The translations under genes and the position numbers were made by a program. From Pseudoruegeria sp. HB172150 (GTDB taxonomy: Bacteria > Pseudomonadota > Alphaproteobacteria > Rhodobacterales > Rhodobacteraceae), in contig NZ_JAATNG010000001.1 in the NCBI RefSeq assembly GCF_013184805.1, positions 1,736,001 to 1,800,000 on the forward strand: a stretch of DNA of 64,000 nt, read 5' to 3'. This document shows, piece after piece, positions 1-64,000 of the stretch (position 1 is its first letter; every line of letters starts with the position of its first letter). Below the pieces are notes generated by a model. The model did not search any database. It saw nothing but the letters and a program-made list of their open reading frames with translations, and was not told the DNA's origin.

Positions 1-974
1 CGGAGCGCCGGTTGGAAGTGGCGGCATCACCCGTCCCGGTCGATTGCGGCGCTGCGAACGGGGATGAGACGACGCATTGCGCTCTCTACGCCGCCCGCCT
101 GATGTCGACGCACCGGGGAACGATCTGCACCGGCACCCTGATCTCGGACAACCATCTTTTGACGGCGGCGCATTGCGTCTGCGACGAGGTCGCCAATGGC
201 ATATTGTCTGACGAGATCACCGCATCAATCGGAATTCCAGGGTATTGGGCAGGAATATCCCTCGATCCGGAAGGGGTGCATTTCTTCAATCACTCCGGAT
301 CGGATATCTGCGCTGACAGCGGGCTTCCGCTGGAGTACCGCCAGTCCAACGGGGATCTGGCGATCCTTACGCTGGAAGATGGAAGCCTCTTATCGGCGGT
401 CCAGCGGCTGCGGGACCTGGGCGTCGAGTATGAAACGGCAGGGCGCGCGCGGGCCGCGCTTGCTTCGGAGGAAACCGGGCCGAGTATCTGGCAGACCGAC
501 GCGGGGATCGCAGGGAATGTCTTCGTCACCTTCGGTTTCGGTGTCGGACTCGACGGGCTGGCAGGAAACAAGCGGGCCATGAAATACACGTTCCGCCGCC
601 TCACTGAGTGCCTGTATGGCTCTGAAACCTCGGACATCGGATGCGACGGCTTACAGGAAGGGATTTTCCACGACGAGTCTCTGGGCCTGTGCGCAGGGGA
701 CAGCGGCAGCGGCATGTTCAAATGGGCCGACGGAAGCCGGGACGGGTTCGGAAAATGGGTGCTCATGGGGGTTGTGTCCGGCAGTCTCAACCCGCTCAAT
801 TGCCATGAGGTGTATACGGATACGCCCCTGGAGAACCAGTACGAACGCAACATCGTCCGCGTCGATACCGATCTTGTCCTAGACTGGATCGAAGGAATTG
901 CCGGACCCGATCAGATCTGGCGAACAGCGGGCCTGATGACGCCTCCATTCAGTGTTGCCGGTGACGGAAACTGA
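1..974 (+). CDS. Trypsin-like serine protease, 5' end outside window
   Basis: A chymotrypsin-fold (S1 family) protease, probably secreted. The catalytic triad is recognisable: TAAHC gives the histidine, GDLAIL the likely aspartate region and GDSGSG the nucleophile serine. Several cysteines suggest disulfides. The first possible start inside the window is a TTG at 12, but the frame is open to base 1 and no signal peptide is visible, so the true start probably lies upstream. It ends 165 bp before the convergent ABC operon. Substrate is unknown. Confidence 0.85.
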   Translation, partial: ERRLEVAASPVPVDCGAANGDETTHCALYAARLMSTHRGTICTGTLISDNHLLTAAHCVCDEVANGILSDEITASIGIPGYWAGISLDPEGVHFFNHSGSDICADSGLPLEYRQSNGDLAILTLEDGSLLSAVQRLRDLGVEYETAGRARAALASEETGPSIWQTDAGIAGNVFVTFGFGVGLDGLAGNKRAMKYTFRRLTECLYGSETSDIGCDGLQEGIFHDESLGLCAGDSGSGMFKWADGSRDGFGKWVLMGVVSGSLNPLNCHEVYTDTPLENQYERNIVRVDTDLVLDWIEGIAGPDQIWRTAGLMTPPFSVAGDGN

Positions 975-1139
975 TCGCGGAGGTCCGGGAAGCCAACACC
1001 CGTTAGATTGGTCGGGGGAGTTTGCGAACGAGGGCGAGCCCTGAATCCTGGGATTATCCTGTTCGTTCAGTGGTTTTGAGTATGGGCTACTTCAGGGGCC
1101 GGGACCGTTGCGCGGCCGCGTCGCCGCAGTCTGCGCAGG

Positions 1140-1997
1140 CTATCCCGCCGTCTCGCCCTCGGGCCTGTAGACCCTTGCGCGCTGGCGGTTGTCGGGGTCG
1201 AGCGACGGGATCGCCGACAGCAGGCACTTGGTGTACTCGTGCTGCGGATCGGCGAAAAGCTGGCGGGTCGGGGCCTGTTCCATGATCTTGCCGTGGTAGA
1301 GTACGGTGACGAAGTCGCAGACATGGGCGACGACCGACAGGTCGTGGCTGATGAACAGGAATGTCAGGTCAAGATCGCGCTGCAGGGTCTTGAGAAGGTT
1401 CAGGATATCGGCCTGGATCGAGACGTCCAGCGCGGCCACGGATTCGTCGGCGACGACGAATTTCGGGCCCGTCACCAGCGCCCGCGCGATGGAGATCCGC
1501 TGTCTCTGACCGCCGGAGAAGGCGTGCGGGTAGCGGCGCAGGTGTTCGAGGTTCAGGCGGCACTTGGCGGCGATCTCGCGGACGCGGGCGTCGGTCTCGG
1601 CGCGCGTTTTCGTCAGGCCCATGACTTCCAGCGGTTCGGCGATGATGTCGCGGACGGTCATCCGCGGGCTGAGCGCGGCATAGGGGTCCTGAAAGATGAG
1701 CTGCGCGCGCCTGCGGTAGTCGCGCAGTTCCGCCTTGCCGATGCTGCCGATGTCGTAATCGACCTCGCCATCATTGTAGCGGATCGTGCCCTCGGTGATC
1801 GGCGCGGCGCGCAGCATGGCGCGGCCCAGCGTGGTCTTGCCGGAGCCGGATTCGCCGACGAGGCCGTAGAAGGAGCCCTTGGGGATCTCCAGCGAGACGT
1901 GGTCGATGGCGCGCAGCATCGGCGGCTGGCCGATCAGCCGGCGGCCGAGCGGGAACAGGATCGAGACGTCGTCGACCTTGATCAGCGGTTCGGCCAT
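1140..1997 (-). CDS. Peptide/nickel-type ABC transporter ATP-binding protein (DppF-like)
   Basis: Second ATPase of a family-5 (peptide/opine/nickel class) ABC importer, acting on the cytoplasmic face of the permease pair. It has Walker A GESGSGKT around residue 50, the Q-loop FQDPYAAL, the signature FSGGQRQR around 160, and a Walker B reading VVADES where most relatives have a DEP sequence. Length (285 aa) is a little short because the C-terminal oligopeptide-family extension is brief. An ATG at 1997 overlaps the stop of the upstream ATPase (TGATG); a GTG one codon earlier is also possible. Last gene of the operon. Transported substrate cannot be read from sequence. Confidence 0.93.
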   Translation of the reverse strand: MAEPLIKVDDVSILFPLGRRLIGQPPMLRAIDHVSLEIPKGSFYGLVGESGSGKTTLGRAMLRAAPITEGTIRYNDGEVDYDIGSIGKAELRDYRRRAQLIFQDPYAALSPRMTVRDIIAEPLEVMGLTKTRAETDARVREIAAKCRLNLEHLRRYPHAFSGGQRQRISIARALVTGPKFVVADESVAALDVSIQADILNLLKTLQRDLDLTFLFISHDLSVVAHVCDFVTVLYHGKIMEQAPTRQLFADPQHEYTKCLLSAIPSLDPDNRQRARVYRPEGETAG

Positions 1998-3007
1998 CAC
2001 GCGGCTCCCGGGATGTCTTCGGGGAAGAGGGCGGCGAAGTGGCCGGGCGAGACCTCGGACATCGGCGGCACCTCTGTCTCGTAGCGCGAGCCCGGCTGCA
2101 GCGTCGGGTTGCGCGGATGGAAGACGCAGCCGCGCGGGCGTTCCAGCGGGCTGGGGATGTCGCCGGCGATCGGCGTCAAGGGCGCGTCGAGGTCGTCAAG
2201 CTTGGGCAGGGCGTTCAGCAGGCCCTGCGTGTAGGCATGGGCGGGGCGGCGGATCACCTCGCGCACCGGGCCGGATTCCATGATCCGGCCGAGATACATG
2301 ACGGCGACCCGGTCGGCCGTCTGCGCGATCACGCCGAGGTCGTGGGTGATAAACAGGATGCCCATGCCGAATTCGGCGACGAGGTCCTTCATCAGGTCGA
2401 TGACCTGGGCCTGGATCGTCACGTCGAGGGCGGTTGTCGGCTCGTCGGCGATGAGCATCTTCGGCTTGGTCGAGAGCGCCATGGCGATCATCGCCCGCTG
2501 GCGCATGCCGCCGGAGAATTCGAAGGCATACTGGTTGATGCGCCTGGAGGGCTCGGTGATGCCGACGCGGTCGAGCATCTCGATGCTGAGCTCGGTCGCC
2601 TGTTTCTTCGACATGTCGGTGTGCAGCTGCAGCTGCTCGACCATCTGTTTGCCGATGGTGAGGGCCGGGGCGAAGCTGGCCATCGGCTCCTGGAAGATCA
2701 TCGAGATGGCGCCGCCACGGATCTGGATCATCTGGCTTTCGCGTTTGATCTCCAGCACTTCCAGCGGCGCCTTGCCGGGCACGTTCAGGCGGATATGCGA
2801 GCCGGGGGCGTAGACGGTGTTGTCACCGTTCAGGCGCATCAACGACTTGGCGGTGACCGACTTGCCGGAGCCGGATTCGCCCACGAGGCCCAGCACCTCG
2901 CCCGGCATGATGTGGAAGTTCACGTTCTCGACGGCGGTGATCAGACCCTCGTCCGTCTTGAACTGGATCGTCAGGTTCTCGACTTCGACCAGCGGTGTCT
3001 CGGTCAT
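1997..3007 (-). CDS. Peptide/nickel-type ABC transporter ATP-binding protein (DppD-like)
   Basis: First ATPase of the importer, 336 aa. Walker A GESGSGKS lies near residue 40, the signature FSGGMRQR near 165, and Walker B ends in ADEPTTALD. The C-terminus carries the oligopeptide/dipeptide ATPase extension (RGCVFHPRNP), which in several family members binds an iron-sulfur cluster, although only one cysteine of such a motif is obvious here. The start ATG overlaps the upstream permease stop by 4 nt and its stop overlaps the next ATPase, indicating translational coupling. Confidence 0.94.
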   Translation of the reverse strand: MTETPLVEVENLTIQFKTDEGLITAVENVNFHIMPGEVLGLVGESGSGKSVTAKSLMRLNGDNTVYAPGSHIRLNVPGKAPLEVLEIKRESQMIQIRGGAISMIFQEPMASFAPALTIGKQMVEQLQLHTDMSKKQATELSIEMLDRVGITEPSRRINQYAFEFSGGMRQRAMIAMALSTKPKMLIADEPTTALDVTIQAQVIDLMKDLVAEFGMGILFITHDLGVIAQTADRVAVMYLGRIMESGPVREVIRRPAHAYTQGLLNALPKLDDLDAPLTPIAGDIPSPLERPRGCVFHPRNPTLQPGSRYETEVPPMSEVSPGHFAALFPEDIPGAA

Positions 3008-4200
3008 TTCTTGCTACTCGAATAGGGGTCGGCGGCATCGCGCAGCCCGTCGCCGACGAAGACGAAGGACATCACCAGCGCGATGAAGAAGAAGACCGGG
3101 ATGAAGTACCACTGGTAGTTCAGCAGGACGTCGGCGGAAGTGGTGTTCTGCAGCATGACGCCCAGCGAGTTGACCGGGTCCTTCAGGCCGAGGCCGATGA
3201 AGGAGAGCGCGGTTTCGGACAGAACGATGTAGGGGAAGGAGATCACGAGGTCGACGATGATGTAGGAAGTGAAGGAAGGCAGCAGGTGCTTGCGGATGAT
3301 GTGGCCCGGCCTGGCGCCGCAGAGCTGGGCGGCGAGGACGTATTCCTGGGTGCGCTCGACCAGCAGGTGGGTGCGGACGCGGCGCGCGAGCGTCGGCCAG
3401 TTGATGAAGCCGATGATGATCGAGATCACGAAGAACCGCGTCTCCGACGACCATGTGTCGGGGATGAAGGCGGCGATGGCCATGAAGAGCGGGATGATGG
3501 GGATGGTTCGGATCGCGTCCGTGACCATCTGGATGATCCCGTCCGTGATGCCACCGAAATAGCCGGCCACCCCTCCTATGATCAGCGCGAGAACGAAGGA
3601 GATGAGCACGCCGAGCGTACCCACCGCGAGGGATGTGAAGACCGCGTGGAGCGTCCGGCTGAAGATGTCCTTACCGGTGTCGTCGGTGCCGAAGAGGTGG
3701 ATGAAGCCTTCGTCCACGCCGAAGAGGCGGATGTGGCCGGGGATGAAGCCGAAGAGCTTGTAGGGCTGGCCCTCGACGAAGAAATAGACATAGCGGCGGT
3801 CTTCGGGGTCGACGGCCGTCACCCAGCGGAAGTTGGTGGCGATGGAGCGTTCGCGTTTGACGCCGTGGATGAAGGGCCGCCAGGAACAGCCATTCTGGTC
3901 GCAGAACTGCGGGATCTGCGGGGCGCCGTTGGTGTAGTCCTTGTTGCGGCCCTTGATCGTCGGGTCGTAGGGCGACAGGAACGGCGCGAAGAGGCCCATC
4001 AGGATCAGCGCGATCAGGATCGACGCCGCGAACATCGCGGTGCGGTTCTTCTTGAACCGTGCCCAGATCAGCTGTCGCTGGGTGGCGGTGAAATAGGCTT
4101 CCTTGGCGCGACGCGAGATCGCGTCTTCGGTCTCGACCACGTCGACGGTGGGGCCGGTGGTTTCGGCGAGGTTGGGCTTGGTGGGGTCGAACTGTGCCAT
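3004..4200 (-). CDS. ABC transporter permease (DppC-like) with large periplasmic insert
   Basis: Inner-membrane permease of the importer, 398 aa. An N-terminal cytoplasmic segment leads into a membrane helix near residues 55-75. A long extracytoplasmic stretch follows (about 80-190) containing a CDQNGCSW cysteine pair, then five further helices with the EAA-type coupling loop (LCGARPGHIIRKHLLP). The insert between helix 1 and the core makes it longer than classical DppC (about 300 aa). It sits between DppB-like and DppD-like genes with 1 and 4 nt overlaps. Confidence 0.92.
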   Translation of the reverse strand: MAQFDPTKPNLAETTGPTVDVVETEDAISRRAKEAYFTATQRQLIWARFKKNRTAMFAASILIALILMGLFAPFLSPYDPTIKGRNKDYTNGAPQIPQFCDQNGCSWRPFIHGVKRERSIATNFRWVTAVDPEDRRYVYFFVEGQPYKLFGFIPGHIRLFGVDEGFIHLFGTDDTGKDIFSRTLHAVFTSLAVGTLGVLISFVLALIIGGVAGYFGGITDGIIQMVTDAIRTIPIIPLFMAIAAFIPDTWSSETRFFVISIIIGFINWPTLARRVRTHLLVERTQEYVLAAQLCGARPGHIIRKHLLPSFTSYIIVDLVISFPYIVLSETALSFIGLGLKDPVNSLGVMLQNTTSADVLLNYQWYFIPVFFFIALVMSFVFVGDGLRDAADPYSSSKK

Positions 4201-5213
4201 CAGTGACCTCCGACCACGGACTTGCGGATGCGCGGGTCAATCAGCGCCAGTGCGATGTCTGTGATGAAGTTCACCCCGACGATGGTGGCGGTGAGCAGGA
4301 AGATGATGGCGCCGGCAAGCTGCTGGTCGTTGGAACGGGCGAGCGCCTCGAGCAGGAGCGCGCCGGCCTCGGTCAGAGTCAGGATCAAGGCGACGATGGG
4401 CAGCTCGTTGAAGATGCGGTTCAGGTCGAAGCCGAGCGAGTTGATGATGGGTCCGAGCGAGTGGCGGGCGGGATAGCGCCAGAGCAGGCGGCGGCCGTAG
4501 AGGCCGCGGGCACGGGCGGCTGTGACGTAGAGCTTGGATTGCTCATCGAGCATCAGGGCTCGGACGGTCTGCAGCGCGAAGGCGGTTGCGGACCAGCCGA
4601 GGATGAAGACCGGCAGCCAGGCGCGCGACAGGAAATCCTGCAGCTTCGCCATGGACCAGTCTGCGTCTCTGTACTCGTTGGAAAAAAGCCCGGTCATCGA
4701 GTCGCCGAAGAGGACCGTGGAGGCAAGCATGATCATCAGCGCCAGCAGGAAGTTCGGCATGGCAAGGCCCAGGTAGGACGCGAAGCGCAAGGAACCGTTA
4801 AGCCAGGCGTTCTTTGATGAGGCGGATATGATCCCGACGGGTATGGCTATGAGGTATGCCAAGAATAGCGATGTCAGGCATATCGCCAGAGATATGAGGA
4901 ATTTGTCTCCCAGAAGGTCGTTGATGTTGAGGCGCAGAATGCAGCTGTCGCCGAATTCGCCATGCAGGAACACGTTGCCGACCCAGCTGCCCCAGCGGAC
5001 AAGGAAGGGGCGGTCGAGGCCGAGGCGACGTTCCTCTGCCTCGATGTCGGCGACAGAGATGCCGGAGCCCTGCGTGTTCTTGAAGGCAAGGTAGCGCTCG
5101 GCGCAGGTGCCCGGCACCAGCTCCATCAGGGTGAAGACGATGAGCGACACCATCAGCAGCGTGAACATCGCCATGGCTGCGCGGACCGCCGCAAACTGCA
5201 GGAATTGTAGCAT
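4200..5213 (-). CDS. ABC transporter permease (DppB-like)
   Basis: Partner permease of the importer, typical DppB length (about 337 aa from the chosen ATG). The N-terminal helix MLQFLQFAAVRAAMAMFTLL matches the usual family start, followed by an extracytoplasmic domain and five more helices; the coupling motif is AARARGLYGRRLLWRYPARH. An in-frame upstream ATG at 5267 would add 18 mostly basic residues; the 5213 start is preferred because it begins at the canonical first helix and follows a GGGGAC purine stretch. A hairpin separates it from the upstream phosphodiesterase gene. Confidence 0.9.
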   Translation of the reverse strand: MLQFLQFAAVRAAMAMFTLLMVSLIVFTLMELVPGTCAERYLAFKNTQGSGISVADIEAEERRLGLDRPFLVRWGSWVGNVFLHGEFGDSCILRLNINDLLGDKFLISLAICLTSLFLAYLIAIPVGIISASSKNAWLNGSLRFASYLGLAMPNFLLALMIMLASTVLFGDSMTGLFSNEYRDADWSMAKLQDFLSRAWLPVFILGWSATAFALQTVRALMLDEQSKLYVTAARARGLYGRRLLWRYPARHSLGPIINSLGFDLNRIFNELPIVALILTLTEAGALLLEALARSNDQQLAGAIIFLLTATIVGVNFITDIALALIDPRIRKSVVGGH

Positions 5214-5275
5214 CCGTCCCCTAGGAGCTTTTTTCCGAATGAAGCGGGGAATCGGGGGGCGGGTCAAGAAAACTT

Positions 5276-5295
5276 CGGGCGGCAGTCGCCGCCCG
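5276..5295 (-). terminator. Hairpin with partial U-tract between phosphodiesterase and dppB-like gene
   Basis: Perfect 8-bp GC stem CGGGCGGC/GCCGCCCG around a 4-nt loop. Read on the minus strand it is followed by AAGTTTTCTT, so it can act as an intrinsic terminator or attenuator for transcripts leaving the phosphodiesterase gene. On the plus strand a T6 run follows six bases after the stem. It could lower permease and ATPase expression relative to upstream genes. Confidence 0.55.
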
Positions 5296-5323
5296 AGCCG
5301 CTTTTTTGATCATCGTGATGCGG

Positions 5324-6238
5324 TCATGCCCAATCGGTGATCCCGAGTATCTCGAGCACGCGCGCGTATTGGTCAGTATTCATCATCGGAAAACCTTCCT
5401 TCACCGCGTTCTCGTAGAGCATCGGGTCCATCGCGTCGGGCGTCAGGCGCTGATCGGCGCGGCCGAGGTCGAGCAGGGCGGGGATGTCGGCCTCGGCCAT
5501 GTCGAGGGAACCGCGCAGGTTGGGGACGTACCAGCCGGCAAAGCCGATCATGTGGCTGGCTGGCAGGCCAGTGGCCAGAACGCTTGGGAGGTCGGGCAGA
5601 TCGAGCGCCGGGATCAGCGGCACGAAATGCACGAGGCCGGCGTCCTCGGCCATGTACTTGTCCAGGGTTTCCCTGCCGTAGGCCGAAACGATGACCCGCG
5701 CCTCGGCAGCGTGATCGCGGATCATCGCGACCAGCGTCGCCGGGTCCACGTCCTTGGTGTCGAGCCAGAGAAGCGCGCCGTTCTCGCCCCAGGCGAGGAA
5801 CTCTTCGAAGGTCGAGGGGCCGATTTCCGTGGGATCGCCGTTCGCGTCGCGCAGCTTGAGCGCCTTGAATTCGGCCAGGGTGACGTCCTTTACTTCTCCG
5901 GTGCCGGTGGTCTCGCGGTCGAGTGTGCTGTCATGCAGGCAGACCATGGCGCCGTCGGAGGTGCGGCGCACGTCGATCTCGATCATTGCCGGGCCGGTTC
6001 GGATCACCAGTTCGGCGGAGGGGATCGAGCATTCCGGCAGGCCGCCCTGCGGGCTGTAGCCGGCGCGATGCGCCATCAGCAGCGGCTGGCTGACCTGCAG
6101 CGCGGACAGGCGGGAATAGGCGGCCAGTGCTTCGGCGCTGTCGAACTGCTTGATGAACAGTTTTTCCTGCGCGGTCAGAACTTTGGGCGCAAAAACGGAA
6201 GCGGCCGCGGCGGCGGCCAGAAACTCTCGGCGGTGCAT
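5324..6238 (-). CDS. Glycerophosphodiester phosphodiesterase, Tat-exported
   Basis: Hydrolyses glycerophosphodiesters to glycerol-3-phosphate and an alcohol in the periplasm (family function). The N-terminus MHRREFLAAAAAASVFAPK is a twin-arginine signal peptide (RREFLAA). Catalytic GDPD signatures are present: MAHRAGY (histidine), EIDVRRTSDG (metal-binding acid pair) and LHDSTLDRETTG (second histidine), followed by a barrel ending in LWLDTKD. Length 304 aa is normal. It lies inside the ABC transporter operon between the binding protein and the permease genes, so its product may be made in step with uptake of a phosphodiester-derived solute (inference). Confidence 0.92.
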   Translation of the reverse strand: MHRREFLAAAAAASVFAPKVLTAQEKLFIKQFDSAEALAAYSRLSALQVSQPLLMAHRAGYSPQGGLPECSIPSAELVIRTGPAMIEIDVRRTSDGAMVCLHDSTLDRETTGTGEVKDVTLAEFKALKLRDANGDPTEIGPSTFEEFLAWGENGALLWLDTKDVDPATLVAMIRDHAAEARVIVSAYGRETLDKYMAEDAGLVHFVPLIPALDLPDLPSVLATGLPASHMIGFAGWYVPNLRGSLDMAEADIPALLDLGRADQRLTPDAMDPMLYENAVKEGFPMMNTDQYARVLEILGITDWA

Positions 6239-6311
6239 GGGACTCTCCTGTCGGTGAACGCAGTCGGTGCGATCTGGCTAACCGGTTCGGGTAACAGGAG
6301 CGTGGCGGAGT

Positions 6312-6343
6312 GCGCGGCCCCGGCCGGAAAGCCGGGGCCGCGC
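6312..6343 (-). terminator. Strong GC hairpin after the binding-protein gene
   Basis: A perfect 13-bp inverted repeat GCGCGGCCCCGGC/GCCGGGGCCGCGC with a 6-nt loop, starting about 12 nt after the binding-protein stop. No U-tract follows on either strand. Hairpins of this kind after binding-protein genes commonly stabilise the upstream message against 3' exonucleases and so raise binding-protein level over the rest of the operon; that role here is inference. Confidence 0.65.
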
Positions 6344-6354
6344 CCTGTGTCAGA

Positions 6355-8394
6355 TCATTCGTCGAAGTACCACTGGACCGGAAGGTACGGGAAGGTCCGG
6401 TAGTATTCGTAGGATTGCGTCTGGAACTCGGTGAAGTTCTTCAGCGCATTGCGGTGATAGATAACGTTCGGCGCCTGAACGGTCCCGATGAACAGCAGGT
6501 TCTTTGTCATCGTTTCCGCCATGCGCGCGCCGACTTCGGCTTGCTCGTCGGAGCCGGGCTCGGCGCCCTGGAAAGCGGCGACGTCGTCCATCAGGCTTTT
6601 CACGAAGTCCGGCGGCTCGACGCCCGAGGCACCGTCGGTGTCGACCCATTCAGCCCAGAGCATGCCGGTGCGGTGGCCGAAGTAGTTCTCGAACGGCGGC
6701 ACCCACAGCTCGTTATTGCCGAGCACGATGGCGACCGGCTGGCCCTTTTCCCACATGCCGACGTCGAGCTGGTTGGAGGACTGCGCGGAACGGTATTCAT
6801 CCGGCGTGACCTCTTTCACCGTGGTCTGGATGCCGACATCGGCCCAGTTCTGCGCGACCAGTTCGACGACTTCGCCGCCGATGCCCTGCGTGGCGAACTG
6901 CATGTTCAGGACGATCTGATCGCCGTTCGGCAGTTCACGGAAACCGTCGCCATCGGTGTCGACCATGCCGATCTCGTCGAGGAGCGTTTTCGCCGTTTCC
7001 GGATCGTATTCGGCCATGTAGCCGGTCAGTGCAGGATCGACCCAGGACGGTGTCGGCGAGAAACCGATGTATTGCTTTGGCTCGCCCTGGCCGAAGAAGG
7101 CCACTTCGTTCAGCTCGTTCCGGTCGATCGCCACGGACATCGCTTCGCGGAACTTGATGTTGCCGAAGACCTCGCGCTTGCCTTCGTCCTCGGACGTCAC
7201 GTTGAACGAGAAGGACGGCATCGCGATGGTGGGTTTCAGCTGGATCGCGTAATCGCCGGCTTCCATCGAGTCGAGCAGAAGCGGCGCCGAACCAAGGGTG
7301 AGCGACTGCGACTTGTAGTCGGCCTCGCCGTTGACCAGCTTGAGAATCCGAACCTCGTTGTCATTGGCGTAAAGCTCATCCTGACGCGAGATGTAGGGCA
7401 GCTGCTGGCCGGTGGTGTCGACCATGAAGAAATAGGGGTTGGCGACGAGCGTCCGGCCCTCTGTGGTGTCGCTGGTGTAGATATGCGATTCCAGCGTCGG
7501 GTAGGTGGCCTTGGGCAGGCAATCCAGCTTGTCGGGATTGTTCAGCATCGGCGTGGGCGTGTCCGTCCAGTCCGAGTTGCCGAAATAGGCGGTGATGACT
7601 TCCAGCCCGGTTTCGAAGCCGCATTCCTGCGCCAGCGCGTCGGCATCCGGGTTGATGTCGGGGTGGTACTGGCCAAGGAAGTGCACCGGCAGGAAGGCCT
7701 GGGCGAAGCTGGTCGCGAAGTGGGCCAGAAGGCCGGGCTTCGGCGAGGGCAGCTTGAAGACGACGGTCACGTCGTCGGGCGTTTCGACGGTCATCGGCTC
7801 GCCGGCGACGAGGACGTAGTCCTTGGCCTTTTCGATGACCTTCGAGTCCAGCGAGATGTTGTCGTACCAGAACTTGACGTCGGCCGAGGTGAAGGGCGCG
7901 CCATCGGACCACTTGTGGCCTTCGCGCAGGGTGAAGGTCAGTTCGGTGAAGTCGTCGTTCCAGCTCCAAGACTTGGCGACGTTCGGAACAATGGTGTTCA
8001 GGTCGTCGGAATAGCGGACGAGGTTCACGTGGCGGACCGACAGGAAGTCGGAGGTGCCGGCCTCTGTCGCGTTCGACAGGGCGTGCAGGGTGCCGCCATA
8101 GGCGCCGACGGAATCATAGGGCACGACGACCAGCGGTTCGGAGGGCAGGCGATCGGCCAGCGGCGGCAGTTCGGGGTTGCCCTGGATCTCGCCGTTCAGC
8201 GCCTCGATTTCGGGGTTGGCGGCGAATTCCATCTCGCAGCCGGCTGCTTCCTGAAATTCCGTCAGGTCGTATTGCTGCGGAAATGCGCCGGCGGAGACGC
8301 CCTGCATGTCGCTCTGCGTAATCGCAGGGCACGCTGCCCATGCCGATGTCGATAGCAGGAGCAAGGCACCTGCGCTGATCAGTCCCTGTTTCAT
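6355..8394 (-). CDS. ABC transporter substrate-binding protein, family 5
   Basis: Periplasmic solute-binding protein of the importer, 679 aa. A Sec signal peptide MKQGLISAGALLLLSTSAWA precedes the mature protein. The family-5 core is seen in LTFTLREGHKWSDGAPFTSADVKFWY and similar blocks. It is longer than DppA (about 535 aa) and has a VGAYGGTLHAL motif found in the larger members of this family, so a peptide is not assured as ligand. The ATG at 8394 has a GGGGA ribosome-binding site 6 nt upstream; a longer in-frame start at 8433 would bury the signal peptide. First gene of the operon. Confidence 0.92.
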   Translation of the reverse strand: MKQGLISAGALLLLSTSAWAACPAITQSDMQGVSAGAFPQQYDLTEFQEAAGCEMEFAANPEIEALNGEIQGNPELPPLADRLPSEPLVVVPYDSVGAYGGTLHALSNATEAGTSDFLSVRHVNLVRYSDDLNTIVPNVAKSWSWNDDFTELTFTLREGHKWSDGAPFTSADVKFWYDNISLDSKVIEKAKDYVLVAGEPMTVETPDDVTVVFKLPSPKPGLLAHFATSFAQAFLPVHFLGQYHPDINPDADALAQECGFETGLEVITAYFGNSDWTDTPTPMLNNPDKLDCLPKATYPTLESHIYTSDTTEGRTLVANPYFFMVDTTGQQLPYISRQDELYANDNEVRILKLVNGEADYKSQSLTLGSAPLLLDSMEAGDYAIQLKPTIAMPSFSFNVTSEDEGKREVFGNIKFREAMSVAIDRNELNEVAFFGQGEPKQYIGFSPTPSWVDPALTGYMAEYDPETAKTLLDEIGMVDTDGDGFRELPNGDQIVLNMQFATQGIGGEVVELVAQNWADVGIQTTVKEVTPDEYRSAQSSNQLDVGMWEKGQPVAIVLGNNELWVPPFENYFGHRTGMLWAEWVDTDGASGVEPPDFVKSLMDDVAAFQGAEPGSDEQAEVGARMAETMTKNLLFIGTVQAPNVIYHRNALKNFTEFQTQSYEYYRTFPYLPVQWYFDE

Positions 8395-8433
8395 GATTTT
8401 CCCCGTTTGAAAGCGGATTGGTATGCGGGACAA

Positions 8434-8463
8434 AGCCTAGGCAATGTTTCGCCAATGTGACAA
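8434..8463 (-). promoter_or_regulatory. Candidate promoter of the ABC importer operon
   Basis: On the minus strand TTGTCA (8463-8458) is separated by 18 bp from TAGGCT (8439-8434), a plausible housekeeping sigma promoter for an alphaproteobacterium, about 40 bp before the binding-protein start. The -10 is a weak match and no regulator site is recognised. Confidence 0.35.
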
Positions 8464-8471
8464 CGGCAAAG

Positions 8472-8480
8472 TTATCCACA
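8472..8480 (+). other. Single consensus DnaA box
   Basis: TTATCCACA, an exact 9-mer DnaA box, lies between the tRNA gene and the ABC operon promoter. Roughly half such a match is expected by chance in 64 kb counting both strands, and no cluster accompanies it, so function is doubtful. Confidence 0.25.
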
Positions 8481-8549
8481 GAGAAGAGGGTAATACTCGC
8501 TAAGGGCGAGATATCGTTACGGAACTGTCATACGGGAACGGGGGAGATC

Positions 8550-8626
8550 TGGTAGGCCCGGAGGGACTTGAACCCCCAACCAAAGCGTTATGAGCGCTCT
8601 GCTCTAACCAATTGAGCTACAGGCCC
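8550..8626 (-). tRNA. tRNA with CAU anticodon, probably tRNA-Ile2 (lysidine type)
   Basis: A complete 77-nt cloverleaf including an encoded CCA end (8552-8550). Acceptor GGGCCTG pairs with CGGGCCT, the D arm is GCTCAATTGGTTAGAGC, the anticodon loop is CTCATAA giving CAU, and the T loop is TTCAAGT. The CAU anticodon allows elongator Met or the AUA-reading Ile2 whose C34 is changed to lysidine. The GC-rich acceptor beginning GGGCC and the GAGCG/CGCTT anticodon stem resemble alphaproteobacterial Ile2 sequences as I know them, so Ile2 is preferred. The D loop lacks initiator features. Confidence 0.93.
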
Positions 8627-8686
8627 GCCGTCCGGTGGTGATTACCAGAGATCGGGCGGGGGTCAAGCTGGCTTGGTCATTCGGGC

Positions 8687-8905
8687 TCAACCACCGATCA
8701 GCGCGGTGAGGCGGCGGTCGGTTTCCAGGGCCTCCTCGGCGGTGATGATTTCTTCGCCGGTATCGGTGAAATAAGCGGCGGCGGTGGCATGGGCGGCTGT
8801 TGCGTCCGCAAGACAGGCGCGGAGCGTGCCGCAGTTTTCCATGGCGCCGGTCAGTGCGGCAAGGCAAAGCGCGGAGGCTATACAGATGGCAATGCGAAGC
8901 TTCAT
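8687..8905 (-). CDS. Small secreted protein of unknown function
   Basis: A 72-aa open frame with a convincing Sec signal peptide ([20 protein letters not shown]) and a short mature part with two cysteines and an acidic C-terminus ([17 protein letters not shown]). No family recognised. It sits between the tRNA and purM on the opposite strand from purM. The ribosome-binding site is weak, so it could be a chance frame, but the signal peptide argues for a real gene. Confidence 0.5.
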
Positions 8906-9046
8906 CCTGGCTGTCCCTTGCTGGTGTCCTGCATGTGTCGGGCGCCGGGCTGTGCCGGTTCAAAGAAATCTGCGGACGGGCGGAATGGACTTGGCGCACA
9001 GGCTGGTTTATCGGGGGCCGACACTGGCGGAGCGGGGCCTATAAGC

Positions 9047-10087
9047 ATGACCAAGAACGGGATCACCTATAGCGAGGCGGGGGTCGATATCGATGCCGGG
9101 AATGCGCTGGTGGACCGGATCAAACCGGCGGCGAAGGCGACCGACCGGCCCGGGGTGATGGCGGGGCTTGGCGGGTTCGGCGGACTGTTCGACCTGAAGG
9201 CCGCGGGGTTCGAGGACCCGGTGCTGGTGGCCGCGACGGACGGGGTCGGCACCAAGCTGCGGATCGCGATCGACACGGGCAACGTGGACACGATCGGGAT
9301 CGACCTGGTGGCGATGTGCGTGAACGACCTGGTGTGCCAGGGGGCGGAGCCGCTGTTCTTTCTCGATTACTTCGCGACCGGAAAACTGGACGTGGATTCG
9401 GCGGCACGGATCGTCGAGGGGATCGCAGGCGGCTGCAAAGAGGCGGGCTGCGCGCTGATCGGCGGCGAGACAGCCGAGATGCCGGGGATGTATTCGGAAG
9501 GGGACTTCGATCTCGCGGGGTTCGCGGTCGGCGCGATGGAGCGCGGGGCGGAACTGCCGGCGGGCGTCGTCGAGGGCGATGTGCTGCTGGGGCTGGCGTC
9601 GGACGGGGTTCATTCGAACGGTTACTCGCTGGTGCGGAAGATCGTGGAGATGGCGGGGCTTGGCTGGGGAGACCCGGCGCCGTGGGTGAATGGGACGCTG
9701 GGCGCTGCGCTGCTGGCGCCGACGCGGCTTTACGTGCGGCCCGCGCTGGAAGCGGTCCGGGCGGGCGGCGTGCACGGGCTGGCGCATATCACTGGTGGAG
9801 GGCTGACCGAGAACCTGCCGCGCGTGATGCCCGAGGGGCTGACCGGTGCCGTGGATCTGGGCGCGTGGACGCTGCCAGGCGTGTTCGACTGGCTGGCGAA
9901 GCAGGGCGGCCTGACCGAGGCGGAGCTGCTCAAGACCTTCAACGCCGGGATCGGCATGGTGCTGGTCGTGGCGGAAGACCGCGCCGAGGCGCTGACCGAT
10001 CTGCTGAGCGGCGCGGGCGAGACGGTTTACCGGCTGGGCTCTGTCGTTCCGGGTGATGCGATCCAGTATTCCGGGTCGCTTCTTTGA
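9047..10087 (+). CDS. purM: Phosphoribosylformylglycinamidine cyclo-ligase (AIR synthetase)
   Basis: Fifth step of de novo purine synthesis: ATP-dependent closure of FGAM to AIR in the cytoplasm. The 346-aa product has the PurM hallmarks [10 protein letters not shown], the ATP loop [29 protein letters not shown], and [10 protein letters not shown]. The ATG at 9047 gives the usual [15 protein letters not shown] start; the frame is open further upstream but without family similarity. Its stop overlaps the TTG start of purN (TTGA), so the two are translationally coupled. Confidence 0.97.
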
Positions 10088-10674
10088 CCAAACGCGTGGC
10101 GATCCTGATCTCGGGCGGCGGTTCCAACATGGTCCGGCTGGTCGAGAGCATGACCGGCGACCACCCTGCAAGGGCCGCGCTGGTCCTTTCGAACGACCCG
10201 GACGCGGGCGGGCTGAAGAAGGCGGCGGAGATGGGCGTGCCGGTGGCCGCGGTCGATCACCGGCCGTTCAAGAGCGACCGCGCCGCGTTCGAGGCGGCGC
10301 TTCGCGAGCCGCTGGATGCGGCGGAGCCGGATATCATCTGCCTTGCCGGTTTCATGCGCATCCTGACGCCGGACTTCATCAACGCCTATCAGGGGCGGAT
10401 GCTGAACATTCATCCGTCGCTTCTGCCGAAATACCGTGGCCTCCACACCCACGCGCGGGCGCTTGAGGCGGGAGAGGCGGAGCATGGCTGCACCGTGCAT
10501 GAGGTGACCGCCGCACTGGATGACGGGCCCATCCTGGGGCAAGCACGGATCGCGGTGGAACCGGGGGACACGCCCGACACGCTGGCGGCGCGGGTTCTTG
10601 GCATGGAGCATCGGCTCTATCCGGCCGTGCTGCGGCGGTTCGCCGAGGGGAACCGGGAACCGGTCGAGCTATAG
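10084..10674 (+). CDS. purN: Phosphoribosylglycinamide formyltransferase 1
   Basis: Formyl-THF-dependent GAR transformylase, third step of purine synthesis. The 196-aa product begins [14 protein letters not shown] (phosphate-binding loop) and contains the folate/catalytic region [26 protein letters not shown] (catalytic histidine) and [13 protein letters not shown] (catalytic aspartate). The only start fitting the family is a TTG at 10084, inside the purM stop. A non-ATG start implies dependence on purM translation. Confidence 0.96.
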
Positions 10675-10993
10675 CGGCGGACTGTTGCGATCTGGCGGCT
10701 CGATTCGAACGGCGGCTTCCGTCAGCTGGATATGTAACCGCGTTGTTTCGGTGGGTGATATACAGCGGGAACCGCCATCGGCCTTCCATTAAGGCTTGGC
10801 ATGTATTTGAATTTTCGATGGCAATTGCCGCGCTGCGATAGCCTTGGTCTTGCAGACCGGTGCGATGTTACGGCGGCTTAGCCGCGATCGGTGGCCGACG
10901 CGTGCGGCAAGTCTTCCCTTTAACCGAAGTTTTGCCTATCACACGTGAGGTTCCGGGTAAGACGCGGAACGAAAATGCGAATATCCGGGCAGT
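10675..10993. other. Intergenic region purN-rnd, no gene seen
   Basis: 319 bp without a convincing coding frame. The middle (about 10790-10860) is richer in A+T than its surroundings and is the likely place for the rnd promoter, but no convincing -35/-10 pair was found. No strong terminator hairpin follows purN. Confidence 0.5.
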
Positions 10994-12151
10994 ATGATTA
11001 CGATCACCACCACCAAGGACCTGAAGGATTTCTGCGACCGCGCGGCCAAGGAACCTTACGTCACAGTCGATACCGAGTTCCTGAGGGAACGGACTTATTA
11101 CTCCAAGCTGTGCCTCGTGCAGCTGGCGATGCCGGGGACCGGCGACGACACTGCCGTCCTTGTCGATCCTTTGGCCGAGGACCTGTCGCTGGACCCGCTG
11201 TACGAGCTGATGGGCAACCGCGACGTCGTGAAGGTGTTTCACGCGGCGCGTCAGGATCTCGAGATCTTCTACATCGAGGGCGGCGTTCTGCCGGAGCCTT
11301 TGTTCGACACGCAGGTGGCGGCGATGGTCTGCGGCTTTGGCGAGCAGGTCGGCTACGAGACTCTGGTGCGTCGGATCGCGAAATCACCGCTCGACAAGAC
11401 GTCCCGTTTCACAGACTGGTCGCGGCGGCCGCTGACCGAGGCGCAGAAGAAATACGCGCTGGCGGATGTGACCCATCTGCGTGTGATCTACGAATACCTT
11501 GCAAAGCGGCTGGAGAAATCGGGCCGCACCGCGTGGGTCGAGGAGGAACTACAGGTTCTGACCGATCCGGCGACCTATGTCGTGTCGCCCGAGGAAGCCT
11601 GGAAACGGGTGAAGACCCGGACGCAGACCGGCAAGTTCCTGGCGATCGTCAAGGAACTGGCGCGGTTTCGCGAGGGCTATGCGCAGTCACGGAACGTGCC
11701 GCGCAGCCGCGTGTTCAAGGATGATGCGCTGCTGGAGCTGGCCTCTACCAAGCCGCAGTCGCTGAACGATCTGGGCCGCTCGCGCCTGCTGCTGCGCGAA
11801 GCGCGGCGGGGGGAGATCGCGGACGGGATTCTTGCGGCGGTGAAGGCAGGCGTGGAAATGCCGAAAGAGCAGCACCCGGAACCGGACCTGCGCAAGGATG
11901 CGATGCAGGTCAATCCGGCGCTGGCGGATATGCTGCGTGTGCTGCTGAAGGCGAAGGCGGACGAGGCCGGTGTGGCGCAGAAGCTGATCGCGACCGCTTC
12001 GGATCTGGATGCCCTGGCCGCCGGAGAACGCGACGGGCTTGCCTTGAAGGGCTGGCGCCGTGACGTGTTCGGTGAAGATGCGCTGCGGCTGTGCCAGGGC
12101 GAGGTCGGGCTGGCAGTGAAAGGCGAGAAGGTCGGGGTGATCGAGCTTTAG
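10994..12151 (+). CDS. rnd: Ribonuclease D
   Basis: 3'-5' exoribonuclease acting in tRNA 3' maturation. DEDDy exonuclease residues are visible: D26/E28 in VDTEFLRE, D88 in FHAARQDLEIF, and Y154/D158 in KKYALADVTHL. An HRDC-type helical domain follows at roughly 205-285 (PRSRVFKDDALLELA). Length 385 aa is typical. The stop codon lies inside a tandemly duplicated hairpin unit. Monocistronic as far as can be seen. Confidence 0.95.
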   Translation: MITITTTKDLKDFCDRAAKEPYVTVDTEFLRERTYYSKLCLVQLAMPGTGDDTAVLVDPLAEDLSLDPLYELMGNRDVVKVFHAARQDLEIFYIEGGVLPEPLFDTQVAAMVCGFGEQVGYETLVRRIAKSPLDKTSRFTDWSRRPLTEAQKKYALADVTHLRVIYEYLAKRLEKSGRTAWVEEELQVLTDPATYVVSPEEAWKRVKTRTQTGKFLAIVKELARFREGYAQSRNVPRSRVFKDDALLELASTKPQSLNDLGRSRLLLREARRGEIADGILAAVKAGVEMPKEQHPEPDLRKDAMQVNPALADMLRVLLKAKADEAGVAQKLIATASDLDALAAGERDGLALKGWRRDVFGEDALRLCQGEVGLAVKGEKVGVIEL

Positions 12152-12173
12152 GCTCGATCGAGCTTTAGGCTCG
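12140..12173 (+). repeat. Perfect 17-bp tandem duplication with hairpins at the rnd stop
   Basis: ATCGAGCTTTAGGCTCG occurs twice back to back (12140-12156, 12157-12173). The first copy contains the rnd TAG stop. Each copy folds as CGAGC/GCTCG around TTTAG, and the first can extend to an 8-bp stem GATCGAGC/GCTCGATC. It may act as the rnd transcript end or stabiliser; there is no U-tract. Confidence 0.8.
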
Positions 12174-12270
12174 TCCGAACCGTACACCTTTCAAGCAGCA
12201 CAATGGCTGACGCTTGGCCATGCACCAAGTGAAATTGCCAAAGTAACTCCGTTTCGCGGACGCGCCGGAC

Positions 12271-12729
12271 CTAGCGGCGTACGCTCAGGGCGTTCCTGGC
12301 GCCGCTGACGTGGATGACGCGAACCGGCGCCAGCGCCTGATCCGAGATATATGTTCCTATGACCACTTCACGCGATTGCTGGGTGCTTACGCGGGTCGGC
12401 GTGGGTGGCGGGACGATCCGGAACTGGAAGGCCAGCACGCCGTCGATCGGTACACCACCGTTCAGCGGAACGAGGTCGCCATCAAAATAGCCCTGCCGGG
12501 CGGGAAGACCGGTCGCGTGGATGATGGCGCCGCCGGGGATCTTCTCCATCCTCAGGTCGACGATCTGATCGACCAGCGGGCGGGGATCCGAATAGGTGTT
12601 GACGGTGATGGTGCGCGCCGGCTGAGACCCGCCGAACCAGTTGAACGGATTGAGGTTCGACTCCCTCAGGCCGCCGCAAGACGCGGTTGCCGTCACCAGA
12701 ACCAAAGCGATGACCAGCCTGATTGTCAT
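12271..12729 (-). CDS. Putative lipoprotein of unknown function
   Basis: A 152-aa product starting with a signal peptide MTIRLVIALVLVTATASC, where TASC fits a lipobox so Cys18 would be lipidated. The mature part has an NPFNWFGG motif and a compact, probably beta-rich domain (REVVIGTYISDQAL). I do not recognise a named family; similar short lipoproteins are, to my memory, common in Rhodobacterales. It is oriented opposite to both rnd and sufE, so it is a single-gene unit. Confidence 0.75.
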   Translation of the reverse strand: MTIRLVIALVLVTATASCGGLRESNLNPFNWFGGSQPARTITVNTYSDPRPLVDQIVDLRMEKIPGGAIIHATGLPARQGYFDGDLVPLNGGVPIDGVLAFQFRIVPPPTPTRVSTQQSREVVIGTYISDQALAPVRVIHVSGARNALSVRR

Positions 12730-12863
12730 ACTGCCCCCTCATGCACTGCCTGACCGGGTTAGCTTAAAGCAGTGGCTTTGAAAAGGCTTAGGCACGGGCG
12801 CGGGCACTGGACGTTTGCGGGGTGTGCGCTTAGGTCAAGGAAATCACCGGATGGAGAGGCAAG

Positions 12864-13289
12864 ATGGCCACCGAGGCGTTCGAAGAGATCGCGGAAACGT
12901 TCGATTTTCTCGATGACTGGGAAGATCGCTATCGCCACGTGATCGACCTTGGCAAGGCGATGGACCCGCTGGAAGAGGCATTGCGCGTCCCGGCGACGAA
13001 GGTGCAGGGCTGTGCCAGCCAGGTGTGGATCGTGCCGGAGATCGAGGGGGACGGGGCCGGCGCGGTGTTCCGGTTCCGGGGTGACAGCGACGCGATGATC
13101 GTGCGCGGGCTGATCGCGATCCTGAACGCGCTGTATTCCGGTCTCACACTCAAGGAGGTGCTGGCGGTGGATGCCGGTGCCGAACTTGGCCGGCTGGGGT
13201 TGAACGATCACCTGTCTTCGCAGCGGTCGAACGGCTTGCGGGCGATGGTGGAGCGTATCCGGCTGATCGCGACGGAGCGGGCGGCCTAG
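12864..13289 (+). CDS. sufE: SufE-family sulfur acceptor protein
   Basis: Accepts persulfide sulfur from the SufS cysteine desulfurase for iron-sulfur cluster assembly. The 141-aa protein has the SufE fold signatures FDFLDDWEDRYRHVIDLG and KVQGCASQVW, with C50 as the sulfur-accepting cysteine, and the C-terminal helix NDHLSSQRSNGLRAMV. No other suf gene lies next to it. The start ATG has a GGAGAGG sequence upstream. Its stop overlaps the convergent DUF1638 gene by 4 nt. Confidence 0.94.
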   Translation: MATEAFEEIAETFDFLDDWEDRYRHVIDLGKAMDPLEEALRVPATKVQGCASQVWIVPEIEGDGAGAVFRFRGDSDAMIVRGLIAILNALYSGLTLKEVLAVDAGAELGRLGLNDHLSSQRSNGLRAMVERIRLIATERAA

Positions 13290-13930
13290 GGTTTCGCCCA
13301 GGATTCGAGGGTCGTCGCGAGGTCGCCGTATCCGGTGAGGCGGCGTTCGTAGGCGAGGCCGAGGCGGTTGGCGCAGTCCTGCGCGCGCGCGTCGAGCACC
13401 GGATCGTCGGTCTGTGCCTGATAGACGAGCTTGGTGTAATTCCCGAAATACATGTCGCGCAGGTCCGGGTGGCGGTCGAGGCCGAGCGGCTTCCAGACGA
13501 AGGCGTCGAACTGCCGGACGAGGAAATCGGTGAGGTAGAAGGCCGAGATTTCATCTTCGGCGCGGTCGAGGAACCGTTTGTTGCCTTCGAAGAAGGAATA
13601 GCAGTGCGGGCCCTCGACGAGGTCGAGTCCGAGTTCCTTGCAGGTCCGGGCAAGCTGACCGCCGGTGCCGCAGTCTGCATAGACCACGTGAATGGTCTCA
13701 TACTCTGCGCGGTGTCTGGCGACGGCCTGACGGATGGCATCCGGGATCCTGTCGGGGCGGTTGTGGAGGATCGCCGGCAGGCACATCAGGTCCAGATGCG
13801 TCCAGCCGTTCGCCTCTATGAGGTCGAGGATTTCGCGGGCGAGGGCGCCGCAGGCGAGGAGAAGAACACGGCCCCTGTGCGAAGGGGCGAGGCCGGATTC
13901 CGTGAGAGTGGAGTCGTCGGGCGCCTGCAT
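13286..13930 (-). CDS. DUF1638 protein
   Basis: A 214-aa cytoplasmic protein of the DUF1638 family. Conserved-looking features are LLLACGALAREI, CLPAILHNRPDRIP, VYADCGTGG and EGPHCYSFF, giving several conserved cysteines and histidines that could bind a metal or participate in chemistry. The biochemical role is not established. Families of this type occur beside corrinoid methyltransferase genes, as here (corrinoid protein about 0.6 kb away on the same strand), suggesting a part in methyl transfer or corrinoid upkeep (inference). Confidence 0.8.
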   Translation of the reverse strand: MQAPDDSTLTESGLAPSHRGRVLLLACGALAREILDLIEANGWTHLDLMCLPAILHNRPDRIPDAIRQAVARHRAEYETIHVVYADCGTGGQLARTCKELGLDLVEGPHCYSFFEGNKRFLDRAEDEISAFYLTDFLVRQFDAFVWKPLGLDRHPDLRDMYFGNYTKLVYQAQTDDPVLDARAQDCANRLGLAYERRLTGYGDLATTLESWAKP

Positions 13931-13939
13931 GGCCTTTGC

Positions 13940-14275
13940 TCAGGCCAGGCGGACCGCGGTGCCGTAGGCCAGCACCTCGCTGGCGCCCTGCTGGATCATC
14001 GAGGTCTGCAGGCGCACTGCGATGACGGCATCGGCGCCAAGTTGAATCGCCTCGTCGATCATCCGGTCGATTGCCTGTTCCCGTGAGCCGGCCAGCAGCG
14101 ACGCGTATTCGCGAACCTCGCCACCGACGAGGTTGCGCAGGCCGGCGACGATGTCGGTGCCGACATGCTTGGCACGCACGGTGGAGCCGCGAACCAGCCC
14201 GAGGACTTCTGCCACCTCGCGCCCGGGAATGCCGTCGGTGGTGACCAGCAGAACCTCACTTTTCGATGTGATCAT
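13940..14275 (-). CDS. YbjQ/UPF0145 family protein
   Basis: 111-aa protein of the YbjQ (UPF0145) family, which forms pentameric rings; the function is unproven and a heavy-metal-binding role is only a label. Family signatures present are TTDGIPGREVAEVLGLVRGSTV and EAIQLGADAVIAVR. A strong GGAGGA site lies 10 nt before the ATG. It overlaps the 3' end of the upstream small membrane protein by 20 nt, so the two are co-translated. Confidence 0.88.
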   Translation of the reverse strand: MITSKSEVLLVTTDGIPGREVAEVLGLVRGSTVRAKHVGTDIVAGLRNLVGGEVREYASLLAGSREQAIDRMIDEAIQLGADAVIAVRLQTSMIQQGASEVLAYGTAVRLA

Positions 14276-14471
14276 AATGATCGTCCTCCGCGCTGCCGAT
14301 CCTGTCGGCGATCACGCGCCAGACGACGTATCCCACGAGGGCCGCGGGGATGAAGGCGATCCAGAGCCCGGGGATCTGCAGCGCGGCCAGCACCAGCGAG
14401 CCGATCCAGACGGTCAGCCCCGCGGCAGCGGTCACGACGACGAGAAGAAGGACGAACTTGTCCAGAGGCAT
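14256..14471 (-). CDS. Small two-helix membrane protein
   Basis: A 71-aa protein with two predicted membrane helices (about residues 5-24 and 28-50) and a charged C-terminal tail ending SAEDDHYDHIEK. No family recognised. Its 3' end overlaps the start of the ybjQ-like gene by 20 nt and it lies downstream of the corrinoid protein gene on the same strand, so it may be part of that transcription unit. Confidence 0.7.
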   Translation of the reverse strand: MPLDKFVLLLVVVTAAAGLTVWIGSLVLAALQIPGLWIAFIPAALVGYVVWRVIADRIGSAEDDHYDHIEK

Positions 14472-14561
14472 TGGCGTTGCTCCTTTTCCCCAATGTGGGC
14501 GCTGCGGCCGTGTCCCGCAAGCACGCGTGTCGCGCTTGCGGTGCCCTGCAGCGGCGGGAGG

Positions 14562-15266
14562 TCAGCCGGCGGCGAGCTGGTTGTGCTTGCGCGCCATCAG
14601 GGTCTTGGCGGTTTCCACGGCGACGGCGGCATCGCGGCAATAGGCGTCGGCACCGATGGCACGGCCGAATTCCTCGTTCAGGGGCGCACCGCCGACCAGC
14701 ACGATGTAGTTTTCGCGCAGGCCCTTCTCGACCAGCGAGTCGATCACGACCTTCATGTAGGGCATCGTGGTGGTCAGCAGGGCGGACATGCCGAGGATAT
14801 CGGCCTGTTCACGTTCCAGCGCCTCGAGGTAATCCTCGACCGGGTTGTTGATGCCGAGGTCCACCACCTCGAAACCCGCTCCTTCCATCATCATGCCGAC
14901 GAGGTTCTTGCCGATGTCGTGGATGTCGCCCTTGACCGTTCCGATCACCATGCGGCCGATGGTGCGGGCCCCGGTTTCGGCCAGCAGCGGTTTCAGGATA
15001 AACATTCCGGCCTTCATCGCGTTGGCGGCCAGCAGCACCTCTGGCACGAAGAGAATGCCGTCGCGGAAATCGTCGCCGACGATCTTCATGCCACCTACAA
15101 GCGCCTTGGTCAGAACGTCATAAGGCTGCCAACCGCGCTCGAGCAGGATGTTCACGCCCTCTTCGATTTCTTCCTTGAGGCCGTCATAGAGGTCGTCGTG
15201 CATCTGCTGCACCAGTTCCTCGTCGTCCAGCTCGCTCAGGATGATGTCGTCGTCTTCGTCAGCCAT
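14562..15266 (-). CDS. Corrinoid (cobalamin)-binding methyl-carrier protein
   Basis: A 234-aa protein like MtbC/MttC and the B12 module of MetH; it would carry a methyl group on cobalt between two methyltransferases. An N-terminal four-helix cap (about 15-100) precedes a Rossmann B12 domain with the lower-ligand motif D114-x-H116-x-x-G119 (GDIHDIGKN), SALLTT near 161-166 and VGGAPL near 191-196. It has an acidic N-terminus. Downstream genes on the same strand include DUF1638. No corrinoid reductive activator is seen in the window. Confidence 0.93.
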   Translation of the reverse strand: MADEDDDIILSELDDEELVQQMHDDLYDGLKEEIEEGVNILLERGWQPYDVLTKALVGGMKIVGDDFRDGILFVPEVLLAANAMKAGMFILKPLLAETGARTIGRMVIGTVKGDIHDIGKNLVGMMMEGAGFEVVDLGINNPVEDYLEALEREQADILGMSALLTTTMPYMKVVIDSLVEKGLRENYIVLVGGAPLNEEFGRAIGADAYCRDAAVAVETAKTLMARKHNQLAAG

Positions 15267-15425
15267 ACGGGCGCTCCGAATAGGCGCATTTGCGCCGGTG
15301 GTTTAACGTTTTCTCTGCGAATTCTGCGGAATGCACTTCGCCTTTTGCGACATGGCCGGGACCGGGACCGACCTGTGCATAAAAGCTGTCTGGTGGATGT
15401 TCTCTTTATGTTCTATTCTGACGCG

Positions 15426-16505
15426 ATGACGCCCGTTTCGATCCCCGCCGAGCGCCGCAAGGGGCGCGCCGCCACGTCCAACCCGGATGTGCGGTTCGAC
15501 CGCTACTCCGCCGAAGGCGTGGACGATGGCTGGGACATCGAGGAGGGTCTGCCGCAGATCCGCACCGAAGTCAGCATTGAGCGGCCACGCAAGGTGATCA
15601 CGCGGAACACGTCGCCGGATGTCGGGTTTGACCGGTCGATCAATCCGTACCGGGGCTGCGAGCACGGGTGCATCTACTGCTTCGCGCGGCCGACGCATGC
15701 CTATCTGGGGATGTCGGCGGGGCTGGATTTCGAGACGAAGCTGGTGGCGCGGCCCGAAGCGCCCGAGCAGCTGGTGCGCGAGCTGCGGGCGCAGTCCTAC
15801 GTTCCGCGCATGATCGCGATGGGAACGAATACCGACCCGTACCAGCCGATCGAGCGCGAACATGGCATTACCCGGCGTATCCTTCAGGTGCTGCTGGAGC
15901 ATCGCCACCCGGTTGGCATGGTGACCAAGGGCACGCTGATCGAGCGGGATGTGGACGTGCTGGGTGAGCTTGCTTCGCTGGGTCTGACGCGCGTGGGAAT
16001 ATCGATGACCACGCTGGACGCGGATCTGTCCCGCCGGATGGAGCCGCGCGTGCCCGCGCCGAAGCGGCGGCTGAAGGCCATCGAACGGCTGAGCAAGGCG
16101 GGTATCGACGTTCGGGTGATGGTGTCGCCGTTGGTGCCCGGGCTGACCGATCCGGAGATGGAGGCGATCCTGACGGCGGCGCGCGATGCCGGGGCGGTGG
16201 CGGCGAGCTGGATCAACCTGCGGCTGCCATACGAGGTCAGTCCGCTGTTCCGCGACTGGCTGGCCGAGCATTACCCCGACCGGGCCGCGCGCGTGATGGG
16301 GCGGGTGCGCGAGGCGCATGGCGGGAAGGATTACGACGCGCAATGGGGCAAGCGGATGCGCGGCGAGGGGGAATACGCGCAGATGATGGCGCAGCGGTTC
16401 AAGCTGGCCGTCAAGCGGCTGGGGCTGGATCGCGACCTGCCGCCGTTGCGGACGGATCTGTTCCGCATTCCGCCGCGCGCCGGGGATCAGCTGGAGCTGT
16501 TCTGA
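15426..16505 (+). CDS. PA0069-family radical SAM protein
   Basis: Radical SAM protein of the PA0069/SplB-like group, 359 aa. The 4Fe-4S ligands are C78, C82 and C85 in YRGCEHGCIYCFARP. Later blocks such as MIAMGTNTDPYQPIER and ISMTTLDADLSRRMEPR are typical of the family. The reaction is unknown; DNA repair by likeness to spore photoproduct lyase is sometimes suggested. An alternative ATG at 15408 would add six residues. It diverges from the corrinoid protein gene, with 159 bp between them. Confidence 0.9.
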   Translation: MTPVSIPAERRKGRAATSNPDVRFDRYSAEGVDDGWDIEEGLPQIRTEVSIERPRKVITRNTSPDVGFDRSINPYRGCEHGCIYCFARPTHAYLGMSAGLDFETKLVARPEAPEQLVRELRAQSYVPRMIAMGTNTDPYQPIEREHGITRRILQVLLEHRHPVGMVTKGTLIERDVDVLGELASLGLTRVGISMTTLDADLSRRMEPRVPAPKRRLKAIERLSKAGIDVRVMVSPLVPGLTDPEMEAILTAARDAGAVAASWINLRLPYEVSPLFRDWLAEHYPDRAARVMGRVREAHGGKDYDAQWGKRMRGEGEYAQMMAQRFKLAVKRLGLDRDLPPLRTDLFRIPPRAGDQLELF

Positions 16506-16585
16506 CGCGCGGATGTCCCGGTTTTGCGGGTGCCTGCTGCGGGCGGAGGCGGTCGCGCCGGATATGGCTGGCCGCGCCTCCATGC

Positions 16586-17602
16586 TTACCCGCGCCGGCG
16601 GCGCCGTTTCCGTTCGGGCGCTGCCGCGGCATCCGCTCCGGTGCCGTCGGAGGCCGAGGAGAAGCCGCCGAGGCGCTCGGCGATTTCCTCGAGCGACGGG
16701 CGGGGGCCCTTCGGACGGGTTTCCAGGGCGGCGCGCATCTTTTCGAGGTGCTCGGGCATGGTGCCGCAGCAGCCGCCGATGATCGTGGCGCCGGAATCCC
16801 GCGCGAGGACGGCATAGTCGGCCATCAGGTCGGGCGTGCCATCGTAGTGGATATGGCCATCGACATATTTCGGGATGCCGGCATTACCCTTGGCGATGAT
16901 CGGCAGGTCGCCCCCGAGGCTGGAGAAGCCCAGCACGGTGCGCAGCAGGTCGGAGGCGCCGACTCCGCAGTTGGCGCCGTAGGCCAGCGGAACCTTGGTC
17001 AGCTTTTCCGCCAGTTTGGCCCAGGCTTCCGAGGTGACGCCCATCATCGTGCGGCCGGCGGTGTCGAAGCTCATGGTGGCGCAGAGCGGCATGTCGGCCA
17101 GCTTGGCGGCTTCGGCGGCGGCCTTCATTTCTTCCGGGGCGCTGATGGTCTCGACCCAGAGGACATCCGCGCCGCCTTCCTTCAGGCCCTCGGCCTGTTC
17201 GTGGAACATTTCGACGGCGATCTCGTGGGTCAGCGAGCCCATCGGCGCCATGATCTCGCCGGTGGGTCCCTGCGAGCCGGCGACGATGACGGGCCGACCG
17301 GCCTTGTCGGCAATGTCCCGGCCGATCTCGGCGGCCATGCGCGACAGTTCGCGGGCGCGGTGGGCGGCGTTGTGGAGCTTCAGGCGTGATGCGTTGGAGC
17401 CGAAGGAATTCGTGAGGAACAGATCGCTGCCCGCGTCGACCGCCCCGCTGTAAAGGGCGCGGATCTTGTCCTGCTCGGTTTCGTTCCAGAACTCTGGCGC
17501 GTCGCCAGAACTCAATCCCATGTTGAAGAGGTTGGTGCCGGTGGCGCCGTCGGCGAGAATCCAGTCGCGTTCGGCAAGCATGCGAGAGAGGGCGTCACTC
17601 AT
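16586..17602 (-). CDS. bmt: Betaine-homocysteine S-methyltransferase
   Basis: Transfers a methyl group from a betaine (or similar donor) to homocysteine, giving methionine. The 338-aa homocysteine S-methyltransferase barrel has the zinc ligands C212 (GANCGVG) and C278/C279 (GGCCGT), plus DGATGTNLFNMG near the N-terminus. The ATG at 17602 has a GGAAAA site; an upstream in-frame start at 17662 lacks family similarity. The C-terminal tail (PERKRRRRRG) is strongly basic. It lies near the corrinoid protein gene and is convergent with the radical SAM gene. Confidence 0.9.
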   Translation of the reverse strand: MSDALSRMLAERDWILADGATGTNLFNMGLSSGDAPEFWNETEQDKIRALYSGAVDAGSDLFLTNSFGSNASRLKLHNAAHRARELSRMAAEIGRDIADKAGRPVIVAGSQGPTGEIMAPMGSLTHEIAVEMFHEQAEGLKEGGADVLWVETISAPEEMKAAAEAAKLADMPLCATMSFDTAGRTMMGVTSEAWAKLAEKLTKVPLAYGANCGVGASDLLRTVLGFSSLGGDLPIIAKGNAGIPKYVDGHIHYDGTPDLMADYAVLARDSGATIIGGCCGTMPEHLEKMRAALETRPKGPRPSLEEIAERLGGFSSASDGTGADAAAAPERKRRRRRG

Positions 17603-17715
17603 CCATTTTTCCAATGCTCGAAGAGGCCGTGTCGTGGCACAGCCTTTTGTGTTTGATGCCATCCGACCGATTATGACGCAAATTGATAATCGTCATAATC
17701 TTGAGCGGTTGCGAC

Positions 17716-19617
17716 TCATGAAGTTCCCGCCGGAGCCTTTCCTTCACGCGGGCGGGTTATGCGATCCGCAAGATCTATTCCACCCAGGAAAAGCGCGCCG
17801 TAGCCGGGGGCGGCGATGTAGAGTGTTTCCCAGTGCGGGGCAAAGCTGGATTTGAAACGGCGCAGCCCTTCCGCGCCGGTGCTGCGCCGGATCAGAGCGC
17901 CGAGCGGGCGCGGCAAGGGCCAGTCACGCGGGACGGCGGCCAGCGAAAGACGCGCGACACCCGCTGTCTTTGCGGCCTGGATCGCGGTGACGATCAGCAG
18001 GTGCATCGTGCCCTGTGGCGCCGTCGGGCCATGACAGACAAGATCGAGCGTGCGCTCGGTATGTCCTTCGTGGAAGGTAACGAAGCCGACGAGTTGGCCG
18101 TCCTTGTAGGCGAGAAAGGCGATCTGGCCGGAAACATAGAAGCCACAGAACCGGCCCATCGAGAAGCCACGGGCTCCGCCGCGCTCCGCCGCCCAATCTT
18201 CGACAAGTGCACGCATTTCGGATATCGGCAGTGTTTCGTTCCTTGCTTCGCGGATTTCCAGCCCGGCTTTCTCGGCCTTCCGGAGCTGCCGGCGGAGCTG
18301 ACGGTACGCAGGCTGCAAGATGTCGAAGCTGTCCGGGATCAGCCATGCCTCCTGCGCAACAGGCAACACGCGCCAGCCGGAACGGCGGGCGGCGGCGGCG
18401 GTGCGTGCGCCGCATTTGTAAAGGATCGGGACACGAAGGCGATCGCGTGCGGCCTGTGCCAATGTATCGAGCGTGTGCAACGTGTTTTCGCCGCGTCGAA
18501 GCGGGTCGGACAGCATGATCAGGCTCTGCCCGGTCTCGGCGACGAGGGACAATGGACGGGAGCGGGCGTCGCAAAGCAGTTCGAAGGTGCCCTGCCGCAT
18601 CAGCCCAGCTTCGGCACGGTCGGCAATGTAGCTGAACGCCTGGGACTTCAGCGGCGGAACATCGGTGGCGATCGCCGGGGCCAGCGTGGCTTTCGGCGCC
18701 GCGTCATGCCGGACGTGCGGGCCGACGGCGAGGATCGCCAGTGCGGCAACCCCGGGCAGAGCGAAGTACACCAGACGGAAGCCTATGATCGCGGCGAGCA
18801 GCTCGGCCTCGGGCAGGGCGGGCAGGCAGGTGAGGCAGAGAAACTCGAACGGGCCGACGCCGCTCGGAGTGGCGCCGACGAGGCCCGCGCCGAGTGCGAG
18901 CAGGAAGACGGCGTAGAACAGTATTGGCGGCGGTAGCGCGTGCTGCGGCAGCAGGACATAAAGCGCGAGCGCCGCAAAGCCGGTGTCGACAGCCACGAGA
19001 AACAGCAGTCGAAATTGCGCGCGCAGGGAGGGCAGAGACAGGTGGAGCAGACGCGAAGGACGCCAGAGTGTCAGAAGGCTGAGCCCGACCATGACAAGCA
19101 GACCCACAGCTGCCAGCGCTCGGAGCGACGGCGACAGCAGGCTTGAAAACGCGAGACCGGTAACGATCAGAAAGGCGAGGCAGGCCATGAAGGACAGTGA
19201 GACCGCGGCGGTGAGCCGCATGGCACGCCAGAGCGACATTTCGGGGAACATGCGCCAGCGTGCCAATGATCCGGTCAGCAGACCGAATCCGACAAGCTGG
19301 GCCGTCGCGGTTGCGCCGATTCCGGCAGTGCGGGCATAGCCGGCGGCGACGTTGGTCGCTGAGAGACGGTGGATGACCGCCTCGTACCGGCCGAATGCCC
19401 AGAAGCTGCAATAAGTGGCCAGGACCGCCGCAAGCCATTGCACCGGCCGGATCTCTCCTGCGGCGTCGAAGACAGAGGCGATGTCCAGCTCAGCAGATTG
19501 CCGGGCGAGCACCATCGCCACGGCGGTCATAAGCAACAAAGGCCAAGCCTGGCGCAGCAAGAGCGCCCGAAGGCAATTGCCCGTATCCGCCGCCGAGGCG
19601 GATCTGCGGTGTTTCAT
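17716..19617 (-). CDS. MprF-like membrane protein with DUF2156 (phosphatidylglycerol lysyltransferase-type) domain
   Basis: A 633-aa two-part protein. Residues about 20-310 hold multiple membrane helices of the flippase-like UPF0104/LPG-synthase type (ending VGATPSGVGPFEFLCL and FRLVYFALPG). Residues about 340-630 form a DUF2156 GNAT-like cytoplasmic domain (QLRRQLRKAEKAGLEI, FKSSFAPHWETLYIAA). Family members move aminoacyl groups from aminoacyl-tRNA to phosphatidylglycerol and flip the product, giving resistance to cationic peptides. It is shorter than Firmicutes MprF (about 840 aa). The ATG at 19617 has a GGGGAAAT site. Amino acid specificity is unknown. Confidence 0.85.
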   Translation of the reverse strand: MKHRRSASAADTGNCLRALLLRQAWPLLLMTAVAMVLARQSAELDIASVFDAAGEIRPVQWLAAVLATYCSFWAFGRYEAVIHRLSATNVAAGYARTAGIGATATAQLVGFGLLTGSLARWRMFPEMSLWRAMRLTAAVSLSFMACLAFLIVTGLAFSSLLSPSLRALAAVGLLVMVGLSLLTLWRPSRLLHLSLPSLRAQFRLLFLVAVDTGFAALALYVLLPQHALPPPILFYAVFLLALGAGLVGATPSGVGPFEFLCLTCLPALPEAELLAAIIGFRLVYFALPGVAALAILAVGPHVRHDAAPKATLAPAIATDVPPLKSQAFSYIADRAEAGLMRQGTFELLCDARSRPLSLVAETGQSLIMLSDPLRRGENTLHTLDTLAQAARDRLRVPILYKCGARTAAAARRSGWRVLPVAQEAWLIPDSFDILQPAYRQLRRQLRKAEKAGLEIREARNETLPISEMRALVEDWAAERGGARGFSMGRFCGFYVSGQIAFLAYKDGQLVGFVTFHEGHTERTLDLVCHGPTAPQGTMHLLIVTAIQAAKTAGVARLSLAAVPRDWPLPRPLGALIRRSTGAEGLRRFKSSFAPHWETLYIAAPGYGALFLGGIDLADRITRPREGKAPAGTS

Positions 19618-19748
19618 GGATTTCCCCTCCGATCCGCGCCCCCGGCATCGGAATAGTGGCGGAACACCCACGAAACAATTAAGCGCGGAGGGATTCTCCG
19701 CGCTTGGTTAATGGCTTACGACCGGAAGTTGACCGGGCGGGACTGCGG

Positions 19749-20069
19749 TCAGTCCTTATGCTCTTCCATCAGCTGGACCTTGGCGAGGCTCAGGTACTCG
19801 GCCATCTTGGCGCGGATCGTTGCCTCGCCGGCCTTGTCACCCAGATCGCCGGACAGCTTGCGGAATACGTCTTCGTCGCCGGCTTCTTCGAAATCAGCAC
19901 GGATCACGGATTTGGCGTATTCGTCGGCCTCATCACCGGTCTTGCCCAAGAGTTCCGCGGCCCACAGGCCGACGAGCTTGTTGCGCCGCGCCTCGACCCG
20001 GAACTGCATCTCCGCATCATGGGCGAATTTGTTCTCGAAAGCACTTTCGCGTTCGTCAAACGTGGTCAT
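19749..20069 (-). CDS. DUF1476 protein, F1-ATPase zeta-subunit type inhibitor
   Basis: A 106-aa soluble protein of the DUF1476 family. In Paracoccus denitrificans the member of this family is the zeta subunit, which blocks ATP hydrolysis by F1FO ATP synthase through its N-terminal segment. The N-terminus MTTFDERESAFENKFAHD is the conserved inhibitory-type region, followed by a four-helix bundle (VEARRNKLVGLWAAELLG). The ATG at 20069 is chosen for that family start. It is divergent from purC with 158 bp between. Whether this copy inhibits as strongly as in Paracoccus cannot be told. Confidence 0.9.
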   Translation of the reverse strand: MTTFDERESAFENKFAHDAEMQFRVEARRNKLVGLWAAELLGKTGDEADEYAKSVIRADFEEAGDEDVFRKLSGDLGDKAGEATIRAKMAEYLSLAKVQLMEEHKD

Positions 20070-20227
20070 CGGCTTCCCCAAGTAAAGTTTTGTAAGGGAC
20101 CGTATGCCTGCCGCCGATGCATATCGCAAGAGGCAGCCTGCCTTGCGAGTTCGCGCGGCTTGCCCTATAGGGCGGCAAAAGGACCGGGCTGTCGCCCTGG
20201 GCCGCCCATCGGAGATTCAATCACCCC

Positions 20228-20989
20228 ATGGCAAGGCGCAAGAAGCTTTACGAAGGCAAGGCGAAGATCCTGTACGAGGGCCCGGAACCCGGCACCCTGG
20301 TTCAGTACTTCAAGGACGATGCAACCGCGTTCAACTCCCAGAAAAAGGACGTGATCGACGGCAAGGGCGTTCTGAACAACCGCCTGTCCGAGTATTTCAT
20401 GACCGGGCTGAACAACATCGGCGTGCCCACGCATTTCATCAAGCGGATCAACATGCGCGAGCAGCTGATCCGATCGGTGGAGATCATTCCGCTGGAAGTG
20501 GTGGTGCGCAACGTTGCGGCCGGGTCGCTGACGCAGCGGCTGGGTATTGCCGAGGGCACACAGCTGCCGCGCCCGATCATAGAGTTCTACTACAAGGACG
20601 ATGCGCTCGGCGATCCGCTGGTCACCGAGGAGCATATCATCGCTTTCGGCTGGGCCGTGCAGCAGGACCTCGACGACATGATCGCGCTGGCGCTGCGGGT
20701 GAACGACTTCATGTCCGGCGTGATGCTGGCGGTCGGGATCAAGCTGGTCGATTTCAAGATCGAGATCGGTCGGATCTGGGAAAACGACTTCCAGCGCCTG
20801 ATCGTGGCCGACGAAATCTCTCCCGACAGCTGTCGGCTGTGGGACATGGAAAGCGGCCAGAAGCTGGACAAGGACGTGTTCCGCCGCGATCTGGGCAATG
20901 TCGCGGACGCCTATACCGAGGTTGCGCGGCGGCTTGGCGTGCTGCCGACCAACGTGACCCATACGACGAAACCGCACCTGATCAACTGA
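20228..20989 (+). CDS. purC: Phosphoribosylaminoimidazole-succinocarboxamide (SAICAR) synthase
   Basis: Joins CAIR and aspartate using ATP in purine synthesis. 253 aa, standard length, with [13 protein letters not shown] (nucleotide loop), [16 protein letters not shown], and SPDSCRLWD near the C-terminus. First gene of the purC-purS-adh-purQ run on the plus strand, diverging from the zeta-inhibitor gene. Confidence 0.97.
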
Positions 20990-21035
20990 CAGGGCCCGCC
21001 GTGGCCCTGCAGGTGCGAAATCTGAACGAAAAGAA

Positions 21036-21055
21036 GCGGGGGTTCGCGCCCCCGC
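21036..21055 (+). other. Hairpin between purC and purS
   Basis: GCGGGGG/CCCCCGC 7-bp stem with a 6-nt loop in the 81-bp purC-purS gap, ending about 15 nt before purS. There is no U-tract, so it looks like a processing or stability element, or it may occlude the purS translation start. Confidence 0.5.
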
Positions 21056-21070
21056 GGCAGGGGTGAGAGC

Positions 21071-21310
21071 ATGAAGGCACGGGTTCAGGTGATGCTGAAG
21101 AACGGGGTTCTGGATCCGCAGGGCGAGGCGGTACGCCACGCGCTCGGTTCCCTCGGCTTCGACGGTGTCGAGGGGGTGCGTCAGGGCAAGCTGATCGAGC
21201 TGGACCTGGCCGAGACCGATGCCGACAAGGCGCGCGATACCGTGACGAAGATGTGCGAGAAGCTGCTCGCGAACACCGTCATCGAAAGCTACCAGATCGA
21301 GATCGGGTAA
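21071..21310 (+). CDS. purS: Phosphoribosylformylglycinamidine synthase subunit PurS
   Basis: Small 79-aa subunit that bridges PurL and PurQ in the three-part FGAM synthase. Diagnostic features are the N-terminal KARVQVMLKNGVLDPQGEAV, the middle GFDGVEGVRQGKLIELDL and the end NTVIESYQIEIG. Normally followed directly by purQ; here a dehydrogenase gene intervenes. Confidence 0.96.
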   Translation: MKARVQVMLKNGVLDPQGEAVRHALGSLGFDGVEGVRQGKLIELDLAETDADKARDTVTKMCEKLLANTVIESYQIEIG

Positions 21311-21320
21311 AGGGCAGGGC

Positions 21321-22364
21321 ATGCGGGCGGCCTTTCTTACGGAGTACCGAAAGCCGCTGGAGATCGCGGACGCCCCGGACCCTGACTGCCCCGAGGATGG
21401 CGTGGTGCTGGATGTGCTGGCCTGCGGCGTCTGCCGGTCGGACTGGCACGCGTGGACCGGGACCGATCCCGACATCGTGCTGCCGCATATCCCCGGACAT
21501 GAGTATTGCGGAGTTGTGGTTGAAACCGGCGCGGGCGTGACGCGCTGGACTGTCGGCGACCGTGTCATCGCGCCGTTCATCCTGGCCTGCGGGAGCTGCC
21601 CGGATTGCCAGTCCGGGCACCAGACCATCTGTGCGAAACAGGTCGTTCCGGGGTTCACGGTGGCGGGCGCGTTTGCCGAGCGGATCGCGGTACGCCATGC
21701 GGATGTGAACCTGACCCGGCTGCCCGAGACGATGGACCCGGCGCTGGCGGCAGCGCTGGGGTGCCGCGTGACGACGGCGTGGCATGCGCTGACCGGGCGC
21801 GCCGCCCTGAAGGCGGGCGAGTGGCTGGCAGTCTGGGGCACCGGCGGCGTGGGGTTGTCGGCGATGCTGCTGGGGCGGGCGCTGGGTGCGCGGGTGGCGG
21901 TGGTCGACGTGGTCGGCGAGAAGCTGGATTACGCGCAGGATCTTGGCGCGGATGCCGCGATCGACGCGAGCCGGGGCGATCCGGTGGCGCATCTGCGGGA
22001 GGTGACGGGCGGCGGCGCGCATGTCGCCGTCGAGGCGCTAGGAATCACGGAAACGTCGCGCAACGCATTGCTGTCGCTCAGGAAACTCGGGCGGATGGTG
22101 CAGGTCGGTATGCCCGCGGGCGAGCATGTAACGATGCCTTTGCCGATGGACGCGGTCTATTCGGGGCAGCTGGCGCTTTATGGTACGCGCGGCATGCCCG
22201 CGCACCGTTATCCCAGCCTGATGTCGCTGATCGATGGCGGGCATGTGGACCTGACCCCGTTGATCGCGCGCCGCGTCAAACTGAGCGACGCCAGCGCCGA
22301 ACTTGCCGCCTTCGACCGCCCGGCGCCGCCGGGTGTCGCCGTCATCACCGACTTCGCCGGATAA
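21321..22364 (+). CDS. Zinc-dependent alcohol dehydrogenase, MDR family
   Basis: Medium-chain dehydrogenase, 347 aa. Catalytic zinc ligands are seen in CGVCRSDWH and GHEYCG; the structural zinc lobe has four cysteines in CGSCPDCQSGHQTIC; the NAD(P) loop is GTGGVGLS. Substrate is unknown. The gene starts 10 bp after purS and ends 12 bp before purQ with a GGAGA site before purQ, so it is embedded in the purine operon although it has no known purine role. Confidence 0.93.
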   Translation: MRAAFLTEYRKPLEIADAPDPDCPEDGVVLDVLACGVCRSDWHAWTGTDPDIVLPHIPGHEYCGVVVETGAGVTRWTVGDRVIAPFILACGSCPDCQSGHQTICAKQVVPGFTVAGAFAERIAVRHADVNLTRLPETMDPALAAALGCRVTTAWHALTGRAALKAGEWLAVWGTGGVGLSAMLLGRALGARVAVVDVVGEKLDYAQDLGADAAIDASRGDPVAHLREVTGGGAHVAVEALGITETSRNALLSLRKLGRMVQVGMPAGEHVTMPLPMDAVYSGQLALYGTRGMPAHRYPSLMSLIDGGHVDLTPLIARRVKLSDASAELAAFDRPAPPGVAVITDFAG

Positions 22365-22376
22365 AGGAGAGATCCC

Positions 22377-23045
22377 ATGAAAGCCGCCGTCATCGTCTAC
22401 CCGGGTTCCAACTGCGACAGGGACCTTGCCGTCGCCTTCGAGCGTGCAGGCGCCGAGGTGCAGATGGTCTGGCACAAGGAGACGGATCTGCCGGCGGGGC
22501 TCGACATCGTCGGGGTGCCGGGCGGGTTTTCCTATGGGGATTACCTGCGCTGCGGGGCCATCGCCGCGCAGTCGCCGATCTCGAAGGCGTTGATCGACTT
22601 TGTCCATGCGGGTGGCCATGCCATCGGGATCTGCAACGGCTTTCAGGTGCTGACGGAGACGGGGCTTCTGCCCGGCGCACTGATGCGTAACGCAGGATTG
22701 AAGTTCATCTGCAAGAGCGTCGGGCTGCGGGTGGCGACGGCGGACAGCGTGTTCACACGGGGGCTGTCGGAGGGCGACGTGATCCACCTGCCGGTGGCAC
22801 ATCATGACGGCAACTACATCGTGGCACCGGATGAGCTGAAAACCCTTCAGGATCAGGATCGTATCGCCTTTACCTACACCGACAACCCGAACGGGTCGGT
22901 GGCGGATATCGCCGGTGTTCTGTCCGAGAACCGGCGTGTGCTGGGGCTGATGCCGCACCCGGAACGGGCGGTCGACGACAGTCACGGCGGCAGCGACGGG
23001 ACGGCGATCTTCCGCGCAATTGCGGGCCTGACGGAGCCTGCCTGA
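22377..23045 (+). CDS. purQ: Phosphoribosylformylglycinamidine synthase subunit PurQ
   Basis: Glutaminase subunit of FGAM synthase, supplying ammonia to PurL. The 222-aa class I amidotransferase has the nucleophile cysteine in AIGICNGFQVL and the histidine/glutamate pair in MPHPERAVDD. PurL itself is not in the window. An AAGGAGA site precedes the ATG. Confidence 0.97.
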   Translation: MKAAVIVYPGSNCDRDLAVAFERAGAEVQMVWHKETDLPAGLDIVGVPGGFSYGDYLRCGAIAAQSPISKALIDFVHAGGHAIGICNGFQVLTETGLLPGALMRNAGLKFICKSVGLRVATADSVFTRGLSEGDVIHLPVAHHDGNYIVAPDELKTLQDQDRIAFTYTDNPNGSVADIAGVLSENRRVLGLMPHPERAVDDSHGGSDGTAIFRAIAGLTEPA

Positions 23046-23090
23046 CCGCCTTGGCTTGAGCGCGGCGACGCCGCGCTCTAGATTGTTGCG

Positions 23091-24851
23091 ATGAGTGAGA
23101 CCACCGATCCGCGCAAGGAACCGGTCCGCAGTGCGCTTTCGTGGCGTGCGCGGATGTCTCTGCTCGTCTTCATTGTCGCGGCGGTCGCGGTGGTCTGGGT
23201 GACCAACCAACTGCTGACTGAACGCTACACCGTTTCCACCAAGAACCGTGCCGAAGTTCGCCAGACGCTGTATGCAGGGAACCTGCTGAGCGAACTGCAG
23301 CGGAACTCCGTCGTGCCGCTCTTGCTGGCGCGCGACCCGGTGCTGATCGGGGCGCTGAACTCCGCCGACTTCAGCCAGACATCGCAGCGCCTGATCGGCG
23401 TGAAGGACGAAATCGGTGCGGCATCGCTGATCCTTTTAGATGCCAGCGGCCGGACGGTGGCTGCGTCGGACCGGGCCCTGATTGGCTCCTCGCACCGGAC
23501 GGAGCCGTATTTCATCTCTGCTTTGCGATCCAACGAGACCGTGTTCAACGCCTACCGGACCGATAACGGGGCGATGCGGTTCGTCTATTCCCGCCGGATC
23601 GAGGCGGCCGGCGAACTGATCGGCGTGATCGTGGTCGAGGTCGACCTGCGGAAGTTCGAGCAGCAGTGGTCGACGATCTCGGATGCCGTCGTCGTTCTGG
23701 ACAGCGAAGGACAGATCATCCTGTCGACCGAGCCGAGGTGGCGCGGGCTGACGGAAGACGAGGCGCTGAAGCTGCGGTCCGCGCCGTCGGCCATCGAACG
23801 GGCGATCCGCGCGACCGCGGACTGGGCCGCGCTGCCGACGGAGGCGTTCTACCGCGGCTCGGCGCTAATGCGGCTGGAGAACCGGATTCCGTTCCGCGGC
23901 TGGCGGATGGTCACATACACGACCTATTCCAGCGTGCGCGAACGGGTGAACGGCGTGCTTGCGCTGGAGATCATGTTCTTCGCGATCCTGCTGGCGGGCG
24001 GTTTCTATCTGACCAGCCGCCGGGCGCTGGCGCGGTCGATCTTTTTCCAGCGCGAGTCGGCAGAGCTTCGCCAGCTGAACGATACGTTGCAGCGGGAAAT
24101 CGCCGAACGGGAACGGGTGGAAAAGAACCTCGAGGTGGCCGAACAGACCATCGCCCAAAGCTCGAAACTTGCCGCCCTCGGCGAGATGTCGGCCAGCGTC
24201 AGCCACGAACTGAACCAGCCTCTGGCGGCGATGAAGACCTACCTCGCCGGTGCCAAGCTGCTGCTGCAGCGGCGTCGGCCGGAAGAGGCGCTGACCAGCT
24301 TCCAGCGGGTGGACGATCTGATCGAGCGCATGGGCGCGATCACGCGGCAGCTGAAGAGCTTTGCCCGAAAGGGTGGCGATGCCCTGGAGCCGCTGGATGC
24401 AAGGGATTGTATTTCTTCGGCTTTGTCGATGATGGAGCCGCAGCTGAAAGAGCGGAAGGTGAAGATCACCCGCTCGCTGCCTGCCGAACCCGTCATGATC
24501 ATGGCAGATCGCATCCGGCTGGAGCAGGTTCTGATCAATCTGCTGCGCAACGCCGTGGACGCGACCAAGGAGGTCGAAGAGCCGGCAATCGAGATTCTCT
24601 TGACCGTCGGGCAGACCGCTGCCCTGATAGTCAGGGACAACGGCCCGGGGATCGAAGATCTCGAATCGCTCTTCGAGCCGTTCTATACGACGAAAGCGCC
24701 AGGCGATGGGGTGGGCCTTGGCCTTGCGATTTCCTCGGGCATCGTGAAGGACCTCGGCGGCAGGCTATATGCCCGGAACGGGCGTGCCGGCGGGGCCGTG
24801 TTCGAGGTTCGCCTGCCCCTGATAGACACGGATATCAAAGCTGCCGAGTGA
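23091..24851 (+). CDS. Sensor histidine kinase, DctB-like
   Basis: Membrane kinase of the C4-dicarboxylate sensor type, 586 aa. Two membrane helices (about 22-42 and 288-308) flank a double-PDC/Cache periplasmic sensor. A coiled coil (about 320-355) leads to the HisKA domain with H372 in SHELNQPLAA, then an ATPase domain with N487 (INLLRNAVDA), DNGPGI and GDGVGLGLAIS. It is followed after 15 bp by its response regulator. C4-dicarboxylates are the family ligand; no dctP/Q/M transporter is present here, so the signal is inferred. Confidence 0.9.
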   Translation: MSETTDPRKEPVRSALSWRARMSLLVFIVAAVAVVWVTNQLLTERYTVSTKNRAEVRQTLYAGNLLSELQRNSVVPLLLARDPVLIGALNSADFSQTSQRLIGVKDEIGAASLILLDASGRTVAASDRALIGSSHRTEPYFISALRSNETVFNAYRTDNGAMRFVYSRRIEAAGELIGVIVVEVDLRKFEQQWSTISDAVVVLDSEGQIILSTEPRWRGLTEDEALKLRSAPSAIERAIRATADWAALPTEAFYRGSALMRLENRIPFRGWRMVTYTTYSSVRERVNGVLALEIMFFAILLAGGFYLTSRRALARSIFFQRESAELRQLNDTLQREIAERERVEKNLEVAEQTIAQSSKLAALGEMSASVSHELNQPLAAMKTYLAGAKLLLQRRRPEEALTSFQRVDDLIERMGAITRQLKSFARKGGDALEPLDARDCISSALSMMEPQLKERKVKITRSLPAEPVMIMADRIRLEQVLINLLRNAVDATKEVEEPAIEILLTVGQTAALIVRDNGPGIEDLESLFEPFYTTKAPGDGVGLGLAISSGIVKDLGGRLYARNGRAGGAVFEVRLPLIDTDIKAAE

Positions 24852-24866
24852 GGTAGAAAGAGACTA

Positions 24867-26198
24867 ATGACGCAGGCAATGAAAATCGCCATCATCGATG
24901 ACGAACAGGATATGCGGCAATCGATCAGCCAGTGGCTGGCCCTGTCCGGGTTCGACACCGAAACCTTCGCCAGTGCCGAAGACGCGCTGAAGACCCTGGG
25001 AACCGATTATCCCGGCGCGGTCGTCAGCGACATCAAGATGCCCGGCATGGACGGGATGCAGTTCCTGAAGAAGCTGATGAGCGTGGATTCGGCGCTGCCC
25101 GTGATCATGATCACCGGCCACGGTGACGTGCCGATGGCGGTCGAGGCGATGCGCGTGGGCGCGTTCGACTTTCTGGAAAAGCCGTTCAACCCGGACCGGA
25201 TGACGGAGCTTGCGAAGAAGGCGACGCAGCGCCGGCGTCTGACGCTGGACAGCCGCGCGCTGCGCAAGGAGTTGTCGGACGGCTCGACGCTGATGAAGAA
25301 GCTGATCGGCGCGTCGCCGGTCATGGAGCGTCTGCGCGAGGACATCCTCGATCTGGGGCAGGCCGAAGGGCATGTGCTGATCGACGGCGAAACCGGGACC
25401 GGCAAGACGCTGGTGGCGCATGCGCTGCACGCGGTTGGCGCCAAGGCCGGGAAGAAATTCGTTCTGCTTTCCTGCGCCGGACAGGACAGCGATGCGCTCG
25501 CAGCGCGTCTTTTCGGGCCGATCGAGGAAGGCGGCGGATTGCCGGCGCTGGAAGAGGCGCGGAACGGCACGCTGGTGCTGGAAGATATCGAGTCGCTGCC
25601 GCAGGACCTTCAGGCCCGGCTGCTGAGCTGGATGAACGAGCAGGGGACGCCGGCCGAGACCCGGATCGTCGCGATCTCGAACCTTCAGGAGCAGGGCAAG
25701 ACCTGCGAGGACGTGCTGCGGCCGGACCTGTATTTCCGCCTCGCCGCGATGAAGATCACTCTGCCGCCGCTTCGCCAGCGGGGCGAGGACATCCTGATGC
25801 TGTTCACCCATTTCTCCGAACAGTTCGCCGAGGAATACGGCTGCGATGCGCCGAAGGTGTCGGCGCAGGAAGCCGCACAGCTGCTGCAGGCGCCCTGGCC
25901 CGGCAACATCCGCCAGCTGATCAACGTGGCTGAGCGCGCAGTGCTGCAGAACCGCCGCGGCACCGGCACCATCGCGTCGCTGCTGATGGCGGAGAGCGAC
26001 GAGACGCAGCCGGTCATGACCACCGAGGGCAAGCCGCTGAAGGAATACGTCGAGGCGTTCGAGCGGATGCTGATCGACAACACGATGCGGCGCCACAAGG
26101 GCTCTATCGTCGCGGTCATGGATGAACTGTGCCTGCCACGCCGGACGCTGAACGAGAAGATGGCCAAGTATGGGCTGCAGCGGTCGGATTATCTTTAG
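24867..26198 (+). CDS. DctD-like AAA+ response regulator lacking GAFTGA
   Basis: NtrC-class regulator, 443 aa, partner of the upstream kinase. The receiver domain has acidic residues D11/D12, phospho-acceptor D55 (VVSDIKMPG) and K105. The AAA+ domain has Walker A GETGTGKT (174-181) and a Walker B-like LVLEDIE, but the stretch near 215-230 reads FGPIEEGGGLPALEE where sigma54 activators have the GAFTGA loop. A Fis-type helix-turn-helix lies at the end (LPRRTLNEKMAKYGL). Without GAFTGA it is unlikely to activate sigma54 RNA polymerase; Rhodobacter capsulatus NtrC is a known GAFTGA-less activator of sigma70 promoters. Confidence 0.92.
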   Translation: MTQAMKIAIIDDEQDMRQSISQWLALSGFDTETFASAEDALKTLGTDYPGAVVSDIKMPGMDGMQFLKKLMSVDSALPVIMITGHGDVPMAVEAMRVGAFDFLEKPFNPDRMTELAKKATQRRRLTLDSRALRKELSDGSTLMKKLIGASPVMERLREDILDLGQAEGHVLIDGETGTGKTLVAHALHAVGAKAGKKFVLLSCAGQDSDALAARLFGPIEEGGGLPALEEARNGTLVLEDIESLPQDLQARLLSWMNEQGTPAETRIVAISNLQEQGKTCEDVLRPDLYFRLAAMKITLPPLRQRGEDILMLFTHFSEQFAEEYGCDAPKVSAQEAAQLLQAPWPGNIRQLINVAERAVLQNRRGTGTIASLLMAESDETQPVMTTEGKPLKEYVEAFERMLIDNTMRRHKGSIVAVMDELCLPRRTLNEKMAKYGLQRSDYL

Positions 26199-26254
26199 CG
26201 AGAGCGTGCACCTGACCATGTGGTCTGCGGAACAGTCCCTTGCGAGGGGCTGCC

Positions 26255-26614
26255 ATGCGCGGTGATGTCTCCGGCATCATCGCGTCGCTACTTGGGCCCA
26301 TCCTCGTGGTGCTGTCGGCGAGCGAGGCGCTGAATCTCGGGATCTGGACCGAAGCGGACCCGACGCTGGTGTATCTGAACGGGCTGATCCTGTTTGCCGT
26401 CGGTCTCGGGGTGGTGCGGTTTCACAATATCTGGCAGTTGAACTGGCGGGGGCTTGTGACCCTGGCAGGATGGCTTCTTCTTGCCGCCGGTGCATATCGG
26501 ATGTTCTTCCCGACAGCGCCGCAGATGAGCGAGGGTCCCGTGACCTATGCCCTCATCGCTTTCAACTTTCTGGTTGGTGCAATCCTGAGCTATCAAGCGT
26601 ATCGGCGAAGCTGA
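26255..26614 (+). CDS. Four-helix membrane protein of unknown function
   Basis: A 119-aa hydrophobic protein with about four membrane helices (near 8-27, 40-58, 66-84 and 95-113). No enzymatic motif is seen. The ATG at 26255 has an AGGGG site 7-8 nt upstream; a TTG at 26240 is less likely. It stands alone between the regulator gene and the GNAT gene. Confidence 0.75.
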   Translation: MRGDVSGIIASLLGPILVVLSASEALNLGIWTEADPTLVYLNGLILFAVGLGVVRFHNIWQLNWRGLVTLAGWLLLAAGAYRMFFPTAPQMSEGPVTYALIAFNFLVGAILSYQAYRRS

Positions 26615-26693
26615 CATGCGAATTTTCGCCAGCACGATATGTTCGCCGCGGGTCGGCGGATTGATTGCGTACGGCTACCGGAGGTGATGAGGC

Positions 26694-27203
26694 ATGGGCA
26701 ATGGCTCCGACGCGGAGGCCGGATGCAGCGAGGACGTGCGACCGCTGCGGCCGGAGGAGAGAGGCTGGCTTTCCCGTCGCGTCTCTGAGGATTTTGGAAT
26801 GCCGGACGTGGTGCGGGATGGGGAATGGCTTCGGCTGGAGGACTGTGACGCTATGAGGTGCGGCGATGGCTATGCCACCTATCTCGATGACGGCAAGCAA
26901 TTGGAGCTGGTTGCCATCGGCGCGCGCCCTGCCGGGCAGGGTATCGGTACGAAGCTGTTGAAAGCGGTGCTTGGGGTGGCGCGGGAGTCTGGCCGGTGCG
27001 CGGTGCGGCTGACGACGACGAATGACAACATCGCGGCACTGGCTTTCTACCAGCGCGCCGGATTCCGGCTTTGTGGCTTGCGGCCGGGCGCCGTGGACCG
27101 TGCGCGGCAGTTGAAGCCTGGGCTACCGCTGGTGGCGGCGAATGGTCTGCCAATCCGGGACGAGCTGGAGCTCGTTTTCAGATTTGAGCCGGACGCGGAA
27201 TGA
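26694..27203 (+). CDS. GNAT family N-acetyltransferase
   Basis: A 169-aa acetyltransferase with the acetyl-CoA loop ARPAGQGIGTKLL (Q/RxxGxG/A type) and the downstream NIAALAFYQRAGFR block typical of the fold. Substrate unknown. A strong GGAGGTG site lies 7 nt before the ATG. It overlaps the next gene by 4 nt, so the pair is co-translated. Confidence 0.88.
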   Translation: MGNGSDAEAGCSEDVRPLRPEERGWLSRRVSEDFGMPDVVRDGEWLRLEDCDAMRCGDGYATYLDDGKQLELVAIGARPAGQGIGTKLLKAVLGVARESGRCAVRLTTTNDNIAALAFYQRAGFRLCGLRPGAVDRARQLKPGLPLVAANGLPIRDELELVFRFEPDAE

Positions 27204-28006
27204 GGATCGTCAGCCTGAATGCCTGGGGCGGGCAGGTTTGGGATGCGCTTGGGCCGTGGCTCGGGACGGTCGGTGCGGATGTACTGTGTCTGCAGGAGGT
27301 AATCCGCGGGCTGGCGCCGGGGCCGGAGTGGTTGCGCTATGGCGATGCGTTCCGGTCGCTGGATCAGCGGCGGGATCTGTTTGCGGATGTGTCGGCAGAT
27401 TTGCCGGGCTATCAGGCGCGGTTCGCGCCGGCGGCGCGAGGCGATCTGTTGGACGCGGATGGCGGGGTGCATCCCTCGGAGCACGGGATTGCACAGTGGG
27501 TCGCGCCGGACCTTGCGATTGCAGGGCAGTGGCAGGGGTTCGTTCATGGCTCGTTTCGTGTCGGCGGCTGGGGCGAGGAGCCGGTGCCCCGGACCTGTCA
27601 GGTGACGCGGATTGCGACGGGTGACGATTCTAGTGTCGTCGTTGGTCACCTGCACGGGTTGCGGGATCCTTCGGGGAAGGGCGACACGCCGGAGCGGAGC
27701 GCGCAGTGGCGGGCGCTTGCGGCGGCGGTCGAGACGTTCCGGGAGCCGGGTGAGCCAGTTGTCGTCGCAGGTGACCTGAACGTGCTGCCGGGCTCGGACG
27801 TGTTCGGCGTTCTTGGCGGGATCGGGCTGACCGATCTGGTGACCACGCGCGGGCACGATGACACGCGAACGTCGCTCTACAAGAAGCCGCAACGGCACGC
27901 GAATTACATGTTCGTCTCGCCCGAGGTGCGGGTGGTGTCGTTCGACGTTCCGGCGGAGCCGGTCGTCTCGGATCACCGCCCGCTGATCCTCGATCTCGCG
28001 TTTTAG
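27200..28006 (+). CDS. Endonuclease/exonuclease/phosphatase family protein
   Basis: A 268-aa EEP-fold metal-dependent phosphoesterase. Motifs in order: SLNAWG (Asn), LQEV (catalytic Glu), GHLHGLRDP, VAGDLNVLPGSD (Asp/Asn) and VSDHRPL (catalytic Asp-His). There is no signal peptide, so it is cytoplasmic. The substrate could be nucleic acid, phosphoinositide-like or another phosphodiester. Convergent with the phytase-like gene. Confidence 0.88.
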   Translation: MRIVSLNAWGGQVWDALGPWLGTVGADVLCLQEVIRGLAPGPEWLRYGDAFRSLDQRRDLFADVSADLPGYQARFAPAARGDLLDADGGVHPSEHGIAQWVAPDLAIAGQWQGFVHGSFRVGGWGEEPVPRTCQVTRIATGDDSSVVVGHLHGLRDPSGKGDTPERSAQWRALAAAVETFREPGEPVVVAGDLNVLPGSDVFGVLGGIGLTDLVTTRGHDDTRTSLYKKPQRHANYMFVSPEVRVVSFDVPAEPVVSDHRPLILDLAF

Positions 28007-28007
28007 G

Positions 28008-29075
28008 TCATTCCGCCGGGATCGCGAAGACGGCGAACTGGGTGAACTGGGACGCCGGATTGAAGTTGTCGTCGGAGGCGATCACGAAGGTCTGCTTTCC
28101 GTCGATGACGGGACCGAAGGCGAAGGATTCGATGTTGTCGATATCCAGTCCGAAGTCGCCTTCCCTGATTTCGAACCACGGCGTTTTCGTCACCGACGTC
28201 ACAGCGGCGGGATCGACCGATGCGGTGCCTGAGATATCGTCAGCGCCGCTCATGTCGGCGATGAAGAACCGGATGTGGTTGCCGACACCGAGCGCAAAGG
28301 TGCGTTCGACGGTTACGAGCCGCCCGTCCGGCATCGCCTCGATCGCTGAAAGCCCGTTGTCGTTCCAGAACGGATCCTGCGTCGCTTCGATAGAGATCGG
28401 CTCGGTCACGTAGAGGTATTCCGCTGCGGGCTGCATCGTGGTCGGGTCGATGACCAGCAGGCGCGCGGGGCTGCCGGATTCCAGCGTCGCCTTCCGCCCG
28501 TCCTGCGCCAGCGCATTCTCGGTTCCGGCGATCAGCTTGTCGTCGGACGTCAGCGTCAGCCCCTCGAAGCCGAGGTTGTTGTAGATCCCCCTGGTGTTGT
28601 CCGTATCGGGCAGATAGGCCTCGGGAAGCGCGATGGGCTCCGGCGCGGACCCGTCCGGCGCGGCCATGTAAATGGCGGGCCGGCCATTTTCGTCCCGCTC
28701 ACTCGACCAGAACAGGTGGGTGCCATCGAATGCGATGCCTTCGGGGTCGGTACCTTTCTCGGCAAAGGCACCATTCGGGCCGGCAAGCTCGTGCATGGCC
28801 GCGAGATCGAGAGATACGATGCCTTCTGCAAGACCCAGCTTCAGCTCATAGAAACGCGCGGGACCGTTCTGCACCCGGTCATCCGAGATCGCGAGAAAGC
28901 GGTCGCCTTCCGCATCGTAGGCGAGATCCGAGATGCCGCCGAAAACCACGCCAGCCACGGACAACCCGGAGGGAACGACGATCTGACCCAGGAATTCCGG
29001 TGTGGGTGGCGCGTCCTGCGCGAAGGCGGGCATGGCGAGGAACGTGGCAAGCGCGGTGCAGATAGTGCGGTTCAT
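28008..29075 (-). CDS. Phytase-like/esterase-like secreted protein
   Basis: A 355-aa protein with a Sec signal peptide (MNRTICTALATFLAMPAFA) and a beta-propeller-like domain of the 'esterase-like activity of phytase' (Phytase-like) family, with repeated blocks such as GISDLAYDAEGDRFLAISDDR, DPEGIAFDGTHLFWSSE and GFEGLTLTSDDKLIAGTEN. Role in phosphate acquisition is only suggested by the family name. The ATG at 29075 begins the signal peptide; an open frame extends further upstream without support. Confidence 0.82.
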   Translation of the reverse strand: MNRTICTALATFLAMPAFAQDAPPTPEFLGQIVVPSGLSVAGVVFGGISDLAYDAEGDRFLAISDDRVQNGPARFYELKLGLAEGIVSLDLAAMHELAGPNGAFAEKGTDPEGIAFDGTHLFWSSERDENGRPAIYMAAPDGSAPEPIALPEAYLPDTDNTRGIYNNLGFEGLTLTSDDKLIAGTENALAQDGRKATLESGSPARLLVIDPTTMQPAAEYLYVTEPISIEATQDPFWNDNGLSAIEAMPDGRLVTVERTFALGVGNHIRFFIADMSGADDISGTASVDPAAVTSVTKTPWFEIREGDFGLDIDNIESFAFGPVIDGKQTFVIASDDNFNPASQFTQFAVFAIPAE

Positions 29076-29655
29076 GGCGGGTCTCCGGCGAAGATTGGGA
29101 CGACATTCCGCTAGCGGTTGCATGTGACGAAGCAGCGACGGAGAGACGACAGTTTTCGCGTTCTGCCCAACGGCTGGACCGGCAAAATACGACCTGCCCA
29201 CAAAACAGCCTTGGGTTGTATATGTAATGGCTTCATTTCTTCGGAACGCGACCTGTCCGCAATTTTCGCCATTGTAAATCCGTCGTATTCGCCTTTATGT
29301 TACAAGGCAGCGCGCCAAGAGCTTTGATCTGCCGGCGCGTAGAGAATTGAATTTTCGCGATTTTCTGACCAACGGCAACGCCCGAAGAAAAACGCGAGAT
29401 GAAAACCAGGCCCGAGCGGCCAGGGAATCGCCCGAGAAAGCCTGCAGAGGCCGGGCCTTGAATTGGTGTCCGTGACAACAAGGGACGCCGGAGAAGAACC
29501 GCGATGAGGCGCGCAGGACGATACATGAGCGGACGGACGGCCACAGAGCCGCCTCTCGCTGACGCGCGCGCGCCCAGCCTCGCCCAGACAAGACACCCGC
29601 CGCACAGCTCCGCCCCGCCAGGGAAAGGGGTTTTGCCGCGGTGCCGAAGGACTTC
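29076..29655 (+). other. Long untranslated region before rne
   Basis: 580 bp between the divergent phytase-like and rne genes. A candidate promoter is TTGTAA (29272-29277) with an 18-bp spacer and TATGTT (29296-29301), implying a leader of about 350 nt. The leader has complementary segments AGGCCCG (29408-29414) and CGGGCCT (29452-29458) that could enclose a fold. Enterobacterial RNase E regulates itself through a long structured leader; similar control is plausible but unproven here. No coding frame is convincing. Confidence 0.45.
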
Positions 29656-32436
29656 ATGGCAAAGAAAATGCTCATCGACGCCACCCACGCGGAAGAAACC
29701 CGCGTTGTGGTGGTCGACGGAAACAAGGTCGAGGAATTCGACTTTGAAACTGAAAACAAACGCCAGCTAGCCGGCAACATCTATCTTGCGAAAGTGTCTC
29801 GCGTGGAGCCATCGCTCCAGGCGGCGTTCGTCGAGTATGGCGGTAATCGCCACGGCTTCCTGGCCTTCTCGGAAATCCACCCGGATTACTACCAGATCCC
29901 GGTCGCGGACCGCGAGGCTCTGCTCGCCGAAGAGCGCGCCTATGCTCAGGCGCAGGACGAGGACGAGGACGAGAAGCCGAAATCTTCTTCGCGCCGGTCC
30001 CGGTCGCGGCGGCGCAAGTCGTCGGACAAGAAAGAGACCACCGAAAAGGCCGAGTCGATCGTTTCCGACGACGCTGTAGAGACGCGCGAAGTCTCCAGCG
30101 ACGACATTCCCGGCATGGGTGTCGTTGACCTTGATGAAGACGGCAACGATGACGACACGGGTCCGGTCGATCTGACCGACGACGACCAGAAGTCGAAGGC
30201 GAAGAAAGAGGCGGAAAGCGCGGCGGATACGGCTGAGCCGGAAGAGAATGAAGCCGAAGCGCAGAGTTCAGACTCAGACGAAACCGGCGAAACCGAGGCT
30301 TCGACGTCCGAAACCTCTTCGAACGGGTCCGACGACGATGGCGATGATTCCGATGACGAAGATGACGATCACGATGACGACGAGCCCTATGCCGCCGTCG
30401 ATCATGCGACCGAGCTGGATTCAGAGATCGAATCCGTCGCGGAAGAGGACGTCACCGAGGAAATCCGTCAGCCGCGCCGGCCGAAGCCGCGCAAGTACAA
30501 GATCCAGGAAGTCATCAAGGTTCGTCAGATCCTGCTGGTTCAGGTCGTCAAGGAAGAGCGGGGCAACAAGGGCGCCGCGCTGACCACCTACCTGTCGCTG
30601 GCCGGGCGGTACTGTGTGCTAATGCCGAACACGGCGCGTGGCGGCGGGATTTCTCGCAAGATCACGAACGCGACCGACCGCAAGAAATTGAAGCAGATCG
30701 CGTCGGAAATCGACGTGCCGGAGGGTGCGGGGCTGATCGTGCGGACGGCGGGCGCCAAGCGCACCAAGTCCGAGATCAAGCGCGACTACGAATACCTGCA
30801 GCGGATGTGGGAACAGATCCGCGAGCTGACGCTGAAATCCATCGCGCCGGCGAAGATCTACGAGGAAGGCAACCTCATCAAGCGGTCGATCCGCGACCTG
30901 TATAACCGCGACATCGACGAGGTTCTGGTCGAGGGCGAAAGCGGCTATCGCGTGGCCAAGGACTTCATGAAAATGATCATGCCGTCCCACGCGAAGAACG
31001 TGAAGAACTACGCCGACCAGATGCCGCTTTTCGCGCGCTATCAGGTCGAGTCGTACCTGTCCTCGATGTTCAATCCGGTGGTGCAGCTGAAATCCGGCGG
31101 CTACATCGTGATCGGTGTGACCGAGGCTCTGGTGGCCATCGACGTCAACTCCGGCCGGGCGACCAAGAAGGGGTCGATCGAGGAGACGGCGCTTGAGACG
31201 AACCTCGAGGCGGCGGAAGAAATCGCGCGGCAACTGCGCCTGCGTGACCTTGCCGGGCTGATCGTGATCGACTTCATTGATATGGAGGAGCGTAAGAACA
31301 ACGCCTCTGTCGAGAAGAAGTTCAAGGACAAGCTGAAGACGGATCGCGCGCGTATCCAGGTGGGCCGCATCTCTGGCTTCGGGCTGCTGGAAATGTCGCG
31401 GCAGCGGCTGAGCCCCGGCATGCTGGAGGCGACGACGCAGCCCTGTCCGCATTGCCACGGCACCGGCCTGATCCGGTCGGATGACAACCTTGCGCTGTCG
31501 ATCCTGCGGCAGCTGGAAGAAGAAGGCACGCGGCGTAAGTCGCGCGAGGTGCTGTTGAAGGCGCCGGTGGGCATCTGCAACTTCCTGATGAACCAGAAAC
31601 GCGAGCACGTGGCGCAGATCGAGGCGCGCTATGGCATGTCGGTGCGGATCGAGGCCGATCCGTTCCTGATCTCGCCGGATTTCTCCATCGAGAAGTTCAA
31701 GACCGCGACCCGGCCGGTGGCCGAAGCAGCGCCGGTGGTGTCGGTCAACGCGTCGCTGATGGCGGATCTCGACGAGGAAGAAGAGGCCGTCGCAGCGGAA
31801 GCCGAGGATACTCCGGACACCACGGATGGCGACGATAAACCCAAGAAGCGGCGCCGTCGTCGCCGTCGTCGGCGCGGAAGCGGCAATGGTGGTGAGCAGG
31901 GGGGCGAACAGTCCTCGGCCCAGTCGAATGGCGATGATCAGACAAACGTGACATCTGGCGAAGGTGAAGGCGAGGCCGAAGCCGAGACTGCCACGGAATC
32001 GCCGGCTGAAGCAGCCGAAGTAGCCGAGGCGCAGCCGGAAACGGCTGAGGCGGAGGCGGAGGCGAAGACGGAAGAAAAGCCGAAGCGCTCGCGCCGCAGG
32101 TCATCGTCTTCGCGGTCGAAGAAATCCACGACGACCGAAGAGCCCGCAGCGGCAGAGGCCGCCGAAGCGCAGGCTGAAGAGCTGAAGGTGGAAACGGAAG
32201 CCGCTGAAGCGGCGCCTGCCGAGGAGCCCGCTGCGGTTCCGGAGCCTGTGGCAGAGGCCGAGCCCGAGCCGCAGGAGACTGCGGAGCCGGAACCGGCTGC
32301 CGCGGCTGAGCCGGAAGCGGAAACGGCTTCGGAGCCTGCACCTGAAGCGGAGCCCGAGCCCGAGCCTGCAATGGCAGAGGCGGACGAGGACAGCTCGAAG
32401 CCGAAGAAACGCGGCTGGTGGTCGATGGGGCGTTAA
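29656..32436 (+). CDS. rne: Ribonuclease E
   Basis: Main endoribonuclease of mRNA decay and rRNA/tRNA processing, and scaffold of the degradosome; 926 aa. The N-terminus MAKKMLIDATHAEETRV is the alphaproteobacterial start, preferred over a GTG at 29641. The S1 domain is split: its first half lies near 35-85, an Asp/Glu/Ser-rich insert of about 170 residues follows, then it resumes at YKIQEVIKVRQILLVQV. Catalytic aspartates are in VAIDVNSGR and GLIVIDFIDM; CPHCHGTG is the zinc link. The C-terminal third has an arginine run and long Ala/Glu-rich disordered sequence, ending in KKRGWWSMGR. Confidence 0.96.
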   Translation: MAKKMLIDATHAEETRVVVVDGNKVEEFDFETENKRQLAGNIYLAKVSRVEPSLQAAFVEYGGNRHGFLAFSEIHPDYYQIPVADREALLAEERAYAQAQDEDEDEKPKSSSRRSRSRRRKSSDKKETTEKAESIVSDDAVETREVSSDDIPGMGVVDLDEDGNDDDTGPVDLTDDDQKSKAKKEAESAADTAEPEENEAEAQSSDSDETGETEASTSETSSNGSDDDGDDSDDEDDDHDDDEPYAAVDHATELDSEIESVAEEDVTEEIRQPRRPKPRKYKIQEVIKVRQILLVQVVKEERGNKGAALTTYLSLAGRYCVLMPNTARGGGISRKITNATDRKKLKQIASEIDVPEGAGLIVRTAGAKRTKSEIKRDYEYLQRMWEQIRELTLKSIAPAKIYEEGNLIKRSIRDLYNRDIDEVLVEGESGYRVAKDFMKMIMPSHAKNVKNYADQMPLFARYQVESYLSSMFNPVVQLKSGGYIVIGVTEALVAIDVNSGRATKKGSIEETALETNLEAAEEIARQLRLRDLAGLIVIDFIDMEERKNNASVEKKFKDKLKTDRARIQVGRISGFGLLEMSRQRLSPGMLEATTQPCPHCHGTGLIRSDDNLALSILRQLEEEGTRRKSREVLLKAPVGICNFLMNQKREHVAQIEARYGMSVRIEADPFLISPDFSIEKFKTATRPVAEAAPVVSVNASLMADLDEEEEAVAAEAEDTPDTTDGDDKPKKRRRRRRRRRGSGNGGEQGGEQSSAQSNGDDQTNVTSGEGEGEAEAETATESPAEAAEVAEAQPETAEAEAEAKTEEKPKRSRRRSSSSRSKKSTTTEEPAAAEAAEAQAEELKVETEAAEAAPAEEPAAVPEPVAEAEPEPQETAEPEPAAAAEPEAETASEPAPEAEPEPEPAMAEADEDSSKPKKRGWWSMGR

Positions 32437-32443
32437 GCCCCGT

Positions 32444-32674
32444 CTACCCGCCTTTCCGGATCAGGTAGACCTGTATCGTGTCCCGCATTTCGTGATGCGC
32501 CAGCGCATGGCCAGCTTCCTGGCAGAAATGCGGGATATCGATCAGGGCGACCGGATCGTCGGCGTGAACCTCCAGAACCTGACCCGGCTCGAGCGGCTGC
32601 AGGCGCTTGCGAAGTTTCAGGACGGGCAGGGGACATATCAGGCCGCGGGCATCGAGGAAGGCATCGTGATCCAT
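32444..32674 (-). CDS. TusA-family sulfurtransferase
   Basis: A 76-aa sulfur-carrier protein of the TusA/SirA family with C14 in the conserved LDARGLICPLPVLKLRK. Family members relay persulfide sulfur for tRNA thiolation, cofactor synthesis or sulfur oxidation. The ATG at 32674 gives the usual length; the frame continues upstream without similarity and the ribosome-binding site is weak. It is divergent from ccdA, another thiol-related gene. Confidence 0.87.
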   Translation of the reverse strand: MDHDAFLDARGLICPLPVLKLRKRLQPLEPGQVLEVHADDPVALIDIPHFCQEAGHALAHHEMRDTIQVYLIRKGG

Positions 32675-32835
32675 GACTGCGATGCTTAGGCCATCGAGCA
32701 GCGCGCTTGAAGTGCCTTTTGGGGTACCGTTCCGCCGCACTGTAGTAGCGCCACGGGGATGTGACCAAAGCGCCCCGTGACGCCACACCTTCCAGCCGCT
32801 AAGAGAAGCGGACGAGGGGAACGGAAGGGACCTGC

Positions 32836-33588
32836 ATGTTCGGCGTCGACATCATGGATGCTAGCCTGCTGCCCGCCATGCTGGTGGCGGCGGCGGCGGG
32901 GTTCCTGTCCTTCCTGTCGCCCTGCGTATTGCCGATCGTGCCGCCCTATCTCGCCTATATGGGTGGGATCAGCATGGCTGAGATGGAGGCCGACCGCGCG
33001 GCAAGGCGGCGCGTCCTGATGTCGGCGATCTTCTTCGTGCTGGGGCTGTCGACGGTCTTTCTGTTCCTCGGCTTCACCGCCTCGGCCTTCGGCGCGTTTT
33101 TCCTGCAGAACCAGGAATGGTTCGTGATCGGCGCCGGGATCGTCGTGATGATCTTCGGCGCACACTTCATCGGGGTCTACCGCATCGGCTTTATGGATCG
33201 CGAGCTGCGGCTGGAGGCGGGCGACCGCGGGGGCAGTGCCTTTGGCGCCTATGTGCTGGGGCTGGCTTTCGCCTTTGGCTGGACGCCCTGCATCGGGCCG
33301 ATCCTGGGTGCCATCCTGTCGATTGCCGCGGAGCAGGCCAGCCTGCCGCGCGGCACGCTGCTGTTGGGGGTGTATGCGCTGGGGCTGGGTATTCCGTTCC
33401 TGCTGGTCGCCGCCTTCTTCCCGAGGATGAAGGGGGTCATGAACTGGATGAAGCGGCACATGGACCGGATCGAGAAGATCATGGGACTGCTGCTTTGGAC
33501 CGTCGGGCTGATGATGCTGACAGGGCAGTTCACCGCATTCTCCTACTGGCTGCTTGAGAAGTTCCCGGGACTTGCGGTGATCGGCTGA
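32836..33588 (+). CDS. ccdA: Cytochrome c biogenesis/thiol-disulfide transporter CcdA
   Basis: Inner-membrane protein passing reducing power from cytoplasmic thioredoxin to periplasmic thiols for cytochrome c maturation. The 250-aa protein has six or so helices and the two redox cysteines C30 (FLSPCVLPIVPPY) and C152 (WTPCIGPILG), each in its pseudo-repeat. The ATG has an AAGGGAC site. Divergent from the tusA-like gene. Confidence 0.94.
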   Translation: MFGVDIMDASLLPAMLVAAAAGFLSFLSPCVLPIVPPYLAYMGGISMAEMEADRAARRRVLMSAIFFVLGLSTVFLFLGFTASAFGAFFLQNQEWFVIGAGIVVMIFGAHFIGVYRIGFMDRELRLEAGDRGGSAFGAYVLGLAFAFGWTPCIGPILGAILSIAAEQASLPRGTLLLGVYALGLGIPFLLVAAFFPRMKGVMNWMKRHMDRIEKIMGLLLWTVGLMMLTGQFTAFSYWLLEKFPGLAVIG

Positions 33589-33652
33589 GACGCTAATCGG
33601 GCCGTTACGGCGGCTTAATCTTGCCCCGAACTTCCCTTAGCATCTCGGCAAG

Positions 33653-34954
33653 ATGAATGATCGCGATCCCGATACGGCGCCAGAGCCGAACCATCCCGTA
33701 AAGCGCCGCCGGGTCTTTTACATTCCGGGCTACGATCCGATTCACCCCCGCCGCTACCGCGAACTCTACCGAAAGGAATCCGCGGCTCAGGCGGAGATTT
33801 CCGGCTACCGGATCGGGATCAAGCCGCGCGAGGGCGAGCGATACGGCTGGGATGTGCGCGCCATCATCGGCGACCAGAAGGTCGCCGCCGGGGTGGAGGT
33901 GCTGGTCTGGTCAGATATCGTGCGCGCTTCGATGTCGAACACGATCCCGGCGACGTATCTGCAGCTTGCCCGTACCGCGTGGACCTACATCGCGACCGGC
34001 ACGCTGCGGCGGCTGATGTGGATGCGGAAAGGGCCGGTGCTGGCGGCGCTGTACCCGGTGGGAATGCTGATCCTGCAGGCCGTCCTGGCGGTTGTCGCGG
34101 GCGCCGCCGCGGGCGGGCTTCTGATCCGGCTGATCGGAGCGGTTGTCGGGCTGGTACTGGGCTGGTTCGGTGCAGAGGCAGGCGGTGCTGTCTGGACACT
34201 CTTCCTGAACCTTGTCTGGTGGGCGGCGTTCGGCGTGGCGACCGTCGCTGTCCTGCGCTGGTTCAAGGCGATGGATGGGAAGCTTTACGCCTACTACCTG
34301 ATGCATGACTACGCGTATTCCTGCCAGCTGAATGGAGCCTATCCGCCGGAACTGGAGGCGCGAATGATCGAGTTCGGGAAGATCATCGCCGAGGCACTGA
34401 CCGGGGACACGGATGAAGTGCTGGTGGTCGGCCACAGTTCCGGTGCGCACCTTGCGGTGACGATCCTTGCCGACCTGATCCGTGCCGGGCGCGTGCCGGC
34501 GAACGGCGCGAAGCTGGCTTTCCTGTCGCTTGGGCAGGTGGCGCCAATGGTGTCCTTCCTACCGAAGGCCGACCGCCTGCGCGCTGACCTGCATTACCTG
34601 TCGCAGCGGGAGGAATTGACCTGGGTCGACGTGACTGCACCGGGGGATGGCTGTGCCTTCGCGCTCTGCGATCCGGTGGCGGTATCTGGTGTCGCCCCGG
34701 CAAATCAACGCTGGCCGCTGATCCTGTCGGCTGCCTTTACCCAGACGCTTAGCCCGGAGCGGTGGAAGGCGCTGCGCTGGCGTTTCTTCCGGCTGCATTT
34801 CCAGTATCTCTGCGCTTTCGACCGGCCCGGGGATTACGACTACTTCCAGATCACAGCCGGTCCACTGACCCTCGCCGAGCGGTACGAGGGCCGGGCACCA
34901 TCCCGCTCACGAATTGACGTGCCAGCGTCACGCTATACGTCGATGGCAGCATGA
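33653..34954 (+). CDS. Alpha/beta-hydrolase-like membrane protein, unknown function
   Basis: A 433-aa protein. A cytoplasmic N-terminus (VFYIPGYDPIHPRRYRELY) resembles the first strand/oxyanion region of lipase-like proteins. Two or three membrane helices lie at about 130-205. A hydrolase-like C-terminal half carries the nucleophile elbow VVGHSSGAHLAV (GxSxG, near 265). The rest of the triad is not certain. Its stop overlaps the cytochrome P450 start by 4 nt (ATGA), so the two proteins are probably made together and act in one pathway, perhaps on lipids (inference). Confidence 0.75.
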   Translation: MNDRDPDTAPEPNHPVKRRRVFYIPGYDPIHPRRYRELYRKESAAQAEISGYRIGIKPREGERYGWDVRAIIGDQKVAAGVEVLVWSDIVRASMSNTIPATYLQLARTAWTYIATGTLRRLMWMRKGPVLAALYPVGMLILQAVLAVVAGAAAGGLLIRLIGAVVGLVLGWFGAEAGGAVWTLFLNLVWWAAFGVATVAVLRWFKAMDGKLYAYYLMHDYAYSCQLNGAYPPELEARMIEFGKIIAEALTGDTDEVLVVGHSSGAHLAVTILADLIRAGRVPANGAKLAFLSLGQVAPMVSFLPKADRLRADLHYLSQREELTWVDVTAPGDGCAFALCDPVAVSGVAPANQRWPLILSAAFTQTLSPERWKALRWRFFRLHFQYLCAFDRPGDYDYFQITAGPLTLAERYEGRAPSRSRIDVPASRYTSMAA

Positions 34955-36351
34955 AACCGCCAAAACCGGAAGCCCGGGCCGACAAGGTCTCTCTCTGGCG
35001 CTATCTGCGCCTGTTCCGCCAGGACATCCTGTCGGCACAGCCCGCGCGCCTGTATCGGGCGTGGATGGCGGAGTTCAGGACGCCGTTCTTCCGGTCTTAC
35101 CTGATCAACCAGCCTGAGCTGATCCGCGAGGTTCTGAACGCGCGGCCGATGGAATTTCCGAAGTCGTCGCGCGTTGGCGAAGGGTTGCGCCCTTTGCTGG
35201 GTAATTCGGTGTTCCTGACCAACGGTGAGACGTGGCTGCGCCAACGGCGGATCATTGACCCGGCCTTCGAGGGAGGCCGGTTGCGCGAAACGTTTCCGGC
35301 GATGCTGGCTGCAGGCAAGGCAGCGGTTGAAAGGCTGCGTGCGCGGCAGGGCGATGTAGAGATCGAGGAGATGGCCAGCCACGCCGCCGCCGACGTGATC
35401 TTTCGGACGTTGTTTTCCATTCCCATCGAGCACGAGATCGCGGCGCGGGTCTTCCGCGAGTTCCGCACCTATCAGCGGACACAGCCGATCCTGAACCTCG
35501 CCGCTTTCCTGCCTGTGCCGCGATGGATGCCCCGGCTGCACCGGGGCCGCACGATCCGCGCCGCCAAGTCCATCCGCCATCTGATCACGCAGCTAACGAC
35601 CGACCGGATGTGGGCCATAGAGGCCGGTGCGCCGCCGAACGACCTTGCGACCAAGATTCTGTCCACCCCGGATCCACAGACCGGCCTCCTGTTCGAGACC
35701 GACGAGATGGTAGACCAGGTCGCGATCTTCTTTCTTGCGGGGCATGAAACCAGCGCCTCTGCGCTCGGCTGGGCGCTGTACCTTCTGGCGCTGCACCCCG
35801 AGGCGCAGGAGCGGGTTGCCGAGGAGGCCGCGGCGCTTGGCGACGCGATCCATTTCGGGGATCTGTCGCGCCTGCGCTTTACGCGAGACGTCTTCCGAGA
35901 GACGCTGCGTCTCTATCCGCCGGTGCCGATGATGGTGCGCGAAACGACGAAGCCGGAGCGTTTCCGCGACCGGGATCTGCCAAAGCGCGCGCAGGTGGTG
36001 ATCAGCCCTTGGCACCTGCACCGGCACGAGCGGATCTGGGAGCGGCCGGACGATTTCGATCCCGACCGGTTCCAGACCACCGAAGGCCGCGAGTGCATGC
36101 GGGACGCGTATATCCCGTTCTCTGCCGGCAAGCGCGTCTGCGTCGGTGCCGGTTTCGCTATGGCGGAGGGCGTTCTGCTGCTGGCGCTGCTGGTCCGGGC
36201 GTTCCGGTTCGAGCGGATCGAGGGCGCCGAACCGGTGCCGGTCGCCTACCTGACGGTGCGTGCAAAGAACGGAATCCGGCTTCGGGTGAGCGAGCGGGTT
36301 TCGTCCGGGACGGCGCCGACGCCTGCGACGGCCAGCGCCGAGCGGGTTTAG
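34951..36351 (+). CDS. Cytochrome P450
   Basis: Heme monooxygenase, 466 aa. I-helix AGHETS (263-268), K-helix E317-x-x-R320 (ETLR), PERF-like region near 365-374, and heme loop PFSAGKRVCVG with C397 as iron ligand. In the loop the usual FGxG phenylalanine-glycine is FSAG. No membrane anchor. Redox partners are not nearby. It is coupled by a 4-nt overlap to the hydrolase-like membrane protein; substrate unknown. It overlaps the convergent speE by 4 nt. Confidence 0.95.
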   Translation: MKPPKPEARADKVSLWRYLRLFRQDILSAQPARLYRAWMAEFRTPFFRSYLINQPELIREVLNARPMEFPKSSRVGEGLRPLLGNSVFLTNGETWLRQRRIIDPAFEGGRLRETFPAMLAAGKAAVERLRARQGDVEIEEMASHAAADVIFRTLFSIPIEHEIAARVFREFRTYQRTQPILNLAAFLPVPRWMPRLHRGRTIRAAKSIRHLITQLTTDRMWAIEAGAPPNDLATKILSTPDPQTGLLFETDEMVDQVAIFFLAGHETSASALGWALYLLALHPEAQERVAEEAAALGDAIHFGDLSRLRFTRDVFRETLRLYPPVPMMVRETTKPERFRDRDLPKRAQVVISPWHLHRHERIWERPDDFDPDRFQTTEGRECMRDAYIPFSAGKRVCVGAGFAMAEGVLLLALLVRAFRFERIEGAEPVPVAYLTVRAKNGIRLRVSERVSSGTAPTPATASAERV

Positions 36352-37202
36352 GGCATCAGCCGCGAGACGTAAGGAGGCAGGGCGAAGGCGCCGAGATGTA
36401 CCTCGGGCGTGTAGTAATCGGTTTCGATGCCGGCTGATGCGAAGCGGTCCTGCAACGTCGCGAGGTCCACGTGCCGCGCATCGCTGTCCGTGCCCCAGCC
36501 GAAGGCCATCGGACCGCCCGCGTAGGTCGGCACGGTTGCCATGTAACACGTCCAGTCCGCGAACAGCGCCTTGAAGGCACGCATCGTGTTGGTCAGCTCG
36601 TCGCCCTGCAGGAAAGGTACGCCGTTCTGGGTCACGATGATTCCGCCCGGCGCCATTGCGCGCTTGGCGTGGCCGTAGAAACTGTCGGTGAACAGCACCT
36701 CGCCGGGGCCGATGGGGTCTGTCGAATCGACGATGATCACGTCGAAGCCGCCTTCGGTCTCGCGGATGAACTGCGCACCGTCGGCGATGACGAGGTGCAG
36801 GCGCGGGTCGTCGAAGGCGCCCTCCGAGAGGCCCGGCAGGTATTCCTTGGAGAAATCGACGACGCCCGCGTCGATCTCGACCATTGTGACATGCTCGACG
36901 GAGGTGTGCTTCAGCACCGTTTTCGCCATGCCGCCGTCGCCGCCGCCGATGATCAGGACGCGCTTTGCCGCGCCGTGGGCGAAGACCGGCATGTGCGACA
37001 TCATCTCGTGGTAGATGAAGTTGTCGCCCTCGGTGGTCTGCACCACGCCGTCCAGCGTCAGGATGCGCCCGAAGGTCGGGTTGGAGAAGACGCGTAGCCG
37101 CTGATGTTCGGTGCGGCTGTCATAGAACACCTCGTCTTCGCGCAGGGCCTGAGCATGATCGTCATGCAGGCGCTCGACGCTCCATCCGGTCAGATCGTTC
37201 AT
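36348..37202 (-). CDS. speE: Polyamine aminopropyltransferase (spermidine synthase)
   Basis: Transfers aminopropyl from decarboxylated SAM to putrescine. 284 aa from MNDLTGWSVERL. Signatures: GRILTLDGVVQTTEGDNFIYHEM, the cofactor loop VLIIGGGDGGMAKTVL, and the acidic active-site segment VDSTDPIGPGEVLF. An in-frame start at 37238 lacks support. It pairs functionally with speD 0.5 kb away on the same strand, though a Nudix gene on the other strand lies between. Confidence 0.95.
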   Translation of the reverse strand: MNDLTGWSVERLHDDHAQALREDEVFYDSRTEHQRLRVFSNPTFGRILTLDGVVQTTEGDNFIYHEMMSHMPVFAHGAAKRVLIIGGGDGGMAKTVLKHTSVEHVTMVEIDAGVVDFSKEYLPGLSEGAFDDPRLHLVIADGAQFIRETEGGFDVIIVDSTDPIGPGEVLFTDSFYGHAKRAMAPGGIIVTQNGVPFLQGDELTNTMRAFKALFADWTCYMATVPTYAGGPMAFGWGTDSDARHVDLATLQDRFASAGIETDYYTPEVHLGAFALPPYVSRLMP

Positions 37203-37305
37203 GATGTTTGCTCCTTGCTCGGCGGCTGCGCAGACCATGGGCAGGTTGGCCGGGAAGTCAACCGCGGTGCTTGTTGACGCGACGGGGGCAAGCTAAGCGG
37301 GGAAC

Positions 37306-37731
37306 ATGGAACGACGTCCGATCCTAGCCGCACTGGCCGTTCTGCCGCATCAAGGGCAATTGTTGCTCGTGCGCCGGAAAAATCCGCCCGATGCGGGGCT
37401 ATGGGGCTATCCCGGCGGAAAAGTCGACTGGGGCGAGACCGTTGCAGATGCGGCCCTGCGTGAATTGCGCGAAGAGACTGGCGTGAGCGCCGAGGCAATC
37501 AGCCAACTCGTCAACCTCGACATCATCCTGCCGGATGACGATGGCGGGACCGAGCATCACTTTCTGCTGGTCGCAGTGCATTGCGCCTATCGCGGCGGGC
37601 AGGCGAGGGCAGCAGATGACGTTTCCGAAGCGGACTGGATTCCGTTTGACGAGGTTCTGTCAGGTGCCAGGCCAATGAGCCGGGACGTGGACACGGTGCT
37701 GCGACTGGCACTGGAGGCGGGGCCGGGCTGA
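37306..37731 (+). CDS. NUDIX hydrolase
   Basis: A 141-aa pyrophosphohydrolase with a full Nudix box at 37-59 (GGKVDWGE...RELREETG), with the catalytic glutamates in REETG. The N-terminus LAALAVLPHQGQLLLVRRKNPP is like ADP-ribose/(d)NTP hydrolases. Substrate unknown. It sits between speE and speD on the opposite strand. Confidence 0.93.
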   Translation: MERRPILAALAVLPHQGQLLLVRRKNPPDAGLWGYPGGKVDWGETVADAALRELREETGVSAEAISQLVNLDIILPDDDGGTEHHFLLVAVHCAYRGGQARAADDVSEADWIPFDEVLSGARPMSRDVDTVLRLALEAGPG

Positions 37732-37740
37732 GCCGGCCCC
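37719..37740. terminator. Hairpin between convergent Nudix and speD genes
   Basis: GGGGCCGG/CCGGCCCC 8-bp inverted repeat spanning the Nudix stop codon, just beyond the speD stop at 37747 on the other strand. It has no clear U-tract, so it may act as a convergent block or RNA-stability element rather than a classical terminator. Confidence 0.4.
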
Positions 37741-37746
37741 GGAAGA

Positions 37747-38256
37747 TCAGGCGGCCTCGGCCCCATTAACCAGGCCGTCACCGCGCAGCAGTTCGTTGAC
37801 CCGAACGTCATCGGTCGCGAACGCGGCTTTCAGTACGCCGACCGCGCGCCAGGGCTGCGCATCGCCGCACATGAACACATCGAAGGCGCCGTAGCCGATC
37901 TCGGGCCAAGTGTGAACCGAGATATGCGACTCGGCCAGCACCGCCACGCCCGACACGCCCTGAGGCGAGAACTTGTGCGTGTGGATGTGCAGCAGAGTCG
38001 CGCCGCATTCGTCAACGCAGTCGCGGAACGCCTGCTGAATGCGGGCTTCGTCGTCCAGCCCAGTGCCGTTCACGACCTCGATGATGAGGTGCGTGCCCGC
38101 GAAAACGCGGCCGTCACGGCGGATGAAGTGATCGTCACGATCTTCATCGAAGAGATCGCGAGAGATGGTGGTGTCCTGCATACGGACACAGGAATCTTCC
38201 TCGTGGGCGCCTGTCTCCAGACCGATCCCCAGTTGGAAGAGGTTGGCGCCGTCCAT
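37747..38256 (-). CDS. speD: S-adenosylmethionine decarboxylase proenzyme, prokaryotic class 1B
   Basis: Makes decarboxylated SAM for spermidine synthesis. The proenzyme self-cleaves between E109 and S110 in VLAESHISVHTWPE, giving a pyruvoyl group; H115 and C130 match the other active-site residues in spacing with Thermotoga SpeD. At 169 aa it has an N-terminal extension of about 45 residues over the usual 125-aa class 1B form. The ATG is supported by an AAGGGG site 7 nt upstream. Same strand as speE. Confidence 0.94.
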   Translation of the reverse strand: MDGANLFQLGIGLETGAHEEDSCVRMQDTTISRDLFDEDRDDHFIRRDGRVFAGTHLIIEVVNGTGLDDEARIQQAFRDCVDECGATLLHIHTHKFSPQGVSGVAVLAESHISVHTWPEIGYGAFDVFMCGDAQPWRAVGVLKAAFATDDVRVNELLRGDGLVNGAEAA

Positions 38257-38442
38257 GGCACTGCCCCTTCTAGCCAGCAGATTGAATCCAGAGGTTCCTT
38301 AGCGCCCCCCCGTTATCTTCGGGGTTGGGATCGGTCCCTCGCTCGTGAGGCGCACTTAGGACCTCACTTCGAGTCGTTCAAGAGAAAATTTTGCGACGGA
38401 TGTCAGCTATGCAATTACGTGCCGTCATTTTCCATTTTGGTA

Positions 38443-38472
38443 CAAAAAGGGGGGCGGGCCGAACCCGCCCCC
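38443..38472 (-). terminator. Intrinsic terminator of the DUF1127 gene
   Basis: On the minus strand a 9-bp stem GGGGGCGGG/CCCGCCCCC with a 5-nt loop is followed by CTTTTTGT. It lies 44 nt beyond the DUF1127 stop. A second hairpin CGCCGGT/ACCGGCG (38481-38503) lies between stop and terminator, so the short message has a folded 3' end. Confidence 0.8.
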
Positions 38473-38515
38473 AGAACAGACGCCGGTCAGGAAGCAACCG
38501 GCGCCCAGGGGACCG

Positions 38516-38740
38516 TCAGTCGCGCCAGAATGGACGCGAGATTTCGCGGCGAGCCTGTTCAGGCGTAATGCCGATATCGAACAGCATGAAATGGTCGAGC
38601 TCTGCGAGTGCCTTACGGGATCGGCGGCGCTCGTCCCACTTCACGAGCAGCGCCACGAAACCGATAACCGCGGTTGCAACCGGGGTCAGGGGACGGCTGG
38701 ACAGATAGCCGAGGGAGTCGTTGGTGCGTGCTTGTGTCAT
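38516..38740 (-). CDS. DUF1127 small protein
   Basis: A 74-aa basic protein whose C-terminal half matches DUF1127 (RRRSRKALAELDHFMLFDIGITPEQARREISRPFW). An N-terminal hydrophobic stretch (LTPVATAVIGFVALLVKW) precedes it. In Rhodobacter sphaeroides a DUF1127 protein, CcaF1, binds RNA and sits before stress small RNAs; no such sRNA motif was seen here. It is divergent from the MocR-type gene and shares a promoter region packed with palindromes, so it is the likely regulated target. Confidence 0.9.
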   Translation of the reverse strand: MTQARTNDSLGYLSSRPLTPVATAVIGFVALLVKWDERRRSRKALAELDHFMLFDIGITPEQARREISRPFWRD

Positions 38741-38756
38741 GGGATATCCTTTCAAA

Positions 38757-38848
38757 ATTGTATTGACACAAAGTGGCGAAGTTGCCACGATTGAATGGAT
38801 ACAAACGGATTTGTACCAAGTCGAGGGAAATATTGTATTGAATACAAT
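38757..38848. promoter_or_regulatory. Shared DUF1127/MocR promoter region with three palindromes
   Basis: Within 92 bp are three inverted repeats: GTGGC-N6-GCCAC (38773-38788), TACAAA-N4-TTTGTA (38800-38815), and the 17-bp perfect ATTGTATTGAATACAAT (38832-38848), which covers the MocR TTG start. A copy of the half-site ATTGTATTG also lies at 38757-38765, overlapping a TACAAT -10-like box for the DUF1127 gene. This pattern fits binding sites for the MocR-type protein, controlling itself and the divergent gene (inference). Confidence 0.65.
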
Positions 38849-40247
38849 TTGGGAGCCGAGCATCGAAGGGCGCGGCGGGCCGAAGTACAAGGCGGTCGTC
38901 GAGGCGATCCGCGAGGCGGTTTCGGATGGTGACCTCGAGGTTGGGGCAAAGTTGCCTCCGGTGCGGGAACTTGCCTGGCAGCTGTCAATTACTCCGGGCA
39001 CAGTAGCGCGCGCCTATACCATCCTGACGGATGACGGGGTGCTGGAGGCGGCAGTGGGGCGGGGAACCTTCGTTGCGGCGCAGGATCATGCAGCGCCGAT
39101 ATCGGTACCTGTCAGCCGTCCGGATATAGAGGCGTCGGAAGAGACAGAGGGGCCGGTACGGCTGTACGGTGCTTCGGTGCCCGATGTCGGGCAGGTCGCC
39201 CTAATCCGCGAGTTGATGGTTTCGATTGGACAGAACGGCGGCGTGGCCGGCCTGCTGGACTACCCCGACCGTGATACGAAACTGCCGCTGCGCGAGGCCG
39301 CGATCCGCTGGATGGCCGGGTCACATCTGGGGCCGCTCGACCCCGGTGACGTCGTTATTTCAAATGGCGGGCAGAACGCGCTGGTTCTGACGTTGCAGGC
39401 CTGCCTGCGCGGGGATGCGCCGGTTATCCTGGTGGAGGAGCTGTTCTACCCCGGGTTCCGGCGCGCCGCGGAACTGGTGCGGGCCCAGGTGATTCCTGTG
39501 CCGATGGACGGTTTCGGCATTGTGCCGGAGGCTCTGGAGGAACTGGCGCTTAAACACGGCGCACAGGCGCTGATGACGTCGCCGGAGGTTCACAACCCGA
39601 CGACCTTGTGCACGCCGCCGTGGCGGCGGCAGGAGATCGCGGATGTCGCGCGACGCACCGGGCTACAACTGGTCGAGGACGATTGCTATCGGATGGGGCC
39701 GGGACAGGGGCTGCCGTACCGGGCGATGCTGCCCGAACAAAGCTGGTACATCTCATCCCTGTCGAAACTGCTGACGCCGTCACTGCGTGTCGGGTTCGCC
39801 GTGGCGCCACGGGGGCGCGGAGCACGGCTGCGGCGGATGGCGGAATACAACTATTTCGGCCTCGCCGCGCCGATGGTCGAACTTGTGGTCGGGATCATGA
39901 CATGGCCGGGGCTGCCGGACCTGACGTCCGAGGTGCGCCGCGTGATCAATCAATATAGCCGCGTCGCGCTGAACGTGCTTGGCGGCTACCAGATATCCTG
40001 GCGCGAGGATGTGCCGTTCCTGTGGCTGCGGCTGCCGGCGGGCTGGCGCGCCGGGGCGTTCTGCCAGGCGGCGGAGGCGAGGGGCGTGCAGGTGCGCTCG
40101 GCCGAGGAGTTCGTCGTGCGCGAAGGCCGCGCACCGCACGCGATCCGGATCTCGATGAACGCGCGAATTGGCATGGAGCGGTTCGAGCGGGCGCTGGTGA
40201 CATTGCGGGAATTGCTGGATAATCCGCCGGAGAATATCAGCTTCTGA
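38838..40247 (+). CDS. MocR-type (GntR HTH + aminotransferase-like) regulator
   Basis: A 469-aa MocR-family protein. An N-terminal GntR winged helix (about 12-80: KYKAVVEAIREAVSDGDLEV, LPPVRELAWQLSITPGTVARAY) is fused to a fold-type I aminotransferase domain with the PLP lysine in SSLSKLLTPSLRVGF. Such proteins sense PLP or amines. The start is taken as TTG at 38838 because NTIWEPSIEG is the family N-terminus and a GAGGGA site lies 9 nt upstream; longer frames run through the operator region. The target gene is probably the divergent DUF1127. Confidence 0.9.
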   Translation: MNTIWEPSIEGRGGPKYKAVVEAIREAVSDGDLEVGAKLPPVRELAWQLSITPGTVARAYTILTDDGVLEAAVGRGTFVAAQDHAAPISVPVSRPDIEASEETEGPVRLYGASVPDVGQVALIRELMVSIGQNGGVAGLLDYPDRDTKLPLREAAIRWMAGSHLGPLDPGDVVISNGGQNALVLTLQACLRGDAPVILVEELFYPGFRRAAELVRAQVIPVPMDGFGIVPEALEELALKHGAQALMTSPEVHNPTTLCTPPWRRQEIADVARRTGLQLVEDDCYRMGPGQGLPYRAMLPEQSWYISSLSKLLTPSLRVGFAVAPRGRGARLRRMAEYNYFGLAAPMVELVVGIMTWPGLPDLTSEVRRVINQYSRVALNVLGGYQISWREDVPFLWLRLPAGWRAGAFCQAAEARGVQVRSAEEFVVREGRAPHAIRISMNARIGMERFERALVTLRELLDNPPENISF

Positions 40248-40252
40248 TTTGG

Positions 40253-40266
40253 GGTATTATAATACC
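40253..40266. other. 14-bp perfect palindrome upstream of rplM promoter
   Basis: GGTATTATAATACC lies 6 nt after the MocR-type stop in an A+T-rich stretch (40250-40305) upstream of the rplM promoter. It could be a regulator site or UP-like region; the sequence differs from the MocR-region palindromes. Confidence 0.45.
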
Positions 40267-40314
40267 ATAATTTTAAAGCATTGTTTTAACATAATTAAAT
40301 AAGGATTGCGCCGC

Positions 40315-40342
40315 TTGACTGGCCATTTCCTGCGTGTATAAC
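40315..40342 (+). promoter_or_regulatory. Promoter of rplM-rpsI
   Basis: TTGACT (40315-40320), a 16-bp spacer, and TATAAC (40337-40342) form a strong housekeeping promoter, with an A+T-rich upstream region. Transcription would start near 40349, leaving a leader of about 57 nt before the rplM ATG. Confidence 0.75.
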
Positions 40343-40405
40343 CCCGCAATCCGAATTCCGGGCCGGGCATATGCCGGGCCCTTATCCGTAACCGAGGTTC
40401 CGAGA

Positions 40406-40870
40406 ATGAAGACCTATACCGCGACGCCTGCGGATATCGACAAGAAATGGATCCTGATCGACGCCGAGGGCGTTGTTCTGGGCCGTCTTGCCTCGATCGT
40501 GGCCAACCGCCTGCGCGGCAAGCACAAGGCGGGCTTCACGCCGCACATGGACATGGGTGACAACGTCATCATCATCAATGCCGACAAGGTGCAGCTTACC
40601 GGCAAGAAGCGCGCCGAGAAGACCTACTACCGTCACACCGGCCATCCGGGCGGCATCAAGTCGAAAACTGCCGAAGAGATCCTGGACGGGGCGCATCCTG
40701 AGCGTGTCGTGACACTGGCCGTGAAGCGCATGCTGCCGGGCAATCGTCTGGCGCGCCAGCAGATGACCCATCTGCGGGTCTATTCCGGCGCCGAGCACCC
40801 GCACGAGGCGCAGTCGCCCGAGGTGCTGGACGTCAAGTCGATGAACAAGAAGAACACGAGGACCGCGTAA
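40406..40870 (+). CDS. rplM: 50S ribosomal protein L13
   Basis: 154-aa large-subunit protein that binds 23S rRNA early in assembly. Signatures: [50 protein letters not shown] and [15 protein letters not shown]. The ATG at 40406 matches the family start. Its TAA overlaps the rpsI ATG by one base (TAATG). Confidence 0.98.
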
Positions 40871-41370
40871 TGGCCGATCAAGTGAATTCGCTCGAAGAGC
40901 TGGGCCAGGTCGCCGAGGGTACCGGTGCAGCCGAGGCCGTGGTCACCGAAGAACTCATCAACCGCGAGCCCGTTCGTGACGAGTTGGGCCGTGCCTATGC
41001 CACCGGCAAGCGGAAGGACGCGGTTGCCCGCGTCTGGATCAAGCCGGGTTCGGGCAAGGTCTCGGTTAACGGCAAGGAAATGGATGCCTACTTTGCGCGT
41101 CCGGTGCTGCAGATGATCCTGCGCCAGCCGTTCACCGTTGCCGGTGTCGAGGGCCAGTTTGACGTTCAGGCGACCGTCAAGGGTGGCGGTCTTTCGGGGC
41201 AAGCCGGTGCCGTCAAGCACGGTATCTCGAAGGCGCTGCAGCTTTACGATCCGAGCCTGCGGGCTCCGCTGAAAGCGGCCGGCTTCCTGACCCGCGACGC
41301 GCGTGTTGTCGAGCGGAAGAAATACGGTAAGGCCAAGGCCCGTAAGAGCTTCCAGTTCTCGAAGCGCTGA
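40870..41370 (+). CDS. rpsI: 30S ribosomal protein S9
   Basis: 166-aa small-subunit protein whose C-terminal tail reaches the P site and ends [11 protein letters not shown]. The core begins at [19 protein letters not shown]. An N-terminal acidic extension of about 40 residues is typical for alphaproteobacteria. Co-transcribed with rplM and followed by a terminator. Confidence 0.98.
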
Positions 41371-41392
41371 TATCTTCGCGACAGATTTCCGA

Positions 41393-41423
41393 AAGGGCCG
41401 TCCGATTGGGCGGCCCTTTTGTT
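41393..41423 (+). terminator. Intrinsic terminator of rplM-rpsI
   Basis: Stem GGGCCGTCC/GGGCGGCCC (41395-41403/41408-41416) with loop GATT and tail TTTTGTT, 22 nt after the rpsI stop. Confidence 0.9.
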
Positions 41424-41452
41424 ATGCGCTGAAGGTCGTTACGGGCGGCGCG

Positions 41453-41914
41453 TTACCGCACGGCGAACAGGTGCACCTCGACACCGCTGGCCAGCCGTTT
41501 TCCGGTGCCGACGAACATGGTGTTGTTCACCCAGGCATAACGGGCGTCGCCGGTTTCGAGCCGGGCGGTGGTGCGCATGTAGTAGGTGGCGGGGTCCACA
41601 TCCTCGCCGCGGGCGACGCGTTCGAGCACTTCGGGCGGGCCGTGGCGGGTGCCCATGTTGATGATCTCGATCAGGGCGCCGTCATCCGTTTCGAAGGCGT
41701 AGCGGGTGTCGAGATGCGCTGCGCCGTCGGCCTGGATCGTCTGCCAGTCCGCACCGAGGTTCAGAATGGTGCCGTTCAGCAGCGGGCCGGAGACGGTGCC
41801 GCCGATGATCGGGATGATGCGGCGCTGGCCGAAGCGGCCGGCGCCCATTTCCCGGATCGGCCCGAGTTCTGCCGTGATCGTGCAGGCGTGTTCGAGTGCT
41901 GGCGCCTGTGGCAT
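41453..41914 (-). CDS. DUF3237 (UPF0311) family protein
   Basis: A 153-aa soluble protein of the DUF3237 family, a small beta-barrel. Family features: GPIREMGAGRFGQRRIIPIIGG near the N-terminus, LNLGADWQTIQADG, TRYAFETDDGALIEIINMG and YYMRTTARLETGD. Biochemical role is not known. It is followed upstream by the Hint-like gene on the same strand (55 bp gap), which may be in the same transcript. Confidence 0.87.
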   Translation of the reverse strand: MPQAPALEHACTITAELGPIREMGAGRFGQRRIIPIIGGTVSGPLLNGTILNLGADWQTIQADGAAHLDTRYAFETDDGALIEIINMGTRHGPPEVLERVARGEDVDPATYYMRTTARLETGDARYAWVNNTMFVGTGKRLASGVEVHLFAVR

Positions 41915-41969
41915 GACTGTCCCCTCCCGTCGTTAGGTGGGCGCAAGGTGGCCGCAGGCGCAGGCAGGG

Positions 41970-42488
41970 TCAATGGGTGGCGCTGTCCCGCGTGGCAGTG
42001 CTGCACCATAGCCCTTCGGCGCAAACCTCGGCGGGCGCGTCGAGTTCGATGATGGTGTAGCTGAGGCCGGTCTCGGGCCGGCGGAATACTCCGGGCATCG
42101 ACAGGCATTCGGTGGCGCGGCGGGCAACCGGCAACCTGCCCGGCACGGGCGAGATCATCTGCGCTGGCGACACCATGATATCGGCGGCAGGCTTTCCGGG
42201 GCCGAAGGTGTTGGCCTGGATCATGATGGGCTGGGCATCTGGGTGGCGGGACAGGAATTCCTGATCCAGCGTCATGCGCCGTACCCGGCGGATCGCGATG
42301 AAACCGTTGCGGCTGCGCACCTGGTCTCGTTCGCGCAGGGCGGCGGCGGGAACGTCGGCGAAGGAACAGGCTATGCGGGTCATGGGGGCGAAGCCCGGCA
42401 TGCTCCATTGCACCGGCTCGACGGGTGCGGCGGGTGGTTCAACCTGCCGCATGACGCGATAAATCAGTTCCTGACTGGTGCCAGACAT
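41970..42488 (-). CDS. Hint-domain-like protein
   Basis: A 172-aa protein resembling part of the Hint_2 (hedgehog/intein) domain common in Rhodobacterales secreted proteins. The segment LSRHPDAQPIMIQANTFGPG followed by PAADIMVSPAQMI is like the usual 'P-I-RI-A-GALG-G-P-RDL-VSP-QH-' block. The N-terminal catalytic cysteine of functional Hint domains is not evident, so it may be a degenerate or stand-alone fragment. Function unknown. Confidence 0.55.
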   Translation of the reverse strand: MSGTSQELIYRVMRQVEPPAAPVEPVQWSMPGFAPMTRIACSFADVPAAALRERDQVRSRNGFIAIRRVRRMTLDQEFLSRHPDAQPIMIQANTFGPGKPAADIMVSPAQMISPVPGRLPVARRATECLSMPGVFRRPETGLSYTIIELDAPAEVCAEGLWCSTATRDSATH

Positions 42489-42592
42489 AAAAACCCCCTT
42501 GATTCAATTGAACATAATCCTGTCATAAAATTGCCGGCTCGTCGCCTGCCGTACGGTAAACGAACTGGTGGCGGTTCGGCAACAATCCTGTG

Positions 42593-43210
42593 TCAGGAAT
42601 CGGGGGCAACCAGCCCCAGGCCTCGCAGGTAAATGCCGATCCCGGCCTCGAGTAACTCTTCGGGCGGAAAAGGCGATCGGCTGCCGGCAGCGCCACGCGC
42701 GAAGAGTTCTACGACGCCATGGCTCATGGCCCAGATATGGGCGGAAAACATTGCCGGAGGTGGACGTTTTTCCGGGGGAATGTGTTGAGAGAGTTCCGCT
42801 GCGGCCTTTTCCAGTACACCGTTTGCGCGGGCGGCGACATGGGCCAGTTCGGAACTGCGGTGGACCGAGATACCGGATTCGAACATCGCAATGTAGTGGC
42901 CAGGATACTTCCGGGCGAAGGCGAGATATGCGCGGCCCGTTGCCTCGAAGGCAGCAAGCGCCGAGGGCTGGCCGTTGCTGTAGGCGTATTCCATCACGTC
43001 GGCGAAAATCTGGTAGCCTTGGCGCGCAGCTTCCGCGATCAGGTCTTCGCGACCCTCAAAATGACGATAGACGGCGGCAGGCGTGACGCCGGCTCGCTTC
43101 GCGGCTTCGGAGAGGGTGAATCCGGTGGGACCCTTTTCCTCGATAAGCTTCAGCGCCGCCTCGACCAGCGCGCGGCGCAGGTCGCCGTGATGGTAGCCGC
43201 GCTTAGGCAT
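42593..43210 (-). CDS. TetR family regulator (WHG-type C-terminal domain)
   Basis: A 205-aa repressor. The TetR helix-turn-helix at about 10-57 contains [21 protein letters not shown] and [30 protein letters not shown]. The C-terminal domain is of the WHG type ([13 protein letters not shown]). The ATG at 43210 gives the family start. It overlaps the upstream ppk2 stop by 8 nt on the same strand, so regulator and kinase are co-translated. Ligand unknown. Confidence 0.9.
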
Positions 43211-44072
43211 TCCAGATTTCTGGGCCTCCGCAGATTTTTGGATCCGGCGCGCAGGCGGCCTTCTTGTTCTTGCCGCGATAGTCGATATCGCAGAGCACGG
43301 CACGGATGGCGGCGATCCGGGCGCGGCGCTTGTCGTCGGAGCGGATCACATTCCAGGGGGCGAGTTCCATGTGCGTGCGGCTGAGCGTTTCGCTTATCGC
43401 GTCGTTGTAGTCATCCCAGTGGCGCAGACCCTCAACGTCGATCTCGCTTAGTTTCCATTGCTTTAGGGGGTCTTTCTCACGCTGAAGAAAGCGCCGGAGC
43501 TGCTCTGCGCGTCCAACATTCAGCCAGAGCTTGACGAAATGCATACCTTCGCTCTGCAGCATCATTTCGAAGCCCGGAAGCTGTCGGAAGAAGCGCTCAC
43601 GGTCGGCATCCTCGCAGAAGCCGAAGACTTTCTCCACGACGCCCCGGTTGTACCAGGATCGGTCGAAGAGGACCATTTCGCCCTCTGTCGGGAGCTGTTC
43701 GGCGTAGCGTTGAAAGTACCACTGGCCCTGTTCACGGTCGGAGGGTTTCGACAGGGCGACGACACGTGCCACCCGGGGATTAAGGTTCTCCCGGAACCTC
43801 TTGATCGTACCGCCTTTTCCGGACGCATCTCGGCCTTCAAAAACGACAACCACGCGCTTGCCGGTGGCTTTCACGTCAGATTGCAGCTTGGCGAGTTCAA
43901 GTTGCAGATCCTCCAGGGCCTTCTTGTATTTGTCTTCGTCCATCCGGTCGTCATAAGGGTAGCTGGCGTCAAGGACCGTTTTGCCCTCATGCGCCAGGAT
44001 CTCGTCGCGAACCGGCTTGGGCGCATGATTCTCGAAGTAGTCGCTGATCGCGCCGTCGAAGGGCAGGGACAT
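43203..44072 (-). CDS. ppk2: Polyphosphate kinase 2
   Basis: Transfers phosphate between polyphosphate and nucleoside diphosphates (or monophosphates, depending on class). 289 aa, single P-loop domain. Walker [10 protein letters not shown] (80-88), the lid [15 protein letters not shown], and Walker B FDRSWYNR (136-143). One-domain length fits class I enzymes, which favour NDP phosphorylation. The ATG at 44072 follows an AGAGG site. Downstream it overlaps a TetR-type gene. Confidence 0.93.
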
Positions 44073-44140
44073 GTTTACCTCTTTCACTTTCTTACCGGGC
44101 AGTATGCCCGACCCGGCCCGCAACGCAATGCGGGCGCGCG

Positions 44141-45058
44141 TCAGGCTCCGATCTGACCCATGTCGAAGGGCGTGGACTGGTAGATCTCGTTGATCCAGTT
44201 GCCGTAAAGCAGGTGCGCGTGACTACGCCAGCGGTTCTGTGGCGGCTGCTTCGGATCGTTCCCGGGATAATAGTTGTCGGGCACGTTGATCGGGGTGCCG
44301 GCCGCGATGTCGCGGTCATATTCCTCTTTCAGCGTGCCGCTGTCATATTCCAGGTGATTGAAGATCAGAAGCGAGCGGTGTGCCTGATCCTCGACGAGGC
44401 AGGGCCCCGACTGATCACTGCCGAGGAGTGTGGTCAGCCCGGGCTCTGCGTCGAGTTCGTCCTGACGGATCTCGGTCCAGCGGCTGACCGGGATCACGCA
44501 ATCGTCGGAAAACCCGCGCAGGTAGGGTGAGGCGGGCAGGAGATTGCGGTGCCGGAAGCAGCCGAATGCCTTGTGGTCCAGCATGTGCTTGTCGATCTGC
44601 CAGAAGTGCCAGAGCATCGCCATGCCACCCCAGCAGACGCCGAAGGTCGAATGCACATTGGTCTGGGTCCAGTCCATCACCTCTGTCAGCTCGTCCCAGT
44701 ACGTCACCTCCTGGTAGGGCAGATGCTCGATCGGGGCGCCGGTTATGATCAAGCCGTCGAACTTCTCGTCCTTCACCTCCTGGAACGGGCGATAGAACGC
44801 CTCCATGTGCTCGGCGGCGGTGTTCCGGGTCTGGTGTTCGGTCATGCGAATGAGCTGCAGGTCGATCTGCAGCGGCGTGGCGCCGATCAGCCGGGCGAAC
44901 TGTGTCTCGGTCTGGATCTTCTTGGGCATCAGGTTCAGAAGGCCGATGCGGATCGGGCGGATGTCTTGCCGTTCCGCCTGCACGTCCGACATGACCATCA
45001 CGCCTTCGCGGTTCAGAACCTCGAATGCGGGCAGGTCGGACGGCAAGGTAATCGGCAT
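44141..45058 (-). CDS. metAA: Homoserine O-acetyltransferase of the MetA family
   Basis: Activates homoserine in methionine synthesis. 305 aa MetA-fold enzyme with nucleophile C142 (STFGVCWGG), later His-Glu triad partners (IFNHLEYD), and K/Q-rich entry [14 protein letters not shown]. Residue 111 is glutamate (TGAPIE at 106-111); in this family Glu111 is the known marker for acetyl-CoA, whereas glycine marks succinyl-CoA. So acetyltransferase activity is predicted despite likeness to succinyltransferases. No SAM-riboswitch-like sequence lies in the 42-bp gap upstream. Confidence 0.94.
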
Positions 45059-45100
45059 GGATTGATCTCCGTTTGCAGACTGGGTGAGATATGTGGGTTG

Positions 45101-45961
45101 TCAGCGCCGCTCAAGGGCCGAGGCGATCAGCGCGTCGAAGCCGTCGGTGTCCTGGAGTCTGGCCACCTGCTCTGCGGTGACTGTGACGCCCCAGTTGTCG
45201 GCCATCGCCTGATAGCGCGGCTGGCGGTGGGCGAGGGCGCGGGCGTAGGTCCAGCGGACAAAGGCGTCGGGGTCGACCTTGTCCTCTGGCAGAACGGTTT
45301 CTTCAAGGTAGTCGGCCCAGGCGCGAATGAGGAAATCGGGCTGGTAGTACATTGGTTTTGGTGCACGGTCGAAGCGGCGGATCAGTTCGTCGGTGTGGGC
45401 GTCGCTGCCCTTGATCCAGACCATCAGAGTGGCTTCGCTAAGGGCATTCATGACCGGGTCGTGCGGGTCCGAGGGGTCGACGACTTCGCAGATCGAGCCG
45501 CCGGAATCGCAGACGAAGTGGTCGTAGCCGTAGATGCCGAGGGCGCGGTGGATGAAATGCCCGGTGTCGAGTAGCGCGCTGATCTCGCCGACGCGGTGCT
45601 GTTCCTGGCGCTCCATGTATTCGCCGAAGGGAAGACCGCCCTTTTCCGGGTCACCCGGCTTACCGAGATAGGTGGAAAGCGGCGTGAGATTGTGGAAGCT
45701 GAGGTTTGAGCCGATGAAGATCGAGTCCGACATCAACAGGTCGCGCAGAAACGGAACGCGCATCGCCTCGCGCTTGAAGTTGTCGACAATGTATTCGCCC
45801 ATGTACCGAGTGCCGATGCGGTAATCGATGGAATAGTGGTACCAGCCGCCGGTCTCGCGCAGCATCGAGGCGATGTGGGTCTTGCCCAGTCCGGACATGC
45901 CGAAGAGCAGAACGCGCTTGCGTTCCGCTCGATGCCAATCGTCCGCTGTCTCGTAAAGCAT
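45101..45961 (-). CDS. P-loop ATPase of unknown function
   Basis: A 286-aa soluble protein with Walker A GMSGLGKT (residues 21-28) after a short leader and a later hydrophobic strand ending in CDSGG. The rest (WYHYSIDYRIGTRYMGEYIVDNF, PMYYQPDFLIRAWADYLEE) is not of a family I can name; close look-alikes are, to my memory, Rhodobacterales ATPases. It may be a small-molecule kinase-like enzyme. It ends 42 nt before metAA on the same strand, so the two are likely co-transcribed. Confidence 0.8.
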   Translation of the reverse strand: MLYETADDWHRAERKRVLLFGMSGLGKTHIASMLRETGGWYHYSIDYRIGTRYMGEYIVDNFKREAMRVPFLRDLLMSDSIFIGSNLSFHNLTPLSTYLGKPGDPEKGGLPFGEYMERQEQHRVGEISALLDTGHFIHRALGIYGYDHFVCDSGGSICEVVDPSDPHDPVMNALSEATLMVWIKGSDAHTDELIRRFDRAPKPMYYQPDFLIRAWADYLEETVLPEDKVDPDAFVRWTYARALAHRQPRYQAMADNWGVTVTAEQVARLQDTDGFDALIASALERR

Positions 45962-46048
45962 GCCTGTATCCCTGCCTCGCCCGTCCCAACTATCGCGAAA
46001 CGCGGCGGAAAGGCCAGTGCGACTGCGGGCCTGGGTGGAACTGGCAGA

Positions 46049-46963
46049 TCAGGTCGGCACGGGAGGACGGCGTCGGAACATGCGACCGTCGATGATTACC
46101 AGCCCAAGGCCCAGGAGCGCGAAGCCGAGATAGGCGCGGGGCGGCAGGGTTTCATCGAGGATCCATGCGCCGAGCAGGATGGCGACGGGCGGGATCAGCA
46201 AGGTGCAGAGCATCAGGTTGCCGCTGCCGGCCATGGCGAGGACGCGGTAGTAGAGCAGATAGGCGAAGGCGGTGGCGGCCAGCGCGTAATAGGCGATGGC
46301 GGCGAGGGTGCGAAGTTCCAGGTCGAAGCTCGGCATGCCGTCGAACCAGAAGGCGGCAGGAACCATCACCACGGCGGAGCCGGTCAGCATGCCGGCGGCG
46401 GCGACCTGCGGCGGCAGGCCCGACAGGTTCTTTTTGGCCCAGGCGCCGGCCAGCGCGTAGGAGAAGGCGCCGCCGAGCACGGCGAGCTGCGCCAGCGAGC
46501 GCAGGTCGAACTGGGCGAGATTTTCCAGGCCGATGGCTGTGGCGACGCCGAGAAAGCCGAGGGTGACGCCGAGGGCACGGCGGGCGGTCAGACGCTCGTC
46601 GCGGAATGCTATGGCGGCGACGATGACTCCGAAGATCGCGGTGGCGGCGTTGAAAATCGACGTGAGGCCGGATTCGATGTGCAACTGGCCCCAGGCCATG
46701 AGAGAGAACGGGATCACGTTGTTCAAGAGCCCCATGACGAGGAAAGCGCCCCAGATGCGGGGGCTTCGCGGGACGGGCAGGCCACGGGCGGTGACAACGA
46801 TCCAGAGCACCAGCGTGGCCCAGAACACCCGGTGCGCCACGGCGGTTACGAAGCCGATCTCGTCCAGCGCGACCCGGACCGACAGGAAGACGCCGCCCCA
46901 GATCAGGGCGAGGAGCATGAGTTCGGCCCAGGCGCGGGCGGACATGGAGGTCTGCTGTGTCAT
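46049..46963 (-). CDS. EamA/DMT family transporter
   Basis: A 304-aa inner-membrane protein with ten predicted helices in two EamA repeats (first beginning LMLLALIWGGVFLSVRVALDEIG, second near LAVLGGAFSYALAGAWAKK). Members export amino acids or other metabolites; substrate not predictable. It is one of two EamA proteins in the window. A second possible ATG lies six codons downstream (46945). Confidence 0.92.
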   Translation of the reverse strand: MTQQTSMSARAWAELMLLALIWGGVFLSVRVALDEIGFVTAVAHRVFWATLVLWIVVTARGLPVPRSPRIWGAFLVMGLLNNVIPFSLMAWGQLHIESGLTSIFNAATAIFGVIVAAIAFRDERLTARRALGVTLGFLGVATAIGLENLAQFDLRSLAQLAVLGGAFSYALAGAWAKKNLSGLPPQVAAAGMLTGSAVVMVPAAFWFDGMPSFDLELRTLAAIAYYALAATAFAYLLYYRVLAMAGSGNLMLCTLLIPPVAILLGAWILDETLPPRAYLGFALLGLGLVIIDGRMFRRRPPVPT

Positions 46964-47015
46964 GCCATGCGGATTAGATCAGGGCGGCGGCCGACACGAC
47001 CCGTTTCATGCGAAA

Positions 47016-47047
47016 TTAAAAACCCCGCCTGCGGTGGCAGGCGGGGC
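47016..47047 (-). terminator. Intrinsic terminator of the FadL-type gene
   Basis: Minus-strand stem CCCCGCCTGC/GCAGGCGGGG (10 bp) with a 4-nt loop and tail TTTTTAATTT, 28 nt beyond the FadL-type stop. A near-perfect terminator. Confidence 0.93.
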
Positions 47048-47074
47048 TTTGTCCGTGGTGGAACTCGGGAGAGA

Positions 47075-48220
47075 TCAGAAGCTGAAGCCGAGTTTCATGC
47101 CGAAGGCGACGGCGGTGTTGTCGGTGAAGTCGCCCGCCGGAGTGCCGAAGGCCTGGGTTGTTGCATCGCCGAGCCAGCTGTACTGGACACCGGTCTGCAG
47201 CTTCATGTTGCCCTCGGTATAGGTGACGCCGACGCCCACCGCGGTGCGGCCGTCGGGTGGGTTCAGGTTGGAGCGGAAGCCGCCGGTGCTGGGCTCGTAA
47301 AGCGCCGACAGGGCTACGGCCCAGTTTTCGGTTAGCTGGCGGCCAACGCCCAGGGTGTAAGTGAAGGTGTCGTCGTCGTAGGAGACGAGAGACTGACCAC
47401 TGGTCGCAACGCCATACAGGAAAGGTGAAATGTCGAACTCGCTCCAATCAGCCCAGCGAATGCTACCGAACAGCAGTGTGTCCTCCGCGATGCCGGTTTG
47501 GAAATCGAGGTTCACGGCCTGCGGCGTGTCAACATCCATTAGCGAGGAAATAGCTGGGCTGCCGTCAATCGATTCGGTGGTTCTAAGTTCGTGGCTAATG
47601 CTTGAATAGTATGTCAGTGCTACTCGCAGGGCGATCTCCGGTTTTTCGTAGGCGACGCCTAAGAGATAACCTGTACCGTAGTCCGTGTTAGTCGAGCCAG
47701 AATAGCCAATTGGCGGAAAAGTAGATGAAATGAAGGGGATCATCGCTTCAGCGCTGAAATTTTGATACCGCAGTCCAGCGTATGCGCTGAAATTGTCGTT
47801 AAACTTGTACCGCCCAATCGCATTCACTGTGTTGGAACGAAGTGTTGCAGTAGAACCTCCTGCGAAATAACCTGTTTCGAAGAAGGATGGATAAGCAATC
47901 GAGGCTCCGTACGGGTGATCGTATTGCAGCGCAGCGTCGAACTTTTCGCTGACTGCAAACTTTGCGAACAAGCCAACGTAGCCATAGCCTCTGGTGAGGT
48001 CTCCGGAGTCAGCGCCTGCAAACGTAAATGGAGAACCAACTGGGAGATTGTTCAACTGCGTCCCGGACACTTCCGGACTGACGGTCGTGAAACTAAATTC
48101 CACATAATTGCCTTCTTCGAACAGCGCACTCATGATCTGCCCGGAGCGATCGACACCCCCTGCCTCCGCTGCGGTCGAAGAGATCACCGCAAGAGTGGTC
48201 GCGGTTACGATCTTTTTCAT
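47075..48220 (-). CDS. OmpP1/FadL/TodX family outer-membrane protein
   Basis: A 381-aa beta-barrel for uptake of hydrophobic compounds. A signal peptide MKKIVTATTLAVISSTAAEA is followed by GGVDRSGQIMSALFEEGNY, the typical plug-region start of FadL proteins, and the barrel ends GMKLGFSF with a terminal phenylalanine. The ATG at 48220 is preferred because the ribosome-binding AGGGA would abut the other ATG at 48229. The middle of the gene (47560-48060) is A+T-richer than its neighbours and uses rarer codons, suggesting different history or relaxed codon choice in the loops. Confidence 0.88.
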   Translation of the reverse strand: MKKIVTATTLAVISSTAAEAGGVDRSGQIMSALFEEGNYVEFSFTTVSPEVSGTQLNNLPVGSPFTFAGADSGDLTRGYGYVGLFAKFAVSEKFDAALQYDHPYGASIAYPSFFETGYFAGGSTATLRSNTVNAIGRYKFNDNFSAYAGLRYQNFSAEAMIPFISSTFPPIGYSGSTNTDYGTGYLLGVAYEKPEIALRVALTYYSSISHELRTTESIDGSPAISSLMDVDTPQAVNLDFQTGIAEDTLLFGSIRWADWSEFDISPFLYGVATSGQSLVSYDDDTFTYTLGVGRQLTENWAVALSALYEPSTGGFRSNLNPPDGRTAVGVGVTYTEGNMKLQTGVQYSWLGDATTQAFGTPAGDFTDNTAVAFGMKLGFSF

Positions 48221-48285
48221 GTCCCACATCCCTTGAACATTCTTGTTTCGTTCTGTGAAACACGGTAGCGGGAGATTTTATTATT

Positions 48286-48300
48286 GGTCAAATATTGACC
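48286..48300. promoter_or_regulatory. Inverted repeat GGTCAA-N3-TTGACC upstream of the FadL-type gene
   Basis: A 6+6 inverted repeat in an A+T-rich stretch 66-80 bp before the FadL-type ATG. On the minus strand one arm reads TTGACC and could serve as a -35 box, so a repressor bound here would cover the promoter. No good -10 box is seen at the right distance. Confidence 0.45.
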
Positions 48301-48341
48301 TTAGGTAATACTTAAGTTGTTCGATCGGTGTAGCTTTCGCG

Positions 48342-49256
48342 TCACCATGACGCAGAGGCGCGGGTTTCCTTGCGTATATTCATCCAGTTGGCGGCAAAGA
48401 TTACTGCGGCGCCGGCAAGTATCGCGGGGTCCAGAGGTTCAGCGTAAAGGACCATTCCGACGATTGCGATGATCGGCAACCGCGCGAAATCGATCGGCAT
48501 CACGACCGAGGCGGGGGCCAAGGACAGCGCAGTGGTCAGGCAGAAATGCGCGACGAGTCCGGCGCAGCCGACCAGGATCAGCCAGGGCAGTGTCGCGGCG
48601 GTCGGCAGGGTGACGGCGCCGTCATGAGCAGCACAGATCAAACCGAACGCAGCCTGCATCAGGGTCAGGTAGAACAGGATACAGGTGATGGTTTCGGTTC
48701 GGGTCAGGAGACGGGTGAATATCGCCGAACCGGCAAAGCCTATGGCGGCGAGCGCCGCGGCGATCAGGCCGGGACCGAGAGAGAGGCCGCCGAACGGACG
48801 TGCGACGAAGAGTATGCCGACAAAACCCAGCGCCGCGGCGAGAGCACGGGTGGACGTCAGGCGTTCTTTCAGTACCAGCGGTGCCAGCACGGTGACCCAG
48901 AGCGGCGAAGTGAATTCCAGGGCAAAGACCTGTGCCAGCGGCGCCGAGGCTATGGCAAAAAACCACAGATTCTGACCGATGAAGTGACTGATATTTCGGA
49001 TGAAGTGGATGTGGAGGCTGCGGCGGGTGATCTGTTGCAGGGTGCCGGCGCGCCAGCCGACGGCAAGCACGATCGCAATACCCACGAGCGATCGGTAAGT
49101 CATGATCTCGAAGGTGTCGTGTTGGCCCGCCAGCGCACGGCCCGCGATGGCCATGGAGGTAAAGGAGACGATGGCGCCGATCATCCAGGCGGCGGCACGC
49201 AGGGTGTTCTGCGCGTTCATCGGGAACGGGCGCGGCTGGGACGGGGCACGGGACAT
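48342..49256 (-). CDS. EamA/DMT family transporter
   Basis: A 304-aa inner-membrane protein with ten helices and two EamA repeats (FTSMAIAGRALAGQHDTFEIMTYRS; later SAIFTRLLTRTETI). It resembles RhaT/S-adenosylmethionine-uptake-like members, but substrate cannot be set. A start at 49220 (MNAQNTLRAAAW) is equally likely, since GGAGG directly touches the ATG at 49256. Confidence 0.9.
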   Translation of the reverse strand: MSRAPSQPRPFPMNAQNTLRAAAWMIGAIVSFTSMAIAGRALAGQHDTFEIMTYRSLVGIAIVLAVGWRAGTLQQITRRSLHIHFIRNISHFIGQNLWFFAIASAPLAQVFALEFTSPLWVTVLAPLVLKERLTSTRALAAALGFVGILFVARPFGGLSLGPGLIAAALAAIGFAGSAIFTRLLTRTETITCILFYLTLMQAAFGLICAAHDGAVTLPTAATLPWLILVGCAGLVAHFCLTTALSLAPASVVMPIDFARLPIIAIVGMVLYAEPLDPAILAGAAVIFAANWMNIRKETRASASW

Positions 49257-49314
49257 CCTCCCATTCGTCGGGTGCGGATACCGCCTTTAGGAGATTGCGC
49301 GCAGGTTGGAAAGG

Positions 49315-49941
49315 TCAGTTCGACCCGGCTTCGAGAGGCAGGCTGCAACAGCCGTCGAGGAAGCGGCGCTTGCCTTCGGATTCGAGTATTACAGTGAGCG
49401 AGTAGGGATAGTCGCGGTCGCTCATGTCGTCGCTGCAGATCTGCGGTTTGATGACGGCGAGCGCGCCATAGCCAGATGCGCCACTGGTGATGGCGACCGG
49501 GAAGGCGGGGCGGCCCTCAGCCACCATCACACCGGCGATGGGCATGGTGACGCTGGCACCCATGATATCGGAATAGAGCGCGCTGGTCTCCGAATACCGG
49601 ATATTCCAGAACGGCTCGGTCCCGCCGCAGAGCAGGCCGGCGGGAAGCTCGGTGCTGGGGATGGCGGGTAGGGTCTCGGGCTCGAGGAAATTCATCGAGA
49701 TCCAGCCGTTGCCGTCCTGCCAGATGATGCGGCCCCAATCGCCGGATTCGTTGGTGCCGGTGACTTCGATACCTGTCGCGGTCGGGCCAAGATCGCCGAT
49801 GTCGGCGCTGTCGGCAGACGGTTCGGCGCGGACGTTGAGAGTGTCGTCGGAGGCTACGCCGGTAACTCGGAAATAGCCGGGCTGTGCAGTGGCGGGGAGA
49901 GCGAGGAGGGCGGCGGCAAGGGTAAGGGCGATGCGTTTCAT
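49315..49941 (-). CDS. SH3-domain periplasmic protein
   Basis: A 208-aa exported protein. Signal peptide MKRIALTLAAALLALPATA, then a bacterial SH3 (SH3_3-like) domain at about 22-85 (VTGVASDDTLNVRAEPSADSA, WGRIIWQDGNGWISMNFLEP), then a COG3650-like domain with CGGTEPFWNIRY and paired cysteines at the end (LDGCCSLPLEAGSN). Probably binds cell wall or a small ligand. ATG at 49941 starts the signal peptide; upstream frame is not supported. Confidence 0.8.
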   Translation of the reverse strand: MKRIALTLAAALLALPATAQPGYFRVTGVASDDTLNVRAEPSADSADIGDLGPTATGIEVTGTNESGDWGRIIWQDGNGWISMNFLEPETLPAIPSTELPAGLLCGGTEPFWNIRYSETSALYSDIMGASVTMPIAGVMVAEGRPAFPVAITSGASGYGALAVIKPQICSDDMSDRDYPYSLTVILESEGKRRFLDGCCSLPLEAGSN

Positions 49942-50246
49942 GAAATGGCTCCGGGGTGAATGATTTTCCGGGAGTATATTCGAGGGTCGGTCTGCGGCGT
50001 TAACGAAAAAGCGCATTGAGCACCGTAGTTTATTATCAATTCCTTACGCGACAAACCTGATGTGCAATCGCCAGGTATTGGCTCGAACGTGCCTGAGTTG
50101 TGGGCTGCCTTAAGGACGTTTCGACTCAAGCGGGCTTGTTGGGGGCGACCATGCAGATCGCGGCGCTGTATTTGCCCGTTTTGGAGAGACGTCGATCCAT
50201 ACCGTCGCAGTTGAGATGCCTGGGGCGGATGGGATCGGCTAAGCCC
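49942..50246. other. Intergenic region, no gene seen
   Basis: 305 bp between the SH3-protein start and the guaA stop (both minus strand). The A+T-richer part near 49955-50060 probably holds the SH3-protein promoter. Nothing else with convincing structure or coding potential was found; a possible 39-codon frame from 50151 has no support. Confidence 0.45.
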
Positions 50247-51809
50247 TTACTCCCACTCAATCGTTCCCGGCGGTTTTGAGGTGACGTCGTAGGTGACGCG
50301 GTTGATGCCGTTGACTTCGTTGATGATCCGCGTGGCGGTTTCGGTCAGGAATTCGTGGCTGAACGGATAACTGTCGGCGGTCATGCCGTCGACCGAGGTG
50401 ACCGCGCGCATGGCGCAGGCGTAGTCGTAAGTGCGGCCGTCGCCCATCACGCCGACGGTTCGGACGGGGAGAATGGCGACGAAGGCCTGCCAGATCTCGT
50501 CGTAAAGGCCGTGCTTGCGGATCTGATCGATATAGACCGCGTCGGCCTTGCGCAGGATCTCCAGCTTGTCGCGGGTGATCTCGCCGGGGCAGCGAATGGC
50601 GAGGCCGGGTCCCGGGAAGGGGTGGCGGCCGATGAAACTGTCGGGGAGGCAGAGTTCGCGGCCGAGGGCGCGGACCTCGTCCTTGAACAGCTCGCGGAGC
50701 GGTTCGACGAGCTTCAAGCCCATCTTCTCGGGCAGACCGCCGACGTTGTGGTGCGACTTGATGGTGACCGAGGGGCCGCCGGAGAAGGAGACGGATTCGA
50801 TCACGTCCGGGTAGAGCGTACCCTGCGCCAGAAACGCGGCGCCTTCGATCTGGTCGGCGTATTTCTGGAACACGTCGATGAACAGGCGGCCAATGGTTTT
50901 TCTTTTGGTTTCAGGGTCGCTTACGCCGTCCAGTTGACCGAGGAACAGCTCTGCCTCATCGGCGTGTATCAGTGGGATGTTGTAATTGTCGCGGAACATT
51001 GAAACCACTTCGTCGGCTTCGCCCTGCCGCAGCAGGCCATGGTCGACGAAGACACAGGTGAGCTGGTCGCCAATGGCTTCGTGGATCAGCACAGCCGCGA
51101 CCGACGAGTCGACCCCGCCGGAAAGTCCGCAGATCACTTTGGCGTCACCCACCTGGTCGCGGATCTTCTGGATCGCTTCGGCCTTGTACGCTCCCATGGT
51201 CCAGTCGCCAGAGAAGCCGGCAAGGCGGGTGAAGTTCTGCAGGATCAGGCGGCCGTTCGGGGTATGGTGCACCTCGGGGTGGAACTGGGTCGCAAAGAAG
51301 CGGCGTTCGTCGTCAGAGACGATGGCGTAGGGGGCATTGGGTGAGGTGCCGATGACCTCGAAGCCGGGGGCGAGTTCGGTCACACGGTCGCCGTGGCTCA
51401 TCCAGACCTGTTCCTTGCCAGCCGTGAACAGGCCGCGGAAGATGCGGTCGGATGTGTGCGCGCCGGAGGGTTCGACATAGGCGCGTCCGAATTCGCGGTG
51501 GTGGCCCGATTCCACCCTGCCGCCCAGTTGCTGCATCATCGCCTGCTGGCCGTAGCAGATGCCAAGGACGGGAACGCCCATGTCGTAGACCATCTGCGGC
51601 GGCATCGGCGCATCCTCGTCGGTGACCGAGCAGGGACCACCGGAGAGGATTATGGCCTTTGGGTCGAAGTCCTTGAGGAAGGCATCGCCGACGGCCTGAT
51701 AGGGGTGGATTTCGCAGTAGACCCGGGCTTCGCGGAGGCGCCGCGCGATCAGCTGCGTCACCTGAGAACCGAAGTCGATGATAAGGAGGCGTTCGTGGCT
51801 GGCTGTCAT
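50247..51809 (-). CDS. guaA: GMP synthase (glutamine-hydrolysing)
   Basis: Converts XMP to GMP. 520 aa with an N-terminal glutaminase domain (nucleophile cysteine in [12 protein letters not shown], His/Glu in FHPEVHHT) and an ATP pyrophosphatase domain starting [12 protein letters not shown], then the dimerisation domain ([12 protein letters not shown], ending PPGTIEWE). Divergent from mttB with 164 bp between starts. Confidence 0.97.
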
Positions 51810-51973
51810 GACATGCCATTAAGGAAGGTCTTCGGAAGGCGCAAGAGCGGCGGAGCGGGGCAACAGGTGTCGCTTTCGCGTCAATTCCGACGCAATTCGC
51901 CCTCGGCCAAAGTGCACGGCAAGGTAAAGAGCGCAAAAGCCTTGTTCGGGGGACGAAACAAGTGGAGACGACC

Positions 51974-53509
51974 ATGGGTGAACGGCGCAGAACTCGGGGC
52001 GGCGGCGGAGCTGCGCGGCGGGCGGAGCGCAGCGCGGTTCGCATCGAGACGGCGCGGTTCATCGAGCGCAACATCCCGAATTTCGAGATCCTGACGGCGG
52101 AGGCCATCGAGATCATCGAGACCAACGCGGAGACCGTGCTGGAGGAGATCGGCGTCAACTTCGTCGAGAACCCGGCGGCGCTGGAACGCTGGCGGCAGGC
52201 GGGTGCGGACGTGCAGGGCGAGCGAGTGCACATTCCGCGCGGGCTGGCGCGGCAGTTGTGCTCCACTGCGCCCTCGCAGTTCCGGCAAGTTGCGCGAAAC
52301 CCGGAGCGGTCGGTGGAGATCGGAGGGCGGAACCTAGTTCTGGCGCCAGTATATGGGCCGCCTTTCGTTCGCGACCTGGACGGCGTGCGCCGCTATGCGA
52401 CGATCGAGGATTTCCGGAATTTCGTAAAGCTCGGCTACATGTCGAAATGGTTGCACCATTCCGGCGGTACGGTCTGCGAGCCGACCGACATCGCAGTGAA
52501 CAAGCGGCACCTCGACATGCTGATGGCGCATATGACGCTGTCGGACAAACCGTTCATGGGGTCTGTGACGGAACCCAGCCGGGCGCAGGATTCGGTGGAG
52601 ATGTGCGAGATCCTGTTCGGCAAGGAGTTCGTGCAGGACAACACGGTGATGACTTCGCTCATCAACATCAACTCGCCGCTGACCTTCGATTCGGTGATGA
52701 TGGGCGCGCTGGAGGTCTATGCCGCGAATAATCAGGCGGCGATTGTATCGCCATTCATTGTGGGTGGCGCGATGGCGCCAGTTTCGGTAGCAGGCACGCT
52801 GACACAGGTGCTGGCCGAGGTCATGGCGGGTGTGGCCTATTCGCAGCTGGTGCGGCCGGGCGCGCCGGTGATTTTTGGGGCCTTCGTGACCTCGATCGAC
52901 ATGAACTCGGGCGCGCCGACCTTCGGGACGCCGGAAGCGGCGCAGATCACCTATGGTGCCGGACAACTGGCGCGGCGGCTGAACCTGCCTTACCGGTCAG
53001 CAGGCTCGTTCAACGGGTCGAAACTGCCAGATGGGCAGGCGGCCTACGAGACGGCGAACACGCTGAACGTGGGTCTGCAGAGCGGCGTGAACTTCATGCT
53101 GCATGCCTGCGGCTGGCTGGAAGGCGGTCTGGTTTCCGACTACCGCAAATTCGTGATGGATGCCGACCAATTGGGCGCACTGCACAAGATGGCGCAGGGT
53201 GTTGCCGTGGACGAGGACGCGCAGGCGATGGACGCGATCCGCGAGGTGGGGCCGGGTGGACACTACCTTGGCTGCGCCCATACCCAGCGCAATTTCAAAT
53301 CCGCGTTCTGGCGGTCCGAGGTGCTGGATTACAAGCCCTACGAGACCTGGTATGAAGAGGGCGCCCGCGACACCGATACGCTGGCGGCTATCCGGGTGGA
53401 GAAGCTGCTGGCCGATTACCAGCAGCCGCATCTCGACCCAGGGATTGCCGAGGGTATCTCGGATTACGTTTCCCGAAAGAAAGCAGAAATGCCTGACAGC
53501 TTTACCTGA
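51974..53509 (+). CDS. MttB-superfamily (trimethylamine/betaine-type) methyltransferase, non-pyrrolysine
   Basis: A 511-aa barrel protein of the MttB superfamily. Characterised members demethylate quaternary or tertiary amines to a corrinoid protein; archaeal MttB uses pyrrolysine, but this frame has no in-frame TAG and so belongs to the non-pyrrolysine group that includes glycine-betaine methyltransferase MtgB. Features: FEILTAEAIEIIETNAETVLEEIGV, TSLININSPLTFD, PVSVAGTLTQVLAEVMAG, GPGGHYLGCAHTQRNFKSAFW. ATG at 51974 has a GGAG site; a GTG four codons earlier is also open. The corrinoid protein it may serve is 37 kb away. Confidence 0.92.
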   Translation: MGERRRTRGGGGAARRAERSAVRIETARFIERNIPNFEILTAEAIEIIETNAETVLEEIGVNFVENPAALERWRQAGADVQGERVHIPRGLARQLCSTAPSQFRQVARNPERSVEIGGRNLVLAPVYGPPFVRDLDGVRRYATIEDFRNFVKLGYMSKWLHHSGGTVCEPTDIAVNKRHLDMLMAHMTLSDKPFMGSVTEPSRAQDSVEMCEILFGKEFVQDNTVMTSLININSPLTFDSVMMGALEVYAANNQAAIVSPFIVGGAMAPVSVAGTLTQVLAEVMAGVAYSQLVRPGAPVIFGAFVTSIDMNSGAPTFGTPEAAQITYGAGQLARRLNLPYRSAGSFNGSKLPDGQAAYETANTLNVGLQSGVNFMLHACGWLEGGLVSDYRKFVMDADQLGALHKMAQGVAVDEDAQAMDAIREVGPGGHYLGCAHTQRNFKSAFWRSEVLDYKPYETWYEEGARDTDTLAAIRVEKLLADYQQPHLDPGIAEGISDYVSRKKAEMPDSFT

Positions 53510-53840
53510 GCGCGGCATGGACCGGGACGGAAGAGGCGGCTTCGCGCTCCAGCCTGGCGGCTTCGCTAGCCAATTCACGCGCCTCGGCAATCAGGGCCAC
53601 TAATACCTCTATGTGACGTGCCGGGCTGTAGCTGGCTTCGCCATCCCTGCGCGCGAGATCCATCAGTTCCTCGGTAAGCAGCAGGTCGGACACTGCGCGA
53701 TGCGGCGTGGGCGCGGCACGGTCCTGGAAAAGGCGCGGAAGCATCCTCTCCCGGTTGTAGTCGGCCAGTCCGTGGCGCACCGCCTGTAACAGCAGTTTCG
53801 GGCGGTGCAGGGCATTTACAAGGTCAATGAGTTCCGACAT
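53502..53840 (-). CDS. DUF6477-like small protein
   Basis: A 112-aa soluble, largely helical protein with LLLQAVRHGLADYNRERMLPRLF and GEASYSPARHIEVLVALIAEA, which match my recollection of DUF6477 in Rhodobacterales. Role unknown. Its stop overlaps the mttB stop (convergent, 8 nt). It is divergent from the DUF6456 gene, and the pair tends to occur together, hinting at a shared role. Confidence 0.75.
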   Translation of the reverse strand: MSELIDLVNALHRPKLLLQAVRHGLADYNRERMLPRLFQDRAAPTPHRAVSDLLLTEELMDLARRDGEASYSPARHIEVLVALIAEARELASEAARLEREAASSVPVHAALR

Positions 53841-53965
53841 CCCGAGTCTCTCGCAATTTCATCCTGCTGAAAACAGTGCCGCATCCCCTGTGCATGTTGC
53901 GTTCAAGCCGCCTTCGGGCTGGCGATTAGGAATATGTTCATGGATTGGGGGCAGATTTTCGAGGC

Positions 53966-53974
53966 TGTGGATAA
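53966..53974 (-). other. Single consensus DnaA box between DUF6477 and DUF6456 genes
   Basis: TGTGGATAA, the complement of the DnaA box TTATCCACA, lies in the 260-bp divergent promoter region, in an A+T-rich stretch (53950-54010). One such match is near chance for 64 kb, so it is only suggestive. Confidence 0.25.
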
Positions 53975-54100
53975 ATTTAACGAAATAGAAACAAATTCCA
54001 CCGCTAGTTGTTAACTCTTTGGCCGGAAATGCGGCTTGCCGGGATGGGTGCCCGCGCCGGGTCGAAGACAGTATCAAGTCGCTGAGGGGCTATCGGAACG

Positions 54101-55216
54101 ATGACGGCAGACATCGCGAACGTCTCGGAGACCCTGTTTCCGAGCTGGGTACCGACACATGTGCGCCATTACGTTGTGCATACGGAATGCGGAGAATCGA
54201 TCCGTGCACTCGCCCGGAATGCCGGCTGTCACGCTTCGACCGTGATGCGCCAGGTCCGCCGCAACGAGACCAGACGCGACGACCCGCTCGTCGACAAGGC
54301 GATCACCCGGTTGGCGGCGGTCGTCCGCCATCCGCCCACCCGCGAGCACGAGGACAGCCAGAACATGAAGATGGACTACCGTATCGAAAGCTGTGAGTTG
54401 CCCGAGGCCGACAGGATCGACGACGAGGCACGTCGGGTGCTGCGCCTGCTCGCAGAACCGGACGCAATACTGGCTGTGGCGCCGGGCATGGAAAAGGCCG
54501 TGGTGGTGCGTGAGATGTCGGACGGGCGTAATGTACGGACTGCGGTGCTGGATGCGGAGATCGCCGAGGCCTTTGCGCTGAAGGACTGGATCGCCGGCAA
54601 GCGCAAAGGGCGGATCGCACGTTACAGGATCTCTCCGGTGGGGCGGTCGGCTCTGAAACGGCTGGAAGCGGAACAGGCTGGAACGAGCGGCGTCTTTTCC
54701 GAGGCGCCGTCGATTTTCGGCGAACAGCACCGCGCTTGCGACACGGAGGGCGACCGCCGCCGCGGGCGGCGGGTGCTATACAACGCCAATGAGAGCCCTC
54801 TGGTGGCGCTTTCGCGACGTCGTGACAAGGAAGGGCACCCGTTTCTGAGCACCGAACTGGTCAGAGCTGGCGAGCGGCTGCGCGAGGACTTTGAACTGGC
54901 GCAGCTAGGGCCGCGGGTGGCACAGAACTGGGATCGGTTTTTGACTGGTACGGATCATGCGTCTTTCCGGTCCGGCACCGAACTCGGCCACGGATCGGAA
55001 GCGGCACGCGACCGGGTTTCGAATGCGCTTAAGGAACTGGGGCCTGGCCTGGGAGATGTTGCGCTACGCTGCTGTTGTTTCCTGGAGGGCATGGAGCAGG
55101 CCGAAAAGCGCATGGGCTGGTCGGCCCGGTCGGGTAAGATCGTCCTGAAAATCGCATTGCAACGGCTGAAGCACCATTATGAGGGACTGGGGAGCGCGGC
55201 GAGCCTGATTGGATGA
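54101..55216 (+). CDS. DUF6456 helix-turn-helix protein
   Basis: A 371-aa protein with an N-terminal HTH-like segment (about 25-60: CGESIRALARNAGCHASTVMRQVRRNE) and a second winged-helix-like part near 100-185, ending in a conserved C-terminal domain (GAERLREDFELAQLGPRVAQNWDRF ... RLKHHYEGLG fragments) of the DUF6456 type. Likely a transcription regulator; the target is not known. Divergent from the DUF6477 gene. Confidence 0.75.
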   Translation: MTADIANVSETLFPSWVPTHVRHYVVHTECGESIRALARNAGCHASTVMRQVRRNETRRDDPLVDKAITRLAAVVRHPPTREHEDSQNMKMDYRIESCELPEADRIDDEARRVLRLLAEPDAILAVAPGMEKAVVVREMSDGRNVRTAVLDAEIAEAFALKDWIAGKRKGRIARYRISPVGRSALKRLEAEQAGTSGVFSEAPSIFGEQHRACDTEGDRRRGRRVLYNANESPLVALSRRRDKEGHPFLSTELVRAGERLREDFELAQLGPRVAQNWDRFLTGTDHASFRSGTELGHGSEAARDRVSNALKELGPGLGDVALRCCCFLEGMEQAEKRMGWSARSGKIVLKIALQRLKHHYEGLGSAASLIG

Positions 55217-55220
55217 TCCG

Positions 55221-55940
55221 TCATGCCGCCGCGACGAGTAGTCCGACGAGGTAGGCGACGAAGGCGCAGAAGCTGCCGACGAGGACGGTTTCGGTGACGG
55301 CGCGCACGATCCCTTCGCCGGAGGTGCAGCCACGAAGCAGACCGAGAAGTGCCAGCGCGCAAAGTGTGCCAACGACGGAGAAGGCGAAGAGCCGCTCGTG
55401 ATCCGGCCAGAGCAGGAACGGCAGGAGCGGAACGACGCCCAGCATCACGAAACTGATGAAGGTCGAAAGACCGGTGGCGGCTGGGTGAACGTCGCTCGGC
55501 GCCTCGACGCCGTGGCGGTGCTGCAGTTGCAGGTCGACCACCAGTTCGGGGCTTTGACGAAGGAGGCCCGCCGCCTGTGACGCGACCGGCGCCGGCAGGC
55601 CATGGCCGCGCAGCAGGGAGGCGAGATCCCGTTCCGTAGCGGCGGGATTGTCGGCGATCTCGGCAAGAGCCTGGCGGCGGAGGGTGCGGTAAAGGCCGCG
55701 CTGCGAGCGGCCGGACAGGAATTCGCCCAGACCCATCGATACAGCATCGGCGAACAAGTTTGCGAAGCCGAAGATCAGGACCGCAAGAATCCCGAGTTCC
55801 ACGGCGCCTTCGGCGCTCGCCCCAGCGAAGCCGGCGACGATGGCGAAGGTAGTAACGATGCCATCATTGCCGCCATAGACCATCGGGCGGAGGTAGATCT
55901 GCGCGCGGTTCAGCGCGCTGGAAGACTCGTGGCTGGCCAT
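55221..55940 (-). CDS. VIT1/CCC1 family metal transporter
   Basis: A 239-aa membrane protein of the VIT/CCC1 family, which moves Fe2+ or Mn2+ out of the cytoplasm. Residues about 20-75 include RPMVYGGNDGIVTTFAIVAGFAG, the family's first helix signature, then ADAVSMGLGEFLSGRSQ, a hydrophilic metal-binding-like loop (about 80-150), and three more helices. The ATG at 55940 has a GGAG site; an upstream TTG is unlikely. It is convergent with the DUF6456 gene (4 bp gap). Confidence 0.9.
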   Translation of the reverse strand: MASHESSSALNRAQIYLRPMVYGGNDGIVTTFAIVAGFAGASAEGAVELGILAVLIFGFANLFADAVSMGLGEFLSGRSQRGLYRTLRRQALAEIADNPAATERDLASLLRGHGLPAPVASQAAGLLRQSPELVVDLQLQHRHGVEAPSDVHPAATGLSTFISFVMLGVVPLLPFLLWPDHERLFAFSVVGTLCALALLGLLRGCTSGEGIVRAVTETVLVGSFCAFVAYLVGLLVAAA

Positions 55941-56072
55941 TCGGCGGGCTCCGCTTCGCAGCGTCAATGCAGCGAATGGAGCCCGAGCGCATGATGAATA
56001 TCAAGGAAAACGCGCGCCGGAGCAGGCAGACTGCAGGCGAAAAATGGGCCGCGGGGAGCGGAGGAGAGACAG

Positions 56073-56252
56073 ATGAACCTTAAAAACCGGCGCCGGGCGC
56101 TGCACGGGCTGGTCGGAGGGCTTGGCGTTACAGCCGCGCTTGGAGGGATCGTTGGTGATTTGTATTCGCCGCGAAATGCATTGGCGGCGGCCTTTGCGAT
56201 CTGGATCGTCGGGGCGACACTGATCAACGTGCTGACCGATCCGCCCTCCTAA
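56073..56252 (+). CDS. 59-residue two-helix membrane protein
   Basis: A short frame with a strong GGAGAG site 5-6 nt before ATG. The product has a basic start (MNLKNRRRALHGL), a first hydrophobic helix (about 13-30), a linker YSPRN, and a second helix (about 36-54), ending TDPPS. It is followed six bases later by a terminator, which supports a real transcription unit. No family recognised. Confidence 0.7.
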   Translation: MNLKNRRRALHGLVGGLGVTAALGGIVGDLYSPRNALAAAFAIWIVGATLINVLTDPPS

Positions 56253-56257
56253 CGAAA

Positions 56258-56287
56258 GGCGCCCGGTTGTCCGGACGCCTTCTTGTT
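56258..56287 (+). terminator. Terminator after the 59-residue gene
   Basis: Stem GGCGCCCGG/CCGGACGCC with one mismatch and loop TTGT, tail TTCTTGTT. It also lies 15 bp from the katA stop on the opposite strand, so it may serve both. Confidence 0.75.
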
Positions 56288-56301
56288 ACATGAGTGGTTG
56301 G

Positions 56302-57810
56302 TCACTCGGCCGCTTCCTGCGGTGTCTTTTCGGTTACCGGTACTGCGTTCGGGTCGTATTTGTCCGGGTCGGCGGCGCGCACCGCATCGCGGACACCTTT
56401 TCCGTAATCCGGGTGCACCTGATCGAAGAGCCGGCACTGGCGCTCGATGATCTCGGCCGGAACGCCGCCCATCGCGGCAGCAACGTTCGAGAACAGCCGC
56501 TGCTTCTGCGCGTCGTCAAAAAGTTCGAACAGCGCGCGGGGCTGACTGAAGTCGTCATTGCCGATGCGGTGGTTGTAGCGGTCGGCGTCGCCGGAGACCT
56601 TTAGAGGCGGTTCCTGAGCTTCCGGAACCTCGCGCGCAGCGCCGGGCACTGAGTTCGGCTCGTAATATGCGTCGGTGGCACCAGTGCGGAGGCCCGCATA
56701 GTTCATCAGGCCGTCCTTGTGGTAGTGGTGCACCGGGCATTTCGGCTGGTTGACCGGCATCTGCTCGTAATGCACGCCCAGACGGTAACGGTGCGCATCA
56801 GCGTAGGAGAAGATCCGCGCTTGCAGCATCTTGTCCGGACTCCACGAGATGCCTGGGACAATGTTGGACGGGCTGAACGCGGCGTATTCGATTTCCTGGA
56901 AGTAGTTTTCCGGGTTCCGGTTCAACTCCAGCACGCCAATGTCGATTGGTGGGTAGTCAGCATGCGGCCAGACCTTTGTGAGGTCGAAGGGGTTGTAAGG
57001 CGTTTTCTCGACGTCCTCTTCAGGCATGATCTGGACCTGCACCTTCCAGCGCGGGAAATTGCCGTCTTCGATCGTGTTATACAGCCGCTCCTGATACCCC
57101 TCGCGGGTCTTGCCTACGACCTTTTCGGCCTCTGCATTGGTGTAGAAGTCGTGACCCTGTTCGGTCTTGAAGTGGAACTTCACCCAGTAACGCTCTCCTT
57201 CCGTGTTCCAGAAGGAATAGGTATGCGAGCCGTAGCCGTTCATGTGCATCGGCGATTGCGGCAGGCCGCGGTCGGACATCAGGATGGTGACCTGGTGCAG
57301 TGACTCCGGGCTCAGCGACCAGAAATCCCACATCGCGGTGGGTGAGCGCAGATTGGTTTTGGGGTGCCGTTTCTGAGTGTGGATGAAATCCGGGAATTTA
57401 TAGGGGTCGCGCACGAAAAAGACAGGGGTGTTGTTGCCCACGAGGTCCCAGTTTCCTTCCTCGGTGTAGAATTTCAGCGCAAAGCCACGGACGTCGCGTT
57501 CGTGGTCGGCTGCGCCCTGTTCCCCGGCCACGGTGGAGAAACGCGCGATCATCGGGGTTTCCGCGCCAGGCTGCAGCGCCTTGGCGCAGGTATACTTCGA
57601 AATATCGCCGGTAATCTTCAGGGTACCGTGAGCGCCCCAGCCCTTGGCGTGGACGGTGCGCTCGGGGATGCGTTCGCGGTTCTGGTGCGCCAGCTTTTCG
57701 AGAAGCTGGTAGTCCTGCATCAATACCGGGCCGCGCGGGCCGGTCGTCATCGAGTTCTGGTTGTCGGGAACCGGCGCACCGGCGGTGGTTGTCATCTTTT
57801 TGTCGGTCAT
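56302..57810 (-). CDS. katA: Monofunctional heme catalase
   Basis: Degrades hydrogen peroxide in the cytoplasm. 502 aa, small-subunit (clade 3 type) catalase. Catalytic H54 ([12 protein letters not shown]), N127 ([10 protein letters not shown]), and the proximal heme tyrosine in [14 protein letters not shown]. Full length without the C-terminal flavodoxin-like domain of large catalases. An OxyR-like site lies about 90 bp upstream. Confidence 0.96.
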
Positions 57811-58138
57811 GGGTGCCTCCGAATGGTGCCTGAGATTGCTGCTTGCTTTTGAAGTAGCGTTGATCCAGCGGCGTCTAGAATAATCAGAGATGAAATTTAG
57901 CTATCGAAGCCATAGTTTTTTCTGATGGACGAAATGGATACGGCCGATGCATAATGGATGTTCCGCCTGTTCAATCTGGCTTCAGATCAGACACTTGGCG
58001 CTGAATCTTTACGCAAACGACATCGGAACGCACCTGCGGCGGGAGTTCATATTCGATGCCAGGAAAGGATCACCGTAGGTGGATTGCCCATTTGCCGCTA
58101 AAGGATAGGCTCGGGCGGTCCGTATCAGGGAGCCCCGA
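57811..58138. other. Divergent promoter region katA / AhpD-like gene
   Basis: 328 bp with no coding frame. It holds the OxyR-like element at 57890-57926 near katA and A+T-rich DNA at 57880-57960. The AhpD-like gene has an AGGGAG ribosome-binding site at 58127. No regulator gene is adjacent. Confidence 0.6.
57890..57926 (-). promoter_or_regulatory. OxyR-like binding site before katA
   Basis: The core CTAT-N7-ATAG (57901-57915) fits the middle of the OxyR consensus ATAG-N7-CTAT-N7-ATAG-N7-CTAT; the flanks read ATGA and TGAT (half matches), giving 12 of 16 positions. It lies 80-116 bp upstream of the katA start, a usual place for OxyR activation. Confidence 0.5.
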
Positions 58139-58618
58139 ATGCCGCATCGTCTCGACTACGCCGCGCTGTCGCCCGAACTATTCAAAAAATATTATGCTTT
58201 CACCAATGCGCTGCTGGACAGTGTCATCCCGGCGCGGATGCGTGAACTGGTGGCGGTGCGGGTGTCGCAGATGAACGGCTGCGCCCATTGCGTCGACCTG
58301 CATGTGCGGCGCGGGCGCCAGAAGGGCGAAAGCGAGATCCGCATGCATCATCTGGCAGTTTGGCGCGAGTCGCCGCTTTTCGATGAAAAGGAACGCGCTG
58401 CGTTGGAATGGACTGAGGCGTTGACGCATCTGGGTACGCATGGCGTTCCGGATACTGTCTATGATGCGGTGCGCGCGGTGCTGACCGACAAGGAAGTCGC
58501 CGACCTGACGTTCGTGGTGATGGGGATCAACGGCTGGAACCGAGCCAGCGTGGCATTCCAGGCGATACCGGGTGAAAGCGATAAGGTGGCGGGGCTGGAA
58601 GACATAACGCTGGATTGA
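58139..58618 (+). CDS. AhpD-like carboxymuconolactone decarboxylase family protein
   Basis: A 159-aa alkylhydroperoxidase AhpD-fold protein with redox cysteines C48 and C51 (MNGCAHCVDLH) and the following histidine. Such proteins reduce peroxides or alkylhydroperoxidase partners. The neighbours katA and peroxiredoxin fit a peroxide-defence role. AGGGAG site 6 nt before the ATG. Confidence 0.9.
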   Translation: MPHRLDYAALSPELFKKYYAFTNALLDSVIPARMRELVAVRVSQMNGCAHCVDLHVRRGRQKGESEIRMHHLAVWRESPLFDEKERAALEWTEALTHLGTHGVPDTVYDAVRAVLTDKEVADLTFVVMGINGWNRASVAFQAIPGESDKVAGLEDITLD

Positions 58619-58625
58619 AACGCGG

Positions 58626-58650
58626 AAGGGCCCGCGATTGGCGGGCCCTT
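58626..58650. terminator. Bidirectional terminator between AhpD-like and peroxiredoxin genes
   Basis: Perfect 10-bp stem AAGGGCCCGC/GCGGGCCCTT with loop GATTG, between convergent genes. U-tracts are weak (TTGTC on plus; TTT within CGCGTTTC on minus), but the stem is strong. Confidence 0.8.
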
Positions 58651-58674
58651 GTCAAATCGTCCGGTGCAAAGAGG

Positions 58675-59223
58675 TCAGGCGGCGGCGCCGGCGGCCTCGG
58701 TGCGCAGGTAGTCGAGCAGATTGTCCGGGCTCGACACGCCGTACGGATCTTCGGGGTGGTTGTCGCAAAGGCCCGGTTCCTCAAACCATGCCTCGACCAC
58801 GCCGTCATTGACCACGGCGGCGTAGCGCCAGGAGCGCATGCCGAAGCCGAGATTGTCCTTGTTCACCAGCATTCCCATGCGGCGGGTGAATTCGCCGGAG
58901 CCGTCCGGGATCACCTTGACGTGCTGGATGCCCTGAGCCTGGGCCCATTTGTTCATGACGAAGCTGTCATTGACGGACATGCAGTAGATCTCGTCGATGC
59001 CGAGTTCCTGGAAGGTCTCGTAATTCTCCTCGAACCCCGGAAGCTGGTAGGTGGAGCAGGTGGGCGTGAAGGCGCCCGGGAGCGAGAACAGGATGACGCG
59101 CTTGCCCTTGAAGTAATCGTCGGTCGACACGTCCTGCCAGCGGTAGGGGTTCGGCCCTTCGATGCTGTCGTCCCGGACACGGGTGCGGAAGGTGATCTGG
59201 GGAAGTTTGTGGCCCGTTTTCAT
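58675..59223 (-). CDS. Peroxiredoxin (Prx5 type)
   Basis: A 182-aa thiol peroxidase with peroxidatic C56 in [17 protein letters not shown], the Prx5-type motif. A second cysteine is seen in EIYCMSVND, and a likely resolving region is near the C-terminus ([16 protein letters not shown]). Reduces hydrogen peroxide and alkyl peroxides in the cytoplasm. Confidence 0.95.
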
Positions 59224-59423
59224 CGGCGCGGCTCCTCGGCTCGGAAGTCAGAATTCTGCGTATGCACAATGAAATACCGGGCCGCATGCTGCATGCGCAA
59301 TACGGGCATGGGGCCGCTTCCCTGACCATTCTGCATACCCGCCATGCGCAGGGTGGCGGCGTGTACTTTATTCATTCGTTTTGCCTGAAAAATGCGCTAG
59401 ATAGGTGCGAGCGAGGAGAGACC

Positions 59424-60374
59424 ATGCGCGATCTGAAGATCCCGGGCCAGCGCCATCCGGAAAAGGCGCACCGCCCCGACAACGCCCAGCCAAAGAAGCC
59501 TGACTGGATCCGGGTAAAGGCGCCCAGCTCCGCCGGATACAAGCAGACCCGCGACATCATGCGCGAGCATCGCCTGACGACCGTCTGCGAGGAAGCGGGC
59601 TGTCCGAACGTGGGCGAGTGCTGGTCGCAGGGCCACGCCACGATGATGATCATGGGTGAGATCTGCACGCGCGGCTGTACCTTCTGTAACGTCGCAACCG
59701 GCCGGCCCGACTCGCTGGACGTGTTCGAACCGGGGCGGGTGGCCGATGCCGTCGCCAAGCTGGGGCTGAACCACGTGGTGATCACTTCGGTAGATCGCGA
59801 CGACGTCGATGACGGCGGGGCCGAACATTTCGCGATGACGATCCGCGCAGTGCGCAAGCGCGCACCCGACACGACTATCGAGATCCTGACGCCGGACTTC
59901 CTGAAATCGAAGCCCGGCTCGCTGGAAACGGTGGTCGAGGCGCGGCCGGACGTCTTCAACCATAACCTCGAGACCGTGCCGGGGCTCTACCCGTCAGTAC
60001 GGCCGGGTGCGCGGTATTTCCATTCGTTGCGGTTGCTGCAGCGCGTAAAGGAACTGGATCCGGCGATGTTCACCAAGTCCGGCATTATGGTTGGCTTGGG
60101 TGAGGACCGGCAGGGCGTACTGCAGGTGATGGATGACATGCGCGCGGCGGATATCGATTTCCTGACCATCGGCCAGTACCTGCAGCCGACGCCGAAGCAC
60201 CACAGGGTAGACCGCTTCGTGACACCGGAGGAATTCGCGGGCTACGAGAAATCCGCATTTGGCAAGGGCTTCCTGATGGTCTCGGCGACGCCGCTGACAC
60301 GGTCCAGCTATCATGCAGGTGACGACTTCGCGCGGCTGCGGAACGCGCGCAACGCAAAACTCGGAATCGCCTGA
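59424..60374 (+). CDS. lipA: Lipoyl synthase
   Basis: Radical SAM enzyme that inserts two sulfurs into octanoyl groups on lipoyl domains. 316 aa. The auxiliary cluster cysteines are C55, C60 and C66 ([12 protein letters not shown]); the radical SAM cysteines are C81, C85 and C88 ([10 protein letters not shown]); the C-terminal serine motif is [10 protein letters not shown]. The ATG at 59424 has a GAGGAGAG site; upstream frame is non-coding. Confidence 0.97.
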
Positions 60375-60396
60375 CCGGCCTGACGGTCACGCTTGT

Positions 60397-61269
60397 TCAG
60401 AAATTTAGCCCGACGAAGCCGTTGACCACGGTGTCCGCCTCGGTATCCGATGCGACGCCCAGTGACAGGCCGACACGCTCGTTGAAATCGTAGCGTCCGG
60501 CAAGGCCGGCGGTTACATCGGAGCCGTCCAAGGGAAGCTGCACCACGCCTGATAAAGTGACGGCGCCGAAGGCGCGGTAAACGGCGAAGCCCTCGACAAA
60601 GGTCGGCTCGTCATCGGCGCCAGGGGCAAAAAGACCGAGGCCGGCATCCACCTTTGGCCCATGCCATTGCGCCTGCAGCTTGCCGCTGCTGTCGCCGTCA
60701 TCGTTGGACTCGAGCGCTACCGACACGTCCCAGTCGCCGGAGGTGTAGCCAAGACCGACACTGCCGATCACGGTGTCGTGGTTGGAAACGTTGTGGACCG
60801 ATACCGCATAGCTCAGTTGGCCGCTGCGACCATCGAAACGAGCACCCCAGGGCAGGTAGCCGTCATGCATCGGGCCCCAGGTTGCCTCGGACCGTGTGCG
60901 CTCGGCATGGTCGGCAGCGATCGTCGGAAAGCTGCGTTCCAGCGCGGAAACGGCAAAGCTGTCATAGGCCGGATGCGGTACGCCGGCGGAGATGCGGCTG
61001 TTGCCGAAGTCCCAGGTGACGGCGCCGAATGTCTCGTGCGGGCTGTCGGCCTCGTCGGCATAGCCGTAGACTCCTAGCTCCAGCCCCAGCGGGACACGGT
61101 TGAAAGAGAGCCGCAGGTTCAAGTCGCCGGATAGGAACAGGCCCGATTCCGGCAGACGGTCGGCGAAGCCCAATGCGACGCCGCCGGACGTTTCGATCGG
61201 CAGGGAGGATTGCGCCTGTGCCGCTCCGGCGCTGAAAAACGCCGCGGTGATTAGGAAGGCTGCTCGCAC
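60397..61269 (-). CDS. Putative outer-membrane beta-barrel protein
   Basis: A 290-aa protein with a signal peptide (MRAAFLITAAFFSAGAAQA) and an aromatic-ended beta-strand pattern finishing VVNGFVGLNF, the terminal phenylalanine typical of outer-membrane barrels. Porin-like strands include GALTWDFGNSRISAG-like and SVGLGYTSGDWDVSVALE. Specific function unknown; a small hairpin (60371-60388) separates it from the convergent lipA. Confidence 0.75.
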   Translation of the reverse strand: MRAAFLITAAFFSAGAAQAQSSLPIETSGGVALGFADRLPESGLFLSGDLNLRLSFNRVPLGLELGVYGYADEADSPHETFGAVTWDFGNSRISAGVPHPAYDSFAVSALERSFPTIAADHAERTRSEATWGPMHDGYLPWGARFDGRSGQLSYAVSVHNVSNHDTVIGSVGLGYTSGDWDVSVALESNDDGDSSGKLQAQWHGPKVDAGLGLFAPGADDEPTFVEGFAVYRAFGAVTLSGVVQLPLDGSDVTAGLAGRYDFNERVGLSLGVASDTEADTVVNGFVGLNF

Positions 61270-61370
61270 TGCCTCATACCCTTTGAAAGCCGTTGTTCAG
61301 CTTGTTGTTATGAGGGGATAATACCGTAACTTGCTGCGTCCGCAAAGAGCCTTGGCGCAGATGTGATGTG

Positions 61371-62333
61371 TTAGGTTCCTGCGGCGCGTGCGTGGAAAAT
61401 GAAGCCGAGGAAATTCAGCAAAACCTGTGCAGCGAGGATGGCGGTGGCACCCGTCGGGTCATAATCCGGCGCGACCTCGACCAGATCGATGCCGACGATC
61501 TCGTGGGTTCTGGCGGCGTGCTGGAGAAGTTCGAGCACCTCGTAGTAGAGAAAGCCGCCATGGCTGGGCGTGCCGGTGCCGGGGGCGATGGAGGGGCAGA
61601 AGGCGTCGATGTCGATGGTGACGTACAGCTTCGCGCCGGTCGGGATCGAGGCGAGGGCGGCTTTGGTGCCGAGCTTGCGGGCCTTGCGGACAGACAGGAT
61701 GGTGGAGCCCATGGCGCGCGCGTCCTCGTAGCCTTCGCGGGCGGTGGAGGAGACGTTGCGGATGCCGATCTGGGTCAGGCCGGTGACATTGCGCTTCTCG
61801 GCGGCGCGGCGCATCGGGTTGCCGTGGCCGAAGCGGACGCCGTGGCGTTCATCGACGAAATCCAGATGAGCATCGATCTGCAATATATGGAAATCGCCGG
61901 TGTTTTCGAAGGCGTCGATGCAGGGAATGTTGATGGAATGGTCGCCGCCGATGGTGACCGGCAGGGCGCCGGCGGCAAGGATCGCCTCGACCCCCTTGCG
62001 GATGTTGGCGTGGCTCTGGATCGTGTCGGTGTGGACGATGTCGGCATCGCCGATATCGACGATCTTCACATCGGAGCCGAGATAGGTGGCGTCGTCCTCG
62101 TGGTCATAAGCGCCAGCATGGCCGAAGGAGAACAGGGTGGACGCCTCGCGCACGGCCCTCGGGCCGAAGCGGGCGCCGGGCCGATACTGGGTGCCGCCGT
62201 CGAAGGGCGCGCCGAGAATGGCGGCATGGGCATCGATCCGGCTCCAGTCCTCGACGTAAGGACGCTTGCCGAAGGTGGCGATGCCGGTGAAGGGCAGGTT
62301 CAGGCGGCCGGTTAGGTATCCATGGGTGCTCAT
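61371..62333 (-). CDS. speB: Agmatinase/ureohydrolase family protein
   Basis: A 320-aa arginase-fold enzyme. Metal ligands: H132 (IGGDHSINIP), D154/H156/D158 (QIDAHLDFVD), and D241/D243 (TIDIDAFCPSI). The sequence fits agmatinases, which would supply putrescine to the SpeE/SpeD pathway in this window, but guanidinobutyrase or a related guanidine hydrolase is possible. The ATG at 62333 (MSTHGYLTGRLNLPFTGI) is the family start. Confidence 0.85.
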   Translation of the reverse strand: MSTHGYLTGRLNLPFTGIATFGKRPYVEDWSRIDAHAAILGAPFDGGTQYRPGARFGPRAVREASTLFSFGHAGAYDHEDDATYLGSDVKIVDIGDADIVHTDTIQSHANIRKGVEAILAAGALPVTIGGDHSINIPCIDAFENTGDFHILQIDAHLDFVDERHGVRFGHGNPMRRAAEKRNVTGLTQIGIRNVSSTAREGYEDARAMGSTILSVRKARKLGTKAALASIPTGAKLYVTIDIDAFCPSIAPGTGTPSHGGFLYYEVLELLQHAARTHEIVGIDLVEVAPDYDPTGATAILAAQVLLNFLGFIFHARAAGT

Positions 62334-62449
62334 GCGGCGAGGCTTGCCGGGAATGCCGCCTTTCGCAAGGGGCGGTGTGCGGCGAATGGGCGCTTGGCAG
62401 GGCGCGGGCGGCGCGGTAGACGTGAAGCATTCTGGAATTGGAATACGAA

Positions 62450-63412
62450 ATGGCGATACCGGGACGGGTAAATCTGTGGCGCGGCATGCCGCCGGCGGTT
62501 TATCCGCCGATAATGGGGCTGTTCGGTTTGTCGCTGGCATGGCGGCGGGCTGTGAGTGTCTTCGGCCTTCCGGCCGGGATCGCGGACCTGTTGTTGGGTG
62601 CGGTGACTATGGGTTTTATCGTTGTGTTGGTTGCTTACGCGGCGAAGTTTATCACGCGGCCCGCTGTGCTGATCGAGGATCTGAAAGTGCTGCCGGGACG
62701 AACGGGGATGCCCGCGTTGTCGATGTCGGTGATGCTGCTTGCGGGTGGACTGATGCCGCTGGCGCCCGGCTTTGCGAAAGGGTTGCTGCTTGCGGGGCTG
62801 GCCCTGCATGGGGTGATTGCTCTGCTGGTGCTTTATGTCCTGTCGAATAGCCCGACTGAGGGCCGAGTCGTCACACCCGCGTGGCACCTGGCGTTCGTTG
62901 GTTTCATCGTCTCACCGTTGGCAGCGGTGCCGCTGGGTATGACGGCGCTGGCGGAATGGGTGCTGTGGTGCACGATGTTGGCGGCGGCCGCGATTTATGC
63001 AGCGAGCGCAGTGCAACTGATCCGCCGTGCGCCGCCCCCACCTTTGCGGCCGCTGCTGGCGATCCACCTTGCGCCTGTGGCGCTGTTCGGGACCGCGGCG
63101 GCGTTGCTGGGGATGACGTCACTCGCTCTGGTTTTCGCTGGCATAGCCGGGCTTGTACTGACGGCGCTGTTGGTTGGTGTAAGGTATCTTGCGGCGGCGG
63201 GATTCAGCCCGTTCTGGGGCGCCTTCACCTTTCCGCTCGCCGCCTTCGCGGGGCTGATGCTGGCGCTGGCCGGGCAGGGGGCATTGTTTCGGGTGGCCGG
63301 CGGCATCACCCTATTTGGTGCGACACTGCTGATCCCGTGGATCGCAGCAAAGATTCTACAGCTCTGGATCAAGGGCGTTCTGACAGTGAAGTCCAATGCA
63401 GCGATTGCGTAA
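62450..63412 (+). CDS. TehA/SLAC1 (TDT) family channel protein
   Basis: A 320-aa membrane protein with about ten helices of the TDT/SLAC1 anion-channel and C4-dicarboxylate family (PPAVYPPIMGLFGLSLAWR at the start; FSPFWGAFTFPLAAFAGL near the end). Members transport tellurite-related anions, malate or nitrate; substrate here is open. The ATG at 62450 has a GGAA purine stretch; a TTG at 62438 is less likely. Divergent from the agmatinase-like gene. Confidence 0.85.
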   Translation: MAIPGRVNLWRGMPPAVYPPIMGLFGLSLAWRRAVSVFGLPAGIADLLLGAVTMGFIVVLVAYAAKFITRPAVLIEDLKVLPGRTGMPALSMSVMLLAGGLMPLAPGFAKGLLLAGLALHGVIALLVLYVLSNSPTEGRVVTPAWHLAFVGFIVSPLAAVPLGMTALAEWVLWCTMLAAAAIYAASAVQLIRRAPPPPLRPLLAIHLAPVALFGTAAALLGMTSLALVFAGIAGLVLTALLVGVRYLAAAGFSPFWGAFTFPLAAFAGLMLALAGQGALFRVAGGITLFGATLLIPWIAAKILQLWIKGVLTVKSNAAIA

Positions 63413-63534
63413 CTGGGCACGAAACGAAGCCGCCTTCTTGTTCCGGCTGAAAGTTTATTGAGGGACCTAGAGGGCAAAGCCTCCAGCCGGCCGAACCGCA
63501 CGAGACGATTTGAATTCACGACACCAGGCACGGC

Positions 63535-64000
63535 CTAACCTCCCTGCGCTTCCAACCAGTCGAGGATCTTCTTTCGGCTGCCATCCAGCGCCGGAACCGG
63601 GTCGCGTTCGGTGCTGTCGGGCAGGCCCGACATCTTGATCGGGTTGCCGGCGGCGGTGAAGACGTGACCCGTGGGACCGGGAACTTTCACCACCATCGAG
63701 CGGGCGAGAAGTTGCGGGTCCTGCAGTGCCTCGGCAACGTTCTGAATCGCACCAGTGGGAATGCCAGCGCCTTCAAGGAGTTCAATCCAGTGCGCCTTGG
63801 GTTTTTCCAGTGTCACCGTCTCAATCAGCCGCTTCAACACCTTCACGTTCTCGCAACGCGCACCGTTGCTGGCAAATCGCGGATCGCCCTGAAGATCGAG
63901 CCCCAATGCTTTGCAAAGTCTTGCGAAAAGCACATCGTTTCCGGCAGCGATGACGAACAGACCGTCCTGGGCATGGTAGGTTTCGAAAGGTGTGATCGTC
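63535..64000 (-). CDS. CaiB/BaiF family CoA transferase, N-terminus outside window
   Basis: C-terminal part of a family III CoA transferase. The frame is open to the window edge; residues include YHAQDGLFVIAAGNDVLF followed by RLCKALG, IPTGAIQNVAEALQDPQL and a C-terminal GNPIKMSG block, all typical of the family. The catalytic aspartate lies upstream of the visible part. Substrate unknown. Confidence 0.9.
   Translation of the reverse strand, partial: TITPFETYHAQDGLFVIAAGNDVLFARLCKALGLDLQGDPRFASNGARCENVKVLKRLIETVTLEKPKAHWIELLEGAGIPTGAIQNVAEALQDPQLLARSMVVKVPGPTGHVFTAAGNPIKMSGLPDSTERDPVPALDGSRKKILDWLEAQGG

Follow-up and report, generated by a model that had tools for sequence, protein, structure and literature searches.

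The window analysed here is a stretch of 64,000 nucleotides of the Pseudoruegeria sp. HB172150 genome. It carries a two-component gene pair consisting of a histidine kinase, DctB1, and, 15 bp behind it, an NtrC-type response regulator, DctD1. The features of the locus are as follows (positions in the window, strand, description, source).

22377..23045, +, purQ (a name that we assume), directly upstream of the DctB1/DctD1 pair; ORF, gene order in relatives
23056..23084, +, sigma70-like promoter TTGAGC-N17-TAGATT 5' of DctB1; pattern search
23091..24851, +, DctB1, partner histidine kinase with dCache_1, HisKA and HATPase; ORF, Pfam
23277..23750, +, DctB1 sensor domain (dCache_1, aa 63-220); Pfam, structure matches
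24867..26198, +, DctD1, NtrC-type response regulator without GAFTGA, 443 aa, ATG start; ORF
24885..25211, +, DctD1 receiver domain (aa 7-115), phospho-acceptor D55; Pfam Response_reg
25386..25409, +, DctD1 Walker A, GETGTGKT (aa 174-181); translated sequence
25512..25556, +, DctD1 L1 region FGPIEEGGGLPALEE (aa 216-230), where GAFTGA is expected; translation, alignment
25572..25589, +, DctD1 Walker B, altered, with the acids E239-D240 in place of D-E; alignment
25716..25742, +, DctD1 arginine-finger region LRPDLYFRL (R285, R291; presumably the fingers); clade alignment
25896..25919, +, DctD1 region WPGNIRQL (R349), which we take to be sensor II; clade alignment
26049..26171, +, DctD1 Fis-type HTH (HTH_8, aa 395-435); Pfam

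The Pfam domains of DctD1 follow in the order Response_reg (7-115), Sigma54_activat (146-297), AAA_lid_14 and HTH_8 (395-435). The AAA+ sigma54-interaction domain (PF00158) is clearly present, with 85.5 bits against a cut-off of 20.2. The other features of a sigma54-dependent bEBP are missing: there is no GAFTGA, the Walker B acids are not D-E, and the alignment has Ser instead of Asn at the switch position. Thus the first-pass annotation, which described an intact receiver with D55, GETGTGKT and a Fis-type HTH in a protein devoid of GAFTGA, is borne out by the ORF, Pfam and the translation. The swapped Walker B acids (E239-D240) are an addition to that description. The HTH segment PRRTLNEKMAKY is the same in 12 of 12 aligned proteins. 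None of the 25 listed NCBIfam models reached its cut-off on DctD1.

The name DctD seems reasonable, since the receiver taken alone has its best match among solved structures in Sinorhizobium meliloti DctD (1qkk, 4.5e-41; the next is FixJ, 3.3e-29) and the sensor part of the kinase matches DctB structures. The sensor has three matches among solved sequences (3by9, 2zbb and 3e4o), two of which are named DctB; the third, 3by9, is titled only “Sensor protein” and is presumably Vibrio DctB. The pair therefore combines the DctD-like receiver and the DctB-like sensor of the DctB/DctD family.

The pair is not linked to a C4-dicarboxylate transporter. Its neighbours are purQ and, farther along, rne. 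The order purQ-kinase-regulator is kept in all 14 named loci of relatives, nine of which have an rne match downstream of the pair within the sequence stretch examined. In the window a gene that we take to be a zinc-type alcohol dehydrogenase (21321-22364) lies between the presumed purS and purQ; L073 is the only one of the 14 named loci with a match at this position.

The sigma70-like promoter ends six bases before the ATG of DctB1, so the DctB1 message is possibly leaderless. A similar arrangement was found 5' of the kinase in 12 of 15 loci and in at most 3% of the shuffles of each locus, with a pattern composed after inspection of the same loci. Over the -35 element and spacer lies a GC-rich inverted repeat whose arms are 9 bp long (23056-23091). 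Such repeats around the pair vary from genome to genome and could be terminators of purQ. A k-mer search around the pair in relatives for a conserved DctD1 site found none.

Sigma54 and GAFTGA in the genome and in the family

The genome assembly that contains the window (G000) comprises 5.06 Mb in 21 contigs and is 99.64% complete. The first-pass annotation had proposed checking whether this genome has rpoN. None was found: neither PF04552 (Sigma54_DBD) nor PF00309 (Sigma54_AID) had a match in it, and each model was positive in 4 of 14 control genomes. The RpoN of a congener (G152) also had no match there, in a search that had no positive control. As the assembly is a 21-contig draft, the absence of rpoN is not wholly certain.

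PF00158 finds four NtrC-type regulators in this genome, namely DctD1, a second DctD and two proteins presumed to be NtrC and NtrX, along with two Clp-type ATPases. The latter matches (on contigs C19 and C16) were rejected as NtrC-type regulators and are read as ClpA and ClpB, which is our assumption. GAFTGA occurs in none of the four regulators. The NtrX-like and NtrC-like genes of locus L009 (5285-6802 and 9066-10430, both on the minus strand) both lack it. No match in the genome, on either strand, was found for the E-x-GAFTGA DNA pattern or for a looser [G/N/S/D]AFTGA pattern that covers the Gly and Ser codons in part. The looser pattern matched 215 of 295 genomes and gave many control matches, and only its zero in the window's genome is used here.

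Among 295 genomes of the family, 92 had rpoN over the cut-off; leaving out a short match in G075 gives 91, a few of them partial. Of these 91 genomes, 46 contained the E-x-GAFTGA pattern, versus 6 of the 204 others (Fisher p 7e-22, with genomes treated as unrelated). Two of the six exceptions are 73-76% complete, and in the other four the motif is preceded by H, I, F or L. These four matches may be due to chance, because the reversed control pattern matches 7 of the 295 genomes. The pattern is missing from 45 of the 91 rpoN-positive genomes. According to excerpts of Francke et al. 2011 (PMC3162934), NAFTGA occurs in Paracoccus denitrificans and Ruegeria pomeroyi; variants of this type could explain part of the 45. 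Half of the pattern matches in rpoN-positive genomes (34 of 68) lie within 50 kb of rpoN, and so rpoN and a GAFTGA-bearing activator may travel as a module. In the congener, rpoN and a GAFTGA-bearing activator are about 7 kb apart (L169, G152:C1:264000-283000).

Annotation can easily mistake DctD1-type proteins for sigma54 activators, yet rpoN was not found in 204 of the 295 family genomes sampled. Many false sigma54-activator calls in databases are mentioned in the same excerpts (PMC3162934).

Loss of the loop and fate of the ATPase residues

DctD1 is widely conserved: its best match has E <= 1e-100 in 269 of the 295 family genomes, and the matches listed (at least 150) are 79-100% identical. 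We fetched 60 family relatives, and the loop region was readable in 59 of them. GAFTGA or GSFTGA was found in none of the 59; two distant relatives read GAFPGA and GAFAGA. Among 14 loci of the class from other families, nine have GAFTGA or GSFTGA and five do not (two of the five have GAFPGA), so the motif was lost outside the family as well. In one relative (L058, G049:C1:1372291-1373618) DctD1 matched as two overlapping pieces and may be frameshifted. This row and the other fragments (L043, L064, L068) were removed before the tree was built and residues were counted.

In a quick tree, which was built without the loop columns and has long branches (OWN_DctD2 among them), DctD1 falls into a clade of 65 rows (SH-aLRT 100). 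Its sister is a GAFTGA-bearing protein, and the joint group has SH-aLRT 83. As none of the 65 rows keeps GAFTGA, its loss in the clade is evidently old. A frameshift or misreading hiding the motif in DctD1, which the first-pass annotation had allowed for, is excluded, since the loss is common to relatives, including clade members 41-94% identical to the window protein, and neither of the two DNA patterns matches the genome on either strand. Loss of rpoN in the window strain is likewise ruled out as the cause: rpoN-positive genomes account for 17 of the 65 rows, and the DctD1 of the congener, one of the 17, is 94% identical to the window protein and has the same kind of loop. The earlier suggestion that control by this pair is not RpoN-dependent gains strong support from the missing rpoN and from the clade-wide lack of GAFTGA.

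The 17 rows would also suit a DctD1 that, wherever rpoN exists, still cooperates with sigma54 but uses some surface besides GAFTGA to do so. Excerpts of PMC12421884 report that HTH mutants of Caulobacter NtrC, a protein devoid of GAFTGA, affect sigma54 genes, which counts against our main reading too. Nevertheless, we regard this explanation as highly improbable: a protein 94% identical to that of the rpoN-positive congener is kept in a genome with no detectable rpoN, and the hydrolysis residues are changed.

The residues of the AAA+ domain have had different fates. The phospho-acceptor D55 and R349 are each kept in 65 of 65 clade rows. The Walker A lysine (K180) is present in 62 rows, including all 62 that are at least 50% identical, and is replaced by R in the three divergent rows L061, L063 and L065. 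R285 and R291 are each found in 62 rows and missing in three. Nucleotide binding is thus not universal in the clade, given the arginine in place of lysine and the rows lacking R285 or R291. At the first Walker B acid, 61 rows have E, three D and one K; at the second, 53 have D, seven N, three E, one G and one H. The switch Asn is kept in 13 of 65 rows. For nine relatives picked for having GAFTGA, Walker B D and E and the switch N are present in 9 of 9. For PspF, excerpts of PMC7175178 give a proposal in which the Walker B glutamate and the switch asparagine link L1 movement to the gamma phosphate. Rows L060 and L062, which form the first branch of the clade, have no loop and still have D-E and Asn; the loop may therefore have been lost before the hydrolysis residues changed.

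In the DctD1 clade, then, residues for ATP binding and inter-subunit contact are mostly kept and those for hydrolysis are changed, which is new here. The E-D Walker B may still hydrolyse ATP. An AF2 model of DctD1 (pLDDT 87, pTM 0.55) keeps the bEBP AAA+ fold; the closest solved structures for this fold are NtrC4, NtrX, NtrC1 and PspF, and the comparison with PspF (2vii) gives Z 24.8 and rmsd 2.2 A over 223 aligned residues.

The same residues bear on a TyrR-like alternative, in which DctD1 would serve at sigma70 promoters chiefly for repression or as a structural DNA-binding protein, with the AAA+ domain as a passive oligomerisation scaffold. The strong conservation of the receiver and HTH, the changed Walker B and switch Asn and the loss of the Walker A lysine from three divergent rows all agree with it. 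In addition, Caulobacter NtrC also represses, probably in competition with CtrA (PMC10274813, in part). On the other hand, the Walker A lysine and each of the two arginines are kept in 62 of 65 rows, which is more than one would expect a passive scaffold to need; in contrast, the second DctD has mostly lost the lysine (see below). We consider this a minority possibility, perhaps one chance in a handful.

The second DctB/DctD pair and dicarboxylate transport

The genome contains a second DctB/DctD pair (L010, 5451-8521, minus strand), which adjoins dctPQ and shares its strand with dctP and dctQ. Its regulator, DctD2, lacks GAFTGA as well as the Walker A lysine (GEPGTGTS). We compared 41 regions 5' of dctP, of which 40 were fetched and one belongs to the window's genome; DctD2 was alignable in 35, below the score cut in two and absent from four. 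Of the 35 DctD2 rows, one has GAFTGA (G004, rpoN-positive), two have GAFPGA and 32 have neither. The Walker A lysine is lost in 31 of these 32 (31 of 35 overall), and D-E is kept in 25 of the 31. DctD1 and DctD2 thus appear to have lost mostly opposite halves of the ATPase, DctD2 losing the lysine and mostly keeping D-E and DctD1 doing the reverse.

A palindrome, TGTGCGGNNNNCCGCACA, is located upstream of dctP, with at most two mismatches, in 35 of the 41 regions, all of which have a DctD2 match, and is often present in two copies 32-33 bp apart. The form TGTGYGNNNNNNCRCACA occurs once in the window's genome, where the copy reads TGTGCGATTTTCCGCACA (G000:C1:2201366-2201383, in L010 upstream of dctP). 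The palindrome is absent from the four regions without DctD2, although three of the genomes have DctD1 (G006, G045 and, in a divergent form, G015), and also from two regions with divergent GAFPGA-type DctD2. Since it is missing without DctD2 even where DctD1 is present, it most likely belongs to DctD2.

These observations call for a correction of the first-pass assignment of DctB1/DctD1 to C4-dicarboxylate control. A DctB-like sensor and a DctD-like receiver are what would be expected if the pair regulated dctPQM in this genome and had simply switched to sigma70. Yet dctPQ has its own linked pair, and the palindrome upstream of dctP tracks that pair and has a single occurrence in the genome, which makes such a role for DctB1/DctD1 quite unlikely.

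A scan for -24/-12 sites 5' of dctP gave best scores no higher than the shuffle maximum, except in G093 (15 versus 13); the score of 14 in G004 equals its shuffle maximum and is a hint only. Anchored comparison across the dctP regions revealed no clear conserved promoter downstream of the palindrome. Judging by gene numbers, we guess that SPO2630 of Ruegeria pomeroyi is the DctD2 orthologue. Mutants in this TRAP regulatory gene and in the nearby dctM and dctQ had lower co-culture fitness, as reported in excerpts of PMC10041152.

Proposed mechanism and comparison with known systems

We think it probable that DctB1/DctD1 is a DctB/DctD-derived system freed from sigma54, in which DctD1 acts as an ATP-bound oligomer at promoters of the sigma70 family. 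DctB1 would sense a periplasmic ligand, probably a small carboxylate as its sensor domain suggests, and phosphorylate D55. DctD1 would then assemble through its AAA+ domain in the ATP-bound state, with little or no hydrolysis, and bind DNA with the Fis-type HTH. Its effect at the promoter would come from ordinary contacts or from competition, and not from remodelling of sigma54 polymerase driven by ATP. The ATP-bound or nucleotide-gated oligomer is suggested by the largely kept binding residues and the changed hydrolysis residues, and the proposed action at sigma70 promoters is deduced from the absence of sigma54. The earlier alternatives, sigma70 promoters or an AAA+ domain for oligomerisation only, would both fit the motif pattern. 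Against our reading we count the arginines in L061, L063 and L065, the retained D-E and Asn of L060 and L062, and the dependence of Caulobacter NtrC on residues of Walker A as well as Walker B (PMC10274813, in part).

A more far-reaching version is speculative, and we give it a rather low probability. In it, the departures of the two DctD paralogues from sigma54 were apparently separate events that took opposite courses, and DctD1 would now be central to regulation throughout the family. Encoded in a purine-gene neighbourhood and equipped with an AAA+ ring that would bind ATP but hydrolyse little of it, DctD1 would integrate carboxylate sensing with the energy state, gated by ATP, at housekeeping promoters. 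Between them, the two paralogues offer a naturally occurring gradation from GAFTGA through GAFPGA to no motif, and their ATPases fared in opposite ways; this makes it testable how a bEBP becomes a sigma70 regulator and what the AAA+ domain is later for.

GAFTGA-less bEBPs at sigma70 promoters are already known, including the NtrC of Rhodobacterales, and Francke et al. (PMC3162934, in part) noted Jannaschia as a genome without sigma54 and with an altered EBP. Among open-licence papers we found no study of this DctD clade.

Sinorhizobium meliloti DctB/DctD is the best receiver-only match, accounts for two of the three sensor matches and has the same domain order. The window pair differs from it in the lack of GAFTGA, the changed Walker B, the absence of a detectable rpoN and of an adjoining C4-dicarboxylate transporter. 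Brucella NtrX (5m7n, 5m7o, 5m7p) is the top PDB sequence match to DctD1 (8.5e-61) and has a long fold match to its model (Z 28.8-29.4, rmsd 8.7-15.4 A, 356-394 residues); it represents a separate subfamily, and the window's genome has an NtrX-like protein of its own. The NtrC proteins of Rhodobacter capsulatus and Caulobacter lack GAFTGA and act at sigma70 promoters, and for R. capsulatus the reported requirement is for ATP binding rather than for its hydrolysis (excerpts of PMC10274813). DctD1 shares with them the deleted loop and the kept Walker A; their receiver and nucleotide binding are reported to be used. It differs in belonging to another subfamily and having another sensor. Finally, TyrR, DhaR and HupR (sigma70) and the GAFTGA-defective VpsR belong, like DctD1, to the bEBP homologues whose contact with sigma54 has been lost (Francke et al. 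2011, PMC3162934, in part); they respond to other inputs, whereas DctD1 represents a clade spread across one family.
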